From contig NZ_BORP01000001.1 of NCBI RefSeq assembly GCF_018333235.1, positions 1 through 64,000 on the forward strand: a stretch of 64,000 nucleotides of DNA, in the 5' to 3' direction. This stretch comes from Ornithinibacillus bavariensis. Its GTDB lineage: Bacteria; Bacillota; Bacilli; Bacillales; Amphibacillaceae. This document shows positions 1-64,000 of this stretch, piece after piece. Made by a program: the position numbers and the translations under genes. Positions within the stretch are counted from its first letter, which is position 1. Each line of letters begins with the position of its first letter. Below the pieces are notes generated by a model, which saw nothing but the letters and a program-made list of their open reading frames with translations, had not been told where the DNA came from and made no database searches.

Positions 1-228
1 ATGGACACACCGCTGGTGTACCAGTTGTTCCGCCAGGAGCATAGCTGGGTAGCTACGTGTGGAAAGGATAAGTGCTGAAAGCATCTAAGCATGAAGCCCC
101 CCTCAAGATGAGACTTCCCATCACTTCGAGTGAGTAAGATCCCTCAGAGACGATGAGGTTGATAGGTCCGAGGTGGAAGCGTGGTGACACGTGGAGCTGA
201 CGGATACTAATCGATCGAGGACTTAACT
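1..228 (+). rRNA. 23S ribosomal RNA, 3' end (partial)
   Basis: The sequence matches the conserved 3' end of Bacillus 23S rRNA, ending in the helix near GATCGAGGACTTAA. The gene runs in from the left edge of the window, so only about 228 bases are visible. The 3' boundary is estimated from the conserved terminal motif. It heads an rrn operon that continues with 5S rRNA and a tRNA cluster on the same strand. Confidence 0.95.
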
Positions 229-360
229 AACTAGCTGTCGTGCGTTACTCTTATTTAGTTTTTAGGGTATAAATCCCTACATAGTGCTTGATTTTTTTTG
301 AAAAACTATTATAATAAAGTTTGTCACGAAAAAAATCGGTATCACTTGGTTTTCAGGATA

Positions 361-479
<119 letters not shown>

Positions 480-490
480 AATTCCATTAT

Positions 491-565
491 TCCACAGTAG
501 CTCAGTGGTAGAGCAATCGGCTGTTAACCGATCGGTCGTAGGTTCGAATCCTACCTGTGGAGCCA
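491..565 (+). tRNA. tRNA-Asn (GTT)
   Basis: Acceptor TCCACAG pairs with CTGTGGA, the anticodon loop is CTGTTAA, the T-loop is GGTTCGAATC, and CCA is encoded. It is the first tRNA after 5S, as in the Bacillus trnD-type cluster. Confidence 0.97.
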
Positions 566-566
566 T

Positions 567-658
567 GGAGAGCTGTCCGAGTGGTCGAAGGAGCACGATT
601 GGAAATCGTGTAGGCTGCGAAAGTGGTCTCGAGGGTTCAAATCCCTCGCTCTCCGCCA
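567..658 (+). tRNA. tRNA-Ser (GGA)
   Basis: A class II tRNA of 92 nt with a long variable arm. Acceptor GGAGAGC pairs with GCTCTCC, the anticodon loop is TTGGAAA, and CCA is encoded. It starts one base after the previous CCA. Confidence 0.97.
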
Positions 659-671
659 CTATTATTATATT

Positions 672-746
672 GGCCCGTTGGTCAAGCGGTTAAGACACCG
701 CCCTTTCACGGCGGTAACACGGGTTCGAATCCCGTACGGGTCACCA
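672..746 (+). tRNA. tRNA-Glu (TTC)
   Basis: Acceptor GGCCCGT pairs with ACGGGTC, the anticodon loop is CTTTCAC, the T-arm is GGGTTCGAATCCC, and CCA is encoded. Confidence 0.97.
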
Positions 747-750
747 ACAT

Positions 751-826
751 GGAGGATTAGCTCAGCTGGGAGAGCACCTGCCTTACAAGCAGGGGGTCAC
801 AGGTTCGAGCCCTGTATCCTCCACCA
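751..826 (+). tRNA. tRNA-Val (TAC)
   Basis: Acceptor GGAGGAT pairs with ATCCTCC, the anticodon loop is CTTACAA, and CCA is encoded. Confidence 0.97.
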
Positions 827-865
827 TATTGGTAATATACCAACAAACTAAATACTTTATATTAT

Positions 866-942
<77 letters not shown>

Positions 943-1009
943 AATCTTTTAACTTACTGTGAAGAATTCACTTATGTAAAAGTTGAATATCAGTAATATG
1001 ATAAAAAGT

Positions 1010-1086
1010 GGTCCGGTAGTTCAGTTGGTTAGAATGCCTGCCTGTCACGCAGGAGGTCGCGGGTTCGAGTCCCGTCCGGACCGCCA
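1010..1086 (+). tRNA. tRNA-Asp (GTC)
   Basis: Acceptor GGTCCGG pairs with CCGGACC, the anticodon loop is CTGTCAC, and CCA is encoded. Confidence 0.97.
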
Positions 1087-1126
1087 TTTTCACAAAAAAC
1101 TTAAACTTATCTATAACAAACATAAC

Positions 1127-1202
1127 GGCTCGGTAGCTCAGTCGGTAGAGCAATGGACTGAAAATCCATGTGTCGGCGGTTCGATTCCGTCCCGAGCCAC
1201 CA
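1127..1202 (+). tRNA. tRNA-Phe (GAA)
   Basis: Acceptor GGCTCGG pairs with CCGAGCC, the anticodon loop is CTGAAAA, and CCA is encoded. The next tRNA is Tyr. In the B. subtilis trnD cluster, as recalled, a tRNA-Thr sits between these two. Confidence 0.97.
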
Positions 1203-1224
1203 TTTATGTCTTTTTCTTTTTTAT

Positions 1225-1308
1225 GGAGGGGTAGCGAAGTGGCTAAACGCGGCGGACTGTAAATCCGCTCCTTCGGGTTCGGCAGTTCGAATCTGCCCCC
1301 CTCCACCA
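1225..1308 (+). tRNA. tRNA-Tyr (GTA)
   Basis: A class II tRNA of 84 nt with a long variable arm and anticodon loop CTGTAAA. Acceptor GGAGGGG pairs with CCCCTCC, and CCA is encoded. Confidence 0.97.
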
Positions 1309-1340
1309 TTTTAAAATTTTATAGTCATATTTTATACAGT

Positions 1341-1414
1341 AGGGGTATAGTTTAATGGTAAAACGAAGGTCTCCAAAACCTTTGATGTGGGTTCGATTCC
1401 TACTACCCCTGCCA
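1341..1414 (+). tRNA. tRNA-Trp (CCA)
   Basis: Acceptor AGGGGTA pairs with TACCCCT, the anticodon loop is CTCCAAA, and the 3' CCA is encoded. Confidence 0.97.
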
Positions 1415-1426
1415 TTTTTATATAAT

Positions 1427-1503
1427 GGCGGTCGTGGCGAAGTGGTTAACGCACCGGATTGTGGCTCCGGCACTCGTGGGTTCGATTCCCACCGATCGCC
1501 CCA
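1427..1503 (+). tRNA. tRNA-His (GTG)
   Basis: The anticodon loop is TTGTGGC. The acceptor GCGGTCG is preceded by an extra G (G-1) that pairs with discriminator C73, the tRNA-His hallmark. CCA is encoded. Confidence 0.96.
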
Positions 1504-1506
1504 TAT

Positions 1507-1581
1507 TGGGCTATAGCCAAGCGGTAAGGCAACGGGTTTTGGTCCCGTCATTCCTAGGTTCGAATCCTAGTAGCCCAGCCA
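1507..1581 (+). tRNA. tRNA-Gln (TTG)
   Basis: Acceptor TGGGCTA pairs with TAGCCCA, the anticodon loop is TTTTGGT, and CCA is encoded. Confidence 0.97.
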
Positions 1582-1584
1582 AGC

Positions 1585-1659
1585 GCGGAAGTAGTTCAGT
1601 GGTAGAACACCACCTTGCCAAGGTGGGGGTCGCGGGTTCGAATCCCGTCTTCCGCTCCA
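1585..1659 (+). tRNA. tRNA-Gly (GCC)
   Basis: Acceptor GCGGAAG pairs with CTTCCGC, the anticodon loop is TTGCCAA, and CCA is encoded. Confidence 0.97.
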
Positions 1660-1666
1660 TATAAAT

Positions 1667-1740
<74 letters not shown>

Positions 1741-1771
1741 AATTTACCTTTCTAATTTGTACTATCTTTTT

Positions 1772-1829
1772 AAACTCTTTTGTTTAAGTTGCTATTTTTA
1801 TGGCAATTCAAACAAAAGAGTTTTTTTAT
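1772..1829 (+). terminator. Intrinsic terminator of the rrn-trn operon
   Basis: A perfect 14-bp inverted repeat (AAACTCTTTTGTTT at 1772-1785, complement at 1810-1823) is followed by a T-run to about 1828. It follows tRNA-Cys with no gene in between, so it ends the stable-RNA operon. Confidence 0.9.
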
Positions 1830-1836
1830 TGTCCAG

Positions 1837-1865
1837 TTACAAATAAGTTTCACGTACTGTAATAT
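1837..1865 (+). promoter_or_regulatory. SigA-type promoter for the DUF3231 gene
   Basis: TTACAA (1837-1842), a 17-bp spacer and TAATAT (1860-1865) form a plausible vegetative promoter just past the operon terminator. A GGAGGTGA ribosome binding site sits before the ATG at 1918. Confidence 0.5.
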
Positions 1866-1917
1866 ATTTACTTTTTAGGGGATACTATCATTAGTTTAAG
1901 TAATTGGAGGTGAAACC

Positions 1918-2925
1918 ATGGAAATAGAGCATAATCCGCGATTAACTTCTGTTGAAATTTCACATATTTGGAATGCTTATGTGAACGATAGTCAATCTGC
2001 TTGTGTCTTAAAATATTTTATGAATTGCACAGAGGATTCTAATGTTAAAGAAGTAGTTCAATTCGGACTGAACATATCCGAAACTCACCTAAAAAAGTTA
2101 AAAGTTATCTTTGAAAAAGAGAAATTTCCAATTCCAATTGGCTTTAATGAAAATGAGGATGTAGATGTTCATGCACCAAGAATTTTTTCAGATAGCTATA
2201 TATTAAACTATATGCGTGACTTTGCTGCTATTGGTATGAATGCGTATGGCACTGCATTAGGCTTTGCCGCAAGAGAAGATGTCTATGAATATTTCTCTAC
2301 TTGTTTTACTGAAACAAATAAATTGCATCGTATAGCCAAAAATTTGATGCTTGAAAAAGGTACTTATGTACGAGGTCCTTATATTCAGCCACCAGAAAAG
2401 TCAGAGTATGTAAAAAAGCAATCCTTTCTAACGGGTTGGTTTGGTGAGAGACGCCCATTAACTGCGATGGAGATTGCTAGTATATATGCAAACATACAGC
2501 GAAATGTATTAGGAGCTTCTACAATGGTTGCATTTTCTCAAATTGCGCAGTCAAAAGAAGTTAAAAATTATACGATGAGAGGTAAGCAAATTGCCTCTAA
2601 GCATTTAGAAGTATTTAATTCAATATTAAATGAAGACAATCTTCCAACACCTATGTCCTGGGCCTCAGAGGTAACAAGCTCTACTGCTTATGTATTCTCA
2701 GATAAATTAATTATGTATCATACAGCATCCTTAATCTCGGTTAGTTTAGGTCATTATGGTATTGCTTTAGCAGGGAGCATGAGAAGAGATCTTTCTACCC
2801 ATTTTGTTCGGTTGAGTAGCGAGATTCTTAAGTACTCAGAAGATGGGGCAAATATAATGATTGATAATGGATGGCTAGAACAACCACCAAGAGCAACAGA
2901 TAGGGATGCATTAGCAGATGGGTAG
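1918..2925 (+). CDS. DUF3231 family protein (two-repeat helical)
   Basis: The 335-aa product has the features of DUF3231: two homologous helical halves of about 165 residues (roughly 5-170 and 175-330) that each carry a xSxYxxxYM/YxxxLIMYH-like core, and the family C-terminal ending ATDRDALA. These proteins are soluble, ferritin/coat-F-like helical bundles common in spore formers and of unknown function. The ATG is preceded by a full GGAGGTGA site at good spacing. It lies between the tRNA terminator and a small membrane protein 8 nt downstream, with which it is probably cotranscribed. No catalytic motif is visible. Confidence 0.8.
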   Translation: MEIEHNPRLTSVEISHIWNAYVNDSQSACVLKYFMNCTEDSNVKEVVQFGLNISETHLKKLKVIFEKEKFPIPIGFNENEDVDVHAPRIFSDSYILNYMRDFAAIGMNAYGTALGFAAREDVYEYFSTCFTETNKLHRIAKNLMLEKGTYVRGPYIQPPEKSEYVKKQSFLTGWFGERRPLTAMEIASIYANIQRNVLGASTMVAFSQIAQSKEVKNYTMRGKQIASKHLEVFNSILNEDNLPTPMSWASEVTSSTAYVFSDKLIMYHTASLISVSLGHYGIALAGSMRRDLSTHFVRLSSEILKYSEDGANIMIDNGWLEQPPRATDRDALADG

Positions 2926-2933
2926 GAAATGTA

Positions 2934-3410
2934 ATGGCCAAAGATAAAAGAGCTGAAGTGATATTTTGGAGTATTGCATTACCAGGTTTTGGACAGTATT
3001 TAAATGGGAAGATTGTAAAAGGAACTGTATTAATCATTCTAGAATTTATTGTGAATGTAAAATCAGGACTAAATTATGCAATTCTTCCTAGCTTTTATGG
3101 TAATATGCAAGAATCCATTGTGAACACAGACTTTCAATGGTTAATGTTTTATCCATGTTTATATTTATTCGCAATCTGGGATGCTTATCGGGATGCGGGT
3201 GGAGGGACATCTTCTTATTCCTTTTTACCCTTCGTATTCTCAGCATTTATTGGCACCATAGGTGTGGTGTACTCACCAGTATTCAATATTAATGGAATAT
3301 ATTTTGGAGTGATTTGGCTACCTATTCTATCTTTGATTTTAGGTTTTTTTATTGGAAAAGTTATTCAACTCATAGTATTAAAGTCGAAAAAAAGCCATAC
3401 CGGTATATAG
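2934..3410 (+). CDS. Small polytopic membrane protein
   Basis: The 158-aa product is mostly hydrophobic with about four or five membrane segments. Its N-terminal motif PGFGQYLNGKIVKG resembles the glycine-rich turn of TM2/DUF5683-type membrane proteins. The start lies 8 nt after the DUF3231 stop, which suggests an operon, though the ribosome binding site (TAGGAAATG) is weak and overlaps the upstream gene end. The last part of the protein (about residue 125 on) forms one more hydrophobic helix and a basic tail. Function is unknown. A tRNA-Leu promoter begins about 30 nt after the stop. Confidence 0.65.
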   Translation: MAKDKRAEVIFWSIALPGFGQYLNGKIVKGTVLIILEFIVNVKSGLNYAILPSFYGNMQESIVNTDFQWLMFYPCLYLFAIWDAYRDAGGGTSSYSFLPFVFSAFIGTIGVVYSPVFNINGIYFGVIWLPILSLILGFFIGKVIQLIVLKSKKSHTGI

Positions 3411-3439
3411 GTGCTTTAGATATTTCCAAAACTTTGTCA

Positions 3440-3469
3440 TTGACTAGTTCACCTATTCCGTGCTATATT
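3440..3469 (+). promoter_or_regulatory. Promoter of tRNA-Leu
   Basis: TTGACT (3440-3445), an 18-bp spacer and TATATT (3464-3469) lie 28 nt ahead of the tRNA-Leu 5' end. The tRNA is therefore probably its own transcription unit rather than part of the upstream cluster. Confidence 0.7.
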
Positions 3470-3496
3470 ATTACTTGTCAGTCAAATATGGCACAT

Positions 3497-3580
3497 GCCG
3501 GTGTGGCGGAATTGGCAGACGCGCGGGACTCAAAATCCCGTGTCCCTTGGGACGTGTCGGTTCGACCCCGACCACCGGTA
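3497..3580 (+). tRNA. tRNA-Leu (CAA), no encoded CCA
   Basis: A class II tRNA of 84 nt. Acceptor GCCGGTG pairs with CACCGGT, the anticodon loop is CTCAAAA, a long variable arm is present, and the T-loop is GGTTCGACCCC. The discriminator A3580 is followed by TCT, so CCA must be added by the CCA-adding enzyme. The 13 clustered tRNAs upstream all encode CCA. Confidence 0.95.
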
Positions 3581-3620
3581 TCTTTAGGTTAAATTTAGTT
3601 GCGAAAGAAATAGTTGATTA

Positions 3621-3662
3621 AGCTCATAATCCTTGATGTTAAAGGTTTTATGAGCTCTTTTC
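3621..3662 (+). terminator. Terminator after tRNA-Leu
   Basis: AGCTCATA (3621-3628) pairs with TATGAGCT (3649-3656), followed by CTTTTCT. It is 40 nt past the tRNA end. Confidence 0.75.
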
Positions 3663-3709
3663 TATTTTCTAAGTATATAATAGAAAATGATGTGTTTTAA
3701 TAAATGTAA

Positions 3710-3756
3710 AAAGGCTCAAGAGGGTTGATACACCAATTTTCTTGAGCCTTTTTATA
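3710..3756. terminator. Bidirectional terminator hairpin
   Basis: An 11-bp perfect stem (AAAGGCTCAAG at 3710-3720, complement at 3741-3751) has A-rich and T-rich flanks, so it can stop transcripts from either side. It separates tRNA-Leu from the convergent ATP-grasp gene. The remaining bases to 3973 hold nothing recognisable. Confidence 0.75.
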
Positions 3757-3973
3757 TAATTTGTAAAAGGTAGAATCTTAAACAACTTAATTTATTTTCA
3801 CCACTTTTTATCTCATGTCTAATCGAGTTATTTATTCATTAAATGATGGATTTATTCAATTAGCCCAAGTAATGTGAATTACTAACCCTTTTACACATCT
3901 TGGGTATCTCCGCGACCTTCGATAATGACCTTATCTGTTATTCTAGTACTTTAATAGTTTCAAGGAGTAGTAG

Positions 3974-5026
3974 TTATATTCTTATCTCAATTTTCTTTCT
4001 TTTCTTTTTTGCTTCTTTGGCCAGGTAAGTAGCATATTGAATCATTCTTTTCGCTACATCCATTTCCAAATAAAATAATATAGGTTGACCTGGTCGCCAA
4101 TTCACTTCATAAATCCAAATCTTATTATGTTGATCAATCCCTATATCGATTCCAAGCTCGTCTAATGGTTGATCGTATAAACTATCAAAATGTGTTGAAA
4201 ATTGTACAGCAAATACTTCTAAATAACGCTTGATATCGTAGTAGTCCTCATCAAATTGTTCCTGTAAAAAAGAAGTGATTACACTTGTGTAGCCCCCGCT
4301 ACTTACATTTGACACAATTCCTTTGCTAGCAATGCGAGGATACATCGTTGTTAATGTCCATTTTCCTTCACCATTTTTTTGTACATGTAGGCGAATATCA
4401 TATGATTGCCCTTGCTTAGTTTTCGATTGAATGAAAGGTTGTACTAAATAGGTCCTATCTTCTAATAAAATATCATCTAACCAATTCTCAAGTTGCCCTT
4501 CTGATAATACGTGTTTTGTTCCTGAATCAATTAGTAGATATTCATCTTGAATTTTTTCTATATAATGAACACCTTCACCTTTAGCTCCTGAAAGAGGTTT
4601 AACGATGATAGCGTTATATTTATCGATGTATGAAAGGGCCAAGTTAACTTCTTCAAATTCCTCGGAAGGTATTAAATAATTTTCAAAGATTTTCCCTTTT
4701 TTGATTCGATAATAAACGCTCATTTTATCTCCAATGGGGTGACTTGTAAAAGGAATTTCTTTTTCTAAAGCATCTACTATACGGTCTTGATTTGCGGTTA
4801 GTGTCCCTCCTGCATTGTATATAACGTCTGGATATCTGGTTTTACGTTCTACCCATACACCATTTTCATAAAATAATCCATTAATACGCCTTCTATTTAA
4901 ATCTACTTTTCCTGGAGAAAAGTAGAAAAAATCTACTCCCTCCATTTTTGCTGCGGCTGCATATGCGTATGTTTTAAAAACAGTTTGCGGATCTTTCCGG
5001 TAATGTAGCATACCTATTGTGATCAT
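3974..5026 (-). CDS. YheC/YheD-family ATP-grasp protein
   Basis: The 350-aa protein belongs to the endospore-coat-associated YheC/YheD ATP-grasp family. Visible ATP-grasp features are the nucleotide lysine in IIVKPLSGAKGEG (about 140-152), the QPFIQS segment near 196, DIRLHV near 210 and the metal-binding YEVNWRPGQP near 305. ATP-grasp enzymes join a carboxylate to an amine or thiol through an acyl-phosphate; the substrate here is unknown. The start at 5026 is chosen because GGAGG lies 7 nt upstream. An extension to 5086 has no ribosome binding site of its own. The basic tail (KKKRKK) is unusual. It is on the same strand as another ATP-grasp gene 110 nt upstream. Confidence 0.85.
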   Translation of the reverse strand: MITIGMLHYRKDPQTVFKTYAYAAAAKMEGVDFFYFSPGKVDLNRRRINGLFYENGVWVERKTRYPDVIYNAGGTLTANQDRIVDALEKEIPFTSHPIGDKMSVYYRIKKGKIFENYLIPSEEFEEVNLALSYIDKYNAIIVKPLSGAKGEGVHYIEKIQDEYLLIDSGTKHVLSEGQLENWLDDILLEDRTYLVQPFIQSKTKQGQSYDIRLHVQKNGEGKWTLTTMYPRIASKGIVSNVSSGGYTSVITSFLQEQFDEDYYDIKRYLEVFAVQFSTHFDSLYDQPLDELGIDIGIDQHNKIWIYEVNWRPGQPILFYLEMDVAKRMIQYATYLAKEAKKKRKKIEIRI

Positions 5027-5136
5027 CTGCATTCCTCCGATGATATTTTCAACTATCCTAAAAAGTTGCTTAACAAAACAGTGCATCCATTAAGATAAAA
5101 ATAAATAACATCCTATTCATCTATGGTTTATTTCTA

Positions 5137-6363
5137 TTATTCAACAGGTTTTAAATGAAACTTTATTTCTTTTGCAGCAGTTTTGGCATTCTTTTTGGCC
5201 TGTATTGATGAATATCCTGTTGCGATAATATATGCATATCGTTGTCCCATAGATATAGGCGGGGTAAGCAACCTACCTTTCCTAGGCTTTACATAAACTT
5301 CTTGAACACCTGGTAGATTAGAAGCTCGTTCTTTACCTGTTACTTTTTCCAAAATCCCTCTCTTAGAAATAGTGACATATTGCGTGAATACAGGCTTCTT
5401 CCATTTTTTTGTCAGATTAGGTGGAATACCAAGTGAAATTTTTAATGTTTCTTCAACTAAATTAATGCCGTATCCAATTTCAATGATTCTGTTCATTGCT
5501 CCACCTGAAATCCTTGGATTTATTTCAATTAGTTTACATTGGCCCTGAATAATCCTTATCTCTAAATGACAAGTGCCTGTTTCCATTTTGAAGGATTTGA
5601 TGATACTTTCGACTGCTTGCTGAATGTTTAGGAGAAGAGTCTTATTAATTTCATTCAATAATTTATATCCTGTTATGATAAATCTCTCATATTGAGTTAT
5701 TTCTTGTTCAAGGATGGCAATAATATGGATATTTCCATTAATCACAACAGTTTCAATTAAATATTGTGGGCCATCAAGATATTCCTCGATCAGAATAGAT
5801 TGATTTGGATACTTTCTTGCAAGTAAATTGACACTGTCGAATAGTTCTTTATCATTTTCAACCTTTATTACATCCTTTGAACCAGTAGAGATAGGGGATT
5901 TAACCATTAATGGATACGAATAATGTTTACTAATAGAGGCTAATGACTCTTCAGATTCCATACCATTTAGCTTGAAAAAATTAGGTGTGAAGGGTGAGTC
6001 TTTTAGTATTTCCCTCGTTAAAATTTTATCTTCCATTGCTTTTATTGCATCGATAGACAGCACCTTGTTACAGTATTCTTCATGTAATTTAGTTGCTAAA
6101 TACATATACGGATCAACAAAGCTGATAATTGCATTTATGATTAACCCTTCACTTTGGAACCCTTTTATAGTAGTTCTTAATCCTTCCACATTCGAAAAAT
6201 CAACTAAAATCATTCGGTGGACGTCTGGAAATTCAGTTCTTTGTTTTAAAAACTTTTCATTGCTTGTAAGCAGAATGGTAAAATAGCCTAGTTTTTCAGC
6301 TGCCTTAATCGCCTCTCTACTTGACCCTGATTTCATTGTGTGAAGGAAGATGATAGTTCTCAA
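5137..6363 (-). CDS. ATP-grasp ligase, L-amino-acid-ligase-like
   Basis: The 408-aa protein has a pre-ATP-grasp domain (about 1-105), an ATP-grasp fold (about 110-310) and a C-terminal domain (about 320-405) resembling that of L-amino acid ligases such as BacD. Key features are lysine 155 in LMVKSPIS, the adenine-side EEYLDG (193-198) and the metal-binding LIEINPRISGG (278-288). Such enzymes form dipeptides or amides with ATP; the substrate cannot be read from the sequence. The start is TTG, with GAGGG 9 nt upstream. It lies upstream of the YheC/D-type gene on the same strand and diverges from a MurF-like ligase. Confidence 0.8.
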   Translation of the reverse strand: MRTIIFLHTMKSGSSREAIKAAEKLGYFTILLTSNEKFLKQRTEFPDVHRMILVDFSNVEGLRTTIKGFQSEGLIINAIISFVDPYMYLATKLHEEYCNKVLSIDAIKAMEDKILTREILKDSPFTPNFFKLNGMESEESLASISKHYSYPLMVKSPISTGSKDVIKVENDKELFDSVNLLARKYPNQSILIEEYLDGPQYLIETVVINGNIHIIAILEQEITQYERFIITGYKLLNEINKTLLLNIQQAVESIIKSFKMETGTCHLEIRIIQGQCKLIEINPRISGGAMNRIIEIGYGINLVEETLKISLGIPPNLTKKWKKPVFTQYVTISKRGILEKVTGKERASNLPGVQEVYVKPRKGRLLTPPISMGQRYAYIIATGYSSIQAKKNAKTAAKEIKFHLKPVE

Positions 6364-7044
6364 AAGAAAATTCCCTCATTTCTATTTTGTATAATTTGTT
6401 TATTACATTTCAATCGTCAACATAACAATTAGATAAATGTCCTCTAGCAATAAATTAGTGCACTTAATTTTAATGTTGCCTCCATAATCCATTGGAATTT
6501 TTGAATATTTGGCATTAAAATCCTGTCAATTCTCCTCCTGATTGTATTGTATTGTAGATAGATGGTATTGAATGGATAATTATCCATAAATAATAAAATA
6601 TGCGTTCGCACAGACAAATCAAGATGGTCCATTTATGTAGTCAGACTAAATTGCAGATGTGCAGAATCTCTTTAAAAGGAAAATTAACTTTTATAAAGAG
6701 ATTTGAATATTTATTTTATATTTAAAGGAAAGGAAGTGACAAAAAACCTGATTTTGAGCTGTTTTTTAGGACTATACTCCATTTCAATTAGTAAAACTCA
6801 TCTTTTGAACTAGTAGAAATAATTACTAATTAATAATCGATACAGACTTTATATTAAATTAAAGAATTAAAGTCCATTTATCTATTCTGGAAAAAGAATG
6901 CTAGTAAAAGTTAGGCAGGAAATTAAAAAATTCACTAAATTAAATTCTAAACCTGATACGTTTATGGCATTAAATAATTACTCTAATTGATTGAGTATTT
7001 ATCCCAAACTACACCGAGTGACACCTCATATACTATTTTAGTAT
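6364..7044. other. Long AT-rich divergent intergenic region
   Basis: About 680 bases separate the divergent ligase genes. No convincing gene is present. A hairpin can form at 6665-6703 (AATCTCTTTA with TAAAGAGATT). Short TATTG repeats occur near 6540-6555. A SigK-like element, AC then 17 nt then CATATACTA, lies at 7008-7035. The spacing is unusually long for this compact genome, so it probably holds promoters for both directions. Confidence 0.4.
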
Positions 7045-7074
7045 TTGAATTCAAAATTGAATCAAGAATAGTAT
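7045..7074 (+). promoter_or_regulatory. Candidate promoter of the MurF-like ligase
   Basis: TTGAAT (7045-7050), an 18-bp spacer and TAGTAT (7069-7074) precede the TTG start at 7118. A transcript from here would start at about 7081, which excludes the upstream in-frame ATG at 7073 as the start. Confidence 0.45.
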
Positions 7075-7117
7075 GCGAGAATGCCTTTTTCAACAAAGGC
7101 TATATAGGAGGGACATT

Positions 7118-8497
7118 TTGAAGACATTATTATTGGAGGACATTTTAACTGCTATGAACATTCAGTTTAATGATAAGCAAAGAGGTAATCAAATCCAGAA
7201 GGTCACGAACGACAGTGATGAAATAGATAATCATACTTTATATTTTCGTTGGTATAACAGTGAGGTACCTGTTAAAAAGATAAAGAAATATGAGAATGTA
7301 TTTATCGTTACAGAAACACCATTTGCTAAAATGGATAGATTAAAACCCGAACAAATCATTATGGTAAAGGATCTCGAAGATAGCTACTTTAAATTTACTT
7401 CGTACTACAGACATTTGTTTAACATACCAGTGGTTGCTGTTACTGGTACTTGTGGAAAGTCTACTACAAAAGAAATGCTAAAACACATTTTGGAAGAAGA
7501 ATATAACGTCCAGGCAACTGTATCCAGTAAAAATGCTGATTATTTCAACCTACCTTACTTATTGGGAATTGATGAAGATACCGATGTGGCTGTGTTTGAA
7601 ACAGCTGTTTCTAAAAGAGGGGATATGACGGAGTCCTGCAAATATTTTTATCCGACTATTGGGATTATAACGATGATTGATGTAGACCATACGGATAAAA
7701 TTCGCTCATTTGCTGATTATTTAGCAGAAAAAGCAAAAATAATGGAAGGTATGAACAATGAAGGGACTCTCATTCTTAATATAGACGACCCATATCTTTC
7801 CTCTCTCGATACTTCTAAGTTTAAAGGGGAAATTATAACATTCGGCAAACATAGGGATGCTGATTTTAGGATTAAGTGGTCTCAACATGATTCATCAGGA
7901 ATGACTTTTTGGTTTAAATATAAGCAAAATACTTTTAAGGGATATATACCGGGTCTTGGCGAACATAATGTATACAATGCAATTACTTCATTGGTAGCCG
8001 CTGAAGTCTTAGGAGTGGATTTACACTATGCTATAAAAAGATTATCAAAGTTTCAGCACATGAAGTCCCATTTCGAAATAATTAAAGGACGAAACCAAAT
8101 AAAAGTGGTAGATGATACTTGGAAGTCAAATCCTGCTTCTTTAAGAAAAGGCTTAGAAACATTAAGTAGTATAGCGTTGCCAAATCAAAGAAAAATTGTT
8201 GTTTTGGGAAGAATGTCAGCACTAGGTGATTATGGTGATGAAGAATACAAAAAGGCAGGGCATTTGCTCGGAAAATTAGGGATTGATGTTCTTATTACTA
8301 AAGGTTTCATTGCAAAAGATTTTGTAGAGCCTGCAATAGAAGCAGGGATTAATCCGGATAATGTTTATCACTTTTCCGATGCAGATGAAATGAAGATATT
8401 TTTCGATTCATTTTTAATTCCAGATGACTTTGTTTATTTCAAAACGGGAGGGGAAGACCCGGACTTTGAGGAAATTATCGATTATTTAAGAAACTAA
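7118..8497 (+). CDS. MurF-like Mur ligase family protein
   Basis: The 459-aa protein has the three-domain Mur ligase layout. The P-loop is TGTCGKSTTKE (109-119; the usual form is GxNGKTTT). The central-domain motif FETAVSKRGDM (about 160) replaces the MurF ExGxxxxGD motif, and a VDHTDK histidine motif (about 188) is followed by the candidate carbamylated lysine in EKAK. The C-terminal domain carries VVDDTWKSNPASL and KIVVLGRMSALGDYG, as in MurF. Mur ligases add an amino acid or dipeptide to a carboxylate using ATP. The TTG start is set by AGGAGGG at 7106-7112. A housekeeping MurF would normally sit beside ddl, so this is probably a specialised paralogue working with the two divergent ATP-grasp ligases. 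Confidence 0.8.
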   Translation: MKTLLLEDILTAMNIQFNDKQRGNQIQKVTNDSDEIDNHTLYFRWYNSEVPVKKIKKYENVFIVTETPFAKMDRLKPEQIIMVKDLEDSYFKFTSYYRHLFNIPVVAVTGTCGKSTTKEMLKHILEEEYNVQATVSSKNADYFNLPYLLGIDEDTDVAVFETAVSKRGDMTESCKYFYPTIGIITMIDVDHTDKIRSFADYLAEKAKIMEGMNNEGTLILNIDDPYLSSLDTSKFKGEIITFGKHRDADFRIKWSQHDSSGMTFWFKYKQNTFKGYIPGLGEHNVYNAITSLVAAEVLGVDLHYAIKRLSKFQHMKSHFEIIKGRNQIKVVDDTWKSNPASLRKGLETLSSIALPNQRKIVVLGRMSALGDYGDEEYKKAGHLLGKLGIDVLITKGFIAKDFVEPAIEAGINPDNVYHFSDADEMKIFFDSFLIPDDFVYFKTGGEDPDFEEIIDYLRN

Positions 8498-8611
8498 ATG
8501 GGTGAATCTTTTCTCATAACACTTTTTAAATATGGAAAAGAAAAAGGGCTTTATCAAGAAGTCATAGCCGAAAATTAGTTACTACACAAGCCGGCACAAA
8601 TGGGGAAGTGA

Positions 8612-8800
8612 CCAAGGATATCCTGGAATGAAAATACTTCATATAATGGAAAAAGTTTATGGAGTTTCTATGGTGGACTACCTGCTGATGAAATCTGTCG
8701 TACAAGCAATTATAAAGTGTTGGAATATTATGTTATCATGTTAGCGATAACCTATATTACAGGGGTAAGAGCATATTATCGCCGGTATAAAATAGTGTAA
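8612..8800 (+). pseudogene. Gene remnant, C-terminal fragment without a start
   Basis: A 62-codon open frame ends in TAA at 8798-8800 and reads like real protein, with an amphipathic then hydrophobic stretch (VLEYYVIMLAITYITG) and a basic end (RAYYRRYK). It has no plausible start or ribosome binding site, and a stop precedes it at 8609. A 26-codon open frame at 8498-8578 in another register may be part of the same decayed gene. The family was not recognised. Confidence 0.3.
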
Positions 8801-8805
8801 GGTCA

Positions 8806-8838
8806 AGGGTTCTCACATTGGTGAGGGCTCTTTTTTGT
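8806..8838 (+). terminator. Intrinsic terminator
   Basis: An 11-bp stem including G-U pairs (AGGGTTCTCAC with GTGAGGGCTCT, loop ATTG) is followed by TTTTTTG. It ends transcription from the Mur ligase or the remnant after it. Confidence 0.75.
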
Positions 8839-8902
8839 ATATATCAGCGTAATCTCCTATATGAAACAACTACTCTACTTTATATTAGTACTCCTTTCTT
8901 TC

Positions 8903-9175
8903 CTATAAATGCAGTCTTAACAATCTAATAACATCATTCAACACAAAGCTTGTCTTTTTTAAGTAAGTAATAAGGTTACGTATCCACACGGTTAAAAATA
9001 TTTCGCTTAAGCAATTGTTTTTTATGTAATAACTCTCCACAACATCTATTATACTAACAAGTTTATGCGAAGTAGATTTTTCAAGAGTTTCTAAAGAAAC
9101 AATTAGTAGTTTAGTTTTATCAGATGATATCTCCAAATCTAAACTAGTCCTTAATAAATACATCTCTATCCCCAT
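8903..9175 (-). CDS. Hypothetical small protein
   Basis: A 90-aa open frame, or 86 aa if the second methionine is used, which has GGGGATAGAG just before it. It is rich in Leu, Ile and Ser and predicted to be mostly helical, with no recognised family. There is no overlapping gene on the other strand, which favours it being real, but the ribosome binding site is weak and the composition is unremarkable. It may equally be a chance open frame in an AT-rich gap. Confidence 0.35.
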   Translation of the reverse strand: MGIEMYLLRTSLDLEISSDKTKLLIVSLETLEKSTSHKLVSIIDVVESYYIKNNCLSEIFLTVWIRNLITYLKKTSFVLNDVIRLLRLHL

Positions 9176-9335
9176 AAACCAAAAGGTTATTTCGAATACA
9201 ATAAAGGTGAACTATCTATATCTGTACTTTTTTTATGAAAAATACTTTTTTCTAATAACTGTGTATGACATAACTATAAATAATTGGTAGGTAGCAATTT
9301 ACTATCAAATTTTAACAACAATGTGAGGGATTATC

Positions 9336-11432
9336 ATGACTATCGAGAATGAACTAATTAATAAATCCTATTATCAAACTTTAGTAGCTGAAAATGAAAA
9401 AGAGCACCCAATAAAAGTGTTGGGTGAAATGTATATGAATGAGATGCAGAAAAAGCGGCCAGATTTATCCTCTATCCGCTATGCGCAAGGGGAGGTATAT
9501 TTCTTAAATAATGATTATGAGGCAGCGATTTATAAATGGGGCACACCATTAGATGATAGATTAATTCCCTGGGCTCAAAAAAATATAGCGGATGCCCATT
9601 TTGAAATGGGTTTATTAGAGCTTGCTGAAGAATGCTATAAGGCAGTCGATACGGATGTAATGGAGTTGAAGGTGGAAGTTCTGCTGCAGCTTTTTTCTCT
9701 ATACATACAACAAGGTAGTACCGAAAAGGCGATTGATGCAATTAAAAATGCAGTTCAGCTAAATCCAGATTATTCCTATGTGACACAGATAGCTCAGTCT
9801 TATTTTGAGGATATTAAGGATTGGAATAGCGCAGTTGAACTTGCAGTAAATGAATCAATTCGAACACAGTCACTTTCCTGGGTTTCGATTTTGGAAGAGT
9901 ATGTGGAGCAGGGACTTACCTATGATTTTCAACCAAATTATTTTAATGAGGTATTAGTGACCGTATTACACATTGATAAATTAAGATTTGAAAGTCTTTC
10001 TGAATTATTGTGGAACAGTTATAAACATAGTAACTTATATATTCCGTGGTTAAAGGAAATCAACCAGCTTCTTTTGACATATAATTTAGAAGAAGCTTAT
10101 ATGTGGAAGAAGCTTCCCAACCTATTTAAAGAATCTTACTTTGATTTAATTAGCGGAGAATTTTTAATAAGTGATATTTCGATGCTAATTCAAGACCATT
10201 TAACGAATTGGTTGGAAATATCAACCGTATCAGATTCCTTAATTTCATCCTCAGCTATCCTCGCTTGGAATGATATTTTCCCATCTGATCTAGATGTCAC
10301 TTTAGTAAGTAAAGCAGAGGATTATTTTGAACACTCAAATTCGTATCAATATGGCAGACAAGAAGGTATTAAGCTATTTGAATCGATTAAGCAATGGGCG
10401 GAGAAAGAAGGCTTATTAGATGATTTGTATGTAAATATTATGCCTATGATTGAGGAGTACAATATAGAAGTGGCTAGCCCTTCTAAAATAAGGAGTATTA
10501 TTAAAGCTACAATTGCGTTTCTTGTTGAAAAACGAATAGAAGTAGAAAATGCTGTTATTGATAATATTAATTGGGATGAAGAATTACTTGTTAAACTCCA
10601 AGATATACAGCTTCAGCTGGATGATATGGAAAAAGTTGAAGCGAGAGTGATAAAAGATTCCTTCCGTAAAATAAAAAATGATTTAAGTCAACATATGATG
10701 CTTACGCTCCCTGAACTACTTCGAAATTGCTCTGAATTGGTTCATGAGGACAGTGATTTTGGTAAGCTTCATGTTGACCTTAATGATGAAATGAATAGAC
10801 GGATTGCTGATTATATGGAAAACACGGCCTTACATGATTTTAAACATGCATTTCAACGTTGGATTGAGGACTGCGAGCGAGAGTTTAATGACTGCCAAAT
10901 TAAAATAAACGAAATAAGTGAAGGTTTTAATTATCAGTATAATGAAGAGAAAATTGTATTAGAGGGCGACTTTAAGGTATTGGATGATTGGAAGAGAGAT
11001 ATGGAACGGATATCAAGAGGAATGCTGCATATAGAAAAAGCGAATATTATGCTGCGTAACAACCCTTCCCAATTGTTGTTAAAAGGGGCAGGGAAGCTAT
11101 TGGGTTCGATTTCCAAAAGTAATGAAAAGCTCCATAGCAAGTATAAGAACTACATTGAAAATGGGGACTATAGTCAAATTACACAGGAAATTATCAATCC
11201 GCTCATAAAACAATTAGAACTGTTTGAGGGGTCAATCGAGTGGGATATAAGCAAATTTTTCTCAAATTCTCTGGAAGTACTAAATAGAGTAAGTGAGGAA
11301 TTGCACGGTGATATTGAAAAACAAAACTACTCGCTAGAAACTATGCGGAATCAACCTGAAATCTACCGCGATCCACTTACTTTGTTCGAATTAAGACTTC
11401 GGCAATATGAGTTAATGAATACTATAAGTTAA
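9336..11432 (+). CDS. Large TPR and alpha-helical protein
   Basis: The 698-aa soluble protein starts with tetratricopeptide-like helical pairs (about 40-175; for example YAQGEVYFLNNDYEAAIYKW and AIDAIKNAVQLNPDYSYV). A long helical region follows (about 380-690) with charged coiled-coil-like stretches. The C-terminal part resembles the helical stalk of bacterial dynamin-like proteins, but no GTPase P-loop is present. It may be a scaffold or a dynamin-family relative that has lost its GTPase; this is inference. The ATG has GAGGG upstream. The gene stands alone, with a hairpin and a convergent oxidoreductase after it. Confidence 0.6.
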   Translation: MTIENELINKSYYQTLVAENEKEHPIKVLGEMYMNEMQKKRPDLSSIRYAQGEVYFLNNDYEAAIYKWGTPLDDRLIPWAQKNIADAHFEMGLLELAEECYKAVDTDVMELKVEVLLQLFSLYIQQGSTEKAIDAIKNAVQLNPDYSYVTQIAQSYFEDIKDWNSAVELAVNESIRTQSLSWVSILEEYVEQGLTYDFQPNYFNEVLVTVLHIDKLRFESLSELLWNSYKHSNLYIPWLKEINQLLLTYNLEEAYMWKKLPNLFKESYFDLISGEFLISDISMLIQDHLTNWLEISTVSDSLISSSAILAWNDIFPSDLDVTLVSKAEDYFEHSNSYQYGRQEGIKLFESIKQWAEKEGLLDDLYVNIMPMIEEYNIEVASPSKIRSIIKATIAFLVEKRIEVENAVIDNINWDEELLVKLQDIQLQLDDMEKVEARVIKDSFRKIKNDLSQHMMLTLPELLRNCSELVHEDSDFGKLHVDLNDEMNRRIADYMENTALHDFKHAFQRWIEDCEREFNDCQIKINEISEGFNYQYNEEKIVLEGDFKVLDDWKRDMERISRGMLHIEKANIMLRNNPSQLLLKGAGKLLGSISKSNEKLHSKYKNYIENGDYSQITQEIINPLIKQLELFEGSIEWDISKFFSNSLEVLNRVSEELHGDIEKQNYSLETMRNQPEIYRDPLTLFELRLRQYELMNTIS

Positions 11433-11521
11433 ACGTAGTTCGGAAACCCTCTTAGCTGAACAATATGAGCAAGATTACCTGAGTATCCATAATTCCAAAT
11501 TATGGTCTAAAAGATCTAATG

Positions 11522-11560
11522 GCTAGAAGATAAATAAATTGAGATTATTTATCTTCTAGC
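11522..11560. terminator. Perfect 16-bp hairpin between convergent genes
   Basis: GCTAGAAGATAAATAA (11522-11537) pairs perfectly with 11545-11560 around a 7-nt loop. It lies between the TPR gene and the convergent oxidoreductase. The U-tracts are weak on both sides, so termination is likely but not certain. Confidence 0.6.
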
Positions 11561-11564
11561 TAAT

Positions 11565-12509
11565 TTAATCAATAACGATAATTATCTTACCGGCAGCATG
11601 ACCAGTCTCACTTAAAGTATGTGCGTCATAAACACCTTTTTGTGTCAATGGGAATGTATTTCCAACAATACTCTTCATTTCTCTTTCTTCTAATAATTTT
11701 GCAAGAATACTTAGCTGTTGACCATTTGGATTCAGCCAAATACTTTTTGCTATGACATTTTTTTCTCTTGCCCTGTCTTGATCAGGTTCACCTACAATTG
11801 AAATCAGTCTGCCTGTATTTTCTTTAAGGACATGAAAACTGTCATTCTGTATCTCGCCACCAATCGTGTCAAAGACTAGGTCGATATCACGAAGTACATC
11901 TTTGAAATTGGTTGTGTGATAATCAATTATATTATCTGCACCTAATGACCGAAGAAGCTCGTGATTTTTTGGGCTAGCGGTTGTACAAACATATGCTCCT
12001 GCATTCTTCGCTAGTTGAATGGCAAATGTACCAACCCCACCCGCACCTGCATGAATTAGTACCTTTTGGTTTCTTTCTAAATTACCATGATCAAACAATG
12101 CTTGGTATGCAGTTAATCCTGCTAATGGAACTGCTGCAGCCTCCTCAAAAGAAATATTAGCAGGCTTTTTCGCCAGTAGATGATCATCAACAATAGTATA
12201 CTCTGCATACGTTCCAAAAGGAGTTGTATCCGGGCGAGCAAATACTTCATCCCCTATTTTCCATTCCGTTACGTTTGATCCAACAGCCTCAATAATACCA
12301 GCAACATCCCACCCGAGAATAATGGGGAATTTCCATTCATACATTTGCTTCAAATAGCCTTCGCGAAGCTTCCAATCGATTGGGTTAATGGACGTAGCCT
12401 TTTCGCGAACGAGTACTTGATTTTCTCCTAATTCTGGTAGAGTTACGCTACCTTCTTCTAATACCTCTTTACCACCGTATTGGTTTATAATTACTGCTCT
12501 TGTCTGCAT
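11565..12509 (-). CDS. NADP-dependent quinone oxidoreductase-like (MDR)
   Basis: The 314-aa enzyme is a medium-chain dehydrogenase/reductase of the zinc-free quinone oxidoreductase group. It has the GroES-like N-terminal domain with INPIDWKLREG (about 44-54) and PIILGWDVAGIIEAVG (about 65-80), then a Rossmann NADPH site VLIHAGAGGVGTFAIQLAK (about 145-163) and NIIDYHTTNF. The structural-zinc cysteines are absent. It probably reduces quinones or activated carbonyl compounds. The ATG at 12509 is preferred over the upstream in-frame ATG because AGGAG lies just ahead of it. It stands alone and is divergent from the sensor kinase at 12805. Confidence 0.88.
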   Translation of the reverse strand: MQTRAVIINQYGGKEVLEEGSVTLPELGENQVLVREKATSINPIDWKLREGYLKQMYEWKFPIILGWDVAGIIEAVGSNVTEWKIGDEVFARPDTTPFGTYAEYTIVDDHLLAKKPANISFEEAAAVPLAGLTAYQALFDHGNLERNQKVLIHAGAGGVGTFAIQLAKNAGAYVCTTASPKNHELLRSLGADNIIDYHTTNFKDVLRDIDLVFDTIGGEIQNDSFHVLKENTGRLISIVGEPDQDRAREKNVIAKSIWLNPNGQQLSILAKLLEEREMKSIVGNTFPLTQKGVYDAHTLSETGHAAGKIIIVID

Positions 12510-12804
12510 TAAAAAAATCACTCCTATGTACAAGGTTTAGTATAAAACTTATTTCTGGTGAACGATGTTTTGGTGGGATATGTAGGTAAGTTGTATCCTT
12601 TCACAATGTTAGTATTCCCACAATTAGAGGAAAACAAATCTTAATAAAGCATCTTGTTATAAACACGATAGTGATAACAATAGAGGAAGAATCGGATGGG
12701 CAATGTTCATTGAGAATTTGTCATTTAGATGTAGAGATGCTTAACATTGATTTCCATAGTATAATTTAAAAAGCGGGGAGTAAGTTTTAAAGGAGCTTTT
12801 ATAG

Positions 12805-13944
12805 ATGAAGAAATCATATTTTATATGGCTTTCTATTTATTGTGTTGTATGGGTATTCACTTATTTAGAATTTCAGGCAAGTTTAACTGAAATACAACTG
12901 GTGTGTATTTGTTTGTTTTTGGCCATCTTGTTTATCCTTCCGATTTTTGCAGATAAACCGAACTGGCAAACCATTTTGTTTTCCGTACAAGCACTGACAA
13001 CAATTGGTATTTTTTATCCTATTGACCATGTACTCAATCCATATATAATTGTAATTCATCTATTAATTATAGCGGAGGCAGTGTTTTATCTTTCCCAGAA
13101 GAAGAGCTTCATTGTGATTGGAGTTCAATTTGTATCTATTTTATTCATTATGATAGAAGCAACGCTCCCTACATCGACATTAATTTGGTATGGGATTATA
13201 GATGTATTGGTTGTTATTGCACTCTTACATTATCAAAAAGTACATAAACACGAGATCGAATTAGGAAAAAGGAATGATGCTCTACTGGACGAGTATCGAA
13301 AAATGAAAAGACAGCTCATGGTAGAAGAAGAATTAGCTAGGATGGATGAGCGGAATATGATTGGACGTGAAATCCATGATTCAGTTGGACATAAACTAAC
13401 AGCTCTGTTAATGCAATTTGAAGCATTTCGTTTATCTGCAAGGGCTCAGGATATAGAAAAAATTACAAATCTTAAAGAGCTTACCGAGCAAAGCTTAGAG
13501 GAAACACGAAAAGCCGTAAAATCCTTTAAGCAGGAAGAAATAGGGGGCCTTCAAGGGATTATAAGATTAATTCGTAAATTGGAAGTAGAGAGCTTTATGA
13601 AAGTTCACTTTTCAGTTAAACATGGTGCATTTGCAGCTCCATTAACTGGGGAACAATCCTTTGCAATTTATCGTGCCGTACAAGAAGCACTCACTAATAT
13701 TATGAAGCATAGCGCTACACGGGAGGCGCAGGTCATGTTTGAAGCTCCTGGAGGAAGCATTTTTCGATTTGAAGTAATCAATCGCGTAATACCTAATTCC
13801 TTTTATCAAGAAGGATATGGATTAAAGGCGATGCGAGATCGATTAGAAAAAGTAGGCGGTTCATTAGAAGTTATTCAGGATGAGGAGCAATTTTCCGTAA
13901 GAGGTACGATTCAATTAATAGAACGGAGTGTGGCCTATGATTAA
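12805..13944 (+). CDS. Sensor histidine kinase, NarL/DesK type (LnrJ-like)
   Basis: The 379-aa membrane kinase has about five N-terminal transmembrane segments (5-145), a short linker helix, a HisKA_3 dimerisation domain with phospho-acceptor His191 in REIHDSVGHKLT, and a C-terminal HATPase_c domain (AVQEALTNIMKHS, then GYGLKAMRDRLEKVGG). There is no large extracellular sensor, as in intramembrane-sensing kinases. It overlaps the response regulator by 8 nt. Gene order kinase, regulator, ATPase, permease, permease matches B. subtilis lnrJKLMN (yfiJKLMN), where the kinase senses polyene lipids. AAAGGAGC precedes the ATG. A TATAAT at 12760-12765 is a possible -10. Confidence 0.9.
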   Translation: MKKSYFIWLSIYCVVWVFTYLEFQASLTEIQLVCICLFLAILFILPIFADKPNWQTILFSVQALTTIGIFYPIDHVLNPYIIVIHLLIIAEAVFYLSQKKSFIVIGVQFVSILFIMIEATLPTSTLIWYGIIDVLVVIALLHYQKVHKHEIELGKRNDALLDEYRKMKRQLMVEEELARMDERNMIGREIHDSVGHKLTALLMQFEAFRLSARAQDIEKITNLKELTEQSLEETRKAVKSFKQEEIGGLQGIIRLIRKLEVESFMKVHFSVKHGAFAAPLTGEQSFAIYRAVQEALTNIMKHSATREAQVMFEAPGGSIFRFEVINRVIPNSFYQEGYGLKAMRDRLEKVGGSLEVIQDEEQFSVRGTIQLIERSVAYD

Positions 13945-14572
13945 AGTATTGCTAGCAGAGGACCAAGTGATGGTACGTCAAGGCTTGAAAGCGATGATTG
14001 AAACAGATGAGGAGATTGTTGTAATAGGTGAAGCGGATAATGGTAAGGAAGCCGTCCGCTTATGTGAAAAACAACTTTTTGATGTAGCCATTTTAGATAT
14101 TCGGATGCCGGAAATGGATGGGATCGAAACTGCCAAAGTATTACGTAATCGCTTTCCACAAATCAAGGTTTTAATGCTAACGACCTTTGATGATCAACAA
14201 TATGTGGTAGATGCACTAAAGGTTGGAGTTAGTGGGTATATGTTGAAAAATGGTGATACGGAATCACTGATACGATCGATTAGAAGTACCATGAGTGGTG
14301 GACTGTCACTAGAGGATCAGGTTGCAGCGAAGGTAATGCCAGTTTTACTGCAAAGCCAAGAGGTGGCCGAATCGGTTGATCCTTCATTAACACCAAGAGA
14401 AAGAGCTATTTTAAAATGTATTGGTGAAGGGCTGAATAATAAGGAAGTAGCGGAACGATTAGGTCTGTCTGTTGGAACAGTTAAAAATCAAACGAGTCAA
14501 ATATTAGATAAATTAATGTTAAGGGATCGTACACAATTAGCAATTTATGCGATTCGTCATCGATTAGTTTAG
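13937..14572 (+). CDS. NarL/LuxR-family response regulator (LnrK-like)
   Basis: The 211-aa regulator has a receiver domain with the acidic pair in LLAEDQ (6-10), phospho-acceptor Asp54 in AILDIRMPEMDG, Thr in LMLTTFDD and the conserved lysine in YMLKNG. A LuxR-type helix-turn-helix follows (LTPRERAILKCIGEGLNNKE, then VGTVKNQTSQILDKL). The ATG at 13937 is chosen over the upstream GTG because GGAGTG lies at correct spacing. It overlaps the kinase gene. It probably activates the ABC transporter genes that follow. Confidence 0.92.
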   Translation: MIKVLLAEDQVMVRQGLKAMIETDEEIVVIGEADNGKEAVRLCEKQLFDVAILDIRMPEMDGIETAKVLRNRFPQIKVLMLTTFDDQQYVVDALKVGVSGYMLKNGDTESLIRSIRSTMSGGLSLEDQVAAKVMPVLLQSQEVAESVDPSLTPRERAILKCIGEGLNNKEVAERLGLSVGTVKNQTSQILDKLMLRDRTQLAIYAIRHRLV

Positions 14573-14611
14573 AAAAAATGACAAAAGTAATATGCGTTTA
14601 TTTGGGTAGTG

Positions 14612-14641
14612 ACCAAAGTCAGTAGTGACTTTGGTTATTTT
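14612..14641 (+). terminator. Hairpin between regulator and ABC genes
   Basis: A 10-bp stem (ACCAAAGTCA at 14612-14621 with TGACTTTGGT at 14626-14635) and a GTAG loop are followed by TATTTT. It may end or attenuate the two-component transcript, so that the ABC genes depend partly on their own regulated promoter. Confidence 0.65.
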
Positions 14642-14682
14642 CGTTTATGATGCAATTATTAGTTGGATAGAGGAGGATAATC

Positions 14683-15615
14683 ATGCTTGAAACAATAAAA
14701 TTAAGTAAATCTTTCAAGGGGAAGAAGGCAGTGCAAGATGTCAATTTATATTTGGATAGTGGGGAATCCGTTGGATTGTTAGGTCCAAATGGAGCAGGGA
14801 AATCTACTACTATTTCCATGATTTCATCATTAATCAAGCCAACTGCAGGAGAAATCAAGCTTAACGGTGTAAATATTATCAATAACCCAGAACAAATTAG
14901 AAGAATTTTAGGTGTAGTACCACAGGAATTGGCACTATACGAAGCGTTATCAGCATATGAAAATCTTAAATTTTTTGGCTCTATTTATAAAATAAGAGGA
15001 AATGAACTCGATAAAAGTATTCAACGGGCACTGGAAATAGTTGGATTACAAGATCGTCAAAAGGATTTGGTAAAAACGTTCTCTGGTGGTATGAAGCGTA
15101 GGGTAAACATTGCAGCTGCATTATTACATCATCCTAAAATACTGATTTTAGATGAACCTACTGTTGGAATTGACCCTCAATCAAGAAATCATATTTTAGA
15201 GACGGTTCGCATGCTAAATAAAAACGAAGGTACAACAGTTATGTATACGAGTCACTACATGGAGGAAGTAGAACAGCTTTGTGACCGGTTGTACATTATG
15301 GACCATGGTGAAATTATAGCTTCAGGTACAAAAGGAGAATTGCTAAGCATATTGTCAACAGAGGATACGATCAAGGTACAGCTAAGTAAAATGGATGATA
15401 GGTTTGTTACACAAGTAAAATCAATAGAGGGAGTTCGGAAGGTAGAAGCTGCTAATACGAATTTGAAAATTATTGCTAAAAAAGGTATTAACCTAGTTAG
15501 TGAGCTTGTGTACCTTTCTGAACAACATCATATCCAATTGATTAACTTTCATACGGAGAATCCTAGTTTAGAGGATGTATTCCTTCATTTGACAGGTCGA
15601 ACCTTACGGGATTAA
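14683..15615 (+). CDS. ABC transporter ATP-binding protein (LnrL-like)
   Basis: The 310-aa ATPase has Walker A GPNGAGKST (34-42), the signature FSGGMKRR (about 131-138), Walker B ILILDEPTVGIDP and the H-loop SHYMEE. A C-terminal extension (about 225-310) is typical of drug-export ATPases of the DrrA/CcmA group. It pairs with the two ABC-2 permeases that follow after 12 nt and 0 nt. Membership of an LnrLMN-type exporter is inferred from gene order and the adjacent two-component system. AGAGGAGG lies before the ATG. Confidence 0.9.
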   Translation: MLETIKLSKSFKGKKAVQDVNLYLDSGESVGLLGPNGAGKSTTISMISSLIKPTAGEIKLNGVNIINNPEQIRRILGVVPQELALYEALSAYENLKFFGSIYKIRGNELDKSIQRALEIVGLQDRQKDLVKTFSGGMKRRVNIAAALLHHPKILILDEPTVGIDPQSRNHILETVRMLNKNEGTTVMYTSHYMEEVEQLCDRLYIMDHGEIIASGTKGELLSILSTEDTIKVQLSKMDDRFVTQVKSIEGVRKVEAANTNLKIIAKKGINLVSELVYLSEQHHIQLINFHTENPSLEDVFLHLTGRTLRD

Positions 15616-15627
15616 GGAGGTGTAGGA

Positions 15628-16890
15628 ATGGGAAACTTTATTAAAAAGGATTTATTAATTTTTTGGCGTGATCGGAAAGAGCTTATAACAGTGCTTATTT
15701 TACCAATTCTATTAGTAATCATACTAAATTTTGCCTTTGCTGGATTGTTAGGTAAAGATACGGAATCCAATTTGGATTTAAATTTAGCTGTCGTGAATCA
15801 AGACAATGCAACAGACTCATTAGAAAAATTGAAGGAAAAATTAGTGAATGAAGGATTAGTAGGAGAAGGAGAAGCAAATGTATTTGTGGAACAGGCAAGT
15901 CATTTAGATCCGGTCTCGATGTTACTAAATTACCTAGATAGTGATGAGTTAAAGGGTTTAGTGACCATTCATGAGCTTGGGGAGGAAGAAGCTATAACAA
16001 AGGTAGAAGACGGTGATTTAGACGGTATTTTAATCATACCTGATGGGTTTACTGTTGAAAGTCTGTATGCTGCCTTTGTAGGAGAAGCCCCAACAAAATC
16101 ATTAGAATTTAAAATGGAAAAAGAAACGAATAATACTAGTATTTTATTTGATATTGTTCAAGGCTTTACAGATCAACTAAATTATCAATTTGCGTTACAG
16201 GAAATGGACGCTTTAGAAAACGAGGTAACACTGCCAACAGGTGGGGTAGAGAAGGTAGGAGCAGGGGAGAGTTTTACATTGACCCAATATTTTACTACCG
16301 CAATGGGAGCATTATTCGCTTTATTCTTAGCTTCTACTGTTGGAACGAAAACAGGCTTAGAGATTAGGCAAAAGGTTTTTAATCGTATCCTATTAACAAA
16401 TAGTAATCCAATCCTATTCTTAATTGGAAAAATGGTATCGACATTTTGCTTAACTTGGTTACAGATTATGTTTATTTTTGTGTTCTCTCATTTTATCTTA
16501 GACGTATTTCCAGGTAGAACGGTGAGCTTCTGGTTTGGTGTCATAGGAATAGCTAGTTTACTTTCATTAGCAATTGCAGGATTAGCTGCTTTATTTACGA
16601 GCATCTCACTTCGAGTGAGAAATATAGATGCTGCGAATGGGATATTTATGTTAGTTATATTGCTCTTCGGTACGATAGGTGGAGGTTTTGTTCCTATTTA
16701 TGTATTACCAGATTGGCTTCAACAAATTGGTGAATGGACTCCAAATGGAATATCTTTAGTTATGGTAACCAAATGGATTCAGTTTGAGGATTTATCAAAT
16801 ATCTTCACACCAGGTTTATTGTTGATTGGAATCTTTCTACTCTTTACATTGCTTAGTTTTGCACTGTATCCAAAAAGGGGGGAAGCATAA
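15628..16890 (+). CDS. ABC-2 type permease (LnrM-like)
   Basis: The 420-aa permease has one N-terminal membrane helix (about 17-37), an extracellular domain of about 180 residues and five C-terminal membrane helices (about 225-415), the ABC-2 membrane layout. The FWRDRKELITVLILPILLV start is typical. AAGGAGGTG precedes the ATG. It shares base 16890 with the next gene (TAATG overlap), which indicates translational coupling. Its partner is the paralogous permease downstream. Confidence 0.88.
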   Translation: MGNFIKKDLLIFWRDRKELITVLILPILLVIILNFAFAGLLGKDTESNLDLNLAVVNQDNATDSLEKLKEKLVNEGLVGEGEANVFVEQASHLDPVSMLLNYLDSDELKGLVTIHELGEEEAITKVEDGDLDGILIIPDGFTVESLYAAFVGEAPTKSLEFKMEKETNNTSILFDIVQGFTDQLNYQFALQEMDALENEVTLPTGGVEKVGAGESFTLTQYFTTAMGALFALFLASTVGTKTGLEIRQKVFNRILLTNSNPILFLIGKMVSTFCLTWLQIMFIFVFSHFILDVFPGRTVSFWFGVIGIASLLSLAIAGLAALFTSISLRVRNIDAANGIFMLVILLFGTIGGGFVPIYVLPDWLQQIGEWTPNGISLVMVTKWIQFEDLSNIFTPGLLLIGIFLLFTLLSFALYPKRGEA

Positions 16891-17990
16891 TGAAGTCAGT
16901 TATGTGGGCACAATTAATGAAAGATAAGCGAAATCCGCTATTTATTCTATTATTTATCGCTGCAAGTATTGTCGCTACCATTTTATTTGCAGGAGGCATT
17001 CAAACTCCAACTATGGTTGCCGTGTTTAGTGAGGAGGAAAACGCCCCAGAAATTGAAGAAAAATGGCATGAGCTATTAAATGTAGATAGTTCATTTCAAT
17101 TTGAAATCGTTACCCCAGAAAAAGCCCGCGAGGATGTCATGAATGGCGTGATAGATGTAGCAGTGAACGTAACGGAGACGGATTATCAAATAGTCATAGC
17201 TAGTGAACTTCCGACAGTCTCTTTCGTTCAGCAGCATGTAGAAAAAGTTTTTCAACGAGAAGCACAATTCCGTGCACTTGAAGAAGCGAAAGGGGACAAA
17301 AATGTCCGGAGTAAAATGAATAGTTATCTCAAAAACGCACCCATTCAGATTGAGGCGAAAGGACTAGACGGTGAAGGGCTTCCGAATTTTAATCTGGGAA
17401 CTCAGCTGTTGTTTGCATTTGTTTTTTTAGTTGCCATGTTTATGCTCGGACTTAAGGTAAACAATGTAACTAATGATAAGGTCTCTGGTGTTTGGAATCG
17501 AATGATTCTTTCACCAATCCGTAAGACAGGGATGTATAGTGGGTATATTTTATACACCTTTCTCATTACAATGTTTCAAGTTATCGTGGTGCTTATTTTA
17601 TTTAAATATGTCATGAACTATGAAGTGGGGGATAATCTTGGTCTAATCCTACTAATTGCATCGTTCTTTGTTTTTAGTATGATTAGTATCGCTATGTTGA
17701 TAACTGGGTTTGTAAAGACACCAGAGCAATTTTATAGCATTTATCCCTCCGTTATTCCACTAATCCCACTTGTTAGTGGAGCATATATGATGCCAGGAAC
17801 AATCAGCAATCCTGTGTTAATGTTCATAGCTGATCTCTTTCCAATGTCCCATGCAATGGATGCAATTATGTCTGTTGTCTTCTATGACGCTGGCTTGCGA
17901 GATGTAATGATGTCACTATTGTTGATGTTATTAATTGGTGTTATAGCGATGGGACTAGGCATTAATTTGATTGAGCGAAGAAACCAGTAG
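16890..17990 (+). CDS. ABC-2 type permease (LnrN-like)
   Basis: The 366-aa permease has the same architecture as the preceding gene: a first membrane helix (about 16-34), an extracellular domain, and five more helices from about 170. The pair probably forms a heterodimeric exporter with the ATPase at 14683. The conserved ending GLGINLIERR is intracellular. A bidirectional terminator follows at 18112. Known LnrLMN removes linearmycin-like polyenes; the substrate of this copy cannot be read from the sequence. Confidence 0.87.
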   Translation: MKSVMWAQLMKDKRNPLFILLFIAASIVATILFAGGIQTPTMVAVFSEEENAPEIEEKWHELLNVDSSFQFEIVTPEKAREDVMNGVIDVAVNVTETDYQIVIASELPTVSFVQQHVEKVFQREAQFRALEEAKGDKNVRSKMNSYLKNAPIQIEAKGLDGEGLPNFNLGTQLLFAFVFLVAMFMLGLKVNNVTNDKVSGVWNRMILSPIRKTGMYSGYILYTFLITMFQVIVVLILFKYVMNYEVGDNLGLILLIASFFVFSMISIAMLITGFVKTPEQFYSIYPSVIPLIPLVSGAYMMPGTISNPVLMFIADLFPMSHAMDAIMSVVFYDAGLRDVMMSLLLMLLIGVIAMGLGINLIERRNQ

Positions 17991-18111
17991 ATTTTGCAAA
18001 TTACTCCTTACAAGAGAAGAAACAAAAGTGAACCATATTGGAATAAAACTACACGACTTAAATAACGCTAATGGTAGGTAGCCGTCAACTATATTCATTG
18101 AGTAAAATGAT

Positions 18112-18160
18112 AAAAAGGTATCAATTGCCAGTATAGAACGGAATTGGTACCTTTTTTCCT
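18112..18160. terminator. Bidirectional terminator between convergent genes
   Basis: AAAAAGGTATCAATT (18112-18126) pairs with AATTGGTACCTTTTT (18142-18156), with one G-U pair. It serves the ABC operon on the plus strand and the MFS gene on the minus strand. Confidence 0.85.
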
Positions 18161-18202
18161 TCTAGGAATATGTTGTTACTTGAAAAGCGTTATAAAAGTA
18201 AT

Positions 18203-19375
18203 TCAATATTGATAAGGTGTACGTGCTGTCTTAGGTGAGCCAGATTGAATTCTACTGTAACCTAAAATCATAAGAGTAAGCATTCCAATAAGAAATGCTA
18301 CAAAGTACGGAGAAAGTACATCACGAATAATCCCTGTAATAAAGGAACTCGTAATCATCCCCAAAGAGTATACAGCAGACATTACTCCAAAAGCACGTCC
18401 ATGTCCATCACTCGATACTGTATCAGTTAAAGCCGTTGCCATAGCTGGCATCATAATGCCAAAGAAGAATCCTAATAGAAATAACATCAATGGGAGTGTG
18501 AGTAACTGGGTAAAGACAGCGAATAAACTCATACACATTCCAAATAAACCGAACATAATACGTTTCATTGGATTGAAGCGGTTAATAAAAAATAATGACA
18601 AGGAAAAAAACGTTCCAACTCCAAAGAAACTAAATAGAACCCCAGTAATGGCAGTAGATAATCCCTGTTCAACAGCGAGATATGGGACCTCGTAAATGAT
18701 AACCCCGTGAATATACATTAATGCAAAACCTGTAAGAAAAACCATCTGTAAGCTTTTTTTCTGTAACACCTGTATCAAACTAAATGCTTTTCTGTGAGAG
18801 CCTACCACAATAATACTTTCTTTTTCCCGTAAGCAAAGGGTAGTGTAAATACCGATAAGAAGGAGAGCGGTACCTATTGTATAATAGGTGTTTTCATACC
18901 CGAATGCTGATCCCATCATTCCACCAATTATTGGTGCAACAATACTTGCAATTGTGCCAAGTATTCCATTGATCGCCATATTTTTTCCTTGCTGGTGACT
19001 ATTCTTTGCATAGCCAGATAATAACGCAAACGCAGAAGGAATTAGGAATGCTAGAGAAAAGCCATTTAACGCACGGAGTAGTAACAAGTTAGCTGAACTT
19101 GTAGCGAGTCCATGAGCAATAAATAATCCACCTGAAACGAATATGGGTAGTGTAATAAAAACTTTCTTCCCAAACCGATCGACTAATGGTCCGGCAATCA
19201 AATTTCCTGTCAAGTTTGTGAATGATGCTAAACTCAGCATAATCCCAATAACCACGCTAGATGCGCCTAATTTTGCTGCATATGGTGCAAAGATTGGTGC
19301 TTGAACACTCATAACTAGACTCATAAAAAACATGACGATAAAAATGTGCATTTTTTCCATAGAAGTTTGTCTCAT
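18203..19375 (-). CDS. MFS transporter (drug/proton antiporter type)
   Basis: The 390-aa protein has 12 predicted membrane helices and the major-facilitator loop 2-3 motif GPLVDRFGKKVFI (about 62-74), with a related motif in the second half. It resembles 12-helix efflux pumps. The start is the ATG at 19375, which GAGGTG precedes at 6 nt; the ORF can be extended three codons to a GTG that lies inside that site. It stands alone and diverges from the small spore-protein-like gene. The substrate is unknown. Confidence 0.82.
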   Translation of the reverse strand: MRQTSMEKMHIFIVMFFMSLVMSVQAPIFAPYAAKLGASSVVIGIMLSLASFTNLTGNLIAGPLVDRFGKKVFITLPIFVSGGLFIAHGLATSSANLLLLRALNGFSLAFLIPSAFALLSGYAKNSHQQGKNMAINGILGTIASIVAPIIGGMMGSAFGYENTYYTIGTALLLIGIYTTLCLREKESIIVVGSHRKAFSLIQVLQKKSLQMVFLTGFALMYIHGVIIYEVPYLAVEQGLSTAITGVLFSFFGVGTFFSLSLFFINRFNPMKRIMFGLFGMCMSLFAVFTQLLTLPLMLFLLGFFFGIMMPAMATALTDTVSSDGHGRAFGVMSAVYSLGMITSSFITGIIRDVLSPYFVAFLIGMLTLMILGYSRIQSGSPKTARTPYQY

Positions 19376-19516
19376 TTTTTTCACCTCGTAAAAATCTATG
19401 CTTGAAGTTTAAAAATAAGACGAGCAATTAGTTTCCTTAAAAGACTTTTGATTTAATTTTCATGTCCCAATAATATTAAGTCTTCAAACGTATACTAACA
19501 CTGGAGGTGAACACCT

Positions 19517-19648
19517 ATGTCAAAGAGAAAGGCTAATCCATTAACGAATGGTCTAAGCTCCCCAGAAGTGGAAGGGCAAGGAACAACAAATAGAGAAACT
19601 GGAAGAATGAAAGTAGATTCTTCACGAAAGAAAAAGAAGCGTACTTAG
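19517..19648 (+). CDS. Small acid-soluble spore protein-like (SspL-like)
   Basis: The 43-aa product is short, polar and basic, beginning MSKRKANPLTNG and ending SSRKKKKRT. Its pattern (LTNGLSSPEVEG, then TTN) recalls minor small acid-soluble spore protein L, and the length fits. The Shine-Dalgarno is near perfect (GGAGGTGA at 19503-19510, 6 nt from ATG) and a strong terminator follows, so the gene is clearly real. CGTATACTA upstream is a possible SigG-type -10, with only a weak -35. Family assignment is by eye and uncertain; other spore or nucleoid peptides of this type are possible. Confidence 0.6.
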   Translation: MSKRKANPLTNGLSSPEVEGQGTTNRETGRMKVDSSRKKKKRT

Positions 19649-19668
19649 AGTTGGTAAACTGAAGCTTA

Positions 19669-19710
19669 GGGATCTATTATTTACGTTTTAAAATAATAGA
19701 TCCCCCTTAT
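19669..19710 (+). terminator. Terminator of the SASP-like gene
   Basis: A perfect 14-bp stem (GGGATCTATTATTT at 19669-19682, complement at 19691-19704) is followed by CCTTATT. Confidence 0.85.
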
Positions 19711-19779
19711 TACATGGCTTTAGAGCTTCATAATATACAAAAAGGTAATTTTAATGATAAAATATTTGATATAGTTCTA

Positions 19780-19935
19780 TTGCTTAATCTTTCAATAAGA
19801 GCGGGGGACCCAATTATTTTCGCGGAAATTTCTGTTTAATGTGAATACTTCCGCTATAGGTGAATTCTATGAAGAAGGGGCTTATTGTTTCCCGAAGTCC
19901 TAACCTGAAAGCTAACCTCGTAAGCGTTTTAGTGG
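19780..19935 (+). promoter_or_regulatory. c-di-AMP riboswitch (ydaO/yuaA type)
   Basis: The leader carries the conserved blocks of the ydaO class in order: GCTTAAT (19782-19788), GCGGGGGACCCAA (19801-19813), GGTGAATTC (19859-19867), CCGAAGTCC (about 19892) and the hallmark GCTAACCTCGTAAGCG (19911-19926). The 5' GCTTA pairs with the 3' TAAGC to close P1. A terminator follows and then the symporter gene at 20072. In known examples c-di-AMP binding favours termination, shutting off potassium or osmolyte transport genes when c-di-AMP is high. Confidence 0.92.
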
Positions 19936-19957
19936 AAACAGAATGATAGTATGTCAC

Positions 19958-19981
19958 ATTCGGCTTTGCCGGTTTTTTTGT
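19958..19981 (+). terminator. Expression-platform terminator of the riboswitch
   Basis: A short CGGC-TTT-GCCG hairpin (19961-19971) is followed by GTTTTTTT. It lies about 30 nt after the aptamer and 90 nt before the symporter start, where ligand-controlled termination is expected. Confidence 0.75.
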
Positions 19982-20071
19982 TATTTTTAATTATTGTGTT
20001 TCGTTATATCATCTTGTTTCCCTTACCTGAGAAATTTATTTAATTTAAGTCATCAGAAGGTGGGGTAATCA

Positions 20072-21346
20072 ATGAAGAAGTTTAAATTAAGTTTGGCTAG
20101 CCAAATTTTTATTGGTCTTATATTAGGTATAATTGTCGGTGGAATTTTTTATGGAAGTGAAACAGCGCAAAATATTTTACAGCCATTCGGAGATCTATTT
20201 ATCCGGCTAATCAAAATGATAGTCGTACCAATTGTATTATCTAGTATTATTGTAGCGATAGCTGGTGTCGGTGATCTGAAATCAGTAGGTAAACTAGGAG
20301 CTAAATCGTTAACCTATTTTATCGGAATGACAATGGTTGCTGTTGCAGTCGGCTTAATTGCTGGTAATGTATTTCAGCCTGGTGCTGGTATAAATATGGA
20401 CAAGCTTGAGCAGACAGATATCTCAAACTATGTTGAAACATCCAAGGAGCAAGAAGGAAAGTCGATAACAGACACACTTCTTCATATTGTTCCGACTAAC
20501 CCAATTCAAGCTATGGTAGAAGGAGATATGTTAGCAATTATTTTCTTCGCAGTAGTATTTGGACTTGGGATTGCAGCTATTGGGGAAAAAGGAAAAACGA
20601 TTCTACGGTTTTTCGAGGGAATGGCTAATGCCATGTTCTATGTAACCAATCTATTTATGAAATATGCACCAATTGGTGTTTTTGCATTAATTGGTGTTAC
20701 CATCTCCAAATATGGATTTGCTTCCCTTATTCCACTTGGAAAACTGGCTCTCACAGTTTATGGAACAATGATTTTCTTTGTTATTGTCGTATTAGGTTTA
20801 ATGGCTAAGTTTGTTGGGTTTAGTATTTTTAAATTGCTGAAAATGATTAAGGAAGAATTAATCTTAGCATTTTCAACGTCAAGCTCAGAAACGGTACTTC
20901 CCAAAATCATGGATAAAATGGAACAGGCGGGAAGTCCGAAGCATATTGCAACCTTTGTTATTCCTACAGGCTATTCCTTTAATCTGGATGGTTCCATTTT
21001 GTACCAGGCAATTGCATCGATGTTTATAGCACAAATGTATGGTATAGAATTAAGCATTGGACAACAAATTACACTAATGTTAGTCCTAATGGTAACTTCT
21101 AAAGGGATGGCGGGAGTACCTGGCGTTTCATTTGTAGTACTGCTAGCAACATTCAGTACCATTGGTTTACCTGCTTCTGGTTTAGCTTTTATTGCAGGTA
21201 TTGATCGTATTCTTGATATGGGACGTACAGCGGTTAATGTGGTCGGAAATTCATTAGCAGCCATTGTTGTTGCTAAATGGGAAGGACAGTTTAATCCACC
21301 AATAGAGGATAAACTTGTCAATAAAACCTCGCATGAAGTCTTGTAA
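20072..21346 (+). CDS. Glutamate/dicarboxylate:cation symporter (GltT/GltP/DctA family)
   Basis: The 424-aa protein is a DAACS-family secondary transporter that imports glutamate, aspartate or C4-dicarboxylates with protons or sodium. Diagnostic segments are the N-terminal helix LASQIFIGLILGIIVG, RLIKMIVVPIVLSSI, the serine-rich re-entrant loop STSSSETVLP (about 270-279), PTGYSFNLDG (about 300), TSKGMAGVPG (about 346) and DMGRTAVNVVGN (about 388). It is headed by a c-di-AMP riboswitch and closed by its own terminator at 21354. GGTGGGG precedes the ATG. Glutamate is the main counter-ion for potassium, which would explain c-di-AMP control. Confidence 0.93.
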   Translation: MKKFKLSLASQIFIGLILGIIVGGIFYGSETAQNILQPFGDLFIRLIKMIVVPIVLSSIIVAIAGVGDLKSVGKLGAKSLTYFIGMTMVAVAVGLIAGNVFQPGAGINMDKLEQTDISNYVETSKEQEGKSITDTLLHIVPTNPIQAMVEGDMLAIIFFAVVFGLGIAAIGEKGKTILRFFEGMANAMFYVTNLFMKYAPIGVFALIGVTISKYGFASLIPLGKLALTVYGTMIFFVIVVLGLMAKFVGFSIFKLLKMIKEELILAFSTSSSETVLPKIMDKMEQAGSPKHIATFVIPTGYSFNLDGSILYQAIASMFIAQMYGIELSIGQQITLMLVLMVTSKGMAGVPGVSFVVLLATFSTIGLPASGLAFIAGIDRILDMGRTAVNVVGNSLAAIVVAKWEGQFNPPIEDKLVNKTSHEVL

Positions 21347-21353
21347 TTCTTTA

Positions 21354-21388
21354 AGCACATTTCGATATAATGAAATGTGCTTTTATTG
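21354..21388 (+). terminator. Terminator of the symporter gene
   Basis: A perfect 10-bp stem (AGCACATTTC at 21354-21363, GAAATGTGCT at 21372-21381) is followed by TTTATTG. Confidence 0.85.
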
Positions 21389-21469
21389 TATACCTTGTGA
21401 CAAAACATAGGAAAATAAACTATTTGGATATGAAAAGGGAAATTCTATTAATTATGGAGGAAAGAAAGC

Positions 21470-21814
21470 ATGATTTCATTCATTTTAACTGCTAAGCGAC
21501 TATTGAAAGCATTGTGGAAGTCATTTCGACATAAAGTATTTAAATCGTTATTCTTTACGTTAGTGTTCATTATTTTATCAGGTACATTATTTTATACAAG
21601 GATTGAGGGATGGGCATTATTAGATTCTATTTATTTTTCAGTTGTTAGTCTGATTCCAAGTGGCTTTGACACGGGATTGAGCCCTGCTACTAACCTAGGG
21701 AAGCTTTTTACAATGATGTATTTGATTGTTGGGGTTGGAGTAATGATAGGATTAATCGTGATGATTGGCAAGGCGGTAATTGATTTTGATAAGACAGATG
21801 ACGAGAAAAATTGA
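21470..21814 (+). CDS. Two-helix ion-channel-like protein with altered filter
   Basis: The 114-aa protein has the two-membrane-helix plus pore-loop layout of the Ion_trans_2 potassium-channel module: helix 1 at about 24-44, a pore helix (LLDSIYFSVVSL) and helix 2 at about 82-104. At the selectivity filter, where TVGYG or TVGFG is expected, it reads IPSGFDTG. No RCK or other cytosolic regulatory domain is present, so it would need a partner or act as a minimal tetramer. It follows the c-di-AMP-controlled symporter but a terminator separates them; GGAGG lies upstream of the ATG. Confidence 0.7.
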   Translation: MISFILTAKRLLKALWKSFRHKVFKSLFFTLVFIILSGTLFYTRIEGWALLDSIYFSVVSLIPSGFDTGLSPATNLGKLFTMMYLIVGVGVMIGLIVMIGKAVIDFDKTDDEKN

Positions 21815-21858
21815 TGGTTTATAGTTGTCTATATACTGCTTCACTAGAGGAGCAAAAA

Positions 21859-21906
21859 TAAACGTGATATCACACCAATCATGATGGTGAGTATCACGTT
21901 TATTTT
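21859..21906. terminator. Bidirectional terminator
   Basis: AAACGTGATA (21860-21869) pairs with TATCACGTTT (21892-21901), with an inner CACC/GGTG stem. It lies between the channel-like gene and the convergent catalase gene. Confidence 0.85.
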
Positions 21907-21943
21907 ATACTAGGAAGTGAACATCTAAGTTTTCATGGACGTG

Positions 21944-24001
21944 TTACGTTCTATTCCAGAAGCGCTGTTGGGTGATGGCAGAGAGAAATTGTTCTCCGAA
22001 GTTTGGATTATTTGCTGAAAACACAACACCAGCTAAATTGTTTTTGTCAGATGCCTGAATAAAGGACTGTCCAGTTGAAGCGACACCAATTGGCTTATAA
22101 TGCATATAGGCATCATGTACAAAATTAGTAACATCTGCATTAAACTTTTCTTGATTATTTGAGTTTCCTCCAACTACATACAGGGTGTCGACTAAATAAG
22201 GACTTGTTGTGATAAAGGTTTCATCAACCTTCAGTTTTGTACCATTTGCTCCAGTTACTGTACCAAGTGTATCACTAATGATTAGAAAGAATACGCCATT
22301 ATCTTGCAGAAGGTTAAGCACACCTATTACTTCATTATCGTTAAAGTTATCACCAACAAGAATACCGACCTTTTGGGTTAATGCATATTTAGGTGTACGA
22401 TACTGACTAAGCGAAGGATACACTGTAGAGACAGGTACATGGGAGCCCTCTGGTGGATTTACACCAATATTTCTAGCAACAATAGTAGCTAATTCCTTAT
22501 CCACATTAACCAATAAATCGACATTTTGTTGGCGGACAGATGCACTTCTTACCTTCCCAAGTTGGTAACTAAATCCATCAATTGTGTGTTGCTTTTCAAT
22601 AGGTGTCAGGCTATTCCAGAAGATTCTTGTTTGAGAGAAAAAGTCGTTAAACGATTCGCTTCTTCCTCTGATTACGACTCCCTCTACTTTTTTTGGGTAG
22701 TGTTCATATCCGCCCTCTTCTGGAGGGGTGGTATATGGTGTGTTATTTGCTAATGAGTTTTGGTGATAGTTGACCTGATCAACATCAATTCTAAATCTCA
22801 TAGGGCCACGTCGTTGGTTATTGTGAAATGGACAAATCGGTTTATTTATTGGTAATTCTTGGAAGTTTCTTCCGATTCGGTGTACTTGTGCATTATGATA
22901 AGCAATTAACCTACCTTGTAATACGGGGTCATTAGAAAAATCAATTCCCGGAACAACATTCGCTGGATTAAATGCTACTTGTTCTGATTCTGTATGGTAA
23001 TTATCAATGTTTCGATTTAACGTCATTTTACCGACTAGCTGCACAGGGATAAGCTCCTCTGGCCAGAACTTTGCAGGATCGAGAATATCAAAATCATAGT
23101 TGAATTCATCTTCCATCGGAATCAATTGGACACCTAGTTCATATTCTGGATAAAATCCCTTAGCAATGGCTTCTCGTAAATCCTTTCGGTGAAAGTCCGG
23201 ATCAAGCCCACCGATTTTCATTGCTTCATCCTGAAGTAGGGAATGTACACCAAGAACAGGCTTCCAGACAAATCGAACAAAGGTTGCGACTCCCTGTTCA
23301 TTGACAAATAGATACGTATTAATCGACCACGATTCCATCATTCGATAACTTCGAATAATCCCACGGTCAGACATAATCCATGTCACCATATGAATGGATT
23401 CTGGATTATTGGCTACATAATCCCAAAACCTGTCATGTGCACCTGTAGCTGTTGGAATATCATCATCCGACTTTGCTTGGTATGCATGCATCGCATCTGG
23501 GAATTTCATTGGGTCTTGATTGATTAAGACAGGCATTGCAATTGTTGTTAGGTCATAATTTCCTTCTTCTGTATAGAATTTAACTCCCTGGCAGCGTAAG
23601 TCCCTTGCTGTATCATAGGATCCTCTTGGCCCTTGCACGGTAGAAAAGCGGATAGTCAATGGAGTCTTTTTCCCGGGTTCCTGTAAAAAACATGCTTTTG
23701 TCACATGCTTCATCGACTGATAGCATTCAAACTCCCCATGGGCACTGTAACCCCTTGCGTGTACCACTCTTTCTGGTTCTTCTTCCTGCACAAAATGTGT
23801 CATTTTTTCAAAGTAATGCCAGTCTTGATGTAATGAAGGCCCACGCACACCGGCTTTTAAGGTTTCTGAATCATTTGCGAGTTTCTTTCCTTGGTTTGTT
23901 GTCATTGGATTTCCGGTGTTCTGTATACGGAATTGATCTAACTGTCTTTGTTTAGCATCACTGCTCATGGACTGATGGTTTCTTGATGACTCTTTATCCA
24001 T
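21944..24001 (-). CDS. katE: Large-subunit catalase (KatE/HPII type)
   Basis: The 685-aa enzyme decomposes hydrogen peroxide in the cytoplasm. Catalytic His81 lies in VVHARGYSAHGEF, an Asn in the heme pocket lies in LFVNEQG, and the heme-ligand Tyr is in RLIAYHNAQVHRIG. The extra C-terminal flavodoxin/DJ-1-like domain (about 560-680, starting KVGILVGDNFND) identifies the large-subunit clade. GYS after HARG and HNAQ after the heme Tyr differ from the common GSGAHG and DTQ versions. AGGTGATC precedes the ATG. In relatives such catalases are often SigB- or sporulation-controlled; no clear promoter class was identified here. Confidence 0.93.
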   Translation of the reverse strand: MDKESSRNHQSMSSDAKQRQLDQFRIQNTGNPMTTNQGKKLANDSETLKAGVRGPSLHQDWHYFEKMTHFVQEEEPERVVHARGYSAHGEFECYQSMKHVTKACFLQEPGKKTPLTIRFSTVQGPRGSYDTARDLRCQGVKFYTEEGNYDLTTIAMPVLINQDPMKFPDAMHAYQAKSDDDIPTATGAHDRFWDYVANNPESIHMVTWIMSDRGIIRSYRMMESWSINTYLFVNEQGVATFVRFVWKPVLGVHSLLQDEAMKIGGLDPDFHRKDLREAIAKGFYPEYELGVQLIPMEDEFNYDFDILDPAKFWPEELIPVQLVGKMTLNRNIDNYHTESEQVAFNPANVVPGIDFSNDPVLQGRLIAYHNAQVHRIGRNFQELPINKPICPFHNNQRRGPMRFRIDVDQVNYHQNSLANNTPYTTPPEEGGYEHYPKKVEGVVIRGRSESFNDFFSQTRIFWNSLTPIEKQHTIDGFSYQLGKVRSASVRQQNVDLLVNVDKELATIVARNIGVNPPEGSHVPVSTVYPSLSQYRTPKYALTQKVGILVGDNFNDNEVIGVLNLLQDNGVFFLIISDTLGTVTGANGTKLKVDETFITTSPYLVDTLYVVGGNSNNQEKFNADVTNFVHDAYMHYKPIGVASTGQSFIQASDKNNLAGVVFSANNPNFGEQFLSAITQQRFWNRT

Positions 24002-24318
24002 ATGATCACCTATTCCTTATTTACTAATATATTCCACTTATATCTTATGGTAGTTGTCACAATAATATTCATTCAGCGAGTAGTATTTAATTTTATAAGA
24101 AAAATTCAATTATTAACTAACAATAGAGGAAAGATTTTTGGTAATCATGTAAAATAAGTATGGAATTGTAAGGTCGTGGGTTGTCACTCCCCGGATTTGG
24201 TTATATGTTGTAAATTAGGCTGGCAGAAAATTTTTCAAGCGTCACTCTATCGAAAATATATTACTAATATTGGGAAGCGAAGGGCCCTTAAAAATTGGCA
24301 TCAAGAAGGAGGAAGAAA

Positions 24319-25563
24319 ATGGTATTACCTAATTTTGAAGAGAATTTGCGAAAGTATGCAAGGCTGTTAATTGTAAAAGGACTTAATGTTCAGGTAGGGG
24401 ACTGGGTAAAAGTAAGTATTGCCGTTGATCAAGCTCCCTTAGCCCGTCTACTTACAAAAGAGGCATATGAAAGAGGGGCAGAAAAGGTAATTATTAAATG
24501 GTCTGATGATGAGATTACTAAATTAAACTACATGCATCAACCAAAAGAGGTATTGACGAATATACCAAAATACGAAATTGAGGAATCCGAGGATCATGTA
24601 TTAAATCATCATGTATGCCGACTATCTATTTTATCTAATGATCCTGGATTATTGAATGAGGTAGATCCTAATAAGGTCGCTGCATATCAAAAGGTAGCTG
24701 GAAAAGCATTCAAGGCACAGCGAGTAGCGACACAAAATGATGATTTAAAATGGACTGTTGCAGCAGCGGCAGGCGAGGCATGGGCAAAACATGTTTTTCC
24801 AAATTTAAAAACCTCTGAAGAACAAGTGGATGCGTTGTGGGATCAAATTTTTAAAACATGTCGCATTTACCATGAGGACCCGATTGCCATCTGGGATCAG
24901 CATAAGGAAACACTAAAGGAGAAGGCAAGTAAGTTAAACGAATATCAATTTGATGCATTGCATTACACAGCGCCAGGTACGGATTTGATTCTAGGTTTAC
25001 CGAAAAATCATATTTGGGCAAGTGCAGAAAGTTATGATCCAAATGGTGTAGAATTCATAGCCAATATGCCAACAGAAGAAGTTTTTACAGCTCCAGATAC
25101 TCATCGTATGGAAGGAGTAGTTCGGAGTACGAAACCGTTAAGTTATGCAGGGACTTTAATTGAGGGGATCGAGGTACATTTTAAAGACGGTAAAATTATT
25201 GATATTTCTGCTGACAAAGGTGATGAGGCAATCAAAAAGCTCGTTCAAGATAATGAGGGCGCAACAGGTTTAGGCGAGGTAGCTCTTGTTCCAGATCCGT
25301 CACCAATTTCTCAATCAGGAATAACCTTTTTTGAGACATTATTCGATGAAAATGCATCCAATCATCTTGCTATCGGAGCTGCATATCCGACAACCATCCA
25401 AGGTGGTACGAAAATGAGTGAAGAAGAACTATTAAAACATGGTATGAATGTCTCCACAACTCATGTAGACTTCATGATTGGCTCAGACAAGATGGACATT
25501 GATGGTATCAAGGAAGATGGAACGATTGTCCCGATATTCCGAAATGGAGACTGGGCAATTTAA
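24319..25563 (+). CDS. ampS: M29-family aminopeptidase (AmpS/AmpT type)
   Basis: The 414-aa protein is an M29 (thermophilic aminopeptidase) metallopeptidase that removes N-terminal residues from peptides in the cytosol. The metal-site regions are all present: NMPTEEVFTAP, GLGEVALVP, FDENASNHLAIG and the C-terminal STTHVDFMIG. The ATG at 24319 is used because AAGGAGG lies 6 nt upstream (24306-24312); an upstream ATG at 24295 overlaps that site. It is monocistronic with its own terminator at 25623. It is divergent from the catalase gene. Confidence 0.93.
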   Translation: MVLPNFEENLRKYARLLIVKGLNVQVGDWVKVSIAVDQAPLARLLTKEAYERGAEKVIIKWSDDEITKLNYMHQPKEVLTNIPKYEIEESEDHVLNHHVCRLSILSNDPGLLNEVDPNKVAAYQKVAGKAFKAQRVATQNDDLKWTVAAAAGEAWAKHVFPNLKTSEEQVDALWDQIFKTCRIYHEDPIAIWDQHKETLKEKASKLNEYQFDALHYTAPGTDLILGLPKNHIWASAESYDPNGVEFIANMPTEEVFTAPDTHRMEGVVRSTKPLSYAGTLIEGIEVHFKDGKIIDISADKGDEAIKKLVQDNEGATGLGEVALVPDPSPISQSGITFFETLFDENASNHLAIGAAYPTTIQGGTKMSEEELLKHGMNVSTTHVDFMIGSDKMDIDGIKEDGTIVPIFRNGDWAI

Positions 25564-25622
25564 TGCATTGGATACTATTTTGCAATTAGGTACAAAAGTG
25601 AATATTTTATAATTTAAATCGC

Positions 25623-25657
25623 AATAACCCTTTTATATCAAAAGGGTTATTTTTTGA
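25623..25657 (+). terminator. Terminator of the aminopeptidase gene
   Basis: A perfect 12-bp stem (AATAACCCTTTT at 25623-25634, complement at 25640-25651) runs into T6. Confidence 0.9.
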
Positions 25658-25709
25658 TTAAAAGAAAAATTCAATTCTCATAGTCACGTGGTTTTTATAG
25701 ACGTTATGA

Positions 25710-25738
25710 TTGTTTTTGACTGATATTGATGGTAAAAT
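25710..25738 (+). promoter_or_regulatory. Candidate fruRKA promoter
   Basis: TTGTTT (25710-25715), a 17-bp spacer and TAAAAT (25733-25738) give a start site near 25745. The untranslated leader is very short, with AGGAGTGG at 25747. An alternative TTGACT at 25716 lacks a matching -10 at normal distance. Confidence 0.45.
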
Positions 25739-25758
25739 ACCGTTTTAGGAGTGGTGTT

Positions 25759-26508
25759 ATGTTAACAGATGAACGACATGCAATTATTTTATCCCTTTTA
25801 AACGATGCTGGGATAGTAAAAACGCAAGAATTAATGCGGGTATTGGATTGCTCTGAGTCTACTATTAGAAGAGATCTTGACCAACTTGAAAAAGCAAATA
25901 AATTAAAGCGCGTTCATGGTGGTGCAAAAAGACTGTATCAGTTGAATCAAGAATTATCTACCCAAGAAAAATCACTCAAAAACATTCAAGAAAAAACGAA
26001 TATAGGTAAGTTTGCAGCATCTTTGATAGAAAATGATGATGTCATTTTTATCGATGCAGGAACTACTACTTTGGCTCTTATAGATTCCTTGAAAAAAGGA
26101 AATATAACAGTAGTAACGAATGGAATACAACATGCGTCAATACTTGCTGAACATCATATTCAAACGATTTTATTAGGTGGTAAAATAAAAGCTTCTACAA
26201 AAGCGATAGTGGGGTCTACTAGTCTTAATGAACTAAAGAGCTATCAATTTGACAAAGCATTTATTGGTATTAATGGGATAGATATTGAATTTGGATGTAC
26301 GACACCAGACCCTGAAGAAGCGGCCATTAAAAAATTAGCCATTCACCAATCTGCAGTTAGCTATTGTTTAGCGGATGAAACGAAGTGGAATAAAGTTAAT
26401 TTTGTTAAGGTATGTGATTTACAAGATGTTACGATTCTGACGAACAAGAGTCGTGTGGACCTTACATCCTTTAAAGAAAAAACAACAATAATGGGGGCAA
26501 CATCATGA
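25759..26508 (+). CDS. fruR: DeoR-family repressor of the fructose operon
   Basis: The 249-aa regulator has an N-terminal DeoR helix-turn-helix (IVKTQELMRVLDCSESTIRR, then DLDQLEK, about 17-45) and a C-terminal sugar-phosphate-sensing domain (DAGTTTLALI and TNGIQHA). The ATG at 25759 is chosen because AGGAGTGG lies at proper spacing; an in-frame extension to 25726 overlaps the promoter. Its stop overlaps the fruK start (ATGA). In relatives it represses the operon until fructose-1-phosphate accumulates. Confidence 0.92.
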   Translation: MLTDERHAIILSLLNDAGIVKTQELMRVLDCSESTIRRDLDQLEKANKLKRVHGGAKRLYQLNQELSTQEKSLKNIQEKTNIGKFAASLIENDDVIFIDAGTTTLALIDSLKKGNITVVTNGIQHASILAEHHIQTILLGGKIKASTKAIVGSTSLNELKSYQFDKAFIGINGIDIEFGCTTPDPEEAAIKKLAIHQSAVSYCLADETKWNKVNFVKVCDLQDVTILTNKSRVDLTSFKEKTTIMGATS

Positions 26509-27416
26509 TATATACGGTAACACTGAATCCTTCCATTGACTATATCGTAAACGTCTCACAAGTGGATCTAGGGAAGTTAAACAAGATGGAAAATGATCTT
26601 AAATTACCTGGTGGTAAAGGAATTAATGTATCTAGAATACTACACGAACTAGGCATACCAACAAAGACGTTAGGTTTTTTAGGCGGATTCACAGGCGATT
26701 TTATTAAGGATTGGTTAATAAATGAGGGTGTAGAATCTGATTTTATAACAATCCAAGATGATACTCGGATAAATATAAAATTAAAGTCAAAAGAGGAAAC
26801 CGAAATCAATGGTCGTGGTCCAGTCATTTCTCAGGAAGAGGCTAATCGATTGATTCAACAACTAGAACGATTAACAGAGAACGATTTAGTAATTCTCTCT
26901 GGCAGTAAACCTCCAGCACTACCGGAAGATTATTATCAGCAACTAGTCAAGGTGATCAAGGATTCTCATGCGAATTTTATCATTGATACAACCGGTGAGG
27001 ATTTAATGGCATCTTTACCATTTCACCCATTATTAGTGAAACCGAATAAGGAAGAATTAGCGGAACTATTCCAAGCAGAGATAGCTAGTATGGATGATGT
27101 CCTCGGATATGGTAAGAAACTTCTTGAAATAGGTGCAGAGCATGTCATTGTTTCAATGGCTGGAGAAGGGGCAATATTATTTACACGGAATGGAATATTC
27201 AAGGGAGAAAGTCCTAAAGGAACAGTTAAGAATTCAGTGGGAGCAGGAGATTCGATGATTGCCGGATTTACTGGTGAATATATGCAGTCTAAAGATCCAA
27301 TTAAAGCATTTAAATTGGGGATTGCATCTGGGAGTGCAACTGCATTCTCAGATGATCTAGCCAAGAATAATGATATTCTCTCTCTTTTGAATAAAGTTGA
27401 AGTTAGGCCAATATAA
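26505..27416 (+). CDS. fruK: 1-phosphofructokinase
   Basis: The 303-aa PfkB-family sugar kinase phosphorylates fructose-1-phosphate to fructose-1,6-bisphosphate. The signatures are LPGGKGINVSRIL (about 35-47), ILSGSKPP (about 128-135) and the C-terminal GAGDSMIAGF (about 245), which holds the catalytic Asp and anion hole. It overlaps fruR by 4 nt and is followed by fruA after 26 nt, so the three genes form one operon. Confidence 0.95.
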   Translation: MIYTVTLNPSIDYIVNVSQVDLGKLNKMENDLKLPGGKGINVSRILHELGIPTKTLGFLGGFTGDFIKDWLINEGVESDFITIQDDTRINIKLKSKEETEINGRGPVISQEEANRLIQQLERLTENDLVILSGSKPPALPEDYYQQLVKVIKDSHANFIIDTTGEDLMASLPFHPLLVKPNKEELAELFQAEIASMDDVLGYGKKLLEIGAEHVIVSMAGEGAILFTRNGIFKGESPKGTVKNSVGAGDSMIAGFTGEYMQSKDPIKAFKLGIASGSATAFSDDLAKNNDILSLLNKVEVRPI

Positions 27417-27442
27417 ATCGATTTTAATAAAGGATGATTTGA

Positions 27443-29308
27443 ATGAAGATAACAGATTTACTTAGAAAGGACATCATGATATTTGATTTGCAGGCAACGG
27501 AAAAAGAAGCTGCAATCGATGAAATGATTACAAGCCTTCATAAAAGTGGAATTTTGACAGATGTAGCTGAATTTAAGGATGCCATCTTAAAGCGTGAGGA
27601 ACAATCTTCTACTGGACTTGGTGATGGGATTGCCATGCCTCATGCAAAAAATAAGTCTGTGAAAGAACCCACTGTTCTATTTGCTAAAAGTAATAAGGGT
27701 GTAGACTATGACTCACTTGATGGACAGCCAGCATATTTGTTTTTTATGATTGCTGTTCCTGAAGGTGGAAATAATACTCACTTAGAAACTTTAGCAGCAT
27801 TATCTAGAAAATTAATTGATGGGGATTTTGTCAATCAGCTAAAAGATGCAGATACGCCTGAGCAAGTACTTTCTTTATTTTCGGAAGAGCAAGAGGAGGC
27901 ACAGGAAACCACTTTAAATGAGCAAAATGATCAGAAGAAACCTTTTGTCGTTGCGATTACAGCATGTCCAACAGGGATTGCTCATACGTATATGGCGGAG
28001 GACGCACTGAAGAAAAAAGCGAAAGAGATGAATGTTGATATTCGTGTTGAAACACAAGGATCAGAAGGTGCAAAGAATAGATTGACAGATGAGGAAATTA
28101 AACGAGCTGATGCAGTTATTATTGCTGCTGGTAAGAAGGTGGATTTGAACCGTTTTAATGGAAAACATGTAATTCAACGCCCTGTTGCCGACGGAATAAA
28201 GAAATCGGAAGAGTTAATTTCGTTGGCAATCCATCAAGATGCCCCGATTTACAATGAGGGAGGCAGTGAGATAAAGGCAGATGATATGGAGGATAAGTCT
28301 AATTCTATTTGGGGAAGAATTTACAAGGATCTAATGAATGGAATATCCCATATGCTTCCATTTGTTGTTGGGGGAGGTATCTTACTTGCTATTTCGTTCT
28401 TATTAGAGAGTGTGTTGGGAAAGGATAGTACCGCTTTTACATTTTTGAATGAAATCGGTGGTAATGCGTTTAGTTTCTTGATTCCGATATTTGCTGGCTT
28501 TATCGCTTTAAGTATTGCTGATCGACCGGGTTTAATGCCAGGTATGGTAGGTGGTTTAATCGCAGTAAACAGTAATGCTGGATTTTTAGGTGGACTTGTT
28601 GCTGGATTTCTAGCAGGATATGTAGTTATCCTTCTAAAGCGAGTATTCCGAGGGTTGCCTAAAACCTTAGAGGGACTTAAACCTATTTTAATCTATCCAG
28701 TATTAAGTCTATTTTTAACAGGACTATTAATGTATTTTGTTTTTGGACCTATTTTTGCAACAATTAATAATGCTATGGTTAATTTTCTTGAGGGGCTTGG
28801 GACAGGTAATGCAACAATTCTCGGATTATTACTAGGTGGTATGATGGCGATTGATATGGGTGGCCCATTTAACAAAGCTGCATATGCCTTTTCAATCGGA
28901 ATATTTACGGATACAGGCGATGGAAGTTTAATGGCTGCTGTTATGGCAGGTGGAATGGTTCCGCCTCTAGCAATTGCTTTAGCAAGTACATTCTTTAAAA
29001 ATAAGTTTTCTGCTGAAGAACGTAAGTCTGGAGTGACGAACTATGTTATGGGCCTTTCATTTATAACTGAGGGTGCAATCCCATTTGCAGCGGCTGATCC
29101 ATTGCGTATAATCGGGTCATCCATCGTTGGTTCAGCAATTGCAGGGGGATTGACACAATTTTTCAATACGGCTATTCCAGCACCACATGGAGGAATATTT
29201 GTTGTTCCACTTGCTGAGAATCCACTATTATTCTTATTATCATTAGTGATTGGTGCTATTATTGCTGCAGTTCTATTGGGACTATGGAGAAAGCCGGTAG
29301 AGGAATAA
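27443..29308 (+). CDS. fruA: PTS fructose transporter subunit IIABC
   Basis: The 621-aa protein fuses IIA (about 1-145, phospho-His67 in GDGIAMPHAKN), IIB (about 165-260, Cys175 in ACPTGIAHTYMA) and the membrane IIC domain (about 285-615, ending in GGIFVVPLAENP). It imports fructose while making fructose-1-phosphate, which fruK then uses. Length is close to B. subtilis FruA. AAAGGATG precedes the ATG. A terminator follows at 29327. Confidence 0.95.
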   Translation: MKITDLLRKDIMIFDLQATEKEAAIDEMITSLHKSGILTDVAEFKDAILKREEQSSTGLGDGIAMPHAKNKSVKEPTVLFAKSNKGVDYDSLDGQPAYLFFMIAVPEGGNNTHLETLAALSRKLIDGDFVNQLKDADTPEQVLSLFSEEQEEAQETTLNEQNDQKKPFVVAITACPTGIAHTYMAEDALKKKAKEMNVDIRVETQGSEGAKNRLTDEEIKRADAVIIAAGKKVDLNRFNGKHVIQRPVADGIKKSEELISLAIHQDAPIYNEGGSEIKADDMEDKSNSIWGRIYKDLMNGISHMLPFVVGGGILLAISFLLESVLGKDSTAFTFLNEIGGNAFSFLIPIFAGFIALSIADRPGLMPGMVGGLIAVNSNAGFLGGLVAGFLAGYVVILLKRVFRGLPKTLEGLKPILIYPVLSLFLTGLLMYFVFGPIFATINNAMVNFLEGLGTGNATILGLLLGGMMAIDMGGPFNKAAYAFSIGIFTDTGDGSLMAAVMAGGMVPPLAIALASTFFKNKFSAEERKSGVTNYVMGLSFITEGAIPFAAADPLRIIGSSIVGSAIAGGLTQFFNTAIPAPHGGIFVVPLAENPLLFLLSLVIGAIIAAVLLGLWRKPVEE

Positions 29309-29326
29309 CTAATTAATACTAGATGG

Positions 29327-29362
29327 TCCCTCGCTTTTTAGAAAAAACGAGGGATTTCTTTA
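29327..29362 (+). terminator. Terminator of fruRKA
   Basis: TCCCTCG (29327-29333) pairs with CGAGGGA (29348-29354), extended inwards by CTTTTT/AAAAAA pairing and followed by TTTCTTTATT. Confidence 0.85.
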
Positions 29363-29456
29363 TTACTGCTATCTCTAGAGTAAAAAATAAATTCAATAAG
29401 AGGAAGAGAATACATTATTTGGTTCACTTAGATAATTAGCTCTTAGCCAACGACCA

Positions 29457-30419
29457 CTATATACGGAAGGTGGACCCGTCAATAATTTCAATGTCTTTTC
29501 TTTCTTTGATTTCTTCCATTAATTTAAATAATGCTTTATCCTTACGCTTGGCTTCAATCATACAGTCAATTTGTGGAACGCTATCCTTTATCGCCATAAG
29601 AAACTTAAAGAACATATTTATATCGATATAATCCGAGTGGTGACGATACATTTCTGGACTTTTCGGACTTGAAATATGCATTTTTATTGGAAGTGAGGAA
29701 TTCCGCCAGGTTTGGATGACTCTATCCCAATGGGCTACCCAATTGGAATCATGGTGATGAGCTAAATGGTGATGGTAATCAAACACTAATGGTATATCTA
29801 ACTTTTCACATAAGTACAAGGTGTCCTCTAATGTAAAGGATTTATCATCGTTTTCTAGCATGATCATGTTTTGAATGGCTGTAGGAACGTACATCCAATT
29901 ATTGATAAAACGTTCAAGTGATTGTTCTGTGTCATTGTAGTGGCCACCTACATGGATTACACAACGATGAAGTGGATGAATCCCCATATATTTCAGTAAT
30001 AAATAATGCATTTTTAAGGAGGAAATGGAATTTTTCAAGATATGTTTTTTTTCGGAGTTTAGAACAACGAAATGGTCTGGATGAAAATCCATTCGCATCT
30101 GATGTGTATTGGCTAATTCTCCTATTTCACGAAGTGCGCCTTTGATAGGCTTCATATAATCCCAATCCTGTAATTCTTCATGATTTGCTAAAGGAATTAA
30201 GCGAGAGGTTAATCTGTAAAAATGAATTTCTGATGCGATAGTATGTTTTAATATTCTTACTGTGTTATTTATGTTTTGTAATGTAATTCGTTCTAGCTTA
30301 CGAATTGCGGCTTCTCGGTCTTGAATTTGTTGGAATTGATGAAAAGTCATTGTTTTGGATGGTGATGCATTGATAAGCTCCATACTCATTGCGACATAAC
30401 CTAGACGGACTATTGTCAA
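29457..30419 (-). CDS. uvsE: UV damage endonuclease UvsE/UvdE (copy A)
   Basis: The 320-aa protein belongs to the UVDE TIM-barrel family, which nicks DNA 5' of UV photoproducts. Family segments are RLGYVAMS at the N-terminus, FHPDHFVV, HVGGHYNDTEQSLERF, LENDDKSFT, PLVFDYHHH and KMHISSPKS, which supply the metal-binding His, Glu and Asp residues. The start is TTG, with GAGGAG 9 nt upstream. It follows a second, paralogous uvsE gene by 23 nt on the same strand and is probably cotranscribed with it. Confidence 0.9.
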   Translation of the reverse strand: MTIVRLGYVAMSMELINASPSKTMTFHQFQQIQDREAAIRKLERITLQNINNTVRILKHTIASEIHFYRLTSRLIPLANHEELQDWDYMKPIKGALREIGELANTHQMRMDFHPDHFVVLNSEKKHILKNSISSLKMHYLLLKYMGIHPLHRCVIHVGGHYNDTEQSLERFINNWMYVPTAIQNMIMLENDDKSFTLEDTLYLCEKLDIPLVFDYHHHLAHHHDSNWVAHWDRVIQTWRNSSLPIKMHISSPKSPEMYRHHSDYIDINMFFKFLMAIKDSVPQIDCMIEAKRKDKALFKLMEEIKERKDIEIIDGSTFRI

Positions 30420-30442
30420 TTAAACCAACTCCTCTTCGTGGT

Positions 30443-31396
30443 TTACCATTCCACCGCCGAACTTGTTACTCGTTTCACTCCACGTATACTAGCTATTTCC
30501 TCTACCAACCTTCTCATTGCGAGATCCTTTTGCTTTGCTTCTACCATGATATCAAAATCCTGATTTAGATCTTTAGCCATTTTTAAGAAGGGAAGGATAA
30601 AATTAATAGAAACAAAATCACAGTGGAAACGATATGCTTGCTGAGACTTCGGTGAAGAAAGATGAACTTTTGGTATGGTATTAGAATTGCTCCAAGTATT
30701 ATAGATACGAGGTAAAAAATCATTAAGGTCTGTATCAGTTGGATTTGCCATATGGTGATGAAAGTCAAGAATCATTGGGATGTTTTCTTTTTCACAGGCG
30801 ATTAGCGTTTCTTCTACATTATAGGTTTTATCATCATTCTCAAGTGTAATTTGCTTCTTCATTTCTCTAGGTAACTTTTTGAGATTTTCGTGAAATCGCT
30901 CAATGGCACTTGTTTTATCTCCGTAGGCTCCTCCAATATGTATATTAATAATACTTTCTTTATGTAAATTCATCGCTTCAAGCATTCGATAATGATAGGT
31001 AATATCTTTTATTGCATTTACTGTTATCTTCTCTTTATCACTTGTAAATAAGGTGTACTGACCTGGGTGAAAACTTGCTCTGATCTTATGATTTTGAATT
31101 AATTGTCCAATTTCCTTCCAGTCCTTTTGGAAAGGTGTAATATAATCCCACATTACATCTGGATGAGTAGCTAGTGGTGCAAGCGAACTTGAAAACCGAT
31201 ATAGTTTTATCTCATGTGCAATGTTATAGTGCAAAATCCTCTTTGTATGATGTAGGTTCTGGGCTGTAATATGTTTCAGTTTATCGAGCCTCTCATTTTT
31301 TGGAAGAGTAGAATATTGCTTGAAGGTTATCGTTTTTGCCGGACTTGCATTCCATAAGTCTAATGCAGTTGCTACATAGCCAAATCGAATTTTCAT
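30443..31396 (-). CDS. uvsE: UV damage endonuclease UvsE/UvdE (copy B)
   Basis: The 317-aa protein has the same UVDE motifs: RFGYVATA, FHPGQYTLF, HIGGAYGDKTSAIERF, LENDDKTYN, PMILDFHHH and KVHLSSPKS. FHPGQYT matches the classical family form, so this may be the canonical copy, while copy A has diverged (FHPDHFVV). It is upstream of copy A and probably shares its promoter. Sequence divergence between the copies suggests an old duplication or independent gain. Confidence 0.92.
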   Translation of the reverse strand: MKIRFGYVATALDLWNASPAKTITFKQYSTLPKNERLDKLKHITAQNLHHTKRILHYNIAHEIKLYRFSSSLAPLATHPDVMWDYITPFQKDWKEIGQLIQNHKIRASFHPGQYTLFTSDKEKITVNAIKDITYHYRMLEAMNLHKESIINIHIGGAYGDKTSAIERFHENLKKLPREMKKQITLENDDKTYNVEETLIACEKENIPMILDFHHHMANPTDTDLNDFLPRIYNTWSNSNTIPKVHLSSPKSQQAYRFHCDFVSINFILPFLKMAKDLNQDFDIMVEAKQKDLAMRRLVEEIASIRGVKRVTSSAVEW

Positions 31397-31525
31397 TTGT
31401 TTCTCCTATTATTTGTGTACATTATCCTTATGATTTGTGTTCATGTACTTCTTTATACGAACTTACAATAGGGATATTGCATAGCATTATGTTTTGAGGA
31501 AAATCGATGAAGAATTATTGAACAA

Positions 31526-31555
31526 TTGACTAATAAGTGAGCAGTTTTTTATAAA
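31526..31555 (+). promoter_or_regulatory. Promoter of the decayed kinase locus
   Basis: TTGACT (31526-31531), an 18-bp spacer and TATAAA (31550-31555) lie upstream of a GGAGGCG ribosome binding site and the small reading frame at 31599. Confidence 0.55.
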
Positions 31556-31598
31556 ATGGTATAATTTTCTTTAAAGAACTGAAAGGAGGCGTTGTTTT

Positions 31599-31718
31599 AT
31601 GAAAATAACGAGAATAATTAGCGGGGTACAATTTAATTAAAGGGTAAACGTATCAGACCCCTATAAACTACGTGATCCCTATTTACAAATAGGAGGATCA
31701 TATTTTGGAAACCTTTAA
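31599..31718 (+). pseudogene. Small upstream reading frame broken by an in-frame stop
   Basis: ATG at 31599 follows AAAGGAGGCG. The frame reads MKITRIISGVQFN, hits TAA at 31638-31640, then continues in the same frame as RVNVSDPYKLRDPYLQIGG to a TAA at 31716-31718. Both halves look like coding sequence, so a 39-codon gene seems to be interrupted by one nonsense codon. Its end overlaps the kinase TTG start by 14 nt, the arrangement of translational coupling. The family was not recognised. Confidence 0.5.
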
Positions 31719-32570
31719 ACAAACGAATTCAATTACTATGACACTTAATAAAGTGGATTTCCAATTACAAGAAGAGCATAATTTCAATTGGTTAAAGCAC
31801 TTAGGTAATGTTTTTTGTGTTTTTGATCAACAAGATTCTGGAAATATAAGTTTCGGTGTTGAACAGGATGGACAAAAGTATTTTGTGAAATATGCTGGAG
31901 CAAAACCCATTGACTTTAATGGAAACCCTGAGGGTGCTATTGAACGATTGAAAAAGGCTTTACCAGTTTATCAATCGTTAGAACATCCACACTTAATAAA
32001 GTTATTAGACTATTTTTCCACCGAAAATGGGTATGAGGTGAATGTTTACATTCTCATTGGTCGTTTGGTGGTGTAGCAAAATATACAAACCCCAAGTCAC
32101 CTTATTACCGTTTTAAGAATTTAGAAGTGGAAAAGCGTTTAAAGGCATTAGATGCAATCTTTTCTTTCCATACTTATGTAGAATCACAAAAATATGTCGC
32201 AGTAGATTTTTATGATGGAAGTATCTTATACGATTTTAAAAATGGTGAAACCAAAATATGTGATATTGATTTTTATCGAAAGTCACCCTCTATAAATGAT
32301 TTAGGTAAAGACTTCTGGGGGTCAAATCGTTCAAAATCACCAGAGGAGTATGAACTTGGCTCTCCAATTGATTCTATTACAAATGTCTTTAATCTTGGAG
32401 CAATTTCGTTTGGATTACTGGGTGGTGAAATGGATCGTTCCTTCTCAAAATGGGATGCAAATCAGAGTCTATATGAAGTAGCAATAAGAGCTGTTGAAGA
32501 AGATCGGAATAAAAGGTATTCAACGGTGAGAGACTTTTATGAGGATTGGAAGGTTGCTACTAAACAATAA
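31705..32570 (+). pseudogene. Serine/threonine protein kinase-like gene, frameshifted
   Basis: The TTG start is preceded by AGGAGGAT. The first part (to 32076) has a kinase N-lobe (FVKYAGAKPIDF, then LEHPHLIKLLDYF). The second part, in another frame from about 32052 to 32570, continues as SHWSFGGVAKYTNPK, then a catalytic-loop-like VAVDFYDGSILYDF and ICDIDFY, and a C-lobe with SPEEYELG. One missing base (or two extra) near 32040-32055 explains the break. In intact relatives such proteins are Hanks-type kinases of about 280-290 aa. Either this copy is dead or the read carries an error. Confidence 0.75.
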
Positions 32571-32587
32571 ATTATTAAAGAACAAAG

Positions 32588-32615
32588 GGCGATCTCTTAA
32601 ATGAGGTCGCCTTGT
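32588..32615 (+). terminator. Hairpin after the kinase remnant
   Basis: GGCGATCTC (32588-32596) pairs perfectly with GAGGTCGCC (32603-32611) and is followed by TTGTAT, a weak U-tract. Confidence 0.55.
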
Positions 32616-32641
32616 ATATTTATGAAGAGGGGTCTTATGAG

Positions 32642-32854
32642 TTGAAAAATGATAAACTTGTGACTCAGTTTGAAAATGAAAATGAGTATTTAGAAATAGA
32701 CTTCATACTTAAAGAAAGTGATAAAGATTTTAGAGAGTATTCAGTAGAAATTAGTGACTCAAAATTTGAAATTGAAGATTCAAAACATGTGAGTAATTTA
32801 AGAGGAATCTACGAAAAATTACAGCATTCTCATTTTGAATTTATAGAAAGATAA
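32642..32854 (+). CDS. Hypothetical acidic small protein
   Basis: A 70-aa product from a TTG start (32642-32644) with GAAGAGGGG upstream; a longer frame from 32612 would begin inside the preceding hairpin. It is highly acidic (many Glu and Asp) and polar with no membrane segment. No family was recognised. Its position after a decayed kinase gene fits an accessory region, and an immunity-like or regulatory role is only a guess. Confidence 0.45.
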   Translation: MKNDKLVTQFENENEYLEIDFILKESDKDFREYSVEISDSKFEIEDSKHVSNLRGIYEKLQHSHFEFIER

Positions 32855-33398
32855 AAAAGGTAACTTAGTAAAACTTCAGTTATGAACTATATGACGCAAT
32901 AGTTAAACTAGCTGATTAAAATAGGTCATCTTGTTTTTGTCTAAAGACTATGTTTTATTTTTTGAATACTATGTTAATGTTGAGATGTACACATAATGAA
33001 TTAAAGATTGCTTTACTTCGAGATGAGGAGATGTTCCTGTTATTATCCTACGGGAGGTTAGATATTTCTCGGGGATATGCTTTAACTTTGTATTGTGACA
33101 TATAATTTTATAAAAACCTCTAGTGCTACATTAAAATATAAAAAAGTGTTTTTATAAAATTGCCAATTAATTGTTTTTTAATGATAGTGTTAATTTTAGC
33201 TCACAGAGTTTATCTTAATTGTCTTCCCTTTAGAAGAAATGGAATTCTCATTTAATATAACGTGGTATATATGCCATAGCTTTTAAAGTAAATGCTTTTT
33301 TAGTAGGGGCATAATTCTAGGAAGTATTTTATAACAACTTGTAGGTCAGGTTTTTAAAAACTCATAATAGAATAAGAGGTACAAGGAGGAAGTATTTT
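32855..33398. other. AT-rich gap with no recognisable gene
   Basis: About 540 bases of very AT-rich sequence contain only short open frames with no convincing ribosome binding site. No repeat or RNA motif was found. AAGGAGG at 33384-33390 belongs to the next small gene. Confidence 0.4.
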
Positions 33399-33578
33399 GT
33401 GAACTATAAAAAAATAAATTATACAATGTTCAGTATATTATTGTTTTTTATACTTTGTATTATCTTTTTTTCGATTTTTGTTAAAAACGAACTTCTTAGG
33501 GATTTTTCTATTGCAGGATTACTTTACCCTTCAATTTGTCTTTTTCATTACTATAAAAAACAAAAAAATGCACCTTAA
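33399..33578 (+). CDS. Small membrane protein, 59 aa
   Basis: A GTG start (33399-33401) lies 8 nt after a strong AAGGAGG site. The product has two hydrophobic stretches (SILLFFILCIIFFSIFV at about 12-28 and FSIAGLLYPSICLFHYY at about 36-52) and ends in a lysine-rich tail. It resembles orphan two-helix membrane peptides of Bacillaceae. No function can be assigned. Codon use is extremely AT-rich, like the next gene. Confidence 0.6.
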   Translation: MNYKKINYTMFSILLFFILCIIFFSIFVKNELLRDFSIAGLLYPSICLFHYYKKQKNAP

Positions 33579-33811
33579 TCATTGGTAAAAGTAGCTTTAT
33601 ATAGATTGAGTCTTCTTATCTTACTTAATAATATTTTAATTACTCCTATTTAAAATTGAAATTACATTTCCAAATGAATAATTAAATAATTACTTTAATT
33701 CATATGAGTCTGATAATAAATATGATAAAATAGAGTTAAACTATTTCTTTTAAACTAGCGATGCAAGTTTATATAGGGTCTTGTGAAAATAGATAGAGGT
33801 AGGGGAAATGT

Positions 33812-34210
33812 ATGGAAGCAAAAAAACAAAATTTAATTTATGCTCTTTTATGGGCAGAAGAGTCAAACAGAGGAAATATTTTAAGCAAGATTATTTTTAC
33901 ATTTTTATATTCGGCATTATTTGCCTGTTTAATTTACCTTGCCGTTAGCGATATAGCAGGTGCTCTCATTTTTTTTGTTATATTCTTCATCCTTGGTTTA
34001 CTATTACCAAAGAATTTACATAAAACAAAGTCTAGTATATCAAAGGCAGTTTCCTTAGTTTCCTTATTATTGCTAGTATTTTTTACAGTAATCTGGACTA
34101 CCGATATTACTATTAAAGTTGGTGCTTGGCTGATTTTGTTCACTATTTTCCTTCTAGAAAAAGTTGAAAAAAGGTATTATATCTCGTCTAACACAAGCAA
34201 TCATAATTGA
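33812..34210 (+). CDS. Hypothetical four-helix membrane protein
   Basis: The 132-aa product has a charged N-terminus (MEAKKQNLIYALLWAEESNR) and four predicted membrane helices between about 25 and 123, then a short polar tail. The family was not recognised. The ribosome binding site is GTAGGGG. It follows the 59-aa membrane protein by 233 nt and is closed by a hairpin at 34246. Both may belong to a small AT-rich accessory patch. Confidence 0.55.
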   Translation: MEAKKQNLIYALLWAEESNRGNILSKIIFTFLYSALFACLIYLAVSDIAGALIFFVIFFILGLLLPKNLHKTKSSISKAVSLVSLLLLVFFTVIWTTDITIKVGAWLILFTIFLLEKVEKRYYISSNTSNHN

Positions 34211-34245
34211 TAATGTAATTATCGTAACTGGGCAGGCATCAGATA

Positions 34246-34278
34246 AGAGATCATCAAATTGATGGTCTTTATTTTTTG
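34246..34278 (+). terminator. Terminator of the membrane protein gene
   Basis: AGATCATC (34248-34255) pairs with GATGGTCT (34261-34268) with one G-U pair, followed by TTATTTTTTG. Confidence 0.65.
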
Positions 34279-34420
34279 AGAAACATTTCGTATATTAAGT
34301 TAGTACTAAGTTAAAAATTGAGTTACTATATAAATTTTTTGGTAAATGATAGGTTAGTTAATAGAATCCAAGTATTGTGCTAACGAAACAGAATAGCGGA
34401 ATAATCAAGGGGAGTTTTCA

Positions 34421-34819
34421 ATGTCAAAAGGGTTGATTCATCATTTTGAACTATATGTATCAGATATAAAAAGAACAGTGGACTTTTGGGGATGGTTTCT
34501 TGAGGAACTAGGCTACACTTCTTTCCAAGAATGGGAAAGTGGACAAAGTTGGAGATTAGATACTACATACATTGTTTTTGTACAAGCGGAGGACAGGTTT
34601 TTGGATATTCCGTACCATAGATGCCGAGTAGGTCTGAACCATCTAGCGTTCCATGCAAGCTCCCGTCAACACGTAGATGAAATGACAGACAAATTAAAGG
34701 AACGGGGAATAAGCATTCTTTATCCCCAAAAACATCCTTTTGCTGGGGGAAATAATCATTATGCTGTGTATTTTGAAGACCCAGATAGAATAAAAGTAGA
34801 ACTAGTAGCTCCTGAATAG
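34421..34819 (+). CDS. VOC-family (glyoxalase/bleomycin-resistance fold) protein
   Basis: The 132-aa protein has the paired beta-alpha-beta-beta-beta modules of the vicinal oxygen chelate fold. Candidate metal ligands are His5/His6 in LIHHFELYVSD, His near 75 in GLNHLAFHA and Glu in YFEDPDRIKVELV. GFLEELGYTSFQEW-type segments are typical of glyoxalase-like proteins. The substrate (a dicarbonyl, drug or extradiol compound) is unknown. GGGGAG precedes the ATG; the gene is monocistronic. Confidence 0.85.
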   Translation: MSKGLIHHFELYVSDIKRTVDFWGWFLEELGYTSFQEWESGQSWRLDTTYIVFVQAEDRFLDIPYHRCRVGLNHLAFHASSRQHVDEMTDKLKERGISILYPQKHPFAGGNNHYAVYFEDPDRIKVELVAPE

Positions 34820-35011
34820 TTATCGAAGTAATGAGTATAATTGATTAACAAGATCAGTGAAACGATACAGTGCTGTAGCAAAAGGAATTTAAAGGGCAAT
34901 TTTATAACATCTCCATTACCACCACCCTCTATTCGAAACGTAATAGGTATTCACCCATGTGCGCCTATTTGAATAGCTTATTATTAAAGACATTTTTTAG
35001 GGGGCTTTGAT

Positions 35012-35794
35012 GTGGGGTACTATGTTACGGTAGATTCAGGTGTGAAATTATATGTAGAGGATATATATCCTGAGGGCAGTAAGACGATCGTGTTTTTACA
35101 TGGTTGGCCGTTAAGTCATAAGCAGTTTGAGTATCAATTTGATGTTCTTGCAGCAATGGGTTACCGCTGTATCGGAATTGACTGGAGAGGTTTCGGAAAG
35201 TCGGATAAGCCAATAAGCGGTTACAATTTTGACCGATTGGCAGATGATATCCGTACAGTAGTTGATGTAATTCAATTAGACAATTTCACTCTTGTTGGTC
35301 ACTCTACAGGAGGGGCAATTGCGATTCGGTATATGTCTCGACATAATGGTTACGGAGTATCTAATCTTGTCCTTGTAGACGCTGCAGCTCCGATAGGATT
35401 TACTACAGAGACTGCGACTAGGTTCCTCACTCAGGCATTGAATGATCGTCCGAAGATGATGAGAGAAGTGAAAGATAGCTTTTTCTTTCAATATATAACA
35501 AGCTCATTCGCAGAGTGGTTCTTTCAATTGGGCTTACAAGCAGCAGGTTGGTCAACTGCAGCAATCATAGTTACATTAAGAGATGAAAAGCTGTATGCAG
35601 ATTTGCAAAAAATACTTGTCCCTACTTTAATCGTTCATGGTGTTCACGACAAGGTAATTCCATTTGCACAAGCTCAAGAACTAAATCAAAAAATAAGTAA
35701 TTCACAGCTTGTTCCATTCCATTATAGTGGCCATGGTGCTTTTTGGGAGGAACGTGACAAGTTTAACAGTGTATTAAGTCAATTTATTGGCTGA
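35012..35794 (+). CDS. Alpha/beta hydrolase (non-heme haloperoxidase-like)
   Basis: The 260-aa protein has an alpha/beta-hydrolase fold with oxyanion-hole HGWPLS (30-35), nucleophile Ser98 in VGHSTGGA, catalytic Asp in HGVHDKVIPF and His in SGHGAFWEE. The GFGKSDKP and GHSTGG segments match cofactor-free haloperoxidases/esterases. The start is GTG at 35012, 6 nt after AGGGGGC; an ATG two bases earlier is in the wrong frame. Substrate unknown. Confidence 0.87.
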   Translation: MGYYVTVDSGVKLYVEDIYPEGSKTIVFLHGWPLSHKQFEYQFDVLAAMGYRCIGIDWRGFGKSDKPISGYNFDRLADDIRTVVDVIQLDNFTLVGHSTGGAIAIRYMSRHNGYGVSNLVLVDAAAPIGFTTETATRFLTQALNDRPKMMREVKDSFFFQYITSSFAEWFFQLGLQAAGWSTAAIIVTLRDEKLYADLQKILVPTLIVHGVHDKVIPFAQAQELNQKISNSQLVPFHYSGHGAFWEERDKFNSVLSQFIG

Positions 35795-36009
35795 AGTCCC
35801 CACCAAAACCAGTCTTAATATGTTTCTCCTAATTAGATGTGAATGATTTAGTGAAAAAGTTCATTGTCTAGTGGTGATACATTCTACCCCGATAACACTG
35901 CTCATAATCGATATAAGAAATTCAACTTAATATCACCGACCAATTTGTAGAGTAATACAGGAAATTTTGAAAGGATATCGAAATAGTAGTTATTAATGGG
36001 AGGTTGATT

Positions 36010-36594
36010 ATGGATACAAGTATTGAAAGATTGCTAAATGAATTAGAGTCCTTTGGGCTAGAGAATGACATTAACGTAAAAGAAGATAGCCCAAAAATGA
36101 AAAATATCACTAAAGATACCGGGCAATTTTTATCCTTGCTTATTAAAAGCAGTAAGGTAAAAAACGTTTTAGAGATCGGGACATCGAATGGATATTCGAC
36201 TATTTGGATAGCAAAAAACTTTATAAATTCAGATGCCCATGTAACAACTGTGGAAATTGATGATAGAAAAATTGTTATGGCGAGAGCAAATTTTAGAAGG
36301 GCCAATTTGGAAAAGTATGTTACATCCCACCATGAGGATGCTGGGGCATTTTTAAAAAGGCAGGCTAATGAAACATTTGATTTTATCTTTTTAGATTCAG
36401 ATCGTAGTCATTATATAGACTGGTGGGAGGATTTAAACCGAGTTCTCCAAAGAAATTCATTAATGATTGTGGATAATGCCAATTCACACAGAGAAGAAGT
36501 TGCGGATTTCATAAAATTAATTCAAAGCTCAGAAAGCCACGATTCATTAATTGTTTCTGTTGGAAAAGGGGTGTTTATCATACATAAAAATTAG
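36010..36594 (+). CDS. Class I SAM-dependent O-methyltransferase
   Basis: The 194-aa protein is a caffeoyl-CoA/catechol O-methyltransferase-like enzyme. The SAM-binding motif VLEIGTSNGYSTIW (about 53-66) and acidic motif VTTVEIDDRKI are clear, followed by DFIFLDSDRSHYIDWW and the NANSHRE metal-site region. The ATG at 36010 is chosen because GGGAGG ends 6 nt before it; a TTG at 36004 abuts that site. Probable acceptor is a catechol-like small molecule, not determinable here. Confidence 0.87.
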   Translation: MDTSIERLLNELESFGLENDINVKEDSPKMKNITKDTGQFLSLLIKSSKVKNVLEIGTSNGYSTIWIAKNFINSDAHVTTVEIDDRKIVMARANFRRANLEKYVTSHHEDAGAFLKRQANETFDFIFLDSDRSHYIDWWEDLNRVLQRNSLMIVDNANSHREEVADFIKLIQSSESHDSLIVSVGKGVFIIHKN

Positions 36595-36817
36595 TTAGGG
36601 GAACACAGCATTTCTTGAACAAGAATAGTGACCTTTCTATGAAGTGGGTTACAATTTATTTTAAATTGCTTCTTCAGTACTGATTGTCTGCTTATAGAGT
36701 GTTTAGGGTGATGGGGAAGGGAATTTTAATATTGAGAGTAAAAAAGTTGTATAGAGGTTCAATATTTAAATCGCAAGTACATTCTGATATTTAGATTCAA
36801 ACCAAGGAGTGATTCAT

Positions 36818-37276
36818 ATGATGATTGACGATGATATGCGTCGCGTAATTGAAGAACAGCGCTTGGCTTTTGTGGCTACGGTATGTCCAGATGGTAGTCC
36901 GAATCTATCCCCAAAGGGGACAATCGCTGTTTGGGAAGAGGAGCATCTTGTTTTTTTACATTTATATTCACATGGAACAGTAAGTAACCTAGAACAAAAT
37001 TCTTCAATAGAACTTAATGTTGTTGATCCAATTAGACGGAAAGGGTATCGCTTTAAAGGCAAAGCGCAAATTCTGAAATCAGGATCCACGTATAACAAAA
37101 TTGTTGAACACTTTAAGCAAAGCAGGGGAACAGATCCAAGCCGTATAAAGGCTGTGGTCCTAGTTAAGGTTCTTCAATCTGCCTCGCTTATCTCACCTGC
37201 TTATGATGATATGTCATCTGAAGAGGAAATCGCCAGACGTTGGAAACAACATTATGATGAGCTGTTGGGATATTAA
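36818..37276 (+). CDS. Pyridoxamine 5'-phosphate oxidase-fold protein
   Basis: The 152-aa product has the split-barrel flavin-reductase-like fold of PNPOx-related proteins: LAFVATVCPDGSPNLSPKGT at about 17-36, a typical FMN-contacting strand turn, then NSSIELNVVDP and GYRFKGKAQI. Such proteins bind FMN, F420 or heme; the real cofactor is unknown. AAGGAG lies 8 nt before the ATG at 36818; a GTG at 36809 would overlap it. It stands alone. Confidence 0.85.
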   Translation: MMIDDDMRRVIEEQRLAFVATVCPDGSPNLSPKGTIAVWEEEHLVFLHLYSHGTVSNLEQNSSIELNVVDPIRRKGYRFKGKAQILKSGSTYNKIVEHFKQSRGTDPSRIKAVVLVKVLQSASLISPAYDDMSSEEEIARRWKQHYDELLGY

Positions 37277-37386
37277 TAATATTCGACAAGTTAATCCTTT
37301 AAGTATTGAAAGTGGACGGGGTCAATTTGTTGTTATCGTCTGGCAAAAATGAGTACTATTAGCTTCTCGCGGAATACTTAATTGAG

Positions 37387-38262
37387 GTGATAGAAATAGA
37401 GAGATTAAAATTAGAAAAATATGTTGATTATACCTCAAATTGTAATTTTGTGGCTGGTCAAATAACGAGAGATGGAACATTATTATTAATTGAAAGCAGT
37501 TTACAAGAGTTTGACTTTTTTCAACGTCCTGTATCGAAAAACAACTGGATAATTAAGATTATAAAGGGCAGAAGTATAGAAACGGTGATTTTAAGAAATG
37601 TTCCCCTTATCCCAACGGAAGTAGACTTATTTTCAGATGGTACCTTACTTATTGTACAAAGTCGTTGTTTAAAGGATGGTAATTACATCGAACGAAACGC
37701 CAGGAGATATAATACTAACGGGCAATTAATTGATGCATTTACGTTAGGAGACGGTATTAGTAATGTGCAAATTGACGAAACTGATACCATTTGGGTAAGC
37801 TATTTTGATGAAGGTATATTTGGAAATTTTGGATGGGAGCAACCGATGGGGAGTGCTGGTGTTGTCGCTTATACAATGAACGGTGATCGTTTATGGGGTG
37901 CAAGTGATTATGGAATTGTGGATTGTTATGCATTGAATGTTGTAAGTTCAAAGGAAGTGTTCTTCTACTACTATGATGAATTTTATCTCGTTCAACTGAA
38001 TGAGATGAAGGAATCTATTCGATATCGTATAAATAGTCGCCATCATACATTACAACAATTTATGTTTGACGAAGAGGATTTAATTGGTCAAATAGATATG
38101 AATACAATGATGCGTTATCGAAGAAATAAACTAAGCTATGCTCCAAAGGAAAAACTACAAATAACTGATAAAAACGGAAAACGTATTATTGGTCCCGTGT
38201 TTATGCGAGGGTCGTTTCTTTATGTATATGGTAAAGATGGGATATATAAAAGAAATTTGTGA
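37387..38262 (+). CDS. Hypothetical beta-propeller-like protein
   Basis: The 291-aa product lacks signal or membrane segments and is rich in repeated beta-strand/turn patterns (ITRDGTLLLIE, DLFSDGTLLIVQ, QIDETDTIWVSYF, YTMNGDRLWGA, ITDKNGKRIIG), suggesting a five- or six-bladed propeller. The conserved-looking block DEGIFGNFGWEQPMGSAG may be a ligand site. The start is uncertain: GTG at 37387 overlaps the only good ribosome binding site (GAGGTGAT), and no ATG is near. No function can be assigned. Confidence 0.65.
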   Translation: MIEIERLKLEKYVDYTSNCNFVAGQITRDGTLLLIESSLQEFDFFQRPVSKNNWIIKIIKGRSIETVILRNVPLIPTEVDLFSDGTLLIVQSRCLKDGNYIERNARRYNTNGQLIDAFTLGDGISNVQIDETDTIWVSYFDEGIFGNFGWEQPMGSAGVVAYTMNGDRLWGASDYGIVDCYALNVVSSKEVFFYYYDEFYLVQLNEMKESIRYRINSRHHTLQQFMFDEEDLIGQIDMNTMMRYRRNKLSYAPKEKLQITDKNGKRIIGPVFMRGSFLYVYGKDGIYKRNL

Positions 38263-38391
38263 AAAAATAGGTGTTTTATTTTATATGGTTGTTATTGAAT
38301 ATTAAATAAAGTTTAGCTGATTATTATTTGACTACTAACAAGAGTTTATTTGTTGTGTAACTAGGCAAAAGGCTTATGAATTTATATAACT

Positions 38392-38437
38392 AGGAGATAA
38401 GAGGTCGTAATCTATACCTCGTTATCTCCTTTTTTGT
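38392..38437. terminator. Bidirectional terminator
   Basis: AGGAGATAA (38392-38400) plus GAGGT pairs with ACCTC plus TTATCTCCT (38416-38430), followed by TTTTTTG. It serves the propeller-like gene and overlaps the end of the convergent reductase gene. Confidence 0.8.
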
Positions 38438-38987
38438 TTGTATTCTTTCTATTATTAATACTTCTCTGGAGGAAAACCATTTCCTCGGCGAGATTTTGAA
38501 TTCTACTGGCAATTTTTTGGTCAATGATTTCGTCTGTCTCTACATCAAATTTATCATTGTGGACAAACACATGTGTCGATGGAACTAGTCCTCTAAGATA
38601 GGATAGTATTGGTTTTAAATGATTTTCTGGTACGAGAAAATGCTTTTCCGAACCTCCTGTTGCAATGATTCCAGTTACTTTATTTTTAAATGCATATTCT
38701 GGAAAGAAATCTAAGAGATTTTTTAAAACTCCAGAAATTGATGCCTGATAGATCGGTGTACCGAACACAATAAAATCTGCGTCTACTATTTTTTTAACCA
38801 CATTCCATGTGTCCTCATTATAATAGGTTAATGGTTCTCCACGACAAAATTCAACCTCATATTCCCTTAAATCAATCAGTTCTGTTTGTATATTTGAGTC
38901 TATGGCCGTAGCGGCTGTTAACACCTCATGAACCGCTTGTGAGGTCTTATTTCCTGCTAGAGTTCCCGATACGCCTACTAGTTTCAT
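38412..38987 (-). CDS. NADPH-dependent FMN reductase
   Basis: The 191-aa flavodoxin-like protein has the FMN phosphate-binding start VGVSGTLAGNKTSQAV (4-19), GTPIYQASISGVLKNLLDF (about 75-93) and TGGSEKHFL. It resembles SsuE/azobenzene reductase-type FMN reductases that supply reduced flavin. Strong AGGAGG precedes the ATG. It lies 47 nt downstream of proC on the same strand and may be cotranscribed with it. Confidence 0.87.
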   Translation of the reverse strand: MKLVGVSGTLAGNKTSQAVHEVLTAATAIDSNIQTELIDLREYEVEFCRGEPLTYYNEDTWNVVKKIVDADFIVFGTPIYQASISGVLKNLLDFFPEYAFKNKVTGIIATGGSEKHFLVPENHLKPILSYLRGLVPSTHVFVHNDKFDVETDEIIDQKIASRIQNLAEEMVFLQRSINNRKNTNKKGDNEV

Positions 38988-39034
38988 TTCATTACCTCCT
39001 AATTTTAGACAGAGAGTTGAAAGTTACAGGCATC

Positions 39035-39850
39035 TTACTCTAATTTGCCTAATTCAATTGATCGTTCTCTTGCGTTTTTGACACATTCCATCACTGCTTG
39101 CTGGAAGTTATAGTTATTTAAAGTTTGGATAGCAGCTTCAGTTGTTCCTCTTTTACTAGTAATCCTATCTCGTAGAACATGGGTTGAATCTGTGGATTTT
39201 TCAAGCATTTTTCCTGCCCCAATAACAGTTTGGGTAATTAATTTTCTTGCTAAGTCTTCATCAAGTCCAGCTTCTATTGCTGCGCTTTCCATTGCTTCAA
39301 CGAGGTAGTATATATAAGCTGGACCGCTTCCAGAAATACCTGTTACGGTGTGCATATCCTTCTCATCTACATGAACAGTTGAGCCGATAGTGTTAAATAA
39401 TTTCTGAGCCGTTTCTAGATGGATGAGTTTCGCATGTTTTCCCGCAGTAATAGCCGTTGCAGAACAGCCAACAGATGCAGAAGTATTTGGCATAGCACGG
39501 ACTATTGGGATATCTTTTCCTAGCAGTGTGGTAATATAATCTGTTGACATACCAGCAATTACGGAAATGATTAATTGGTCTTTTCTAATATGGGATTTAA
39601 TATCTTCAATTGCTTCTTTCATATCATATGGCTTTGTAGAAAGGACAATGATACTCGCCTGCCTGAGTGCTGCAGCTTTATCCGAGGTAGCTTGAATAGA
39701 ATAAGTATGTTTAAGGTGCTGTATACGTGCTTGGTTCGATTTATTCATTACATACATATTATCGCCCTGTATCTTCCCAGTTTTTATAACGCCGGCTATA
39801 ATCGCCTCAGCCATTGATCCCGCTCCGATAAACGCCATTTTCCCATTCAT
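39035..39850 (-). CDS. proC: Pyrroline-5-carboxylate reductase
   Basis: The 271-aa enzyme performs the last step of proline synthesis, reducing pyrroline-5-carboxylate with NAD(P)H. The Rossmann motif is MAFIGAGSMAEAIIAG (about 5-20); the family signature is ITGISGSGPAYIYYLVEAM (about 160-178), followed by QTVIGAGKML. The ATG at 39850 is set by AAGGAGGAGG. Longer readings run into the T-box leader and are not coding. The Pro-specific T-box upstream means it is induced when uncharged tRNA-Pro accumulates, as described for B. subtilis proI/proBA. Confidence 0.95.
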   Translation of the reverse strand: MNGKMAFIGAGSMAEAIIAGVIKTGKIQGDNMYVMNKSNQARIQHLKHTYSIQATSDKAAALRQASIIVLSTKPYDMKEAIEDIKSHIRKDQLIISVIAGMSTDYITTLLGKDIPIVRAMPNTSASVGCSATAITAGKHAKLIHLETAQKLFNTIGSTVHVDEKDMHTVTGISGSGPAYIYYLVEAMESAAIEAGLDEDLARKLITQTVIGAGKMLEKSTDSTHVLRDRITSKRGTTEAAIQTLNNYNFQQAVMECVKNARERSIELGKLE

Positions 39851-39874
39851 AATCTCAACCTCCTCCTTAAACAT

Positions 39875-40112
39875 ATAAAAAACCCGTATCATCCTAACGT
39901 ATAGGACGAAACGGGTTCCGCGGTACCACCTAAATTGGCATGCATGATGCCCAGCTCCATTTGATAACACAGCATGACTGCGATTAGTTTTTGCTAATAA
40001 CTCCCAGATAGGTTCACCATGCCTAGGTCTGGCGGAATCTTCCAGCCTATGGATTCCACTCTCTTTCAGTTAAGCATTGGTTACTGGTCTGTTCACCGTT
40101 TTTTATATATTG
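39875..40112 (-). promoter_or_regulatory. T-box leader of proC (Pro specifier)
   Basis: On the minus strand the leader carries the invariant T-box AGGTGGTACCGCGG (39931-39918) and a terminator stem (ACCCGTTTCGTCC with GGATGATACGGGT, then TTTTTT; 39917-39877). Stem I runs from about 40100, with the sequence GACCTAGGC holding a CCU proline codon at 40027-40025 in the specifier position. Uncharged tRNA-Pro would stabilise the antiterminator and allow proC transcription. Specifier assignment is by inspection and fits the downstream gene. Confidence 0.92.
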
Positions 40113-40118
40113 TTTTGT

Positions 40119-40147
40119 ATCATATGATGTTTTTACAGGAATGTCAA
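40119..40147 (-). promoter_or_regulatory. SigA promoter of the T-box/proC transcript
   Basis: On the minus strand TTGACA (40147-40142), a 17-bp spacer and TATGAT (40124-40119) form a near-consensus promoter. It starts transcription about 7 nt later, at the T-box leader 5' end. Confidence 0.85.
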
Positions 40148-40361
40148 GTAGTTTTGATAAACTACTTGGTATTTGTTCTGTATTGTATTGTATTGAATTG
40201 TTATTAAGAAGTATTAATTAGTTTACCACACGAAAATTATGGGAAAATATTCAATCCTCTTAGATGAATTGTTTATCTCAAAAAGTAAGCTTTCTATGAT
40301 AAAATGATAGAATGCATATTGAAAAATGCATGCTGATTACCAACTTAGGAGTGTAACAATA

Positions 40362-41546
40362 TTGAACAAAAAAGATATAGCGAACTTTAAGAGACAATTT
40401 AAAGTAAACAATGACTTACTTCGGATACATGAAATTTTCTATGTATACATTATGAAAGAATCTAGTGAAATCTATCATCATCAAAGCTTTCCTTTTGAAA
40501 TGCTAGAAAAGGAACAACAAGAGCTATTTATCGATAACTTTAAAAAGGTATTATCAGGGCAACTGGACGAGAAGCTATTTGAATTGAAATTTAAGCGTGA
40601 TGTAGAAAATAATAGTCAATTAATTCTTCACCAAGGTTTATTAAGTAGTGAAACCGAGGAATGGAAAGGGCATATGCTTCGTTTGGTGGAGAAGATGCTT
40701 ACGGATAAGCAATATGAAATGGATATTGTCGTTACTTTTATTCGTGGGGAATATATGAAGCCTGTTAAACGCAAGAGTGAAGAAGCAGAAGAAAGTGAAA
40801 GGGACACGGTTTATGCTAATCCATTTATATTATGTAGCATGAATCGTACACAAGATCCTAAAAAAGAATTGCTCTTTGACTACGTGGAAAAACAATTTAA
40901 ATATAATATTGTTGTTGATCCTATTATTAATCTGAAAGCGCCGTTATCCGGATTTCTTTTTCCTTGCTTCACGGATAATGCAGCCGATGTCAATCATGTT
41001 TTATATTCTGCGGGAAAGAAGTATGAGTTAAGCTACCATTTTATTGAAGAGGTATTAAATGCAGAAGAAGCAATGACAGCAGAAGATGATAAGGTAGTTT
41101 TTGAGGAAATTGTAAAGCATGTCGCTGGTGAACAAATTAATACATCCACTCTTTCCAATGTATATGATGAGATACATCGTGTCATCGAAGAGAATGAAGA
41201 GGAAGAAGTACCGAAATTAGACTATAAGGATGTAGAAAAAGTATTAAGGACTAGTGGTGTGAAAGATATTGATACGGAAAAGGTTGAATCTGCTTTTAAA
41301 ACAGTATTGGATGATGAAGGCTATGAGATTAAGGCAAGCAATATATTGCCGAAGTACACATCAAAGTCCATTAAAATAAAAACAAAGGTTGCAGACCTTT
41401 CTGTAAGTCCACAGGAACTAAGACATGTACGTCAAGTCCATTTGAATGGGAAGCTATACCTTATGATAGAATTAGAGGAAACTACGATGATTGAAGGCTT
41501 TGAGATGATTCCAGAGGCATTATTTACGAAAGTTAATGAAGATTAA
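40362..41546 (+). CDS. DUF4317 family protein
   Basis: The 394-aa soluble protein matches DUF4317: it opens MNKKDIANFKRQFKVNNDL, has the central FLFPCFTDNAADVNHVLYSA block (about 200) and an acidic C-terminal half with a distinct ending. The start is TTG at 40362 with TTAGGAGTG upstream; upstream ATG extensions have no ribosome binding site. The family is widespread in Firmicutes and of unknown function. It is divergent from the T-box/proC unit and followed by a very strong terminator. Confidence 0.8.
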   Translation: MNKKDIANFKRQFKVNNDLLRIHEIFYVYIMKESSEIYHHQSFPFEMLEKEQQELFIDNFKKVLSGQLDEKLFELKFKRDVENNSQLILHQGLLSSETEEWKGHMLRLVEKMLTDKQYEMDIVVTFIRGEYMKPVKRKSEEAEESERDTVYANPFILCSMNRTQDPKKELLFDYVEKQFKYNIVVDPIINLKAPLSGFLFPCFTDNAADVNHVLYSAGKKYELSYHFIEEVLNAEEAMTAEDDKVVFEEIVKHVAGEQINTSTLSNVYDEIHRVIEENEEEEVPKLDYKDVEKVLRTSGVKDIDTEKVESAFKTVLDDEGYEIKASNILPKYTSKSIKIKTKVADLSVSPQELRHVRQVHLNGKLYLMIELEETTMIEGFEMIPEALFTKVNED

Positions 41547-41744
41547 TTTGTGACTTTCCGATTTTTACCATTGCTGATCAATCTTCTATAAATAAAAACA
41601 CTAGGATTATTGAATTACCGTAAATTACATGGCAACATCTTTTATACTTTGCCACGAAATTTTCCCATTGCTTTCTGGGGATAACCTTTACTAGCTCAGG
41701 CTCGAAAAGTAATCAATCAGAAGCTATAAATTTTTATAATTGTA

Positions 41745-41796
41745 AAGAGAGCCAATTGATTTTGTAACGTAAAATCAATTGGCTCTCTTATTTTAT
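41745..41796. terminator. Strong 19-bp terminator hairpin
   Basis: AAGAGAGCCAATTGATTTT (41745-41763) pairs perfectly with 41771-41789 around a 7-nt loop and is followed by ATTTTA. Confidence 0.9.
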
Positions 41797-41871
41797 CCAA
41801 GTGAATATAGCAATAGAGATTTCAAATCTAGTATAATATGGAGGTAACTATGAGGGGAAATGGTGGTTTAG

Positions 41872-42567
41872 ATGTTTAAAATCTTTCTAATAGAAGATGA
41901 TGTTACATTATTTCATGAAATAAAAGAACGTTTGGCACAGTGGTCCTATGAGGTGTACGGAGTGACGGATTTTAGTAATGTCGTAAAGGAATTTTCAGAA
42001 CGAAGGCCAGACCTTGTAATTATAGATATACAGCTACCTAAGTTCGATGGATTCCATTGGTGCCGAATGATTCGCACCCATTCAACAGTACCGATTATTT
42101 TCCTATCCTCAAGAGATCACCCAACAGATATGGTAATGTCGATGCAGCTCGGTGCGGATGATTTTATACAGAAACCATTTCATTTTGATGTTTTAATAGC
42201 AAAAATTCAGGCTGTCTTAAGACGCGTCTATAATTACAGTGTGGAACAACCATTGCAATTAAGAGTTTGGAATGGTGCTACCGTTGATTTTTTAAAGAGC
42301 ACTGTGCAAAATGAAACTGGAATAATTGAACTATCGAAAAATGAAATATATATCTTAAAAATCTTATTAGAAAATAGTAATCAGATTGTAAGTCGTGAAG
42401 AACTGATGAAGGAACTTTGGAGTGATGACCGGTTTATTAGTGATAATACATTAACTGTTAATGTGAATCGATTGAGAAAAAGATTGGAAGAGATTGATTT
42501 AGGACAATTTATTGAAACAAAGGTTGGTCTTGGGTACATGGCTAAAGAACAGGAAAGTACCGAATGA
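41872..42567 (+). CDS. OmpR-family response regulator (BceR-like)
   Basis: The 231-aa regulator has a receiver domain (IEDD at 7-10, phospho-acceptor Asp52 in IDIQLPKFDG, conserved lysine in FIQKPFH) and an OmpR winged helix (LSKNEIYILKILLENSNQIV, then NTLTVNVNRLRKRLE). Its layout with an intramembrane kinase and an ABC pair is the BceRSAB module for sensing and resisting bacitracin-like peptides. A TATAAT at 41832-41837 is a possible -10. The stop overlaps the kinase start (ATGA). Confidence 0.92.
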   Translation: MFKIFLIEDDVTLFHEIKERLAQWSYEVYGVTDFSNVVKEFSERRPDLVIIDIQLPKFDGFHWCRMIRTHSTVPIIFLSSRDHPTDMVMSMQLGADDFIQKPFHFDVLIAKIQAVLRRVYNYSVEQPLQLRVWNGATVDFLKSTVQNETGIIELSKNEIYILKILLENSNQIVSREELMKELWSDDRFISDNTLTVNVNRLRKRLEEIDLGQFIETKVGLGYMAKEQESTE

Positions 42568-43568
42568 TGAAGAAGTATTTAATCGAGCGACTTAGCTGGG
42601 TACTATTTTTTTGCTGTCTTCAAGGACTATTACTCTTAATCGGTTATTTAGATCCGTCTATTAATCTCAGCACGATTATTTATATTGTCTTTTTATCAAT
42701 GATTATTTTTATATTATTTTTCATCATTCGATACAAAAAGGAAACAACCTTCTATAAAATGATTGAAGAAACGGATCCTTTTGCCGATGTGAATAACATA
42801 CAAGAGGGCAGAACGCCATTTGAGAAAATAGTAGAGAGCGCATGGAAGGAACAACTTGATATACATAGATGGGAATTAAATGACCTAGGAACAAGTGTAG
42901 AACGAGAGAAAGAGGAGTTACTGTCGTGGCTTCATGAAGTGAAAACACCTTTAACAACAATGAAGCTAATGCTGGAGAGGGTCGAGGATAGCACATTAAA
43001 AAGGCAGCTCATGTATGAATGGCTTCGGATTCATTTACTCCTTGACCAGCAATTACATAGCCGGCGTATTTCATTTATGGAAAATGATATTTATATCGAA
43101 AAGGTAAATTTGGAAAAGATAATAGTAGAAGAGATACGAATGTTACAGTCATGGTGTATGCAAAAAGGGATAGGCTTTGATGTCTCCTTAGAAATTCAAC
43201 TGGTTCTATCTGACGGAAAATGGCTACAGTTTATTCTTCGTCAATTGTTAACGAACGCTGTAAAATATAGCGAAGGAGCGGATATCGTTATTCGCAGCAT
43301 GGAAAAGGATGGCAGGGTACTGATGGAAATCCAAGATTATGGTAGGGGAATTGAGTCAAAGGATATTCCAAGCATTTTTGATAGAGGATTTACATCGACA
43401 ATGGATCATATGGACCATGCAGCAACTGGAATGGGACTCTTTTTAGCAAAAAAGGCAGCAGAATCCTTAAAAATCCATATAGATGTTGAATCTGTCTATA
43501 GGGAAGGAACTATCTTTACTTTAACATTTCCAAGGAAGAATGAATTTAATGAGCTATCAAGCATGTGA
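42564..43568 (+). CDS. Intramembrane-sensing histidine kinase (BceS-like)
   Basis: The 334-aa kinase has two closely spaced membrane helices (about 10-30 and 36-57) with almost no extracellular loop. A HisKA-type domain follows with phospho-acceptor His124 in WLHEVKTPLTTMK, then HATPase_c with LLTNAVKYSEG, DYGRGIESKDIPSIFDRGF and a GMGLFLAKK G-box. Such kinases detect the antibiotic through the BceAB transporter itself. It overlaps the regulator by 4 nt. Its stop codon sits in the operator-like palindrome at 43561. Confidence 0.92.
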   Translation: MMKKYLIERLSWVLFFCCLQGLLLLIGYLDPSINLSTIIYIVFLSMIIFILFFIIRYKKETTFYKMIEETDPFADVNNIQEGRTPFEKIVESAWKEQLDIHRWELNDLGTSVEREKEELLSWLHEVKTPLTTMKLMLERVEDSTLKRQLMYEWLRIHLLLDQQLHSRRISFMENDIYIEKVNLEKIIVEEIRMLQSWCMQKGIGFDVSLEIQLVLSDGKWLQFILRQLLTNAVKYSEGADIVIRSMEKDGRVLMEIQDYGRGIESKDIPSIFDRGFTSTMDHMDHAATGMGLFLAKKAAESLKIHIDVESVYREGTIFTLTFPRKNEFNELSSM

Positions 43569-43584
43569 CAAGATTGTCACATGC
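43561..43584. promoter_or_regulatory. BceR-type operator palindrome (also terminator-like)
   Basis: GCATGTGACA-AGAT-TGTCACATGC is a perfect 10-bp inverted repeat. The core TGACA-N4-TGTCA fits the published BceR-box pattern (TnACA-N4-TGTAA-like). It lies about 70 nt upstream of a TATGAT (43633-43638) that has no good -35, as expected for an activated promoter of the transporter genes. The hairpin is followed by TTTCGTATTTT, so it may also terminate the kinase transcript. Confidence 0.75.
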
Positions 43585-43664
43585 TTTCGTATTTTGTTCG
43601 TAGATTCGAAGGAAAAAAGAAGAATATCCTTTTATGATTAAGGTAGACAAAGGAGTTGAATAAG

Positions 43665-44426
43665 ATGAGCATATTAGAAGCGAAAAAAATTGTAAAGAAA
43701 TACGGAAATAAATGGAATAGACAAGAGGTTTTAAAGGGTATTGATATTACAGTGGAAAAAGGGGAATTCGTTGGTATTATGGGGCCATCTGGGTCAGGGA
43801 AGACAACTTTACTTAATGTACTTTCCTCCATTGATAGTGTTACCCAAGGCTCTATACGTGTTGATGGTAAGGATTTTACCAGAATGAAAGAAAGACAATT
43901 AGCGGAATTTCGTAAGCTTCATTTAGGTTTTATCTTTCAAGAGTATCATTTACTAGATACGTTGACCGTAAAAGAGAATATTATGTTACCTCTAACTGTT
44001 AATAAGGTACCAAATAAAGAAGCACAAGTTTTATTTGAACAAGTGGCAAAGGAATTAGGCATCTATGATGTTAAGGACAAGTATCCAAATGAAATATCTG
44101 GTGGACAGAAACAGCGGACTTCTGCAGCGCGTGCCTTTGTGCATAATCCTAGCATTATATTTGCTGATGAACCAACAGGAGCACTAGATTCCAAATCTGC
44201 TTCTGACTTACTAAATAAGCTAAGTGATTTAAATAACAAACTTAATTCCACAATCATCATGGTGACACATGATCCACTAGCGGCTAGCTATTGTAGTCGA
44301 TTAATTTTTATTAAAGATGGACAAATATTTACGAAACTAAATCGTGGGGATGAAAGTAGGCAGGAATTTTTTAATGACATCATTAAAACACAGGGCGTGT
44401 TAGGTGGGGTGCAAAATGAGCTTTAA
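43665..44426 (+). CDS. ABC transporter ATP-binding protein (BceA-like)
   Basis: The 253-aa ATPase has Walker [10 protein letters not shown] (about 40-48), signature [15 protein letters not shown], Walker [14 protein letters not shown] and H-loop VTHD. The length equals typical BceA. ATG at 43665 is chosen because AGGAG is 9 nt upstream; TTG at 43656 abuts that site. Its end overlaps the permease start by 11 nt. With the permease it removes peptide antibiotics from lipid II-cycle targets and serves as co-sensor for the kinase. Confidence 0.93.
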
Positions 44427-46362
44427 ACAACTCATCTTTCGTAATCTGTTAAAAAATATGAGAAATTATTATCTTTATGTTTTTGCCCTTATATTTAGTG
44501 TCGCATTGTATTTTGCTTTTGTGACCCTACAATATGACCCAGCGATGGATAGTGTTTCTGGATCTGTAAAGGGAGAAGCAGCAATGAAGACGGGTTCCAT
44601 TTTATTAATTGCCATCGTTACGGTGTTTCTCGTGTACGCAAATAACCTATTTATTAAAAGAAGAGGTAAAGAGATCGGCCTATTTCAGTTAGTGGGATTA
44701 TCTAAAGGGAAAATATTTAGAATTATTGGCTTGGAAAACATTATTTTATACTTTAGCTCAATGGTGATTGGGATTTTCCTTGGATTTATTTCTTCCAAGC
44801 TAATTATGATGGTATTACTAAAAATTATTGCGATGGATGAGGTTGCGGCATTACGATTTTCTTCTCGTGCGTTAGTGCTAACGGTTATTGTTTTTGCTGC
44901 TATATATATCATAATAATGTTGATTAATGCTTTATATATTAAGCGGCAACGCATCTTGTCATTATTTCATACTACCTCCACATCTGAAGACAAGAAGCGG
45001 AAGGTATCATTTATTGAAATATTCATTGGTGTACTAGGTCTGGGATTAATCATTTTTGGATATTATTTATCTACAAAACTTTTTGATGGACAGTTTGTAA
45101 TGATGGAGCAAATGTTTATGGCGATGCTTGTTATTCTTGCTTCCGTTATCATAGGAACTTATTTCTTTTATAAGGGGTCTATTCGGTTTATTTTTAATCT
45201 TATTCGAAAAAAGAATAATGGCTATCTTTCTATCCATAAAGTATTGTCACTATCATCGATAATGTTCCGGATGAAGTCTAATTCTTTGTTACTTACTGTG
45301 GTAACAACTGTTTCTGCATTGGCAATAGGCTTATTGTCATTAACGTATATTGCTTATTATTCTGCTGAAAAATCTTCTAAGGAATCAATAATATATGATT
45401 TTTCCATTCCTAATAAGGGTCATGCAGAAGAGTTCATCGCAATGCTTGATGAGCAGCAAATAGACTATACGAAAACAGAAATGGAAATAGTAACAGTTAA
45501 AGCTGATGGAACAAACATATTAACCGATAAAAATGATTCAGAACGAAATGATGAAGATTTGATATTACCACTGACAGTTATTTCAGATCGTTATTTAGAA
45601 GAGATTGACGTAGATAAGGATAAGTCCATTTTTATTAATAGTAATCGAGCAACAGAGACATTTATGGCATTTAAAGAGGGAAGTTTCTCACTAAAGGGAA
45701 AGAGCCAAACGTATGAGCTAGAGTTTGTTGGTATGAAGGATAATAATGTGCTTCCACTTAGATTAACGAATAGCGGGCTTCCTGTCGCTGTCATAGATGA
45801 AGCGTTATATCAACAAATTTCTGCGGATATTGACCCAGAGGAGCATAGTGAATTCACTCATTCAATTGGGGTCGATATAACTGACAGGGGAGACTTAAAC
45901 AAGGCAAATGAAATTTTCAATGAGCTAGAATTAGGAAAATGGCCAGGTCATGAGTCGCAGCTAGAAGATTTTAAAAGACAAAAGCAGATCATGGGTATTG
46001 CTATGTTTGTCGTCGGGTTCCTAGGACTAACCTTCTTAATTACTTCAGGATGTATCCTTTATTTTAAACAGATGGATGAAGGAGAGGAAGAGAAGTCAAG
46101 CTATACTATTTTGAGAAAGCTAGGATTCACTCGTACTGATATTTTAAATGGGATAAAGGTGAAGCAACTATTTAACTTCGGAATCCCATTAGTACTAGGA
46201 TTAAGCCATAGCTATTTTGCAGTTAAATCAGGCTGGTTTTGGTTTGGTACAGAACTATGGACACCAATGATCATCGTTATGTCACTTTACACAATACTCT
46301 ATTCCATATTTAGTGTACTATCAGTAGCCTATTATCGAAAGCTAATAAAAGAATCATTGTAG
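44416..46362 (+). CDS. ABC transporter permease with large extracellular domain (BceB-like)
   Basis: The 648-aa permease has about ten membrane helices. A long extracellular domain of roughly 200 residues lies between helices 7 and 8 (about 320-530), the hallmark of BceB-type antimicrobial-peptide transporters. The FtsX-like core ([20 protein letters not shown]) is clear. The ATG at 44416 is preceded by GGTGGGG, and the frame overlaps bceA. The extracellular domain determines ligand specificity and cannot be assigned to a given antibiotic from sequence alone. Confidence 0.92.
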
Positions 46363-46399
46363 AGAGACAGGTATATACATCCCCTGTCTCTCCTTTTTC
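46362..46399 (+). terminator. Terminator of the Bce-type operon
   Basis: GAGAGACAGG (46362-46371) pairs with CCTGTCTCTC (46383-46392), followed by CTTTTTC. It begins at the permease stop codon. Confidence 0.9.
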
Positions 46400-46514
46400 T
46401 GTTATTTTATAGTCGAATGAATTGCTCGAATGATAAAAATAGATTTTCCTCCCCCCATAAATGGAAGCTCAATGGGCATACTAATTTAAAGTTACAAACT
46501 GGGGAGGTTTTACT

Positions 46515-48173
46515 TTGGGAAAACTATTATCAGTTTTTGCGCTTGGCGGATTAAATGAAATTGGGAAAAATATGTATGCTATCGAATATGGGGATGATAT
46601 TGTACTCATTGATTGTGGAAACAAGTTTCCAGATGAGGAGTTATTAGGAATAGATTTAATAATCCCGGATTTTTCTTATCTGGAAGAGAACAAGGAAAAG
46701 ATACGAGGATTAATAGTTACACATGGTCATGAGGACCATATTGGTGGGGTTCCATATTTCTTAAAGAAGATTAATGTTCCTGTTTATGCTACGCGTTTTA
46801 CACTAGGAGTCATCGAGATTAAGCTAAAAGAACATCGGATATTAAGGGAAAGCACGCTTTATGAAATTAATTCTGAATCAGAGGTCCAGATTGGAGAACT
46901 AACCATTAGCTTTTTTAAAGTGAATCATAGTATCCCAGATTGCCTCGGAATTGTTTTTAATACTCCAGAGGGTACTATTGTACACACCGGTGATTTTAAA
47001 TTTGATCTGACTCCTGCGAATCAGGAACGGCCTGATATCCACAAAATGGCTGCTATTGGCAATAAAGGGGTACTACTCTTGCTGTCGGAGAGTACAAATG
47101 CAGAAAGACAAGGTTTTACCCCGTCAGAGCAGATGGTTGGTGAAAACTTAGTAGGGCTATTCATGAAAGCAAAACGGAAAATTATTGTATCAACATTTGC
47201 ATCTAATATAAGTCGTGTTCAGCAGATAGTTCAGGCTTCGGAAAAAACGGATCGAAAATTAGCACTTATCGGCAGATCAATGGTAAATGTAGTTAATGTG
47301 GCCATAGAACGAGGGTATTTGACGGTTCCTAAGGGGATGCTAATTGAACCGAAGGAGACGATGGAATTACCTCCAGAGAATGTAACGATATTATGTACGG
47401 GAAGCCAAGGAGAACCAGGTGCTGCACTTAGTCGTCTTTCCACTGGAAATTTTCGTGATGTAGAAATTCTTCCGGAGGATACGGTTATTCTTGCAGCTGG
47501 ACCAATTCCCGGGAATGAAAAGAATATATCTACGATAATAGATAATCTTTATCAACTGGGTGCACATGTTATTTACGGTTCTGGGAGTAGCTTTGGGTTA
47601 CATGTTTCTGGTCATGGTTACCAGGAGGATCTGAAGCTAATGCTTACACTTATGAAGCCAACTTATTTTGTTCCAATACATGGTGAATATCGGATGCTAC
47701 ATCATCATCTGCTGCTCGCAGAGGCTATTGGTGTAAAGAGAGAAAATATATTTTTGATTAATAATGGTGATGTTATTGAGGTTGAAAACAAAATTGCCCG
47801 TTCTACCAGAACTATTCCGGTAGGTAGTACCTATGTGGATGGAATCGATGTTGGGAATATGGAATTTGTTTTACGAGATCGAAAGCACATTTCTGAAGAT
47901 GGGTTGCTCATGATTATTTTACCAATGAGTAAACCAGATGCAAAAATGCTCGCCGAGCCGGAGATAATTTCTCGTGGTTTTGTTGATAATCATTTCTCAG
48001 AACTTCGAAAAGGGATGATAGGGATTATAACTGAAACGATAGAAGAACTTCATGCAGAAAATCGATATTCATGGAACACAAAGAAAAAACAAATCAAAAA
48101 ATTAATCGGCCAGTATATAAGAGAAAATACACGAAAACGACCTATGATAGTACCTATTTTAATTGAAATTTGA
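46515..48173 (+). CDS. Ribonuclease J family protein
   Basis: The 552-aa protein is a metallo-beta-lactamase/beta-CASP RNase J: THGHEDHIGG (69-78) with metal-binding His70, His72, Asp74 and His75, then VHTGDFKFD, the beta-CASP domain ending ILCTGSQGEP, PIHGEYRM (motif C) and the C-terminal domain. RNase J has 5' exonuclease and endonuclease activity in mRNA decay and maturation. It is closest in layout to RNase J1 but sits alone, away from rpoY, so it is probably an extra paralogue. The start is TTG with GGGGAGG 7 nt upstream. Confidence 0.88.
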   Translation: MGKLLSVFALGGLNEIGKNMYAIEYGDDIVLIDCGNKFPDEELLGIDLIIPDFSYLEENKEKIRGLIVTHGHEDHIGGVPYFLKKINVPVYATRFTLGVIEIKLKEHRILRESTLYEINSESEVQIGELTISFFKVNHSIPDCLGIVFNTPEGTIVHTGDFKFDLTPANQERPDIHKMAAIGNKGVLLLLSESTNAERQGFTPSEQMVGENLVGLFMKAKRKIIVSTFASNISRVQQIVQASEKTDRKLALIGRSMVNVVNVAIERGYLTVPKGMLIEPKETMELPPENVTILCTGSQGEPGAALSRLSTGNFRDVEILPEDTVILAAGPIPGNEKNISTIIDNLYQLGAHVIYGSGSSFGLHVSGHGYQEDLKLMLTLMKPTYFVPIHGEYRMLHHHLLLAEAIGVKRENIFLINNGDVIEVENKIARSTRTIPVGSTYVDGIDVGNMEFVLRDRKHISEDGLLMIILPMSKPDAKMLAEPEIISRGFVDNHFSELRKGMIGIITETIEELHAENRYSWNTKKKQIKKLIGQYIRENTRKRPMIVPILIEI

Positions 48174-48267
48174 AGTAGGGTGTAGTGAGTGTCACTCCTG
48201 GGATATGTCATTTACTGCCGAAATTATGTATGGCAATTATTAGAATGAATACATTCGAATGCTAATT

Positions 48268-48320
48268 GGAGGGAAGAATTAGTCGCCTCATCGTAGAAGC
48301 GAATTCATCCCTCTTTATTT
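48268..48320 (+). terminator. Terminator-like hairpin after the RNase J gene
   Basis: GGAGGGAAGAATT (from 48268) pairs imperfectly with GAATTCATCCCTC (to about 48313), followed by TTTATTTTCC. Confidence 0.5.
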
Positions 48321-48450
48321 TCCTACATAGAATATGTTTGTTGAACAAGAAATAGAAGGGTATAATAAAATTATTGGTAAAATTTCAAATCTTTTGTAAC
48401 GAATAGTGATTTATAATGTTGGATGATTCTGTATTAAAGGAGTAAATGAT

Positions 48451-49008
48451 ATGGTTAATTTAAAACATAAACCAATAATCGAAGGGGAGACAGTTATTTT
48501 AAGACCATTTAAAATGAAAGAGGATTTTCCATTTTTAGAAGAGTGTTTACAGGATTCAGAAGTTATAAAGCTAACCGGATCTACAGATGACTTTGATAAA
48601 CAAGAAGTCTGGGATTGGTATAATACTAGAAATGAGCAATTAGACCGTTTGGATCTGGCTATTATTGATAAATCAACTGAAAACCTAGTTGGTGAGGTGG
48701 TAGCTAATCTGTATGATGAAGCGGAAAATAGTATGAATTTCAGAATTATGATTGGGCCAAGAGGTAGGAATCGTGGTCTTGGGACAGAAGCAACACAACT
48801 AATGGTTAATTACCTATTTCAGCATACAGATATAAATTTTATAACATTGAGTGTATTTGCTTTTAACCCTAGGGCGAAAGCAGTCTATGAAAAAGTTGGC
48901 TTTGTATTTCATAGTATTGATGAGAAGGATTTAGAATATGAAGGAGAATGGATTGATTCCATCAATATGAAGTTAACTAGGGATAATTGGATGAAGAAAA
49001 TATGTTGA
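48451..49008 (+). CDS. GNAT N-acetyltransferase (RimJ/RimL type)
   Basis: The 185-aa protein begins with GETVILRPFKMKED (about 11-24), typical of RimJ/RimL-like acetyltransferases, and has the acetyl-CoA loop IGPRGRNRGLGTEAT (about 99-113) and NPRAKAVYEKVGFVFHS (about 135-151). It transfers acetyl from acetyl-CoA to an amine on a protein or small molecule; substrate unknown. AAAGGAG precedes the ATG. A hairpin at 49014 separates it from the convergent gene. Confidence 0.87.
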   Translation: MVNLKHKPIIEGETVILRPFKMKEDFPFLEECLQDSEVIKLTGSTDDFDKQEVWDWYNTRNEQLDRLDLAIIDKSTENLVGEVVANLYDEAENSMNFRIMIGPRGRNRGLGTEATQLMVNYLFQHTDINFITLSVFAFNPRAKAVYEKVGFVFHSIDEKDLEYEGEWIDSINMKLTRDNWMKKIC

Positions 49009-49013
49009 AATTC

Positions 49014-49036
49014 GGGGAGTGACAGGCACTCCCCTC
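49014..49036. terminator. Hairpin between convergent genes
   Basis: GGGGAGTG (49014-49021) pairs perfectly with CACTCCCC (49027-49034) with a 5-nt loop. The T-tracts are weak on both sides. Confidence 0.6.
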
Positions 49037-50923
49037 TTAGCTGTTTACAAATTCTCGGACCCTTTCAATTGCGTTTTCTACACTTTCTGTGGCTTGGAAA
49101 TGTTCTAAATTAAGCGTGTTAGAGAATTTTTTTACATCATTATCTGACTTTCTTAACGTGATATGCTCTAGGCTAAATTTTGTTGGTGAGTCTATACCAC
49201 ACGATGCTCCAAGCATAAATAAACCTTCTCGCATGGTAGTTAAATAATTGGCCGTACGGAATCTTTTTTCCTCTACTGCTAAACCTGCTTCAAGATGTGG
49301 TAAATGTGAGGTAATTCCAACGGGACAAAGATTCGTGTGGCATTTTCCAGCATTTATACATCCCACCGTATTCATTGCAGCTCTTGCAACATAGATTAAA
49401 TCTGCTCCAAGAGATAGTGCGGTAGCCATTTTATTTGCGGTAGCTAACATTCCAGAAGCGATTATTTTGATATTGTCCCGTATCCCATATCTACGTAATG
49501 TTTGATCCAATATTAGAATGCCAGAGAAAATCGGTAAACCAAGTCCATCTGCCATTTCCTGATAGGTAGCCCCAGTACCACCTTCTGCACCATCAATTGA
49601 TATAAAGTCTGGTGTGTCACCAGTCTCTTTTATATGAATTGCTAGTTCATCGAAGGAGTGATTATCACCGGCAACTACCTTGATTCCTACAGGTTTTCCA
49701 GTGATCTTTTGCCAGTGGGTGATTAATTTAAACAAGCCTTCCATATCTGAAAACAATGGGAATCGATTCGGACTTTCTACATCTTTCCCCATCTCTACTC
49801 CTCTTATCTCAGCAATTTCTTTCGTGATCTTTTCTTTAGGCAATTTTCCACCACGAACCTTTGCTCCTTGCGCAAGTTTAATTTCAATTGCCTTAACCTC
49901 TGGACGGAGTGCATTTTTTAGGAAAGTTTCTTCACAGTATTTTCCATCCTTCCTTGCGCCGAATAAGCCAGAACCTACTTGGAAGATTAGGTCTGCTCCT
50001 TTTTCTTCTAGAACCCCTTTTTCAAGTAGATCTTGAACGGTTACTTTAGCATGATCGCCAAATTTTTTTTCAAGCTCAAAATTAGAAGCGTGCGGATATT
50101 CTTTTATATACGAAAAAATCTTCCTACTTATTCGCTCTGAAGGCACCATAGCTCCTTCGACAATGCGGTATACCTTTGAAAGATGATAAGGGGAAATACC
50201 ACCTTCCCCAGTATTCATAAAGCTTCCTCCACTAATGGCTACCCCTTGGGATAGCGCTTTCACTGCACTTTTGGAAAGAGCCCCATAGCTCATAGCAGAG
50301 ATTCCGATTAGACCTTTTACTTTAAACGGATGTTCACGTTCTCTTCCAATAACAACACTATCGTCTTGGGTTAAGTGCCATGGTTTGATTATCTTTTGGT
50401 TTCTTTTTTCTTTTCTACTAGTAATGGACTCATTTATTATTTGATACGTGTATGTAGTGATAGGTGAAGAATTATCAACCTGTAACTCATCAACATTTAA
50501 CGGAAACATGGAATTAGATAAATAGAAGTCTGTTTTACTAAAATCCTTCTTCGAACCGAACCCAATTACTGTGTTCGCATATTTACCAGCTTTTGCAATT
50601 GTTTCCTGTGTATCCCGGTCAATAGGTCTACCTTCCTTATCATTTAAGAACCAATATTGCCTGAACTCGGGACCAATCATTTCAAAAATGTACCTCAGTC
50701 TGCCTAACAGTGGATGTGTTTTTAAAATTGAATGCTGATTTTGATACTTGTCTTTAAGATATAAATAGATAAGAAGTAATATAAGACCGTAAAATAAAAT
50801 AAAAGGCAAAACCTTTAAAAAGGAAATAATGACTGACAGACAAAACACCCCATCTCGGAAAATTTTAAGATAATTACCAACTCTCATTGTATCAAAATTA
50901 TTTAAAAAAGGAAGAGGTGCCAA
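49037..50923 (-). CDS. Membrane-anchored FMN-binding glutamate synthase-like protein
   Basis: The product (up to 628 aa) has an N-terminal membrane helix (about 38-55, VLPFILFYGLILLLIYLYL) and then the FMN/glutamate-synthase domain (GltS-like, PF01645 type): GISAMSYGALSKSAVKALS, GGISPYHL, DFISIDGAEGGTGATY and the C-x5-C-x4-C motif in VGCINAGKCHTNLCPVG that would bind a [3Fe-4S] cluster. It resembles B. subtilis YerD. It lacks the glutaminase and small subunit, so it is not a full GOGAT. The start is uncertain: TTG at 50923 and ATG at 50887 both lack a good ribosome binding site. Confidence 0.82.
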   Translation of the reverse strand: MAPLPFLNNFDTMRVGNYLKIFRDGVFCLSVIISFLKVLPFILFYGLILLLIYLYLKDKYQNQHSILKTHPLLGRLRYIFEMIGPEFRQYWFLNDKEGRPIDRDTQETIAKAGKYANTVIGFGSKKDFSKTDFYLSNSMFPLNVDELQVDNSSPITTYTYQIINESITSRKEKRNQKIIKPWHLTQDDSVVIGREREHPFKVKGLIGISAMSYGALSKSAVKALSQGVAISGGSFMNTGEGGISPYHLSKVYRIVEGAMVPSERISRKIFSYIKEYPHASNFELEKKFGDHAKVTVQDLLEKGVLEEKGADLIFQVGSGLFGARKDGKYCEETFLKNALRPEVKAIEIKLAQGAKVRGGKLPKEKITKEIAEIRGVEMGKDVESPNRFPLFSDMEGLFKLITHWQKITGKPVGIKVVAGDNHSFDELAIHIKETGDTPDFISIDGAEGGTGATYQEMADGLGLPIFSGILILDQTLRRYGIRDNIKIIASGMLATANKMATALSLGADLIYVARAAMNTVGCINAGKCHTNLCPVGITSHLPHLEAGLAVEEKRFRTANYLTTMREGLFMLGASCGIDSPTKFSLEHITLRKSDNDVKKFSNTLNLEHFQATESVENAIERVREFVNS

Positions 50924-51155
50924 GCACTTCTATCTTTTTGTCATTTATTGTCGAAACGGGGATGTGTAACAGTTCCCTATGAAAGAAGAGAAAACGTCTA
51001 GAATAATGAAAGGTACCGACCGCCGAGGTAGAGTAAAATATCTAACCTTCTGGGATCAGTACCATTTCATATGCTTAATTGTTTTGTGTTAATAACTCCT
51101 ATTATTAATTCGTGCTGAGAATCAACAACAAAGACTTCAGCTTGATAAAGTCTAG

Positions 51156-54100
51156 TTATTCTGGAATTTTTCCGTCGAAACAAATCTGTTCTAAATCCTG
51201 TTGTGCATCACTTGCAATTGCTTCATCAGTAAAAATATAGAAGCTAGGTGTAGTAAATTGTGTTTTTCCGGATGGGATTGTAAGTTTTTCTTCATTGACA
51301 TGAAGCAATATTTCTTTATTTATATATGCTTCTCGAGCAGTTTTTTCCGAGCTAGAAATAACTTGTAATTGTTCTTTTCGATTCTTACAGCCAATTAGCA
51401 TATTGCGCTCAACAGAGAAATCATTTTCATCCTTACCGGCGACTAACTTAGTCCAATTACCAGCTTGATTTTGGAATTTCGCCCAATTATCCTCCACGGT
51501 AGCCCCTGGCATAAAGAATCCATCAGTTATCCATGCTTTGTTATTTAACAGCTTCCCAGTCTCTTGCTGAACTTCAGATACATGGCATAAGACCGGAGTA
51601 CCTGGTAACGTGAGAAAGTACTGATGAAACTTCAGCCCTTTGTAATCGTCATTCTCTACAATGGAAGTAGACAATTTAATGCCTTGCCAATGATTCCCTT
51701 TGTTATCAATTAAGCTAGTAAAGCTTGCTATTGTTTTCTCCTTTGCAAGGGAATAGGGCCTGATAGCAGCTAATCCACTTGTTATTCCTCCAGACCAAGG
51801 ATTCCACCATAATTTTGGTCCGGGATTAGGAAATGATGTATTTAACCATTCATGCCCTTGGTAGCTTAAGGAATGTAGTGCTGGGAAAAAATTAGGTGAG
51901 GCTTTGAACTGAATAACCCCATTATCTATTTTCCATGTTTCTAAACCATTTTCTTGAACAATAGCTTCTTTCAGCTTGCTATTCAATGAGCGAATAACTA
52001 CTGTTTCCCTTTCAACATTAGCAGCATCTAGATTTGCTTTAAGCTTTAGTGTTGAAATGGATGGCGATTTACTTAAGTCTATTTCTGTAACCCATTTTGT
52101 AAGTTGTTCTTCACGATTAAACTTGGCAGTTGCTATATCATTTTCAGAACGAAATAGGGAAATTGCCAATTCACCATGTAAAAAATTGGATTTATAGTCA
52201 GTAACCTGAATAACTGCTTTTTCCCCTTGAACAAATGGATTAGAATTCTGTAATGAAATATTTAAATGGTCTATTGTTTTTTCTATAGGGTTATTATTAG
52301 ATTGCCTTGCAAAAGCTCGAAAGCTCTCTAAATCATGGAATGCCCCAATTGAAAAATAATGCGAATTTGTTCTAGCAATGCTTCTTTCATTAATGTGTCC
52401 GAGATTATGCTCAAAATAGCTAAACCAGTTACCAAAGTGTATGCTATCATTTTCGTGCCAGCACATTCCAAGCGGATTACTATCCTTTTTAACAAAAATC
52501 CAATTCTCGCTAACCTGTTTTTCATTCCAATAGTGATACGAGTTACCAATTGAATCATCCAATTCAATAATCTTCCCACGATAAGGGATTAATGCTTTTT
52601 CTAAATCAAAAATAATGGATTGGCTGAACCATATCGGTTGTTCGATTGGAACATCTAATGAATTCTCTACCTCATAGTAGTTTTCAACAAGACCTTCACC
52701 GAATAGCTTTATTACATAATGTAATTGGAGACCTGGAAAAGCTGTCAGTTCGTACGAGATTTTCGCTCCGATATAGCCCATTCCCTCAAAAAATTCTTTT
52801 GCAACTGGTTTTGCCTTTGAAATTTCTTCTGAATATGGCTTACCGACTTTAGGTGTCATTAGAACAATTGCTTCATCATTTTTCTTTCGGCCTATTTGAA
52901 TAGTGTTCCCATCTTTTATGAGAGAGGCAAAATATTGACCATTGAACAATTGAATTCTATCCTGGTCTTCTCCATGAAACCGTGCACCAATGCCTCTTAA
53001 TGGAATCCCAATTTGTTTGTTAAAATGAATTTCTTCACCGTTTTCTTTTATTGCTTTAAGCTCCAGCTTCGCATCATAGTAGCCATGAGACTTCGTTACA
53101 AATTCAAATGGGATTGATATTCTTTCCTTTGCTTCTAATTTAGTAGCAAATTGCTGTGATTTTAGATGGATAAGTGGCGATTCAGGAAACACCATCTCGA
53201 ATTGAACTTTTTCTGGAAAGTTATTTTTTAGGTCTAAATAAAAGACGTTTTGTTGATCAATGAATGATAAATCTTCAAGCACATGAGCTTCTAGCTGGGC
53301 AGGATATTTCGGTAATATACCCACCTTAAAGACTGCCTCTTTTCCATTGATATGAACAGTAGCTTGCACAGCTGGATGTGTGTGAAAGGTATTTTGCTCT
53401 TCATCAATTGCACCAACATAGAAGGTACCAATAACTTCTTCCATACCCGTAACATCCATTGATTTTTCAAGTGTAAAATCTATATTCTTGTCGCTTACAC
53501 CATTTAATGATACATGAAGAGGTTTACCTGTTTTGTTTTCTATTTTATAACGAATAGAATAGTGTTCGCCAAATACGAGCTGATGTTGATCGACATGCGC
53601 AGAAATTAAATAATCATCTGTTTCAATCAGACGAATTCCCCTTCCAGTGCGTTCAAATTCAATCCGAAGTTGTGTTTTTTCTTTTTCCCATAAGTATTCA
53701 TAGTAATGAAAGTCGTTTTCTACCCTACCATCTGGCTTCACTTCAATTTTTCTAGTACTAATATCATACCAATTAACATCATGGAAGAAATCTTTCACTG
53801 CCTCTGTATGTAATACCGTTGGCATGAAATTCATTAAATGTGTCGTATCGTCTCTATCCTCCCAGAAGAATCCGCATTTTTTATAGAGAGGAACAGCTTT
53901 TGTATTCCCAGACCATGTATATAAATCAAGTCTTGGCCATTTTAAGTCGATTGTTTCCTGTAATGCGGTTAAGAGTAATTTCTTCCCAATTTTCTTTCCA
54001 TGGTAATCATCTCGAACGTTTAAAAGTGGAATATATAATGCGCCTTCATCATCGCGATATTCACTAAATCCACAATATCCAACAACCCTTTCTCCTTCTA

Positions 54101-54263
54101 GAGCAAGGAATGTGTGAATATTAGTTGAGTTCCTTTCACGGTGTAGAATCGTTTCCTCTGTATCTACGGTGTTTGCTCCACCCCAGCCATCTCTACTATG
54201 GTTCCACATATCCGCAACCTTTGCAGCGTAACTGTCATCGTATTTGATAATCTTGATGTCCAT
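51156..54263 (-). CDS. Giant GNAT acetyltransferase fused to a beta-rich region
   Basis: The 1035-aa protein starts with a GNAT domain (about 1-150; acetyl-CoA motif DDYHGKKIGKKLLLTALQE, then VPLYKKCGFFWEDR). About 880 residues follow that are rich in beta-strands and aromatic residues, with Ig-like segments (about 205-340) and a C-terminal block resembling galactose-mutarotase/glycoside-hydrolase sandwiches (KLWWNPWSGGITSG, then FHQYFLTLPGTPVLCHVSE). There is no signal peptide. The ATG at 54263 is preceded by GGGAGATG. Function is unknown; the fusion may couple sugar or peptide binding to acetylation. The hydrolase comparison is by eye. Confidence 0.7.
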   Translation of the reverse strand: MDIKIIKYDDSYAAKVADMWNHSRDGWGGANTVDTEETILHRERNSTNIHTFLALEGERVVGYCGFSEYRDDEGALYIPLLNVRDDYHGKKIGKKLLLTALQETIDLKWPRLDLYTWSGNTKAVPLYKKCGFFWEDRDDTTHLMNFMPTVLHTEAVKDFFHDVNWYDISTRKIEVKPDGRVENDFHYYEYLWEKEKTQLRIEFERTGRGIRLIETDDYLISAHVDQHQLVFGEHYSIRYKIENKTGKPLHVSLNGVSDKNIDFTLEKSMDVTGMEEVIGTFYVGAIDEEQNTFHTHPAVQATVHINGKEAVFKVGILPKYPAQLEAHVLEDLSFIDQQNVFYLDLKNNFPEKVQFEMVFPESPLIHLKSQQFATKLEAKERISIPFEFVTKSHGYYDAKLELKAIKENGEEIHFNKQIGIPLRGIGARFHGEDQDRIQLFNGQYFASLIKDGNTIQIGRKKNDEAIVLMTPKVGKPYSEEISKAKPVAKEFFEGMGYIGAKISYELTAFPGLQLHYVIKLFGEGLVENYYEVENSLDVPIEQPIWFSQSIIFDLEKALIPYRGKIIELDDSIGNSYHYWNEKQVSENWIFVKKDSNPLGMCWHENDSIHFGNWFSYFEHNLGHINERSIARTNSHYFSIGAFHDLESFRAFARQSNNNPIEKTIDHLNISLQNSNPFVQGEKAVIQVTDYKSNFLHGELAISLFRSENDIATAKFNREEQLTKWVTEIDLSKSPSISTLKLKANLDAANVERETVVIRSLNSKLKEAIVQENGLETWKIDNGVIQFKASPNFFPALHSLSYQGHEWLNTSFPNPGPKLWWNPWSGGITSGLAAIRPYSLAKEKTIASFTSLIDNKGNHWQGIKLSTSIVENDDYKGLKFHQYFLTLPGTPVLCHVSEVQQETGKLLNNKAWITDGFFMPGATVEDNWAKFQNQAGNWTKLVAGKDENDFSVERNMLIGCKNRKEQLQVISSSEKTAREAYINKEILLHVNEEKLTIPSGKTQFTTPSFYIFTDEAIASDAQQDLEQICFDGKIPE

Positions 54264-54411
54264 TGTTTCATCTCCCTTTATCTTCAGAATTTCAAATCTG
54301 ATCGATTCTTCAATCATACTAACTATTGGAAAGCATGGCAGATAATAAGAGTAATATGTTACTAAAATACCTTTCTCTTTCTACCAATACATGGTTAATT
54401 TTCTACCAAAA

Positions 54412-54442
54412 AAAGAACCATTCGTAATTGGAATGGTTCTTT
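54412..54442. terminator. 11-bp hairpin upstream of the GNAT fusion gene
   Basis: AAAGAACCATT (54412-54422) pairs perfectly with AATGGTTCTTT (54432-54442). Flanking A- and T-runs make it terminator-like on the minus strand, ahead of the GNAT fusion start. Confidence 0.6.
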
Positions 54443-54499
54443 AAATGAAAATACATATTTCTACTAAAATAGCCACCTAAAGTAGAGTAGAAAATAAAA

Positions 54500-54530
54500 A
54501 ACCATAGAATATATCATACATTCTATGGTC
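54500..54530 (-). terminator. Terminator of the 24-codon unit
   Basis: ACCATAGAAT (54501-54510) pairs perfectly with ATTCTATGGT (54520-54529). On the minus strand it is followed by TTTTTTATTTT. Confidence 0.8.
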
Positions 54531-54564
54531 TATAGTCAGTAAAATTTAAATAAACTAAACAGGT

Positions 54565-54639
54565 TTAACATGACACATAGGTTGTATGAAGCAAATAATT
54601 AAATTTAGCCATTTTGATCACATTATTAAACTTAACCAT
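54565..54639 (-). CDS. 24-aa peptide gene with hidden Shine-Dalgarno
   Basis: On the minus strand GGGAGG is followed by ATG (54639) and 24 codons: MVKFNNVIKMAKFNYLLHTT then YVSC, ending in TAA. A near-consensus promoter (54712-54684) and an intrinsic terminator frame it, so it forms a complete tiny transcription unit. The peptide is basic, slightly amphipathic, ends in Cys and repeats KFN. The ribosome binding site can pair with the 3' part of the frame. It was not recognised as any known leader or toxin peptide. The alternative is a small regulatory RNA in which the frame is incidental. Confidence 0.5.
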   Translation of the reverse strand: MVKFNNVIKMAKFNYLLHTTYVSC

Positions 54640-54651
54640 AGCATACAACCT
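54579..54651 (-). repeat. Inverted repeat that can sequester the ribosome binding site
   Basis: AGGTTGTATG (54579-54588) and CATACAACCT (54642-54651) are perfect 10-nt inverted arms. On the minus-strand RNA the 5' arm contains the GGGAGG Shine-Dalgarno and the 3' arm lies inside the 24-codon frame, so folding would hide the translation start. Confidence 0.75.
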
Positions 54652-54683
54652 CCCATTAAATTCTGAATATTTTATCCTCTATT

Positions 54684-54712
54684 ATTATATAGAATGTTTT
54701 TATTTTTGTAAA
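54684..54712 (-). promoter_or_regulatory. SigA promoter of the 24-codon unit
   Basis: On the minus strand TTTACA (54712-54707), 17 bp, then TATAAT (54689-54684). It is one of the best promoters in the window by eye. Confidence 0.8.
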
Positions 54713-54982
54713 CCCTAATATTTTTGTATGTAGCTTGGGTTTGACGTATCATATAAGAAATTAAGTAAGCTAGAGAGGAGATCTACACTTCGGGTTATTA
54801 CATAAAATATATTGATCTAATCAGATATTTCAGCAGCTTTTTGAAGATAAGGACAGGCTTCTTCATCATTTGTTAAAGTGATTATTTCCTAATACGTTAG
54901 AAAATGGCACATGTTAATAGGATGAATAGAGCCCTCCTTAAAAAAGTGAAGTAAAATATAAAATTAGAAAAGTGGGGTAAAG

Positions 54983-55678
54983 ATGTTACTTGAAGTTATT
55001 GTTCAAACAGTAGAAGAAGCAATAGAAGCTGAGAGGTTAGGAGCTGACAGGCTTGAATTAGTTTCTGGTATAGGAGAAGGAGGACTAACCCCTAGTTATG
55101 GAACAATTAAACAGGTACTAAAAAGTGTATCCATACCAGTACAAATTATGATTCGGCCACATAGCTATCATTTTCATTATAGTTCTAGTGACTTAGATAC
55201 GATGTATGAAGATGTTAATAACATAATTTCACTTGGAGGTACTGGTATTGTATTCGGTGCACTCCACAAAGATAACACAATCAATGAGGAAGCATTGAAA
55301 AATATTATTCAACTCTCTCCAGATTTAGACATTACATTTCACCGTGCATTTGATGAGGTGTCTTCCCAAGAGGCTGCTTATCTTATCCTAAATCAATTCA
55401 AACAAAATGTTCGTCGTATTTTAACTTCAGGTGGGAAAGCAAATTGTGAAGACGGGAAGAACAGCTTAAAAAGATTAGTTGACTTATCAGTTAGACTTCA
55501 AGGTCCTAAGATTCTGCCAGGATCAGGACTAACGAGTACTAATATCGAATGGATTCATAAAGCTGTAGGTGCAGAGCAATATCATTTTGGAAAGTCATTG
55601 CGAACGGATCAATCCTTCGCAAAGGGTTTTGATAAAGTAGCATTTGATAAAATAATTAAATTTAAAACCTCACAGTAA
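54983..55678 (+). CDS. cutC: CutC family copper homeostasis protein
   Basis: The 231-aa TIM-barrel protein has CutC signatures: EAERLGADRLELVSGIGEGG (about 16-35), LTPSYGTIK, VQIMIRPHSYHFHYS, DITFHRAFDEV and RRILTSGGKAN. CutC proteins are linked to copper tolerance, though the biochemical role is unresolved. It is monocistronic with a GTGGGG ribosome binding site. The RPHSY and FHRAFD blocks are intact, so it should be functional. Confidence 0.92.
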   Translation: MLLEVIVQTVEEAIEAERLGADRLELVSGIGEGGLTPSYGTIKQVLKSVSIPVQIMIRPHSYHFHYSSSDLDTMYEDVNNIISLGGTGIVFGALHKDNTINEEALKNIIQLSPDLDITFHRAFDEVSSQEAAYLILNQFKQNVRRILTSGGKANCEDGKNSLKRLVDLSVRLQGPKILPGSGLTSTNIEWIHKAVGAEQYHFGKSLRTDQSFAKGFDKVAFDKIIKFKTSQ

Positions 55679-55821
55679 TTGCCTAAATCTAAACTAGATT
55701 TGGGCTTTTCTATTTTGCGTACAAATAGTACTTAATTCATTTATGGTAAAATAGATAACAGTTATAAGAAAATTCTTTCATTTAATAGTGTAGGGGTTAG
55801 AGATGTTAGGGGGAAGATATT

Positions 55822-57303
55822 GTGTTTGAATATAAAAATTATGATGCTCTTGGACTAGCAGAACTAGTAAAAAATAATGAGATAAAGCAAGAGGAGGTCC
55901 AAGAAGCTGCTATTCAGGAAATTGAGCAAAAAAATCCTAAGCTAAATGCAGTTATTTACAAAATTTATAAACATCAGGAGGAAATCGAAGCTTTCGAAAC
56001 TGGAATCTTCTCCGGAGTTCCAGTCCTAACGAAAAATATCTCTCAGGAATCAAAAGGTCATCTAATGTCAGAGGGTTCGAAGTTACTAGCTAATTTCATT
56101 GCTAATGAGGATAGTGAGTTTGTTCGTCAGTTGAAGGACACTGGTGTGACCATCCTCGGTCAGACAAATGTTCCAGAATTTGCACTGATGGGGACTACAG
56201 AGCCTAAACATGATGGACCTACAAGGAATCCTTGGAACATTAACTATACACCAGGCGGATCAAGTGGTGGTTCAGCAGCTGCTGTAGCTTCAGGTATGGT
56301 TCCTATTGCTGGTGCTAATGATGGAGGGGGATCAATTCGGATTCCTGCAGCCTATTGTGGAATCTTTGGATTAAAGCCAACTCGTGGTCGTACGCCGGTT
56401 GGACCAAAAAGGGGGCGTTCGTGGCAAGGTGCTTCTGTTGACCATATTCTAAGTCGTACGGTCCGTGATAGTGCTGCAATGCTGGATCAGTATCTATATG
56501 ACCGAACTAATGCCTTTTATGCGCGAAAATATACCGAATCCTATTTAATTGCTTCCGAGACACCAATTAGACAGCCATTAAAAATTGCCTTTACCACCTT
56601 ATCACCATTAGGCTCTACTGTTGATGCAGCATGCAAGGAAGCAGTACTTAAGACGGTTAAGCTCCTAGAAACAATGGGGCATATAGTCGAGGAAAAAGAA
56701 GCCCCAATTGATGGCAAGCGATTAGCAAATAGCTATATGATGATGTACTTTGCAGAGGTTGGATCTACTTTTCGTGCCATTGAAAGTATAATCGGTAGGA
56801 AAGTTACATATAACGATGTAGAACCAGCAACATGGATATTAGGTTTACTAGGTAAGGCTGTATCCTCAGAGGAGTTTTTAACAAGCTTAAAGTTTTGGGA
56901 TGAAGTAGCCATAAAAATGGAATATTTTCATGATGAGTACGACTTCTATCTTACACCGACAACTGCATTTCCCCCTTCTCGATTAGGGGAGTTAGACCAG
57001 ACTAAATTAGAAAAAATGCTCATCCGAATCGTTGGAGGTCTAGGGTTAGGTGGAATATTGAAAAAGTCAGGCTTTGTGGACCAAGTGGCACATAAAAGTC
57101 TTATGCGAACCCCTTTTACGCAACTAGCTAATTTAACAGGGCAGCCAGCTATGAGTCTTCCACTGCATCAAACAGAGGACGGTCTTCCTTGTGGCGTACA
57201 AGTGATGGCTAGGAGAGGACGAGAGGATTTGTTATTGCAATTAGCAGGAGAATTAGAAACAAGTGATTACTGGATTAATGTACAGGAAAATCCATTCTAC
57301 TAA
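55822..57303 (+). CDS. Amidase-signature family hydrolase
   Basis: The 493-aa enzyme has the amidase-signature Ser-cisSer-Lys triad: a lysine in VPVLTKNIS (about 70), the core [14 protein letters not shown] (about 151-164) and the nucleophile region [20 protein letters not shown] (about 173-192). The C-terminus has [11 protein letters not shown]. It hydrolyses a carboxamide. It is a stand-alone amidase rather than GatA, because gatC/gatB are absent and the length and lysine region differ. The start is GTG at 55822 after TTAGGGGG. Confidence 0.9.
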
Positions 57304-57383
57304 CTATTGTACAGTTTTTGATTTTTTTTATAGCAAATGGACACCTTAAAAAGAAACAGAAGGATGAAGAGGTGGGGTTATGT

Positions 57384-57881
57384 ATGATATCTAGAAAACA
57401 TTTGCTATTTAATGTTTTACTGCTTGTTGTTCCGTGGCTATCAATTTTATTTCTTGGTAAACACCATATTAAACGTTTTTCAGTTTCAGCGATTTTTATT
57501 GTTATATTTGAGATAATAAATCATATTTATGGTCATAAAAGAAAATGGTGGAAGTTTTACGATAAACCTAGATTCTTTTTAAGGGACGAGTTACCCTTTA
57601 GTATTGGTCCTTACATGCCCATTTCGTTATGGATACTAAAATATTCATTTGGTAACTTCAAGAAATTTGTACTGATTAATGTAATAGCTGACGGAGTCTT
57701 TGCTTTTTTAATTATGAATTTTTTAAAGAGGCTTAAAATCGTAAGACTGAAACGTTTAAGTAATATTCAGTTTTTTATTTATTTACATTATAAATGTTAT
57801 CTATTATACGGAATTCAATACTTGTATGAGAAATTTAAAAGACTGCGTTACAATGCCAACATCCTAGAAAGGACTTTTTGA
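57384..57881 (+). CDS. CBO0543-like integral membrane protein
   Basis: The 165-aa protein has about four membrane helices and the motif KRKWWKFYDKPRF, ELPFSIGPYMPISLWILKYS, which recalls the uncharacterised CBO0543 family of Firmicutes. The ATG at 57384 is chosen because GAGGTGG lies about 8 nt upstream; earlier starts lack a ribosome binding site. It is 80 nt after the amidase gene and probably read from the same transcript. Function unknown. Confidence 0.65.
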   Translation: MISRKHLLFNVLLLVVPWLSILFLGKHHIKRFSVSAIFIVIFEIINHIYGHKRKWWKFYDKPRFFLRDELPFSIGPYMPISLWILKYSFGNFKKFVLINVIADGVFAFLIMNFLKRLKIVRLKRLSNIQFFIYLHYKCYLLYGIQYLYEKFKRLRYNANILERTF

Positions 57882-57882
57882 T

Positions 57883-57930
57883 GACGGAGAGCATTAAATT
57901 ACTTTGCTGATGCTCACGTCTTATTTTTTT
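57883..57930 (+). terminator. Terminator after the membrane protein gene
   Basis: GACG-GAGCAT (57883-57893) pairs with ATGCTC-CGTC (57910-57920), with a single-base bulge on each side, followed by TTATTTTTTT. Confidence 0.8.
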
Positions 57931-58059
57931 ATTTAAAGTAATGCTTTTTGTTTCTAACTAGAATACCTGTCTTCTTAAAAATCTATCTTCGTTAATCTGT
58001 TATTTTTTTATTACTAGGTTTACAATGGACTTGCAAGCATATACAAGGGTGGAATTATC

Positions 58060-59235
58060 TTGAAGTTGAATAAAGTACTACCTATTTTATTTTTAATTAT
58101 GTTCCTAGTTATGGTTGGTTTTGGAATTATTATTCCCGTTCTTCCATTTTACGCTGAGGATATGGGTGCTACACCTACTGAGCTTGGCTTGTTAATGGCA
58201 GTCTATTCACTGATGCAGTTTTTATTTGCCCCTATGTGGGGACGTATTTCCGATCGTGTTGGCCGTAAGCCAGTAATGATGATTGGTATTTTTGGGTTAT
58301 CTTTATCCTTTTTCTTATTGGCGATTTCCACAAGTTTGTGGATGCTATTTGCTGCTCGCATAATAGGTGGAATCCTGTCTGCAGCAAATATGCCAACCGT
58401 ACAGGCTTATGTCGCTGATATTACAACAGAGAAAGATCGTGGAAAAGGTATGGGAATAATTGGTGCAGCTACAGGACTTGGTTTTATTTTTGGGCCAGCA
58501 ATTGGTGGTACGTTTACAAATATTAATTTACATACACCGTTCTATATTGCTGGGACAGTTTCCTTTGTTACTCTAATATTTGTATTATTTAGCCTAAGGG
58601 AATCATTAAATCTTTCAACAAGAGCAGTAGTCCAAAAAAGAAAAAAGTCATGGAATAAGGTTTCAAATGAACCATTAGCCATGCTGTATTTTCTACAATT
58701 TTTTATATCTTTATCATTATCTGGCTTAGAAGCAACCTTTGCTTATTTTGCGGCAAAGAAAGCGGGTATGGACTCTATATCATTAGGCTATGCTTTCATG
58801 ATTATGGGATTTGCTAGTGCTGCCGTTCAAGGCTCTATGGGTATTTTATCTAAAAAATATGGAGAAGCGCTAGTCATTCAAGTGGGAATTTCCATTTCGG
58901 TAATTGGGTTTGGGTTAATTCTATTCACACATAGTTTTGTAACGGCGGCTATTTTTCTAGCTGTTTTTGGTATAGGAAATGGTGTTATTCGACCAAGTGT
59001 ATCTTCTTTATTAACAAAGAAATCAAAAATTGGCCATGGTGCCACGACTGGATATTTATCGTCATTTGATTCATTAGGAAGAATTATTGGGCCTGTATTA
59101 GGGGGCTATTTATACTCAGTAAGTATTGGGCTACCGTACATTTCTGGAATGTTCGTATCTATAATGGCTTATATTCTTTTTCGGGCTTACCTATCAAAAG
59201 TAAATAAAGTAATGGACTTTCAAGCACGAGGCTAA
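58060..59235 (+). CDS. MFS multidrug efflux transporter (Bmr/NorA/TetA-like)
   Basis: The 391-aa protein has 12 predicted helices and the drug:H+ antiporter-1 motifs: IIPVLPFYAEDMG (motif D region), GRISDRVGRKPVMM (motif A, about 61-74) and GAATGLGFIFGPAIGG (motif C, about 138-153). These support drug/proton antiport. The start is TTG at 58060 with AAGGGTGGA upstream. Substrate range is unknown. It is flanked by terminators on both sides. Confidence 0.88.
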   Translation: MKLNKVLPILFLIMFLVMVGFGIIIPVLPFYAEDMGATPTELGLLMAVYSLMQFLFAPMWGRISDRVGRKPVMMIGIFGLSLSFFLLAISTSLWMLFAARIIGGILSAANMPTVQAYVADITTEKDRGKGMGIIGAATGLGFIFGPAIGGTFTNINLHTPFYIAGTVSFVTLIFVLFSLRESLNLSTRAVVQKRKKSWNKVSNEPLAMLYFLQFFISLSLSGLEATFAYFAAKKAGMDSISLGYAFMIMGFASAAVQGSMGILSKKYGEALVIQVGISISVIGFGLILFTHSFVTAAIFLAVFGIGNGVIRPSVSSLLTKKSKIGHGATTGYLSSFDSLGRIIGPVLGGYLYSVSIGLPYISGMFVSIMAYILFRAYLSKVNKVMDFQARG

Positions 59236-59243
59236 AGCAGAAA

Positions 59244-59276
59244 ATGCACCTAGAATTATCTGGGTGCATATTTAAA
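59244..59276. terminator. Bidirectional terminator
   Basis: ATGCACCTAG (59244-59253) pairs with CTGGGTGCAT (59260-59269) with one G-U pair. It lies between the MFS gene and the convergent lipoprotein gene. Confidence 0.8.
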
Positions 59277-59277
59277 A

Positions 59278-59802
59278 TTAAAGTAACTGCATCGTTGTAA
59301 TACATGTATTGTCGTTTTCAAAGGTGGAAATAGTGGACTCGGCAGTTTTTCCATTATATCCAATTTTTACTTCAAATGTCTTATCTCTTGGTAACCATAG
59401 GTCAATGAAGCCATTTTGAAGTGATGCCATTTTTTGATCAACAATAACATTTCCATCATCATCCTCAATAAAAACCTCAAATTCCTTTCCAGCTAATTCT
59501 CCTTGACAACCTGTCAAGCTATGAATGGCACAAGGGTGTGTTTCATTTTCAAATGGTGCAATGGATACGAAAAATTCATTTTCTGGTAGGGCATAGGTAG
59601 TCTTTTTCTCTTCTTTGTCTGTTACAATAAGCTCAGTAGATGTAATGGAAGCATTCACATTTTCATAGTTACCAACACTGTAGTCATTTACTAACTTTTT
59701 AATATCGTTCTGTGATCCGTCCTCGTTTGATGTGCTGTCACTGCAAGCTGCTAAGATGGCGAAAAGTAAAATGCTCGTAATTGCCAGTAAACTCTTTTTC
59801 AC
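59278..59802 (-). CDS. Secreted lipoprotein of unknown function
   Basis: The 174-aa precursor has a clear lipoprotein signal (MKKSLLAITSILLFAILAAC), with lipobox LAAC and lipid-modified Cys20, followed by an acidic, Ser/Asn-rich linker. The mature domain (about 40-174) is beta-rich and contains three more cysteines (in HPCAIHSLTGCQG and DNTCITT) that could form disulfides outside the membrane. The start is GTG with TAGGAG upstream. No family was recognised. Confidence 0.75.
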   Translation of the reverse strand: MKKSLLAITSILLFAILAACSDSTSNEDGSQNDIKKLVNDYSVGNYENVNASITSTELIVTDKEEKKTTYALPENEFFVSIAPFENETHPCAIHSLTGCQGELAGKEFEVFIEDDDGNVIVDQKMASLQNGFIDLWLPRDKTFEVKIGYNGKTAESTISTFENDNTCITTMQLL

Positions 59803-60065
59803 TTATAGTTCAACTCCTATAAAATTATTTCATTTATACATGTAATCTTTGTATATTTTATCATAAACATATATCTAAAACGAATCTTCACAGAAATGTC
59901 ATGAATCAAAATAAATGCATAAATCCATTTAAGGAAAAATGACTTTTGTCTTTAGGTTGTAGCCCAAGCAAACCCATGATTTTAGCATATTTTAAAAACG
60001 ACTAGGTTAGTTGTCTATTGACAATTAGTCAATTGATTACTTGAAATATGGGGAGGAGAGAAAGT

Positions 60066-60347
60066 ATGTATAATGATGGTAATTATCCTCAGGTTTGGGG
60101 AAGTGATGGAAGCTACCCACAGGTTTGGGAAAATGATGAGAGATTATTTGGGAGACGTCCGTTCGGATTTGGTTTTAGGCCGTTTGGATTTGGGAGGCCA
60201 TTTGGGTTTGGATTTGGCAGACCATTTGGATTCGGCTTTGGCGCACCGTTTCTCGGAGGAGTTCTAGGTGGATTAGTGGGTAGTTCTTTAATTGGACCGT
60301 ATGGGTATGGGTATGGCTACGGGTACCCATATTATCCTTATTGGTAA
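60066..60347 (+). CDS. Gly/Phe/Tyr-rich repeat protein (spore-surface-like)
   Basis: The 93-aa product has two YPQVW units (residues 7-11 and 17-21), then repeated RPFGFG units (about 31-58), a glycine-rich hydrophobic helix (LGGVLGGLVGSSLIG) and a tyrosine-rich tail (PYGYGYGYGYPYYPYW). Similar low-complexity Tyr/Gly proteins occur in spore coats and in envelope-associated peptides; this is inference. The ATG at 60066 is preceded by GGGGAGGAGAG; an ATG at 60048 overlaps that site. A TTGACA-N17-TTGAAA element upstream is a weak promoter candidate. Confidence 0.7.
   Translation: MYNDGNYPQVWGSDGSYPQVWENDERLFGRRPFGFGFRPFGFGRPFGFGFGRPFGFGFGAPFLGGVLGGLVGSSLIGPYGYGYGYGYPYYPYW
60155..60245 (+). repeat. 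In-gene tandem repeats encoding RPFGFG units
   Basis: Imperfect 18-24-nt direct repeats (for example GGCCATTTGGGTTTGGATT and GACCATTTGGATTCGGCTT) code for the RPFGFG units. Copies differ mainly at third positions, so the protein repeat seems to be selected. Confidence 0.7.
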
Positions 60348-60539
60348 GCTAAAGTCCTTGCTATTTCAGCTTTAGACTAAGCGGAAAATAAGTAAATTTT
60401 TAAGTCTATCAACCATTTCAAAAGTTAACAAGGATGAATTGAAGTGAAGACCAGTTCAAAACGTCAATCCAATAGCTCTCCTATACTAGTATGAATAATA
60501 GGATTGTTCCACCAGCTGATTCATAATCAACAAACTAAT

Positions 60540-60580
60540 ACTGCACCCTGTCCAGCTTAAAAGGGTGCAGTATCTTTTTT
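60540..60580. terminator. Bidirectional terminator
   Basis: ACTGCACCCT (60540-60549) pairs perfectly with AGGGTGCAGT (60562-60571), followed by ATCTTTTTT. It serves the repeat-protein gene and the convergent DHOD-like gene. Confidence 0.8.
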
Positions 60581-62345
60581 AATATTGCTTTCTAAAGAAG
60601 GAGTATGTAAGTATTAGACCGATTAAAAATAAAACGAATGCAATATAAGCAGGTAGTAGATGGATGAATGTTGTGTAGCCAATTGCAAAATGTATATATA
60701 ATCCTGCATAAAATGCTGGTAAGCCGCCGATTAAATAGGTCAACCAAACCCATCGATTTCCTTGTTGAACTCCCCATAGCGACATAGTCAAAACTAATAA
60801 GCCAACACTGAGTAAAGCACTACCAAATCCCGCTCGATCATGTGCTAATACCGGAAGTAAATTCTCGTTAAATTCTTGTAGCATTTCTTTTGGCATACAG
60901 ATATAAGCTAAATCTGTAGACACGAAGATGCTGGTGACACCAATAAATGATATGATTACTCCACCCAAAACAAAGGAAAAACCTAAAAGTACAAATGCCA
61001 ATTGACCATAGATGCCTCTCTTATAAATTCTGTCATTTCTTCTATTCTTAGATGCGGGGGTACCTCGGATTCCTCGTGTTTTATACAAACCATAAAGGTA
61101 AAAAGGGAGTAATATAAGCCAGAATAGTAAATGCAGCCAATCAAAATAACCAAATCCAATGAAGGCAAATATACCAAGGAATCCAATAATAGCTGCTATA
61201 TCAATGGCTTGCTTTGCCCACTTCAATCCCCATTTTACACCGTGCTTGGCGAGCTGCATATAGACTACTCCACCAGAAATCATGGTTCCAGCTAGAGTCA
61301 TTCTGTCATGTGCCATAAATAGCATAATTCTGTCATTAAAAGCCCATATTGTTTGACGTTTCATATTAAGAAATATTTCATCATATGGGAGAATTATCGT
61401 TGTAATACTTAAGATAAAGGCAATGATTCCGCCAATTAAAATGGACAAGCCAAATAACCAATAAGCAAACCAGCCGGCTTGAGGAGAGGGGCGAATCGAA
61501 GAACGATCAACGAGTGCTTCATTAATCCTCTTTGGTAATCCAGGCCCTGCAAATATATAGCCATCTGTTAGCATTATCAAATTAGCCCCCGAATCTAAAG
61601 CTTGTAAGGCTTGTTCTGGTTCATAGATTCCTCCCGATGCTATAATGGTGCCATGATACCCCATTTTTCGTAACGATTTGATTTTCTCAACTAAACTACC
61701 TTCTTCAAAGCTGTGCTCTAATAGTAATCCAGAAAAAGGACTATCTATAATCTCTTCATTTACTAGAGAGGTAACTAAAAATAGTGGTTTATTTGTTTGT
61801 TTTATAGTCTCTTTGAAATTTGCCTCTAAAATAAACCCATCTGCATAGCTATCAAGCTTCTTTAGCATATATACCACTTCATGATAATTGCCAGAAAGCC
61901 TAAAAAAAATTGGTTGTTTCTTTTTTAATTTCCTTATTTTTTTAACAGTCTCTTCGATTCCAATAGATTCTATTTTAGGAGGAAAGGATATTTTTTGGTT
62001 CGCTTGATCTACAATTGGACTAGTAAATTTTTCTGTCATTTCCATGGATATTGGCCCAATCTCAATAAAACCAAAGCCTAAATTAGTAAACGCCCTAGTT
62101 CCTGAAAGTAGTGGATCAATTTTACCAGATAAACCCACAGGATTTGGAAAGTCAATCCCATGTATTTCTTGTCGAATTAAAATAGAGCTTTCTTCTCTTC
62201 CTAAAAAATTTATAATCCTAGGTCCAATCCCAAATGGGAGTGAAGCGATGCTATTCATTCCTTTGTGAATGAACTCCCTTGATATAGTTGGTGGTAATTT
62301 AAATAACAACGGTTTAAAAATTCCATGATAAGACCAATCCGGCAT
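60579..62345 (-). CDS. Dihydroorotate dehydrogenase-like protein fused to a membrane domain
   Basis: The 588-aa protein has an N-terminal class-2 dihydroorotate-dehydrogenase-like barrel (about 1-285): FIHKGMNSIASLPFG, GIDFPNPVGLSGKIDPLL, FGFIEIGPISME and the FMN-phosphate site TIIASGGIYEP, then LTDGYIFAGPGLPKRI. The catalytic NxSxPNT motif of true PyrD is not present; the matching region reads FRLSGNYHE. The C-terminal 300 residues are about seven membrane helices. It is probably not a functional PyrD but a flavin or membrane-redox protein. ATG at 62345 is chosen because AGGGGG lies 6 nt upstream; another ATG 6 nt earlier abuts it. Confidence 0.72.
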   Translation of the reverse strand: MPDWSYHGIFKPLLFKLPPTISREFIHKGMNSIASLPFGIGPRIINFLGREESSILIRQEIHGIDFPNPVGLSGKIDPLLSGTRAFTNLGFGFIEIGPISMEMTEKFTSPIVDQANQKISFPPKIESIGIEETVKKIRKLKKKQPIFFRLSGNYHEVVYMLKKLDSYADGFILEANFKETIKQTNKPLFLVTSLVNEEIIDSPFSGLLLEHSFEEGSLVEKIKSLRKMGYHGTIIASGGIYEPEQALQALDSGANLIMLTDGYIFAGPGLPKRINEALVDRSSIRPSPQAGWFAYWLFGLSILIGGIIAFILSITTIILPYDEIFLNMKRQTIWAFNDRIMLFMAHDRMTLAGTMISGGVVYMQLAKHGVKWGLKWAKQAIDIAAIIGFLGIFAFIGFGYFDWLHLLFWLILLPFYLYGLYKTRGIRGTPASKNRRNDRIYKRGIYGQLAFVLLGFSFVLGGVIISFIGVTSIFVSTDLAYICMPKEMLQEFNENLLPVLAHDRAGFGSALLSVGLLVLTMSLWGVQQGNRWVWLTYLIGGLPAFYAGLYIHFAIGYTTFIHLLPAYIAFVLFLIGLILTYSFFRKQY

Positions 62346-62419
62346 AAACATCCCCCTAGTTCAACCAGTTATCCTTATAGTAGCATGTTCATCCTTGGGT
62401 GTCAGTTCATGTTAAAAAG

Positions 62420-62466
62420 TGAAGGCTAAAACCGAAAAATCGTTGGACTTTTGGTTTTAGCCTTCA
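62420..62466 (-). terminator. Terminator of the SDR gene
   Basis: TGAAGGCTAAAACC (62420-62433) pairs perfectly with 62453-62466. On the minus strand it is followed by CTTTTTAAC. Confidence 0.85.
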
Positions 62467-62487
62467 GCTAATCATCTTTAATTTGTA

Positions 62488-63249
62488 TTAAAATGCAGCT
62501 GTCCAACCACCATCAGCTGTAATAACAGATCCATTTACAAAGCTTGATTCATCAGATGCTAAGAACAGTGCAACCTGGGCAATTTCTTCTGGTTGTCCAA
62601 TTCGAGGAATGACTCCTTGTACAGGCTTTGTACGTTCTATACCAAATGGATTAACATTTTTCATCGAAGCGGAAATATTGGTTGCAACTGCACCAGGTGC
62701 TATAGCATTGCAGCGAATACCTTTTTGTGCATACATATAACCGGTATTTTTCGTTAAGCCAATAACAGCATGCTTAGATGCTCCGTAAGTTGCACCTGCA
62801 TGGGCACCATTTAAGCCACCGGTTGATGCTGTGTTAATAATAACACCTGATTCTTTTTCGAGGAAAATCGGTATTGCTTTGCGCATCGCACGCATAACAC
62901 CCTTCGTATTGATTTCAAAAATTAGATCCCAGCGCTCATCCATAATATCTGCAACTGGTTCGAATCCATCCATAATACCGGCATTATTAACTAAAATATC
63001 TAGTGTGCCAAATTTTTTTACTGCTGTATCAATCATATTGTCAACATCTTCTTGTTTGGCAACATTTACTTGAACAGCTATTGCTTCTCCATTATTCTCA
63101 GTAATTCCTTTAACTACCTCTTCTGCTCCCTCTAGGTTAAGGTCTGCTACAATAACTTTTGCGCCTTCCTTGGCATAAAGTTCTGCAATAGCCTTCCCCA
63201 TCCCTGAAGCTGCACCAGTAACCACCGCTACTTTGTTTTTTAATTTCAA
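62488..63249 (-). CDS. SDR-family oxidoreductase
   Basis: The 253-aa enzyme is a classical short-chain dehydrogenase: TGAASGMGKAIAELYAKEG (cofactor motif TGxxxGxG, about 11-29), NNAG at about 87-90, catalytic Ser in INTASTGG, and YGASK (YxxxK). The C-terminal IAQVALFLASDESSFVNGSV and ITADGGW match glucose-1-dehydrogenase/3-oxoacyl-reductase-type enzymes. The substrate cannot be read. The start is TTG with GAGGAGGAG upstream. It is divergent from a TetR-type regulator, which probably controls it. Confidence 0.9.
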   Translation of the reverse strand: MKLKNKVAVVTGAASGMGKAIAELYAKEGAKVIVADLNLEGAEEVVKGITENNGEAIAVQVNVAKQEDVDNMIDTAVKKFGTLDILVNNAGIMDGFEPVADIMDERWDLIFEINTKGVMRAMRKAIPIFLEKESGVIINTASTGGLNGAHAGATYGASKHAVIGLTKNTGYMYAQKGIRCNAIAPGAVATNISASMKNVNPFGIERTKPVQGVIPRIGQPEEIAQVALFLASDESSFVNGSVITADGGWTAAF

Positions 63250-63300
63250 CGTAATCTCCTCCTCTTAATTGAAGAAAATATTGAACACTTGTACAATAAA

Positions 63301-63329
63301 ATTATACGTCATTACCACTAGTAGTACAA
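63301..63329 (-). promoter_or_regulatory. Candidate promoter of the SDR gene
   Basis: On the minus strand TTGTAC (63329-63324), 17 bp, then TATAAT (63306-63301). Confidence 0.55.
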
Positions 63330-63346
63330 ACAACAGAAAATGTAAT

Positions 63347-63368
63347 AACCGTTAATTAATCAACGGTT
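63347..63368. promoter_or_regulatory. Palindrome in the SDR/TetR intergenic region, possible operator
   Basis: AACCGTT (63347-63353) and AACGGTT (63362-63368) are perfect 7-bp arms around an 8-base spacer. The position between the divergent genes suits a TetR-family operator. It could instead be a chance hairpin. Confidence 0.4.
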
Positions 63369-63403
63369 TTTAAAAGAAGTGTATACTAATGGAGGAAAAA
63401 AAT

Positions 63404-64000
63404 ATGAAAAAGGATTTGCGAATTGTAAAAACACAGGCAAGTTTACGGCATGCACTACTAGCATTACTAAAAACGAAGCCTCTCGAAGCTATTACCATAG
63501 CAGAGCTGTGTCGCTTAGCTAATATAAATAGAGGAACATTTTATCTGCATTATAAGGATGTTCATGATGTATTTAAGCACTATCTAGAGGTTATCGTAAA
63601 TGATTTAAAGCAGTCCTATGAGGAGCCGATTTTTAAGACAAATTATAATATAGAAAATATCCAAGCAGATATGATTAAAATATTTCATCATGTAAAGAAA
63701 TACCAAGACTTTTACCAAATCATCTTTGATGAACGAATTCCAATGATGTATTACTATTTGTTTTTTGATACGGTCCGGTCATTCATGAAGGATTCTCTTA
63801 CTAATGAAATCTTTATAAAGGAACAAGCGATAGATATAGATTATTTAATTAGCTATCAAACGAATGCAATTATAGGCATCATCATTGAATGGCATAAAGA
63901 AGGCTACAAGACATCTTTTCAGGAACTAAACCAACAGCTTATTGCGATTTTATCAATTCATAGCCCGTTTAGGGAAAGGATGAAGGAGGATGAAATATGG
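63404..64000 (+). CDS. TetR/AcrR-family regulator (partial at window end)
   Basis: The frame is open from ATG 63404 to the last base (199 codons, no stop seen). An N-terminal TetR helix-turn-helix (ITIAELCRLANINRGTFYLH and YKDVHDVF) is followed by a helical ligand domain resembling the TetR_C type seen in YxaF/DhaS-like regulators. It is divergent from the SDR gene, so mutual control is likely. TGGAGGAAAAAA precedes the ATG. A second GGAGG then ATG (63985-63999) lies at its end. Confidence 0.85.
   Translation, partial: MKKDLRIVKTQASLRHALLALLKTKPLEAITIAELCRLANINRGTFYLHYKDVHDVFKHYLEVIVNDLKQSYEEPIFKTNYNIENIQADMIKIFHHVKKYQDFYQIIFDERIPMMYYYLFFDTVRSFMKDSLTNEIFIKEQAIDIDYLISYQTNAIIGIIIEWHKEGYKTSFQELNQQLIAILSIHSPFRERMKEDEIW

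Follow-up and report, generated by a model that had tools for sequence, protein, structure and literature searches.

Two ATP-grasp ligases and a Mur ligase paralogue form a recurring gene cluster in endospore formers that may serve the outer spore layers

Here, we describe three neighboring genes for different ATP-dependent ligases in the window, i.e., the whole stretch of 64,000 nucleotides from Ornithinibacillus bavariensis that was analysed (Table 1). They encode a YheC/D-type ATP-grasp ligase (YheC/D), an L-amino-acid-ligase-type ATP-grasp (LAL) and a Mur ligase paralogue (Mur). All three reading frames are intact and the Pfam families agree, in line with the initial annotation of three different ligases side by side. 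Start codons were refined using ribosome-binding sites and homologues, and because of this refinement the divergent region, originally given as 680 bp, spans 754 bp. LAL and YheC/D share a strand, with LAL upstream, and the two probably form an operon from which Mur is divergent. The GC content of the trio was not distinctive (coding 0.338 versus 0.358 in the rest of the window).

Table 1. Features at the locus (positions in the window)
Feature	Coordinates	Strand	Remarks
tRNA-Leu(CAA)	3496..3582	+	left edge of the variable slot containing the trio
YheC/D-type ATP-grasp ligase	3974..5026	-	350 aa; open frame from 5086; GGAGG before ATG 5026
L-amino-acid-ligase-type ATP-grasp (LAL)	5137..6363	-	408 aa; TTG start 6363; PF18603 and PF13535 above cut-off
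Divergent intergenic region	6364..7117		754 bp; small conserved reading frame not found
Candidate sigma-K/E-like promoter preceding Mur	7007..7035	+	motif match only
Mur ligase paralogue	7118..8497	+	459 aa; TTG start; RBS AGGAGGG 7106-7112; PF08245 and PF02875

YheC/D belongs by sequence to the PF14398 family (199.2 bits, Pfam gathering cut-off 26.8), the domain family that it has in common with YheC and YheD of Bacillus subtilis. Its AlphaFold2 model (pLDDT 89.8) has as best Foldseek match RimK (5zct, E 3.1e-14, TMq 0.60) and as second-best the RiPP ATP-grasp 7mgv, and also lies near ArgX and TTL/TTLL structures. Unlike B. subtilis YheC and YheD, the subfamily to which the window protein belongs (scores of at least 300 to A3) occurs either paired with LAL or as a fusion with Mur. 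Several loci have arrays of YheC/D paralogues, and the classic-type members of these arrays score about 26-133 to A3. No assigned reaction for YheC/D proteins was found in the open-access literature searched. LAL contains the L-amino acid ligase domain LAL_C2 (PF18603, 67.5 bits, cut-off 29.4) and ATP-grasp_4 (63.1 bits, cut-off 27), and 35 columns are invariant across 26 relatives. It shares these domains with BL00235 (3vot) and the RizA-type 4wd3, the L-amino acid ligases that are its nearest solved relatives, and with BacD of bacilysin synthesis, but forms a separate family that is kept with YheC/D and often with a CotY/Z-like gene.

Mur scores above the cut-offs for Mur_ligase_M (122.6 bits, cut-off 24) and Mur_ligase_C (31.6 bits, cut-off 28.4). 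Its best NCBIfam match is murF (TIGR01143), at 222.9 bits below the curated cut-off of 288.6. MurF is the UDP-MurNAc-tripeptide:D-Ala-D-Ala ligase. The AlphaFold2 model of Mur (pLDDT 91.9) has the three-domain MurF fold, including the N-domain (4qf5, TMq 0.83), and the P-loop GK, E161, H191, K205, N287 and D333 are kept in 35/35 members of the Mur family and 20/20 housekeeping MurF proteins. By contrast, the MurF signatures R34, N112, Y335 and E368 are replaced, and the family has largely lost the R of the DSR motif and the MurF-type NDAYNAS and E368 signatures. R34 of DSR is present in 1/35 family members versus 19/20 housekeeping MurF proteins and E368 in 2/35 versus 20/20, while position 335 is W in 35/35 (Y in none) versus Y in 19/20 MurF proteins. 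The deviations in the P-loop and ExG region that had been noted in the single protein are real and family-wide. In a quick tree, the Mur family forms its own clade (SH-aLRT 98) instead of grouping with housekeeping MurF; 13 of 14 MurF proteins form another clade and one long-branched sequence (L198) stands apart. Finally, the genome has a MurF-type gene elsewhere (C1:673325-674431), between MurE-type (671877) and MurD-type (675853) genes. Because this gene exists and the window protein is 26% identical to its product, 7118-8497 is a paralogue. The separate MurF-type gene, the replaced signatures and the distinct clade together rule out an ordinary, displaced murF, and they caution that a gene carrying a murF annotation in Bacillales need not encode MurF.

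The three families cluster far beyond chance. Both ATP-grasps were found in 54 of 80 loci with a Mur protein, corresponding to 34 of 51 strain/genus labels, while neither LAL nor YheC/D occurred in any of 20 housekeeping murF regions used as control. In the sample of 397 genomes from the order, 41 have LAL, 46 have Mur and 25 have both (hypergeometric p 1e-16, uncorrected for kinship). Carrier loci are mostly from Neobacillus and Lysinibacillus kin, and conserved linkage spans genera as far as Haloplasma- and Acholeplasmatales-type, Herbinix, Desulfosporosinus and Clostridium records, with order and strand differing between loci. Mur is tied less tightly than the ATP-grasp pair: YheC/D is present in 18/20 LAL-anchored regions and Mur in 8/20, leaving 12 without Mur; 21 of the 46 Mur genomes have no LAL, and 8/80 Mur loci have neither ATP-grasp partner within the stretch examined. 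The Domibacillus locus L053 has Mur only. A gene in locus L040 belongs to the N-formylglutamate amidohydrolase family (Pfam). The initial annotation named unconserved linkage and an ordinary displaced MurF as observations that would speak against it, and neither is what we found. The ATP-grasp/Mur fusion that it cited for cyanophycin synthetase also exists among the relatives, in that 22/80 Mur loci encode YheC/D fused with a Mur ligase that lacks the N-domain. CphA similarly joins an ATP-grasp to a Mur module lacking the UDP-binding N-domain; however, its ATP-grasp is of another type, the ATP-grasp and Mur parts of the window are separate genes, and the window Mur matches the cyanophycin synthetase profile TIGR02068 with only 77.5 bits (cut-off 850). 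Among the matches listed from the open-access literature searched, a YheC/D plus Mur or LAL plus CotZ cluster was not found. In 2009, Iyer and co-workers reportedly predicted amidoligase networks with ATP-grasp ligases in uncharacterised peptide pathways; the likeness to the trio lies in this general idea.

Several lines of evidence support the proposed link to sporulation. spoIVA is present in 15/15 carrier genomes examined (from 16 carrier loci) and in all 62 LAL- or Mur-bearing genomes among the 397, so that in the genomes tested the genes appear confined to spoIVA carriers. The 15 genomes of this sample that lack spoIVA contain neither LAL nor Mur, a weak result given that about 2 were expected. 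In the order of genome G431, 21 of 43 genomes have spoIVA and LAL is present in six, all with spoIVA (p 0.009, uncorrected). Moreover, a CotY/Z-like spore-surface gene lies in 27/80 Mur loci and 9/20 LAL-anchored regions versus 0/20 murF regions, often 17-132 bp from LAL; it is absent near the trio in the window itself and from 53 of the 80 Mur loci. CotY/ExsY are described as builders of the exosporium basal layer (PMC8546674). For Mur, the promoter motifs point the same way. CATAnnnTA, a sigma-E/K-type -10 motif, is enriched before Mur (38/74 distinct upstream regions versus 0.147 in shuffles; controls, 77/507 other genes of the same loci and 25/143 genes of murF control regions) and mildly before LAL (14/58 versus 0.146). 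It is not enriched before YheC/D (4/33 versus 0.150) and is absent before the window's LAL gene, and a stricter sigma-E pattern was not enriched before Mur (0/74). The candidate before the window's Mur gene consists of AAC at 7007-7009, a 17-bp spacer and CATATACTA at 7027-7035, a sigma-K/E-like match in motif only.

The slot of the trio varies within the window's genus; in a genome of the same genus (G006, locus L204) the same tRNA-Leu borders a different gene set. By sequence, the ATP-grasp pair is also carried on Priestia plasmids; the laboratory strain Priestia megaterium QM B1551 carries it on pBM300 (YheC/D, BMQ_RS25695; LAL, BMQ_RS25700), near a collagen-like gene. Plasmid carriage of Mur was not found: all 132 matching records were below 60% identity (25-29% among the 15 of 132 matches listed). 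Phage or viral carriage of Mur was rejected, as the 45 pattern matches from viral contigs included no relative and all 42 phage-collection records were below 60% identity (26-28% among the 8 of 42 matches listed).

Because the set recurs in distant spore formers, often beside a spore-surface gene, it probably makes a peptide-like part of the outer spore. Specifically, we slightly favor a model whereby the trio represents one form of a mobile pathway that endospore formers express in the mother cell and that yields a non-ribosomal, amide-linked product destined for the outer layers of the spore. The product could be a short peptide, a polyamide or an amino-acyl conjugate. LAL would activate a carboxylate as acyl phosphate and join it to an amine, giving a dipeptide-like unit, to which YheC/D, as a RimK/TTL/ArgX-like ligase, would add a further unit. 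Mur would use ATP bound at its P-loop together with a carbamoylated lysine, and its shape would no longer suit UDP-MurNAc; it may add another unit onto a free carboxylate, and the product would be incorporated in, or attached to, a CotY/Z-type crust or exosporium layer. We infer the substrates, the step order, the product and its place, and gene expression. Of the earlier proposal that the three ligases may build a peptide, poly-amino-acid or modified wall or coat precursor, the conserved linkage and the spore link are supported, a peptide or poly-amino-acid product is a candidate, and a modified cell-wall precursor is not supported.

Other products were considered. It is unlikely that the ligases modify proteins, placing amino acids or short side chains on proteins of the coat, crust or exosporium in the manner of RimK and TTL, with no free peptide or polymer being made. 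The structures closest to the YheC/D model (among them several enzymes that act on carboxylates of proteins), the YheC/D arrays and the CotY/Z-like genes adjoining LAL in many loci would be consistent with this; however, the named enzymes of the LAL type synthesise dipeptides, Mur ligases have small carboxylates or peptides as substrates, and most Mur loci, like the window, have no CotY/Z-like gene. An antibiotic-like dipeptide or cyanophycin-like storage polyamide unrelated to the spore surface is distinctly unlikely. The relatives of LAL presumably include bacilysin-type synthetases and its match to the dapdiamide synthase profile is below cut-off, the ATP-grasp/Mur fusion resembles cyanophycin synthetase by analogy, and the slot variability and plasmid carriage would fit, but spoIVA in the carriers tested, the CotY/Z-like neighbors and the low TIGR02068 score argue against it, and no recurring exporter was found among the conserved neighbors.

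We regard a modified peptidoglycan precursor for cortex or germ-cell wall, with Mur acting on UDP-MurNAc peptides, as very unlikely: the modelled MurF fold is complete and murF is the best NCBIfam match, yet the match is below cut-off, R34, NDAYNAS and E368 are lost, the fused relatives lack the N-domain, and a murF is present elsewhere. A graspetide-like RiPP pathway with a ribosomal precursor peptide is suggested by the fold match of the YheC/D model to 7mgv and is highly improbable. Mur and LAL ligases are, to our knowledge, not RiPP partners, and a precursor was rejected because no conserved small frame was found among the 230 small frames with an RBS that lie near the cores, where one family spans three labels and looks like NlpC/P60 gene fragments. 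Equally improbable is anti-phage or other island cargo, which the variable, tRNA-flanked slot would allow and the spore associations oppose; a defence role was rejected, PADLOC giving a single marginal match, to MTase_III (16.3 bits, E 6.9e-4).

Apart from its proteins and sugars, the chemistry of the spore surface is little known. A conserved LAL, YheC/D and Mur module by CotY/Z-like genes offers a concrete, testable reaction class, for which the ATP-grasp pair on pBM300 makes testing simple. As a tentative and still doubtful extension, endospore formers, including lineages named wall-less (the Haloplasma- and Acholeplasmatales-type records), may share an undescribed, horizontally moving pathway. 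Its product would be a non-ribosomal polyamide, which in some lineages may contain 2-aminoethylphosphonate or polyamine units and would constitute a chemical layer in the crust or exosporium of the spore, and its Mur subfamily would have been freed from UDP-MurNAc.

The L-amino-acid-ligase-type ATP-grasp protein (LAL), the YheC/D ATP-grasp protein and the MurF-like Mur ligase of the window are well supported as a conserved functional module. In the best 80 loci of a contig scan with four Mur proteins (more loci exist), LAL was present in 58/80 and YheC/D in 57/80 at a profile score of ≥300 bits, and both in 54/80; LAL or any YheC/D was found in 72 and neither in 8, all partner counts being lower bounds because some stretches are short. 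A second set, free of Mur anchoring, consisted of 20 regions around LAL; the 20 genomes that supplied them headed the list of the 41 in the order sample that carry LAL and so were not a random choice. YheC/D was present in 18/20; L173 had only a weaker YheC/D, and L175 had neither YheC/D nor Mur. Mur reached ≥200 bits in 8/20 and ≥400 bits in 7/20 of these regions. Neither LAL nor YheC/D occurred in the control set, 20 regions around housekeeping murF drawn from loci L011 to L037 (20 of these 27 loci), and housekeeping MurF scored 180 to 241 bits with the family profile versus ≥378 for members. Of 397 genomes, 41 carry LAL and 46 carry Mur; the two occur together in 25, compared with ∼4.8 expected when kinship is ignored.

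Features of the window that bear on the LAL, YheC/D and Mur set
Feature	Position	Strand	Remark
tRNA array	491-1740		start of window
YheC/D	3974-5026	-	
LAL	5137-6363	-	
Divergent gap			754 bp, between LAL and Mur ligase
CATAnnnTA copy CATATACTA	7027-7035		before Mur; motif match
Mur ligase	7118-8497	+	

The window's tRNA array is followed by a DUF3231 gene, another gene and tRNA-Leu; LAL and YheC/D, which share one strand direction, probably form one operon. The host genome (3.47 Mb in 31 contigs) has six more Mur-ligase-domain genes; one of them, at C1:673325, is of MurF type and is lined up with genes of the MurE and MurD types. A MurE-like ligase (C2:131537-132505) stands apart from this murE-murF-murD row, and one other gene (C1:1076817-1078610) has two YheC/D matches, apparently within a single 820-aa frame.

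In a maximum-likelihood tree built quickly from 76 rows, the family of the window's Mur formed its own clade (30 rows, SH-aLRT 98), N-less Mur forms formed a separate clade (16 rows, SH-aLRT 100), and a third clade held 13/14 MurF, with the long-branched MurF row L198 apart. When 35 family rows were compared with 20 housekeeping MurF, E161, H191, K205 (which we take to be the carbamoylated lysine), N287 and D333 were kept in 35/35 family rows. Position 112 is C in 34/35 family rows versus N in 19/20 MurF, and position 335 is W in 35/35 versus Y in 19/20. E at 368 is found in 2/35 versus 20/20, N at 336 in 8/35 versus 20/20, and R at 34, presumably part of the UDP-binding DSR motif, in 1/35 versus 19/20. 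Because the predicted structure of the window's Mur retains a MurF-like N-domain, we only infer that UDP-MurNAc use has been lost. YheC/D is modeled as a RimK-like ligase. In 22 of the best 80 Mur-anchored loci, a ∼720-aa fusion protein combines YheC/D with a Mur part that has the middle and C-terminal domains but lacks the N-domain. The Mur ligase L085:9503-11266 carries an N-terminal GNAT-like acetyltransferase domain, and the Mur proteins of L084 and L118 are similar to it in length. A third Mur-like protein of the suaedaesalsae cluster (L038:13342-14631) has lost the P-loop sequence and is a possible pseudoenzyme.

The same-genus genome G006 keeps the tRNAs, the DUF3231 gene and its neighbor, tRNA-Leu and the TPR gene (window 9336-11432), but has other genes between tRNA-Leu and the TPR gene. 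This slot (window 3583-9335) is variable, and unrelated genes lie upstream of the TPR gene in other same-genus genomes. A Mur of the window's family was found in 0/10 same-genus genomes, and LAL was absent from G004, the single one checked for it. With a Neobacillus group, the window shares 75-77% identity in Mur and 51-53% in YheC/D; with other loci it shares 66-76% in YheC/D and 49-53% in Mur. The parts of the trio are thus reassorted. LAL/YheC/D pairs also occur on Priestia megaterium plasmids: the two are annotated as adjacent genes on pBM300 and pBP01R2a, and a third plasmid record, with an incomplete gene table, has LAL alone annotated. P. megaterium QM B1551 presumably carries exosporium genes on plasmids.

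In L078, L092, L114, L116 and L040, the genes after Mur cluster with PEP mutase, a TPP enzyme and a nucleotidyltransferase-aminotransferase fusion (assignments checked by Pfam in L078), and Mur adjoins a probable phosphonate synthesis operon. A COOH-NH2 ligase-YheC/D fusion precedes Mur in L078, and a spermidine-synthase-like gene lies upstream in both loci checked, L078 and L040. This gene content suggests aminoethylphosphonate synthesis, and some products may contain a phosphonate or polyamine unit.

CATAnnnTA lies upstream of 38/74 distinct Mur genes (26/56 without L041-L058, the window and L038/L039), compared with 77/507 other genes in Mur loci and 25/143 control genes. Enrichment was only mild before LAL (14/58) and absent before YheC/D (4/33), and the sigma-E pattern including the -35 element was not enriched before Mur.

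SpoIVA was present in 15/15 genomes examined, from carrier loci picked for diversity (16 with L106, which was left out), and these carriers include Haloplasma- and Acholeplasmatales-named records. L061, L063, L065, L066 and L069 (genomes G427-G431), of Haloplasma or Acholeplasmatales type and named as wall-less kin, have spoIVA. In the order sample, spoIVA occurs in 382/397 genomes, and 0/15 spoIVA-less genomes had LAL or Mur, with about two carriers expected. In the order of G431, 21/43 genomes have spoIVA, 20 of them with a score above the cut-off; the 6 LAL-bearing and 5 Mur-bearing genomes there all have spoIVA. A CotY/Z-like gene was found in 27 of the best 80 Mur loci, 9/20 LAL-anchored regions and 0/20 controls, and not near the window's trio; the single member tested contained PF10612. 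In Lysinibacillus-type loci, a secreted, three-repeat NlpC/P60 protein (L112:11352-12698 and kin) adjoins a second Mur; such proteins number 27 members with 14 labels. Excerpts of the literature assign yheC and yheD to the sigma-E regulon and report that SpoIIID upregulates them (PMC517825), and describe CotY/ExsY and CotZ as builders of exosporium and crust (PMC8546674, PMC4950064); those of PMC4431377, PMC2922099 and PMC11915815 describe no such cluster. Altogether, the LAL, YheC/D and Mur module likely serves the spore outer layers.
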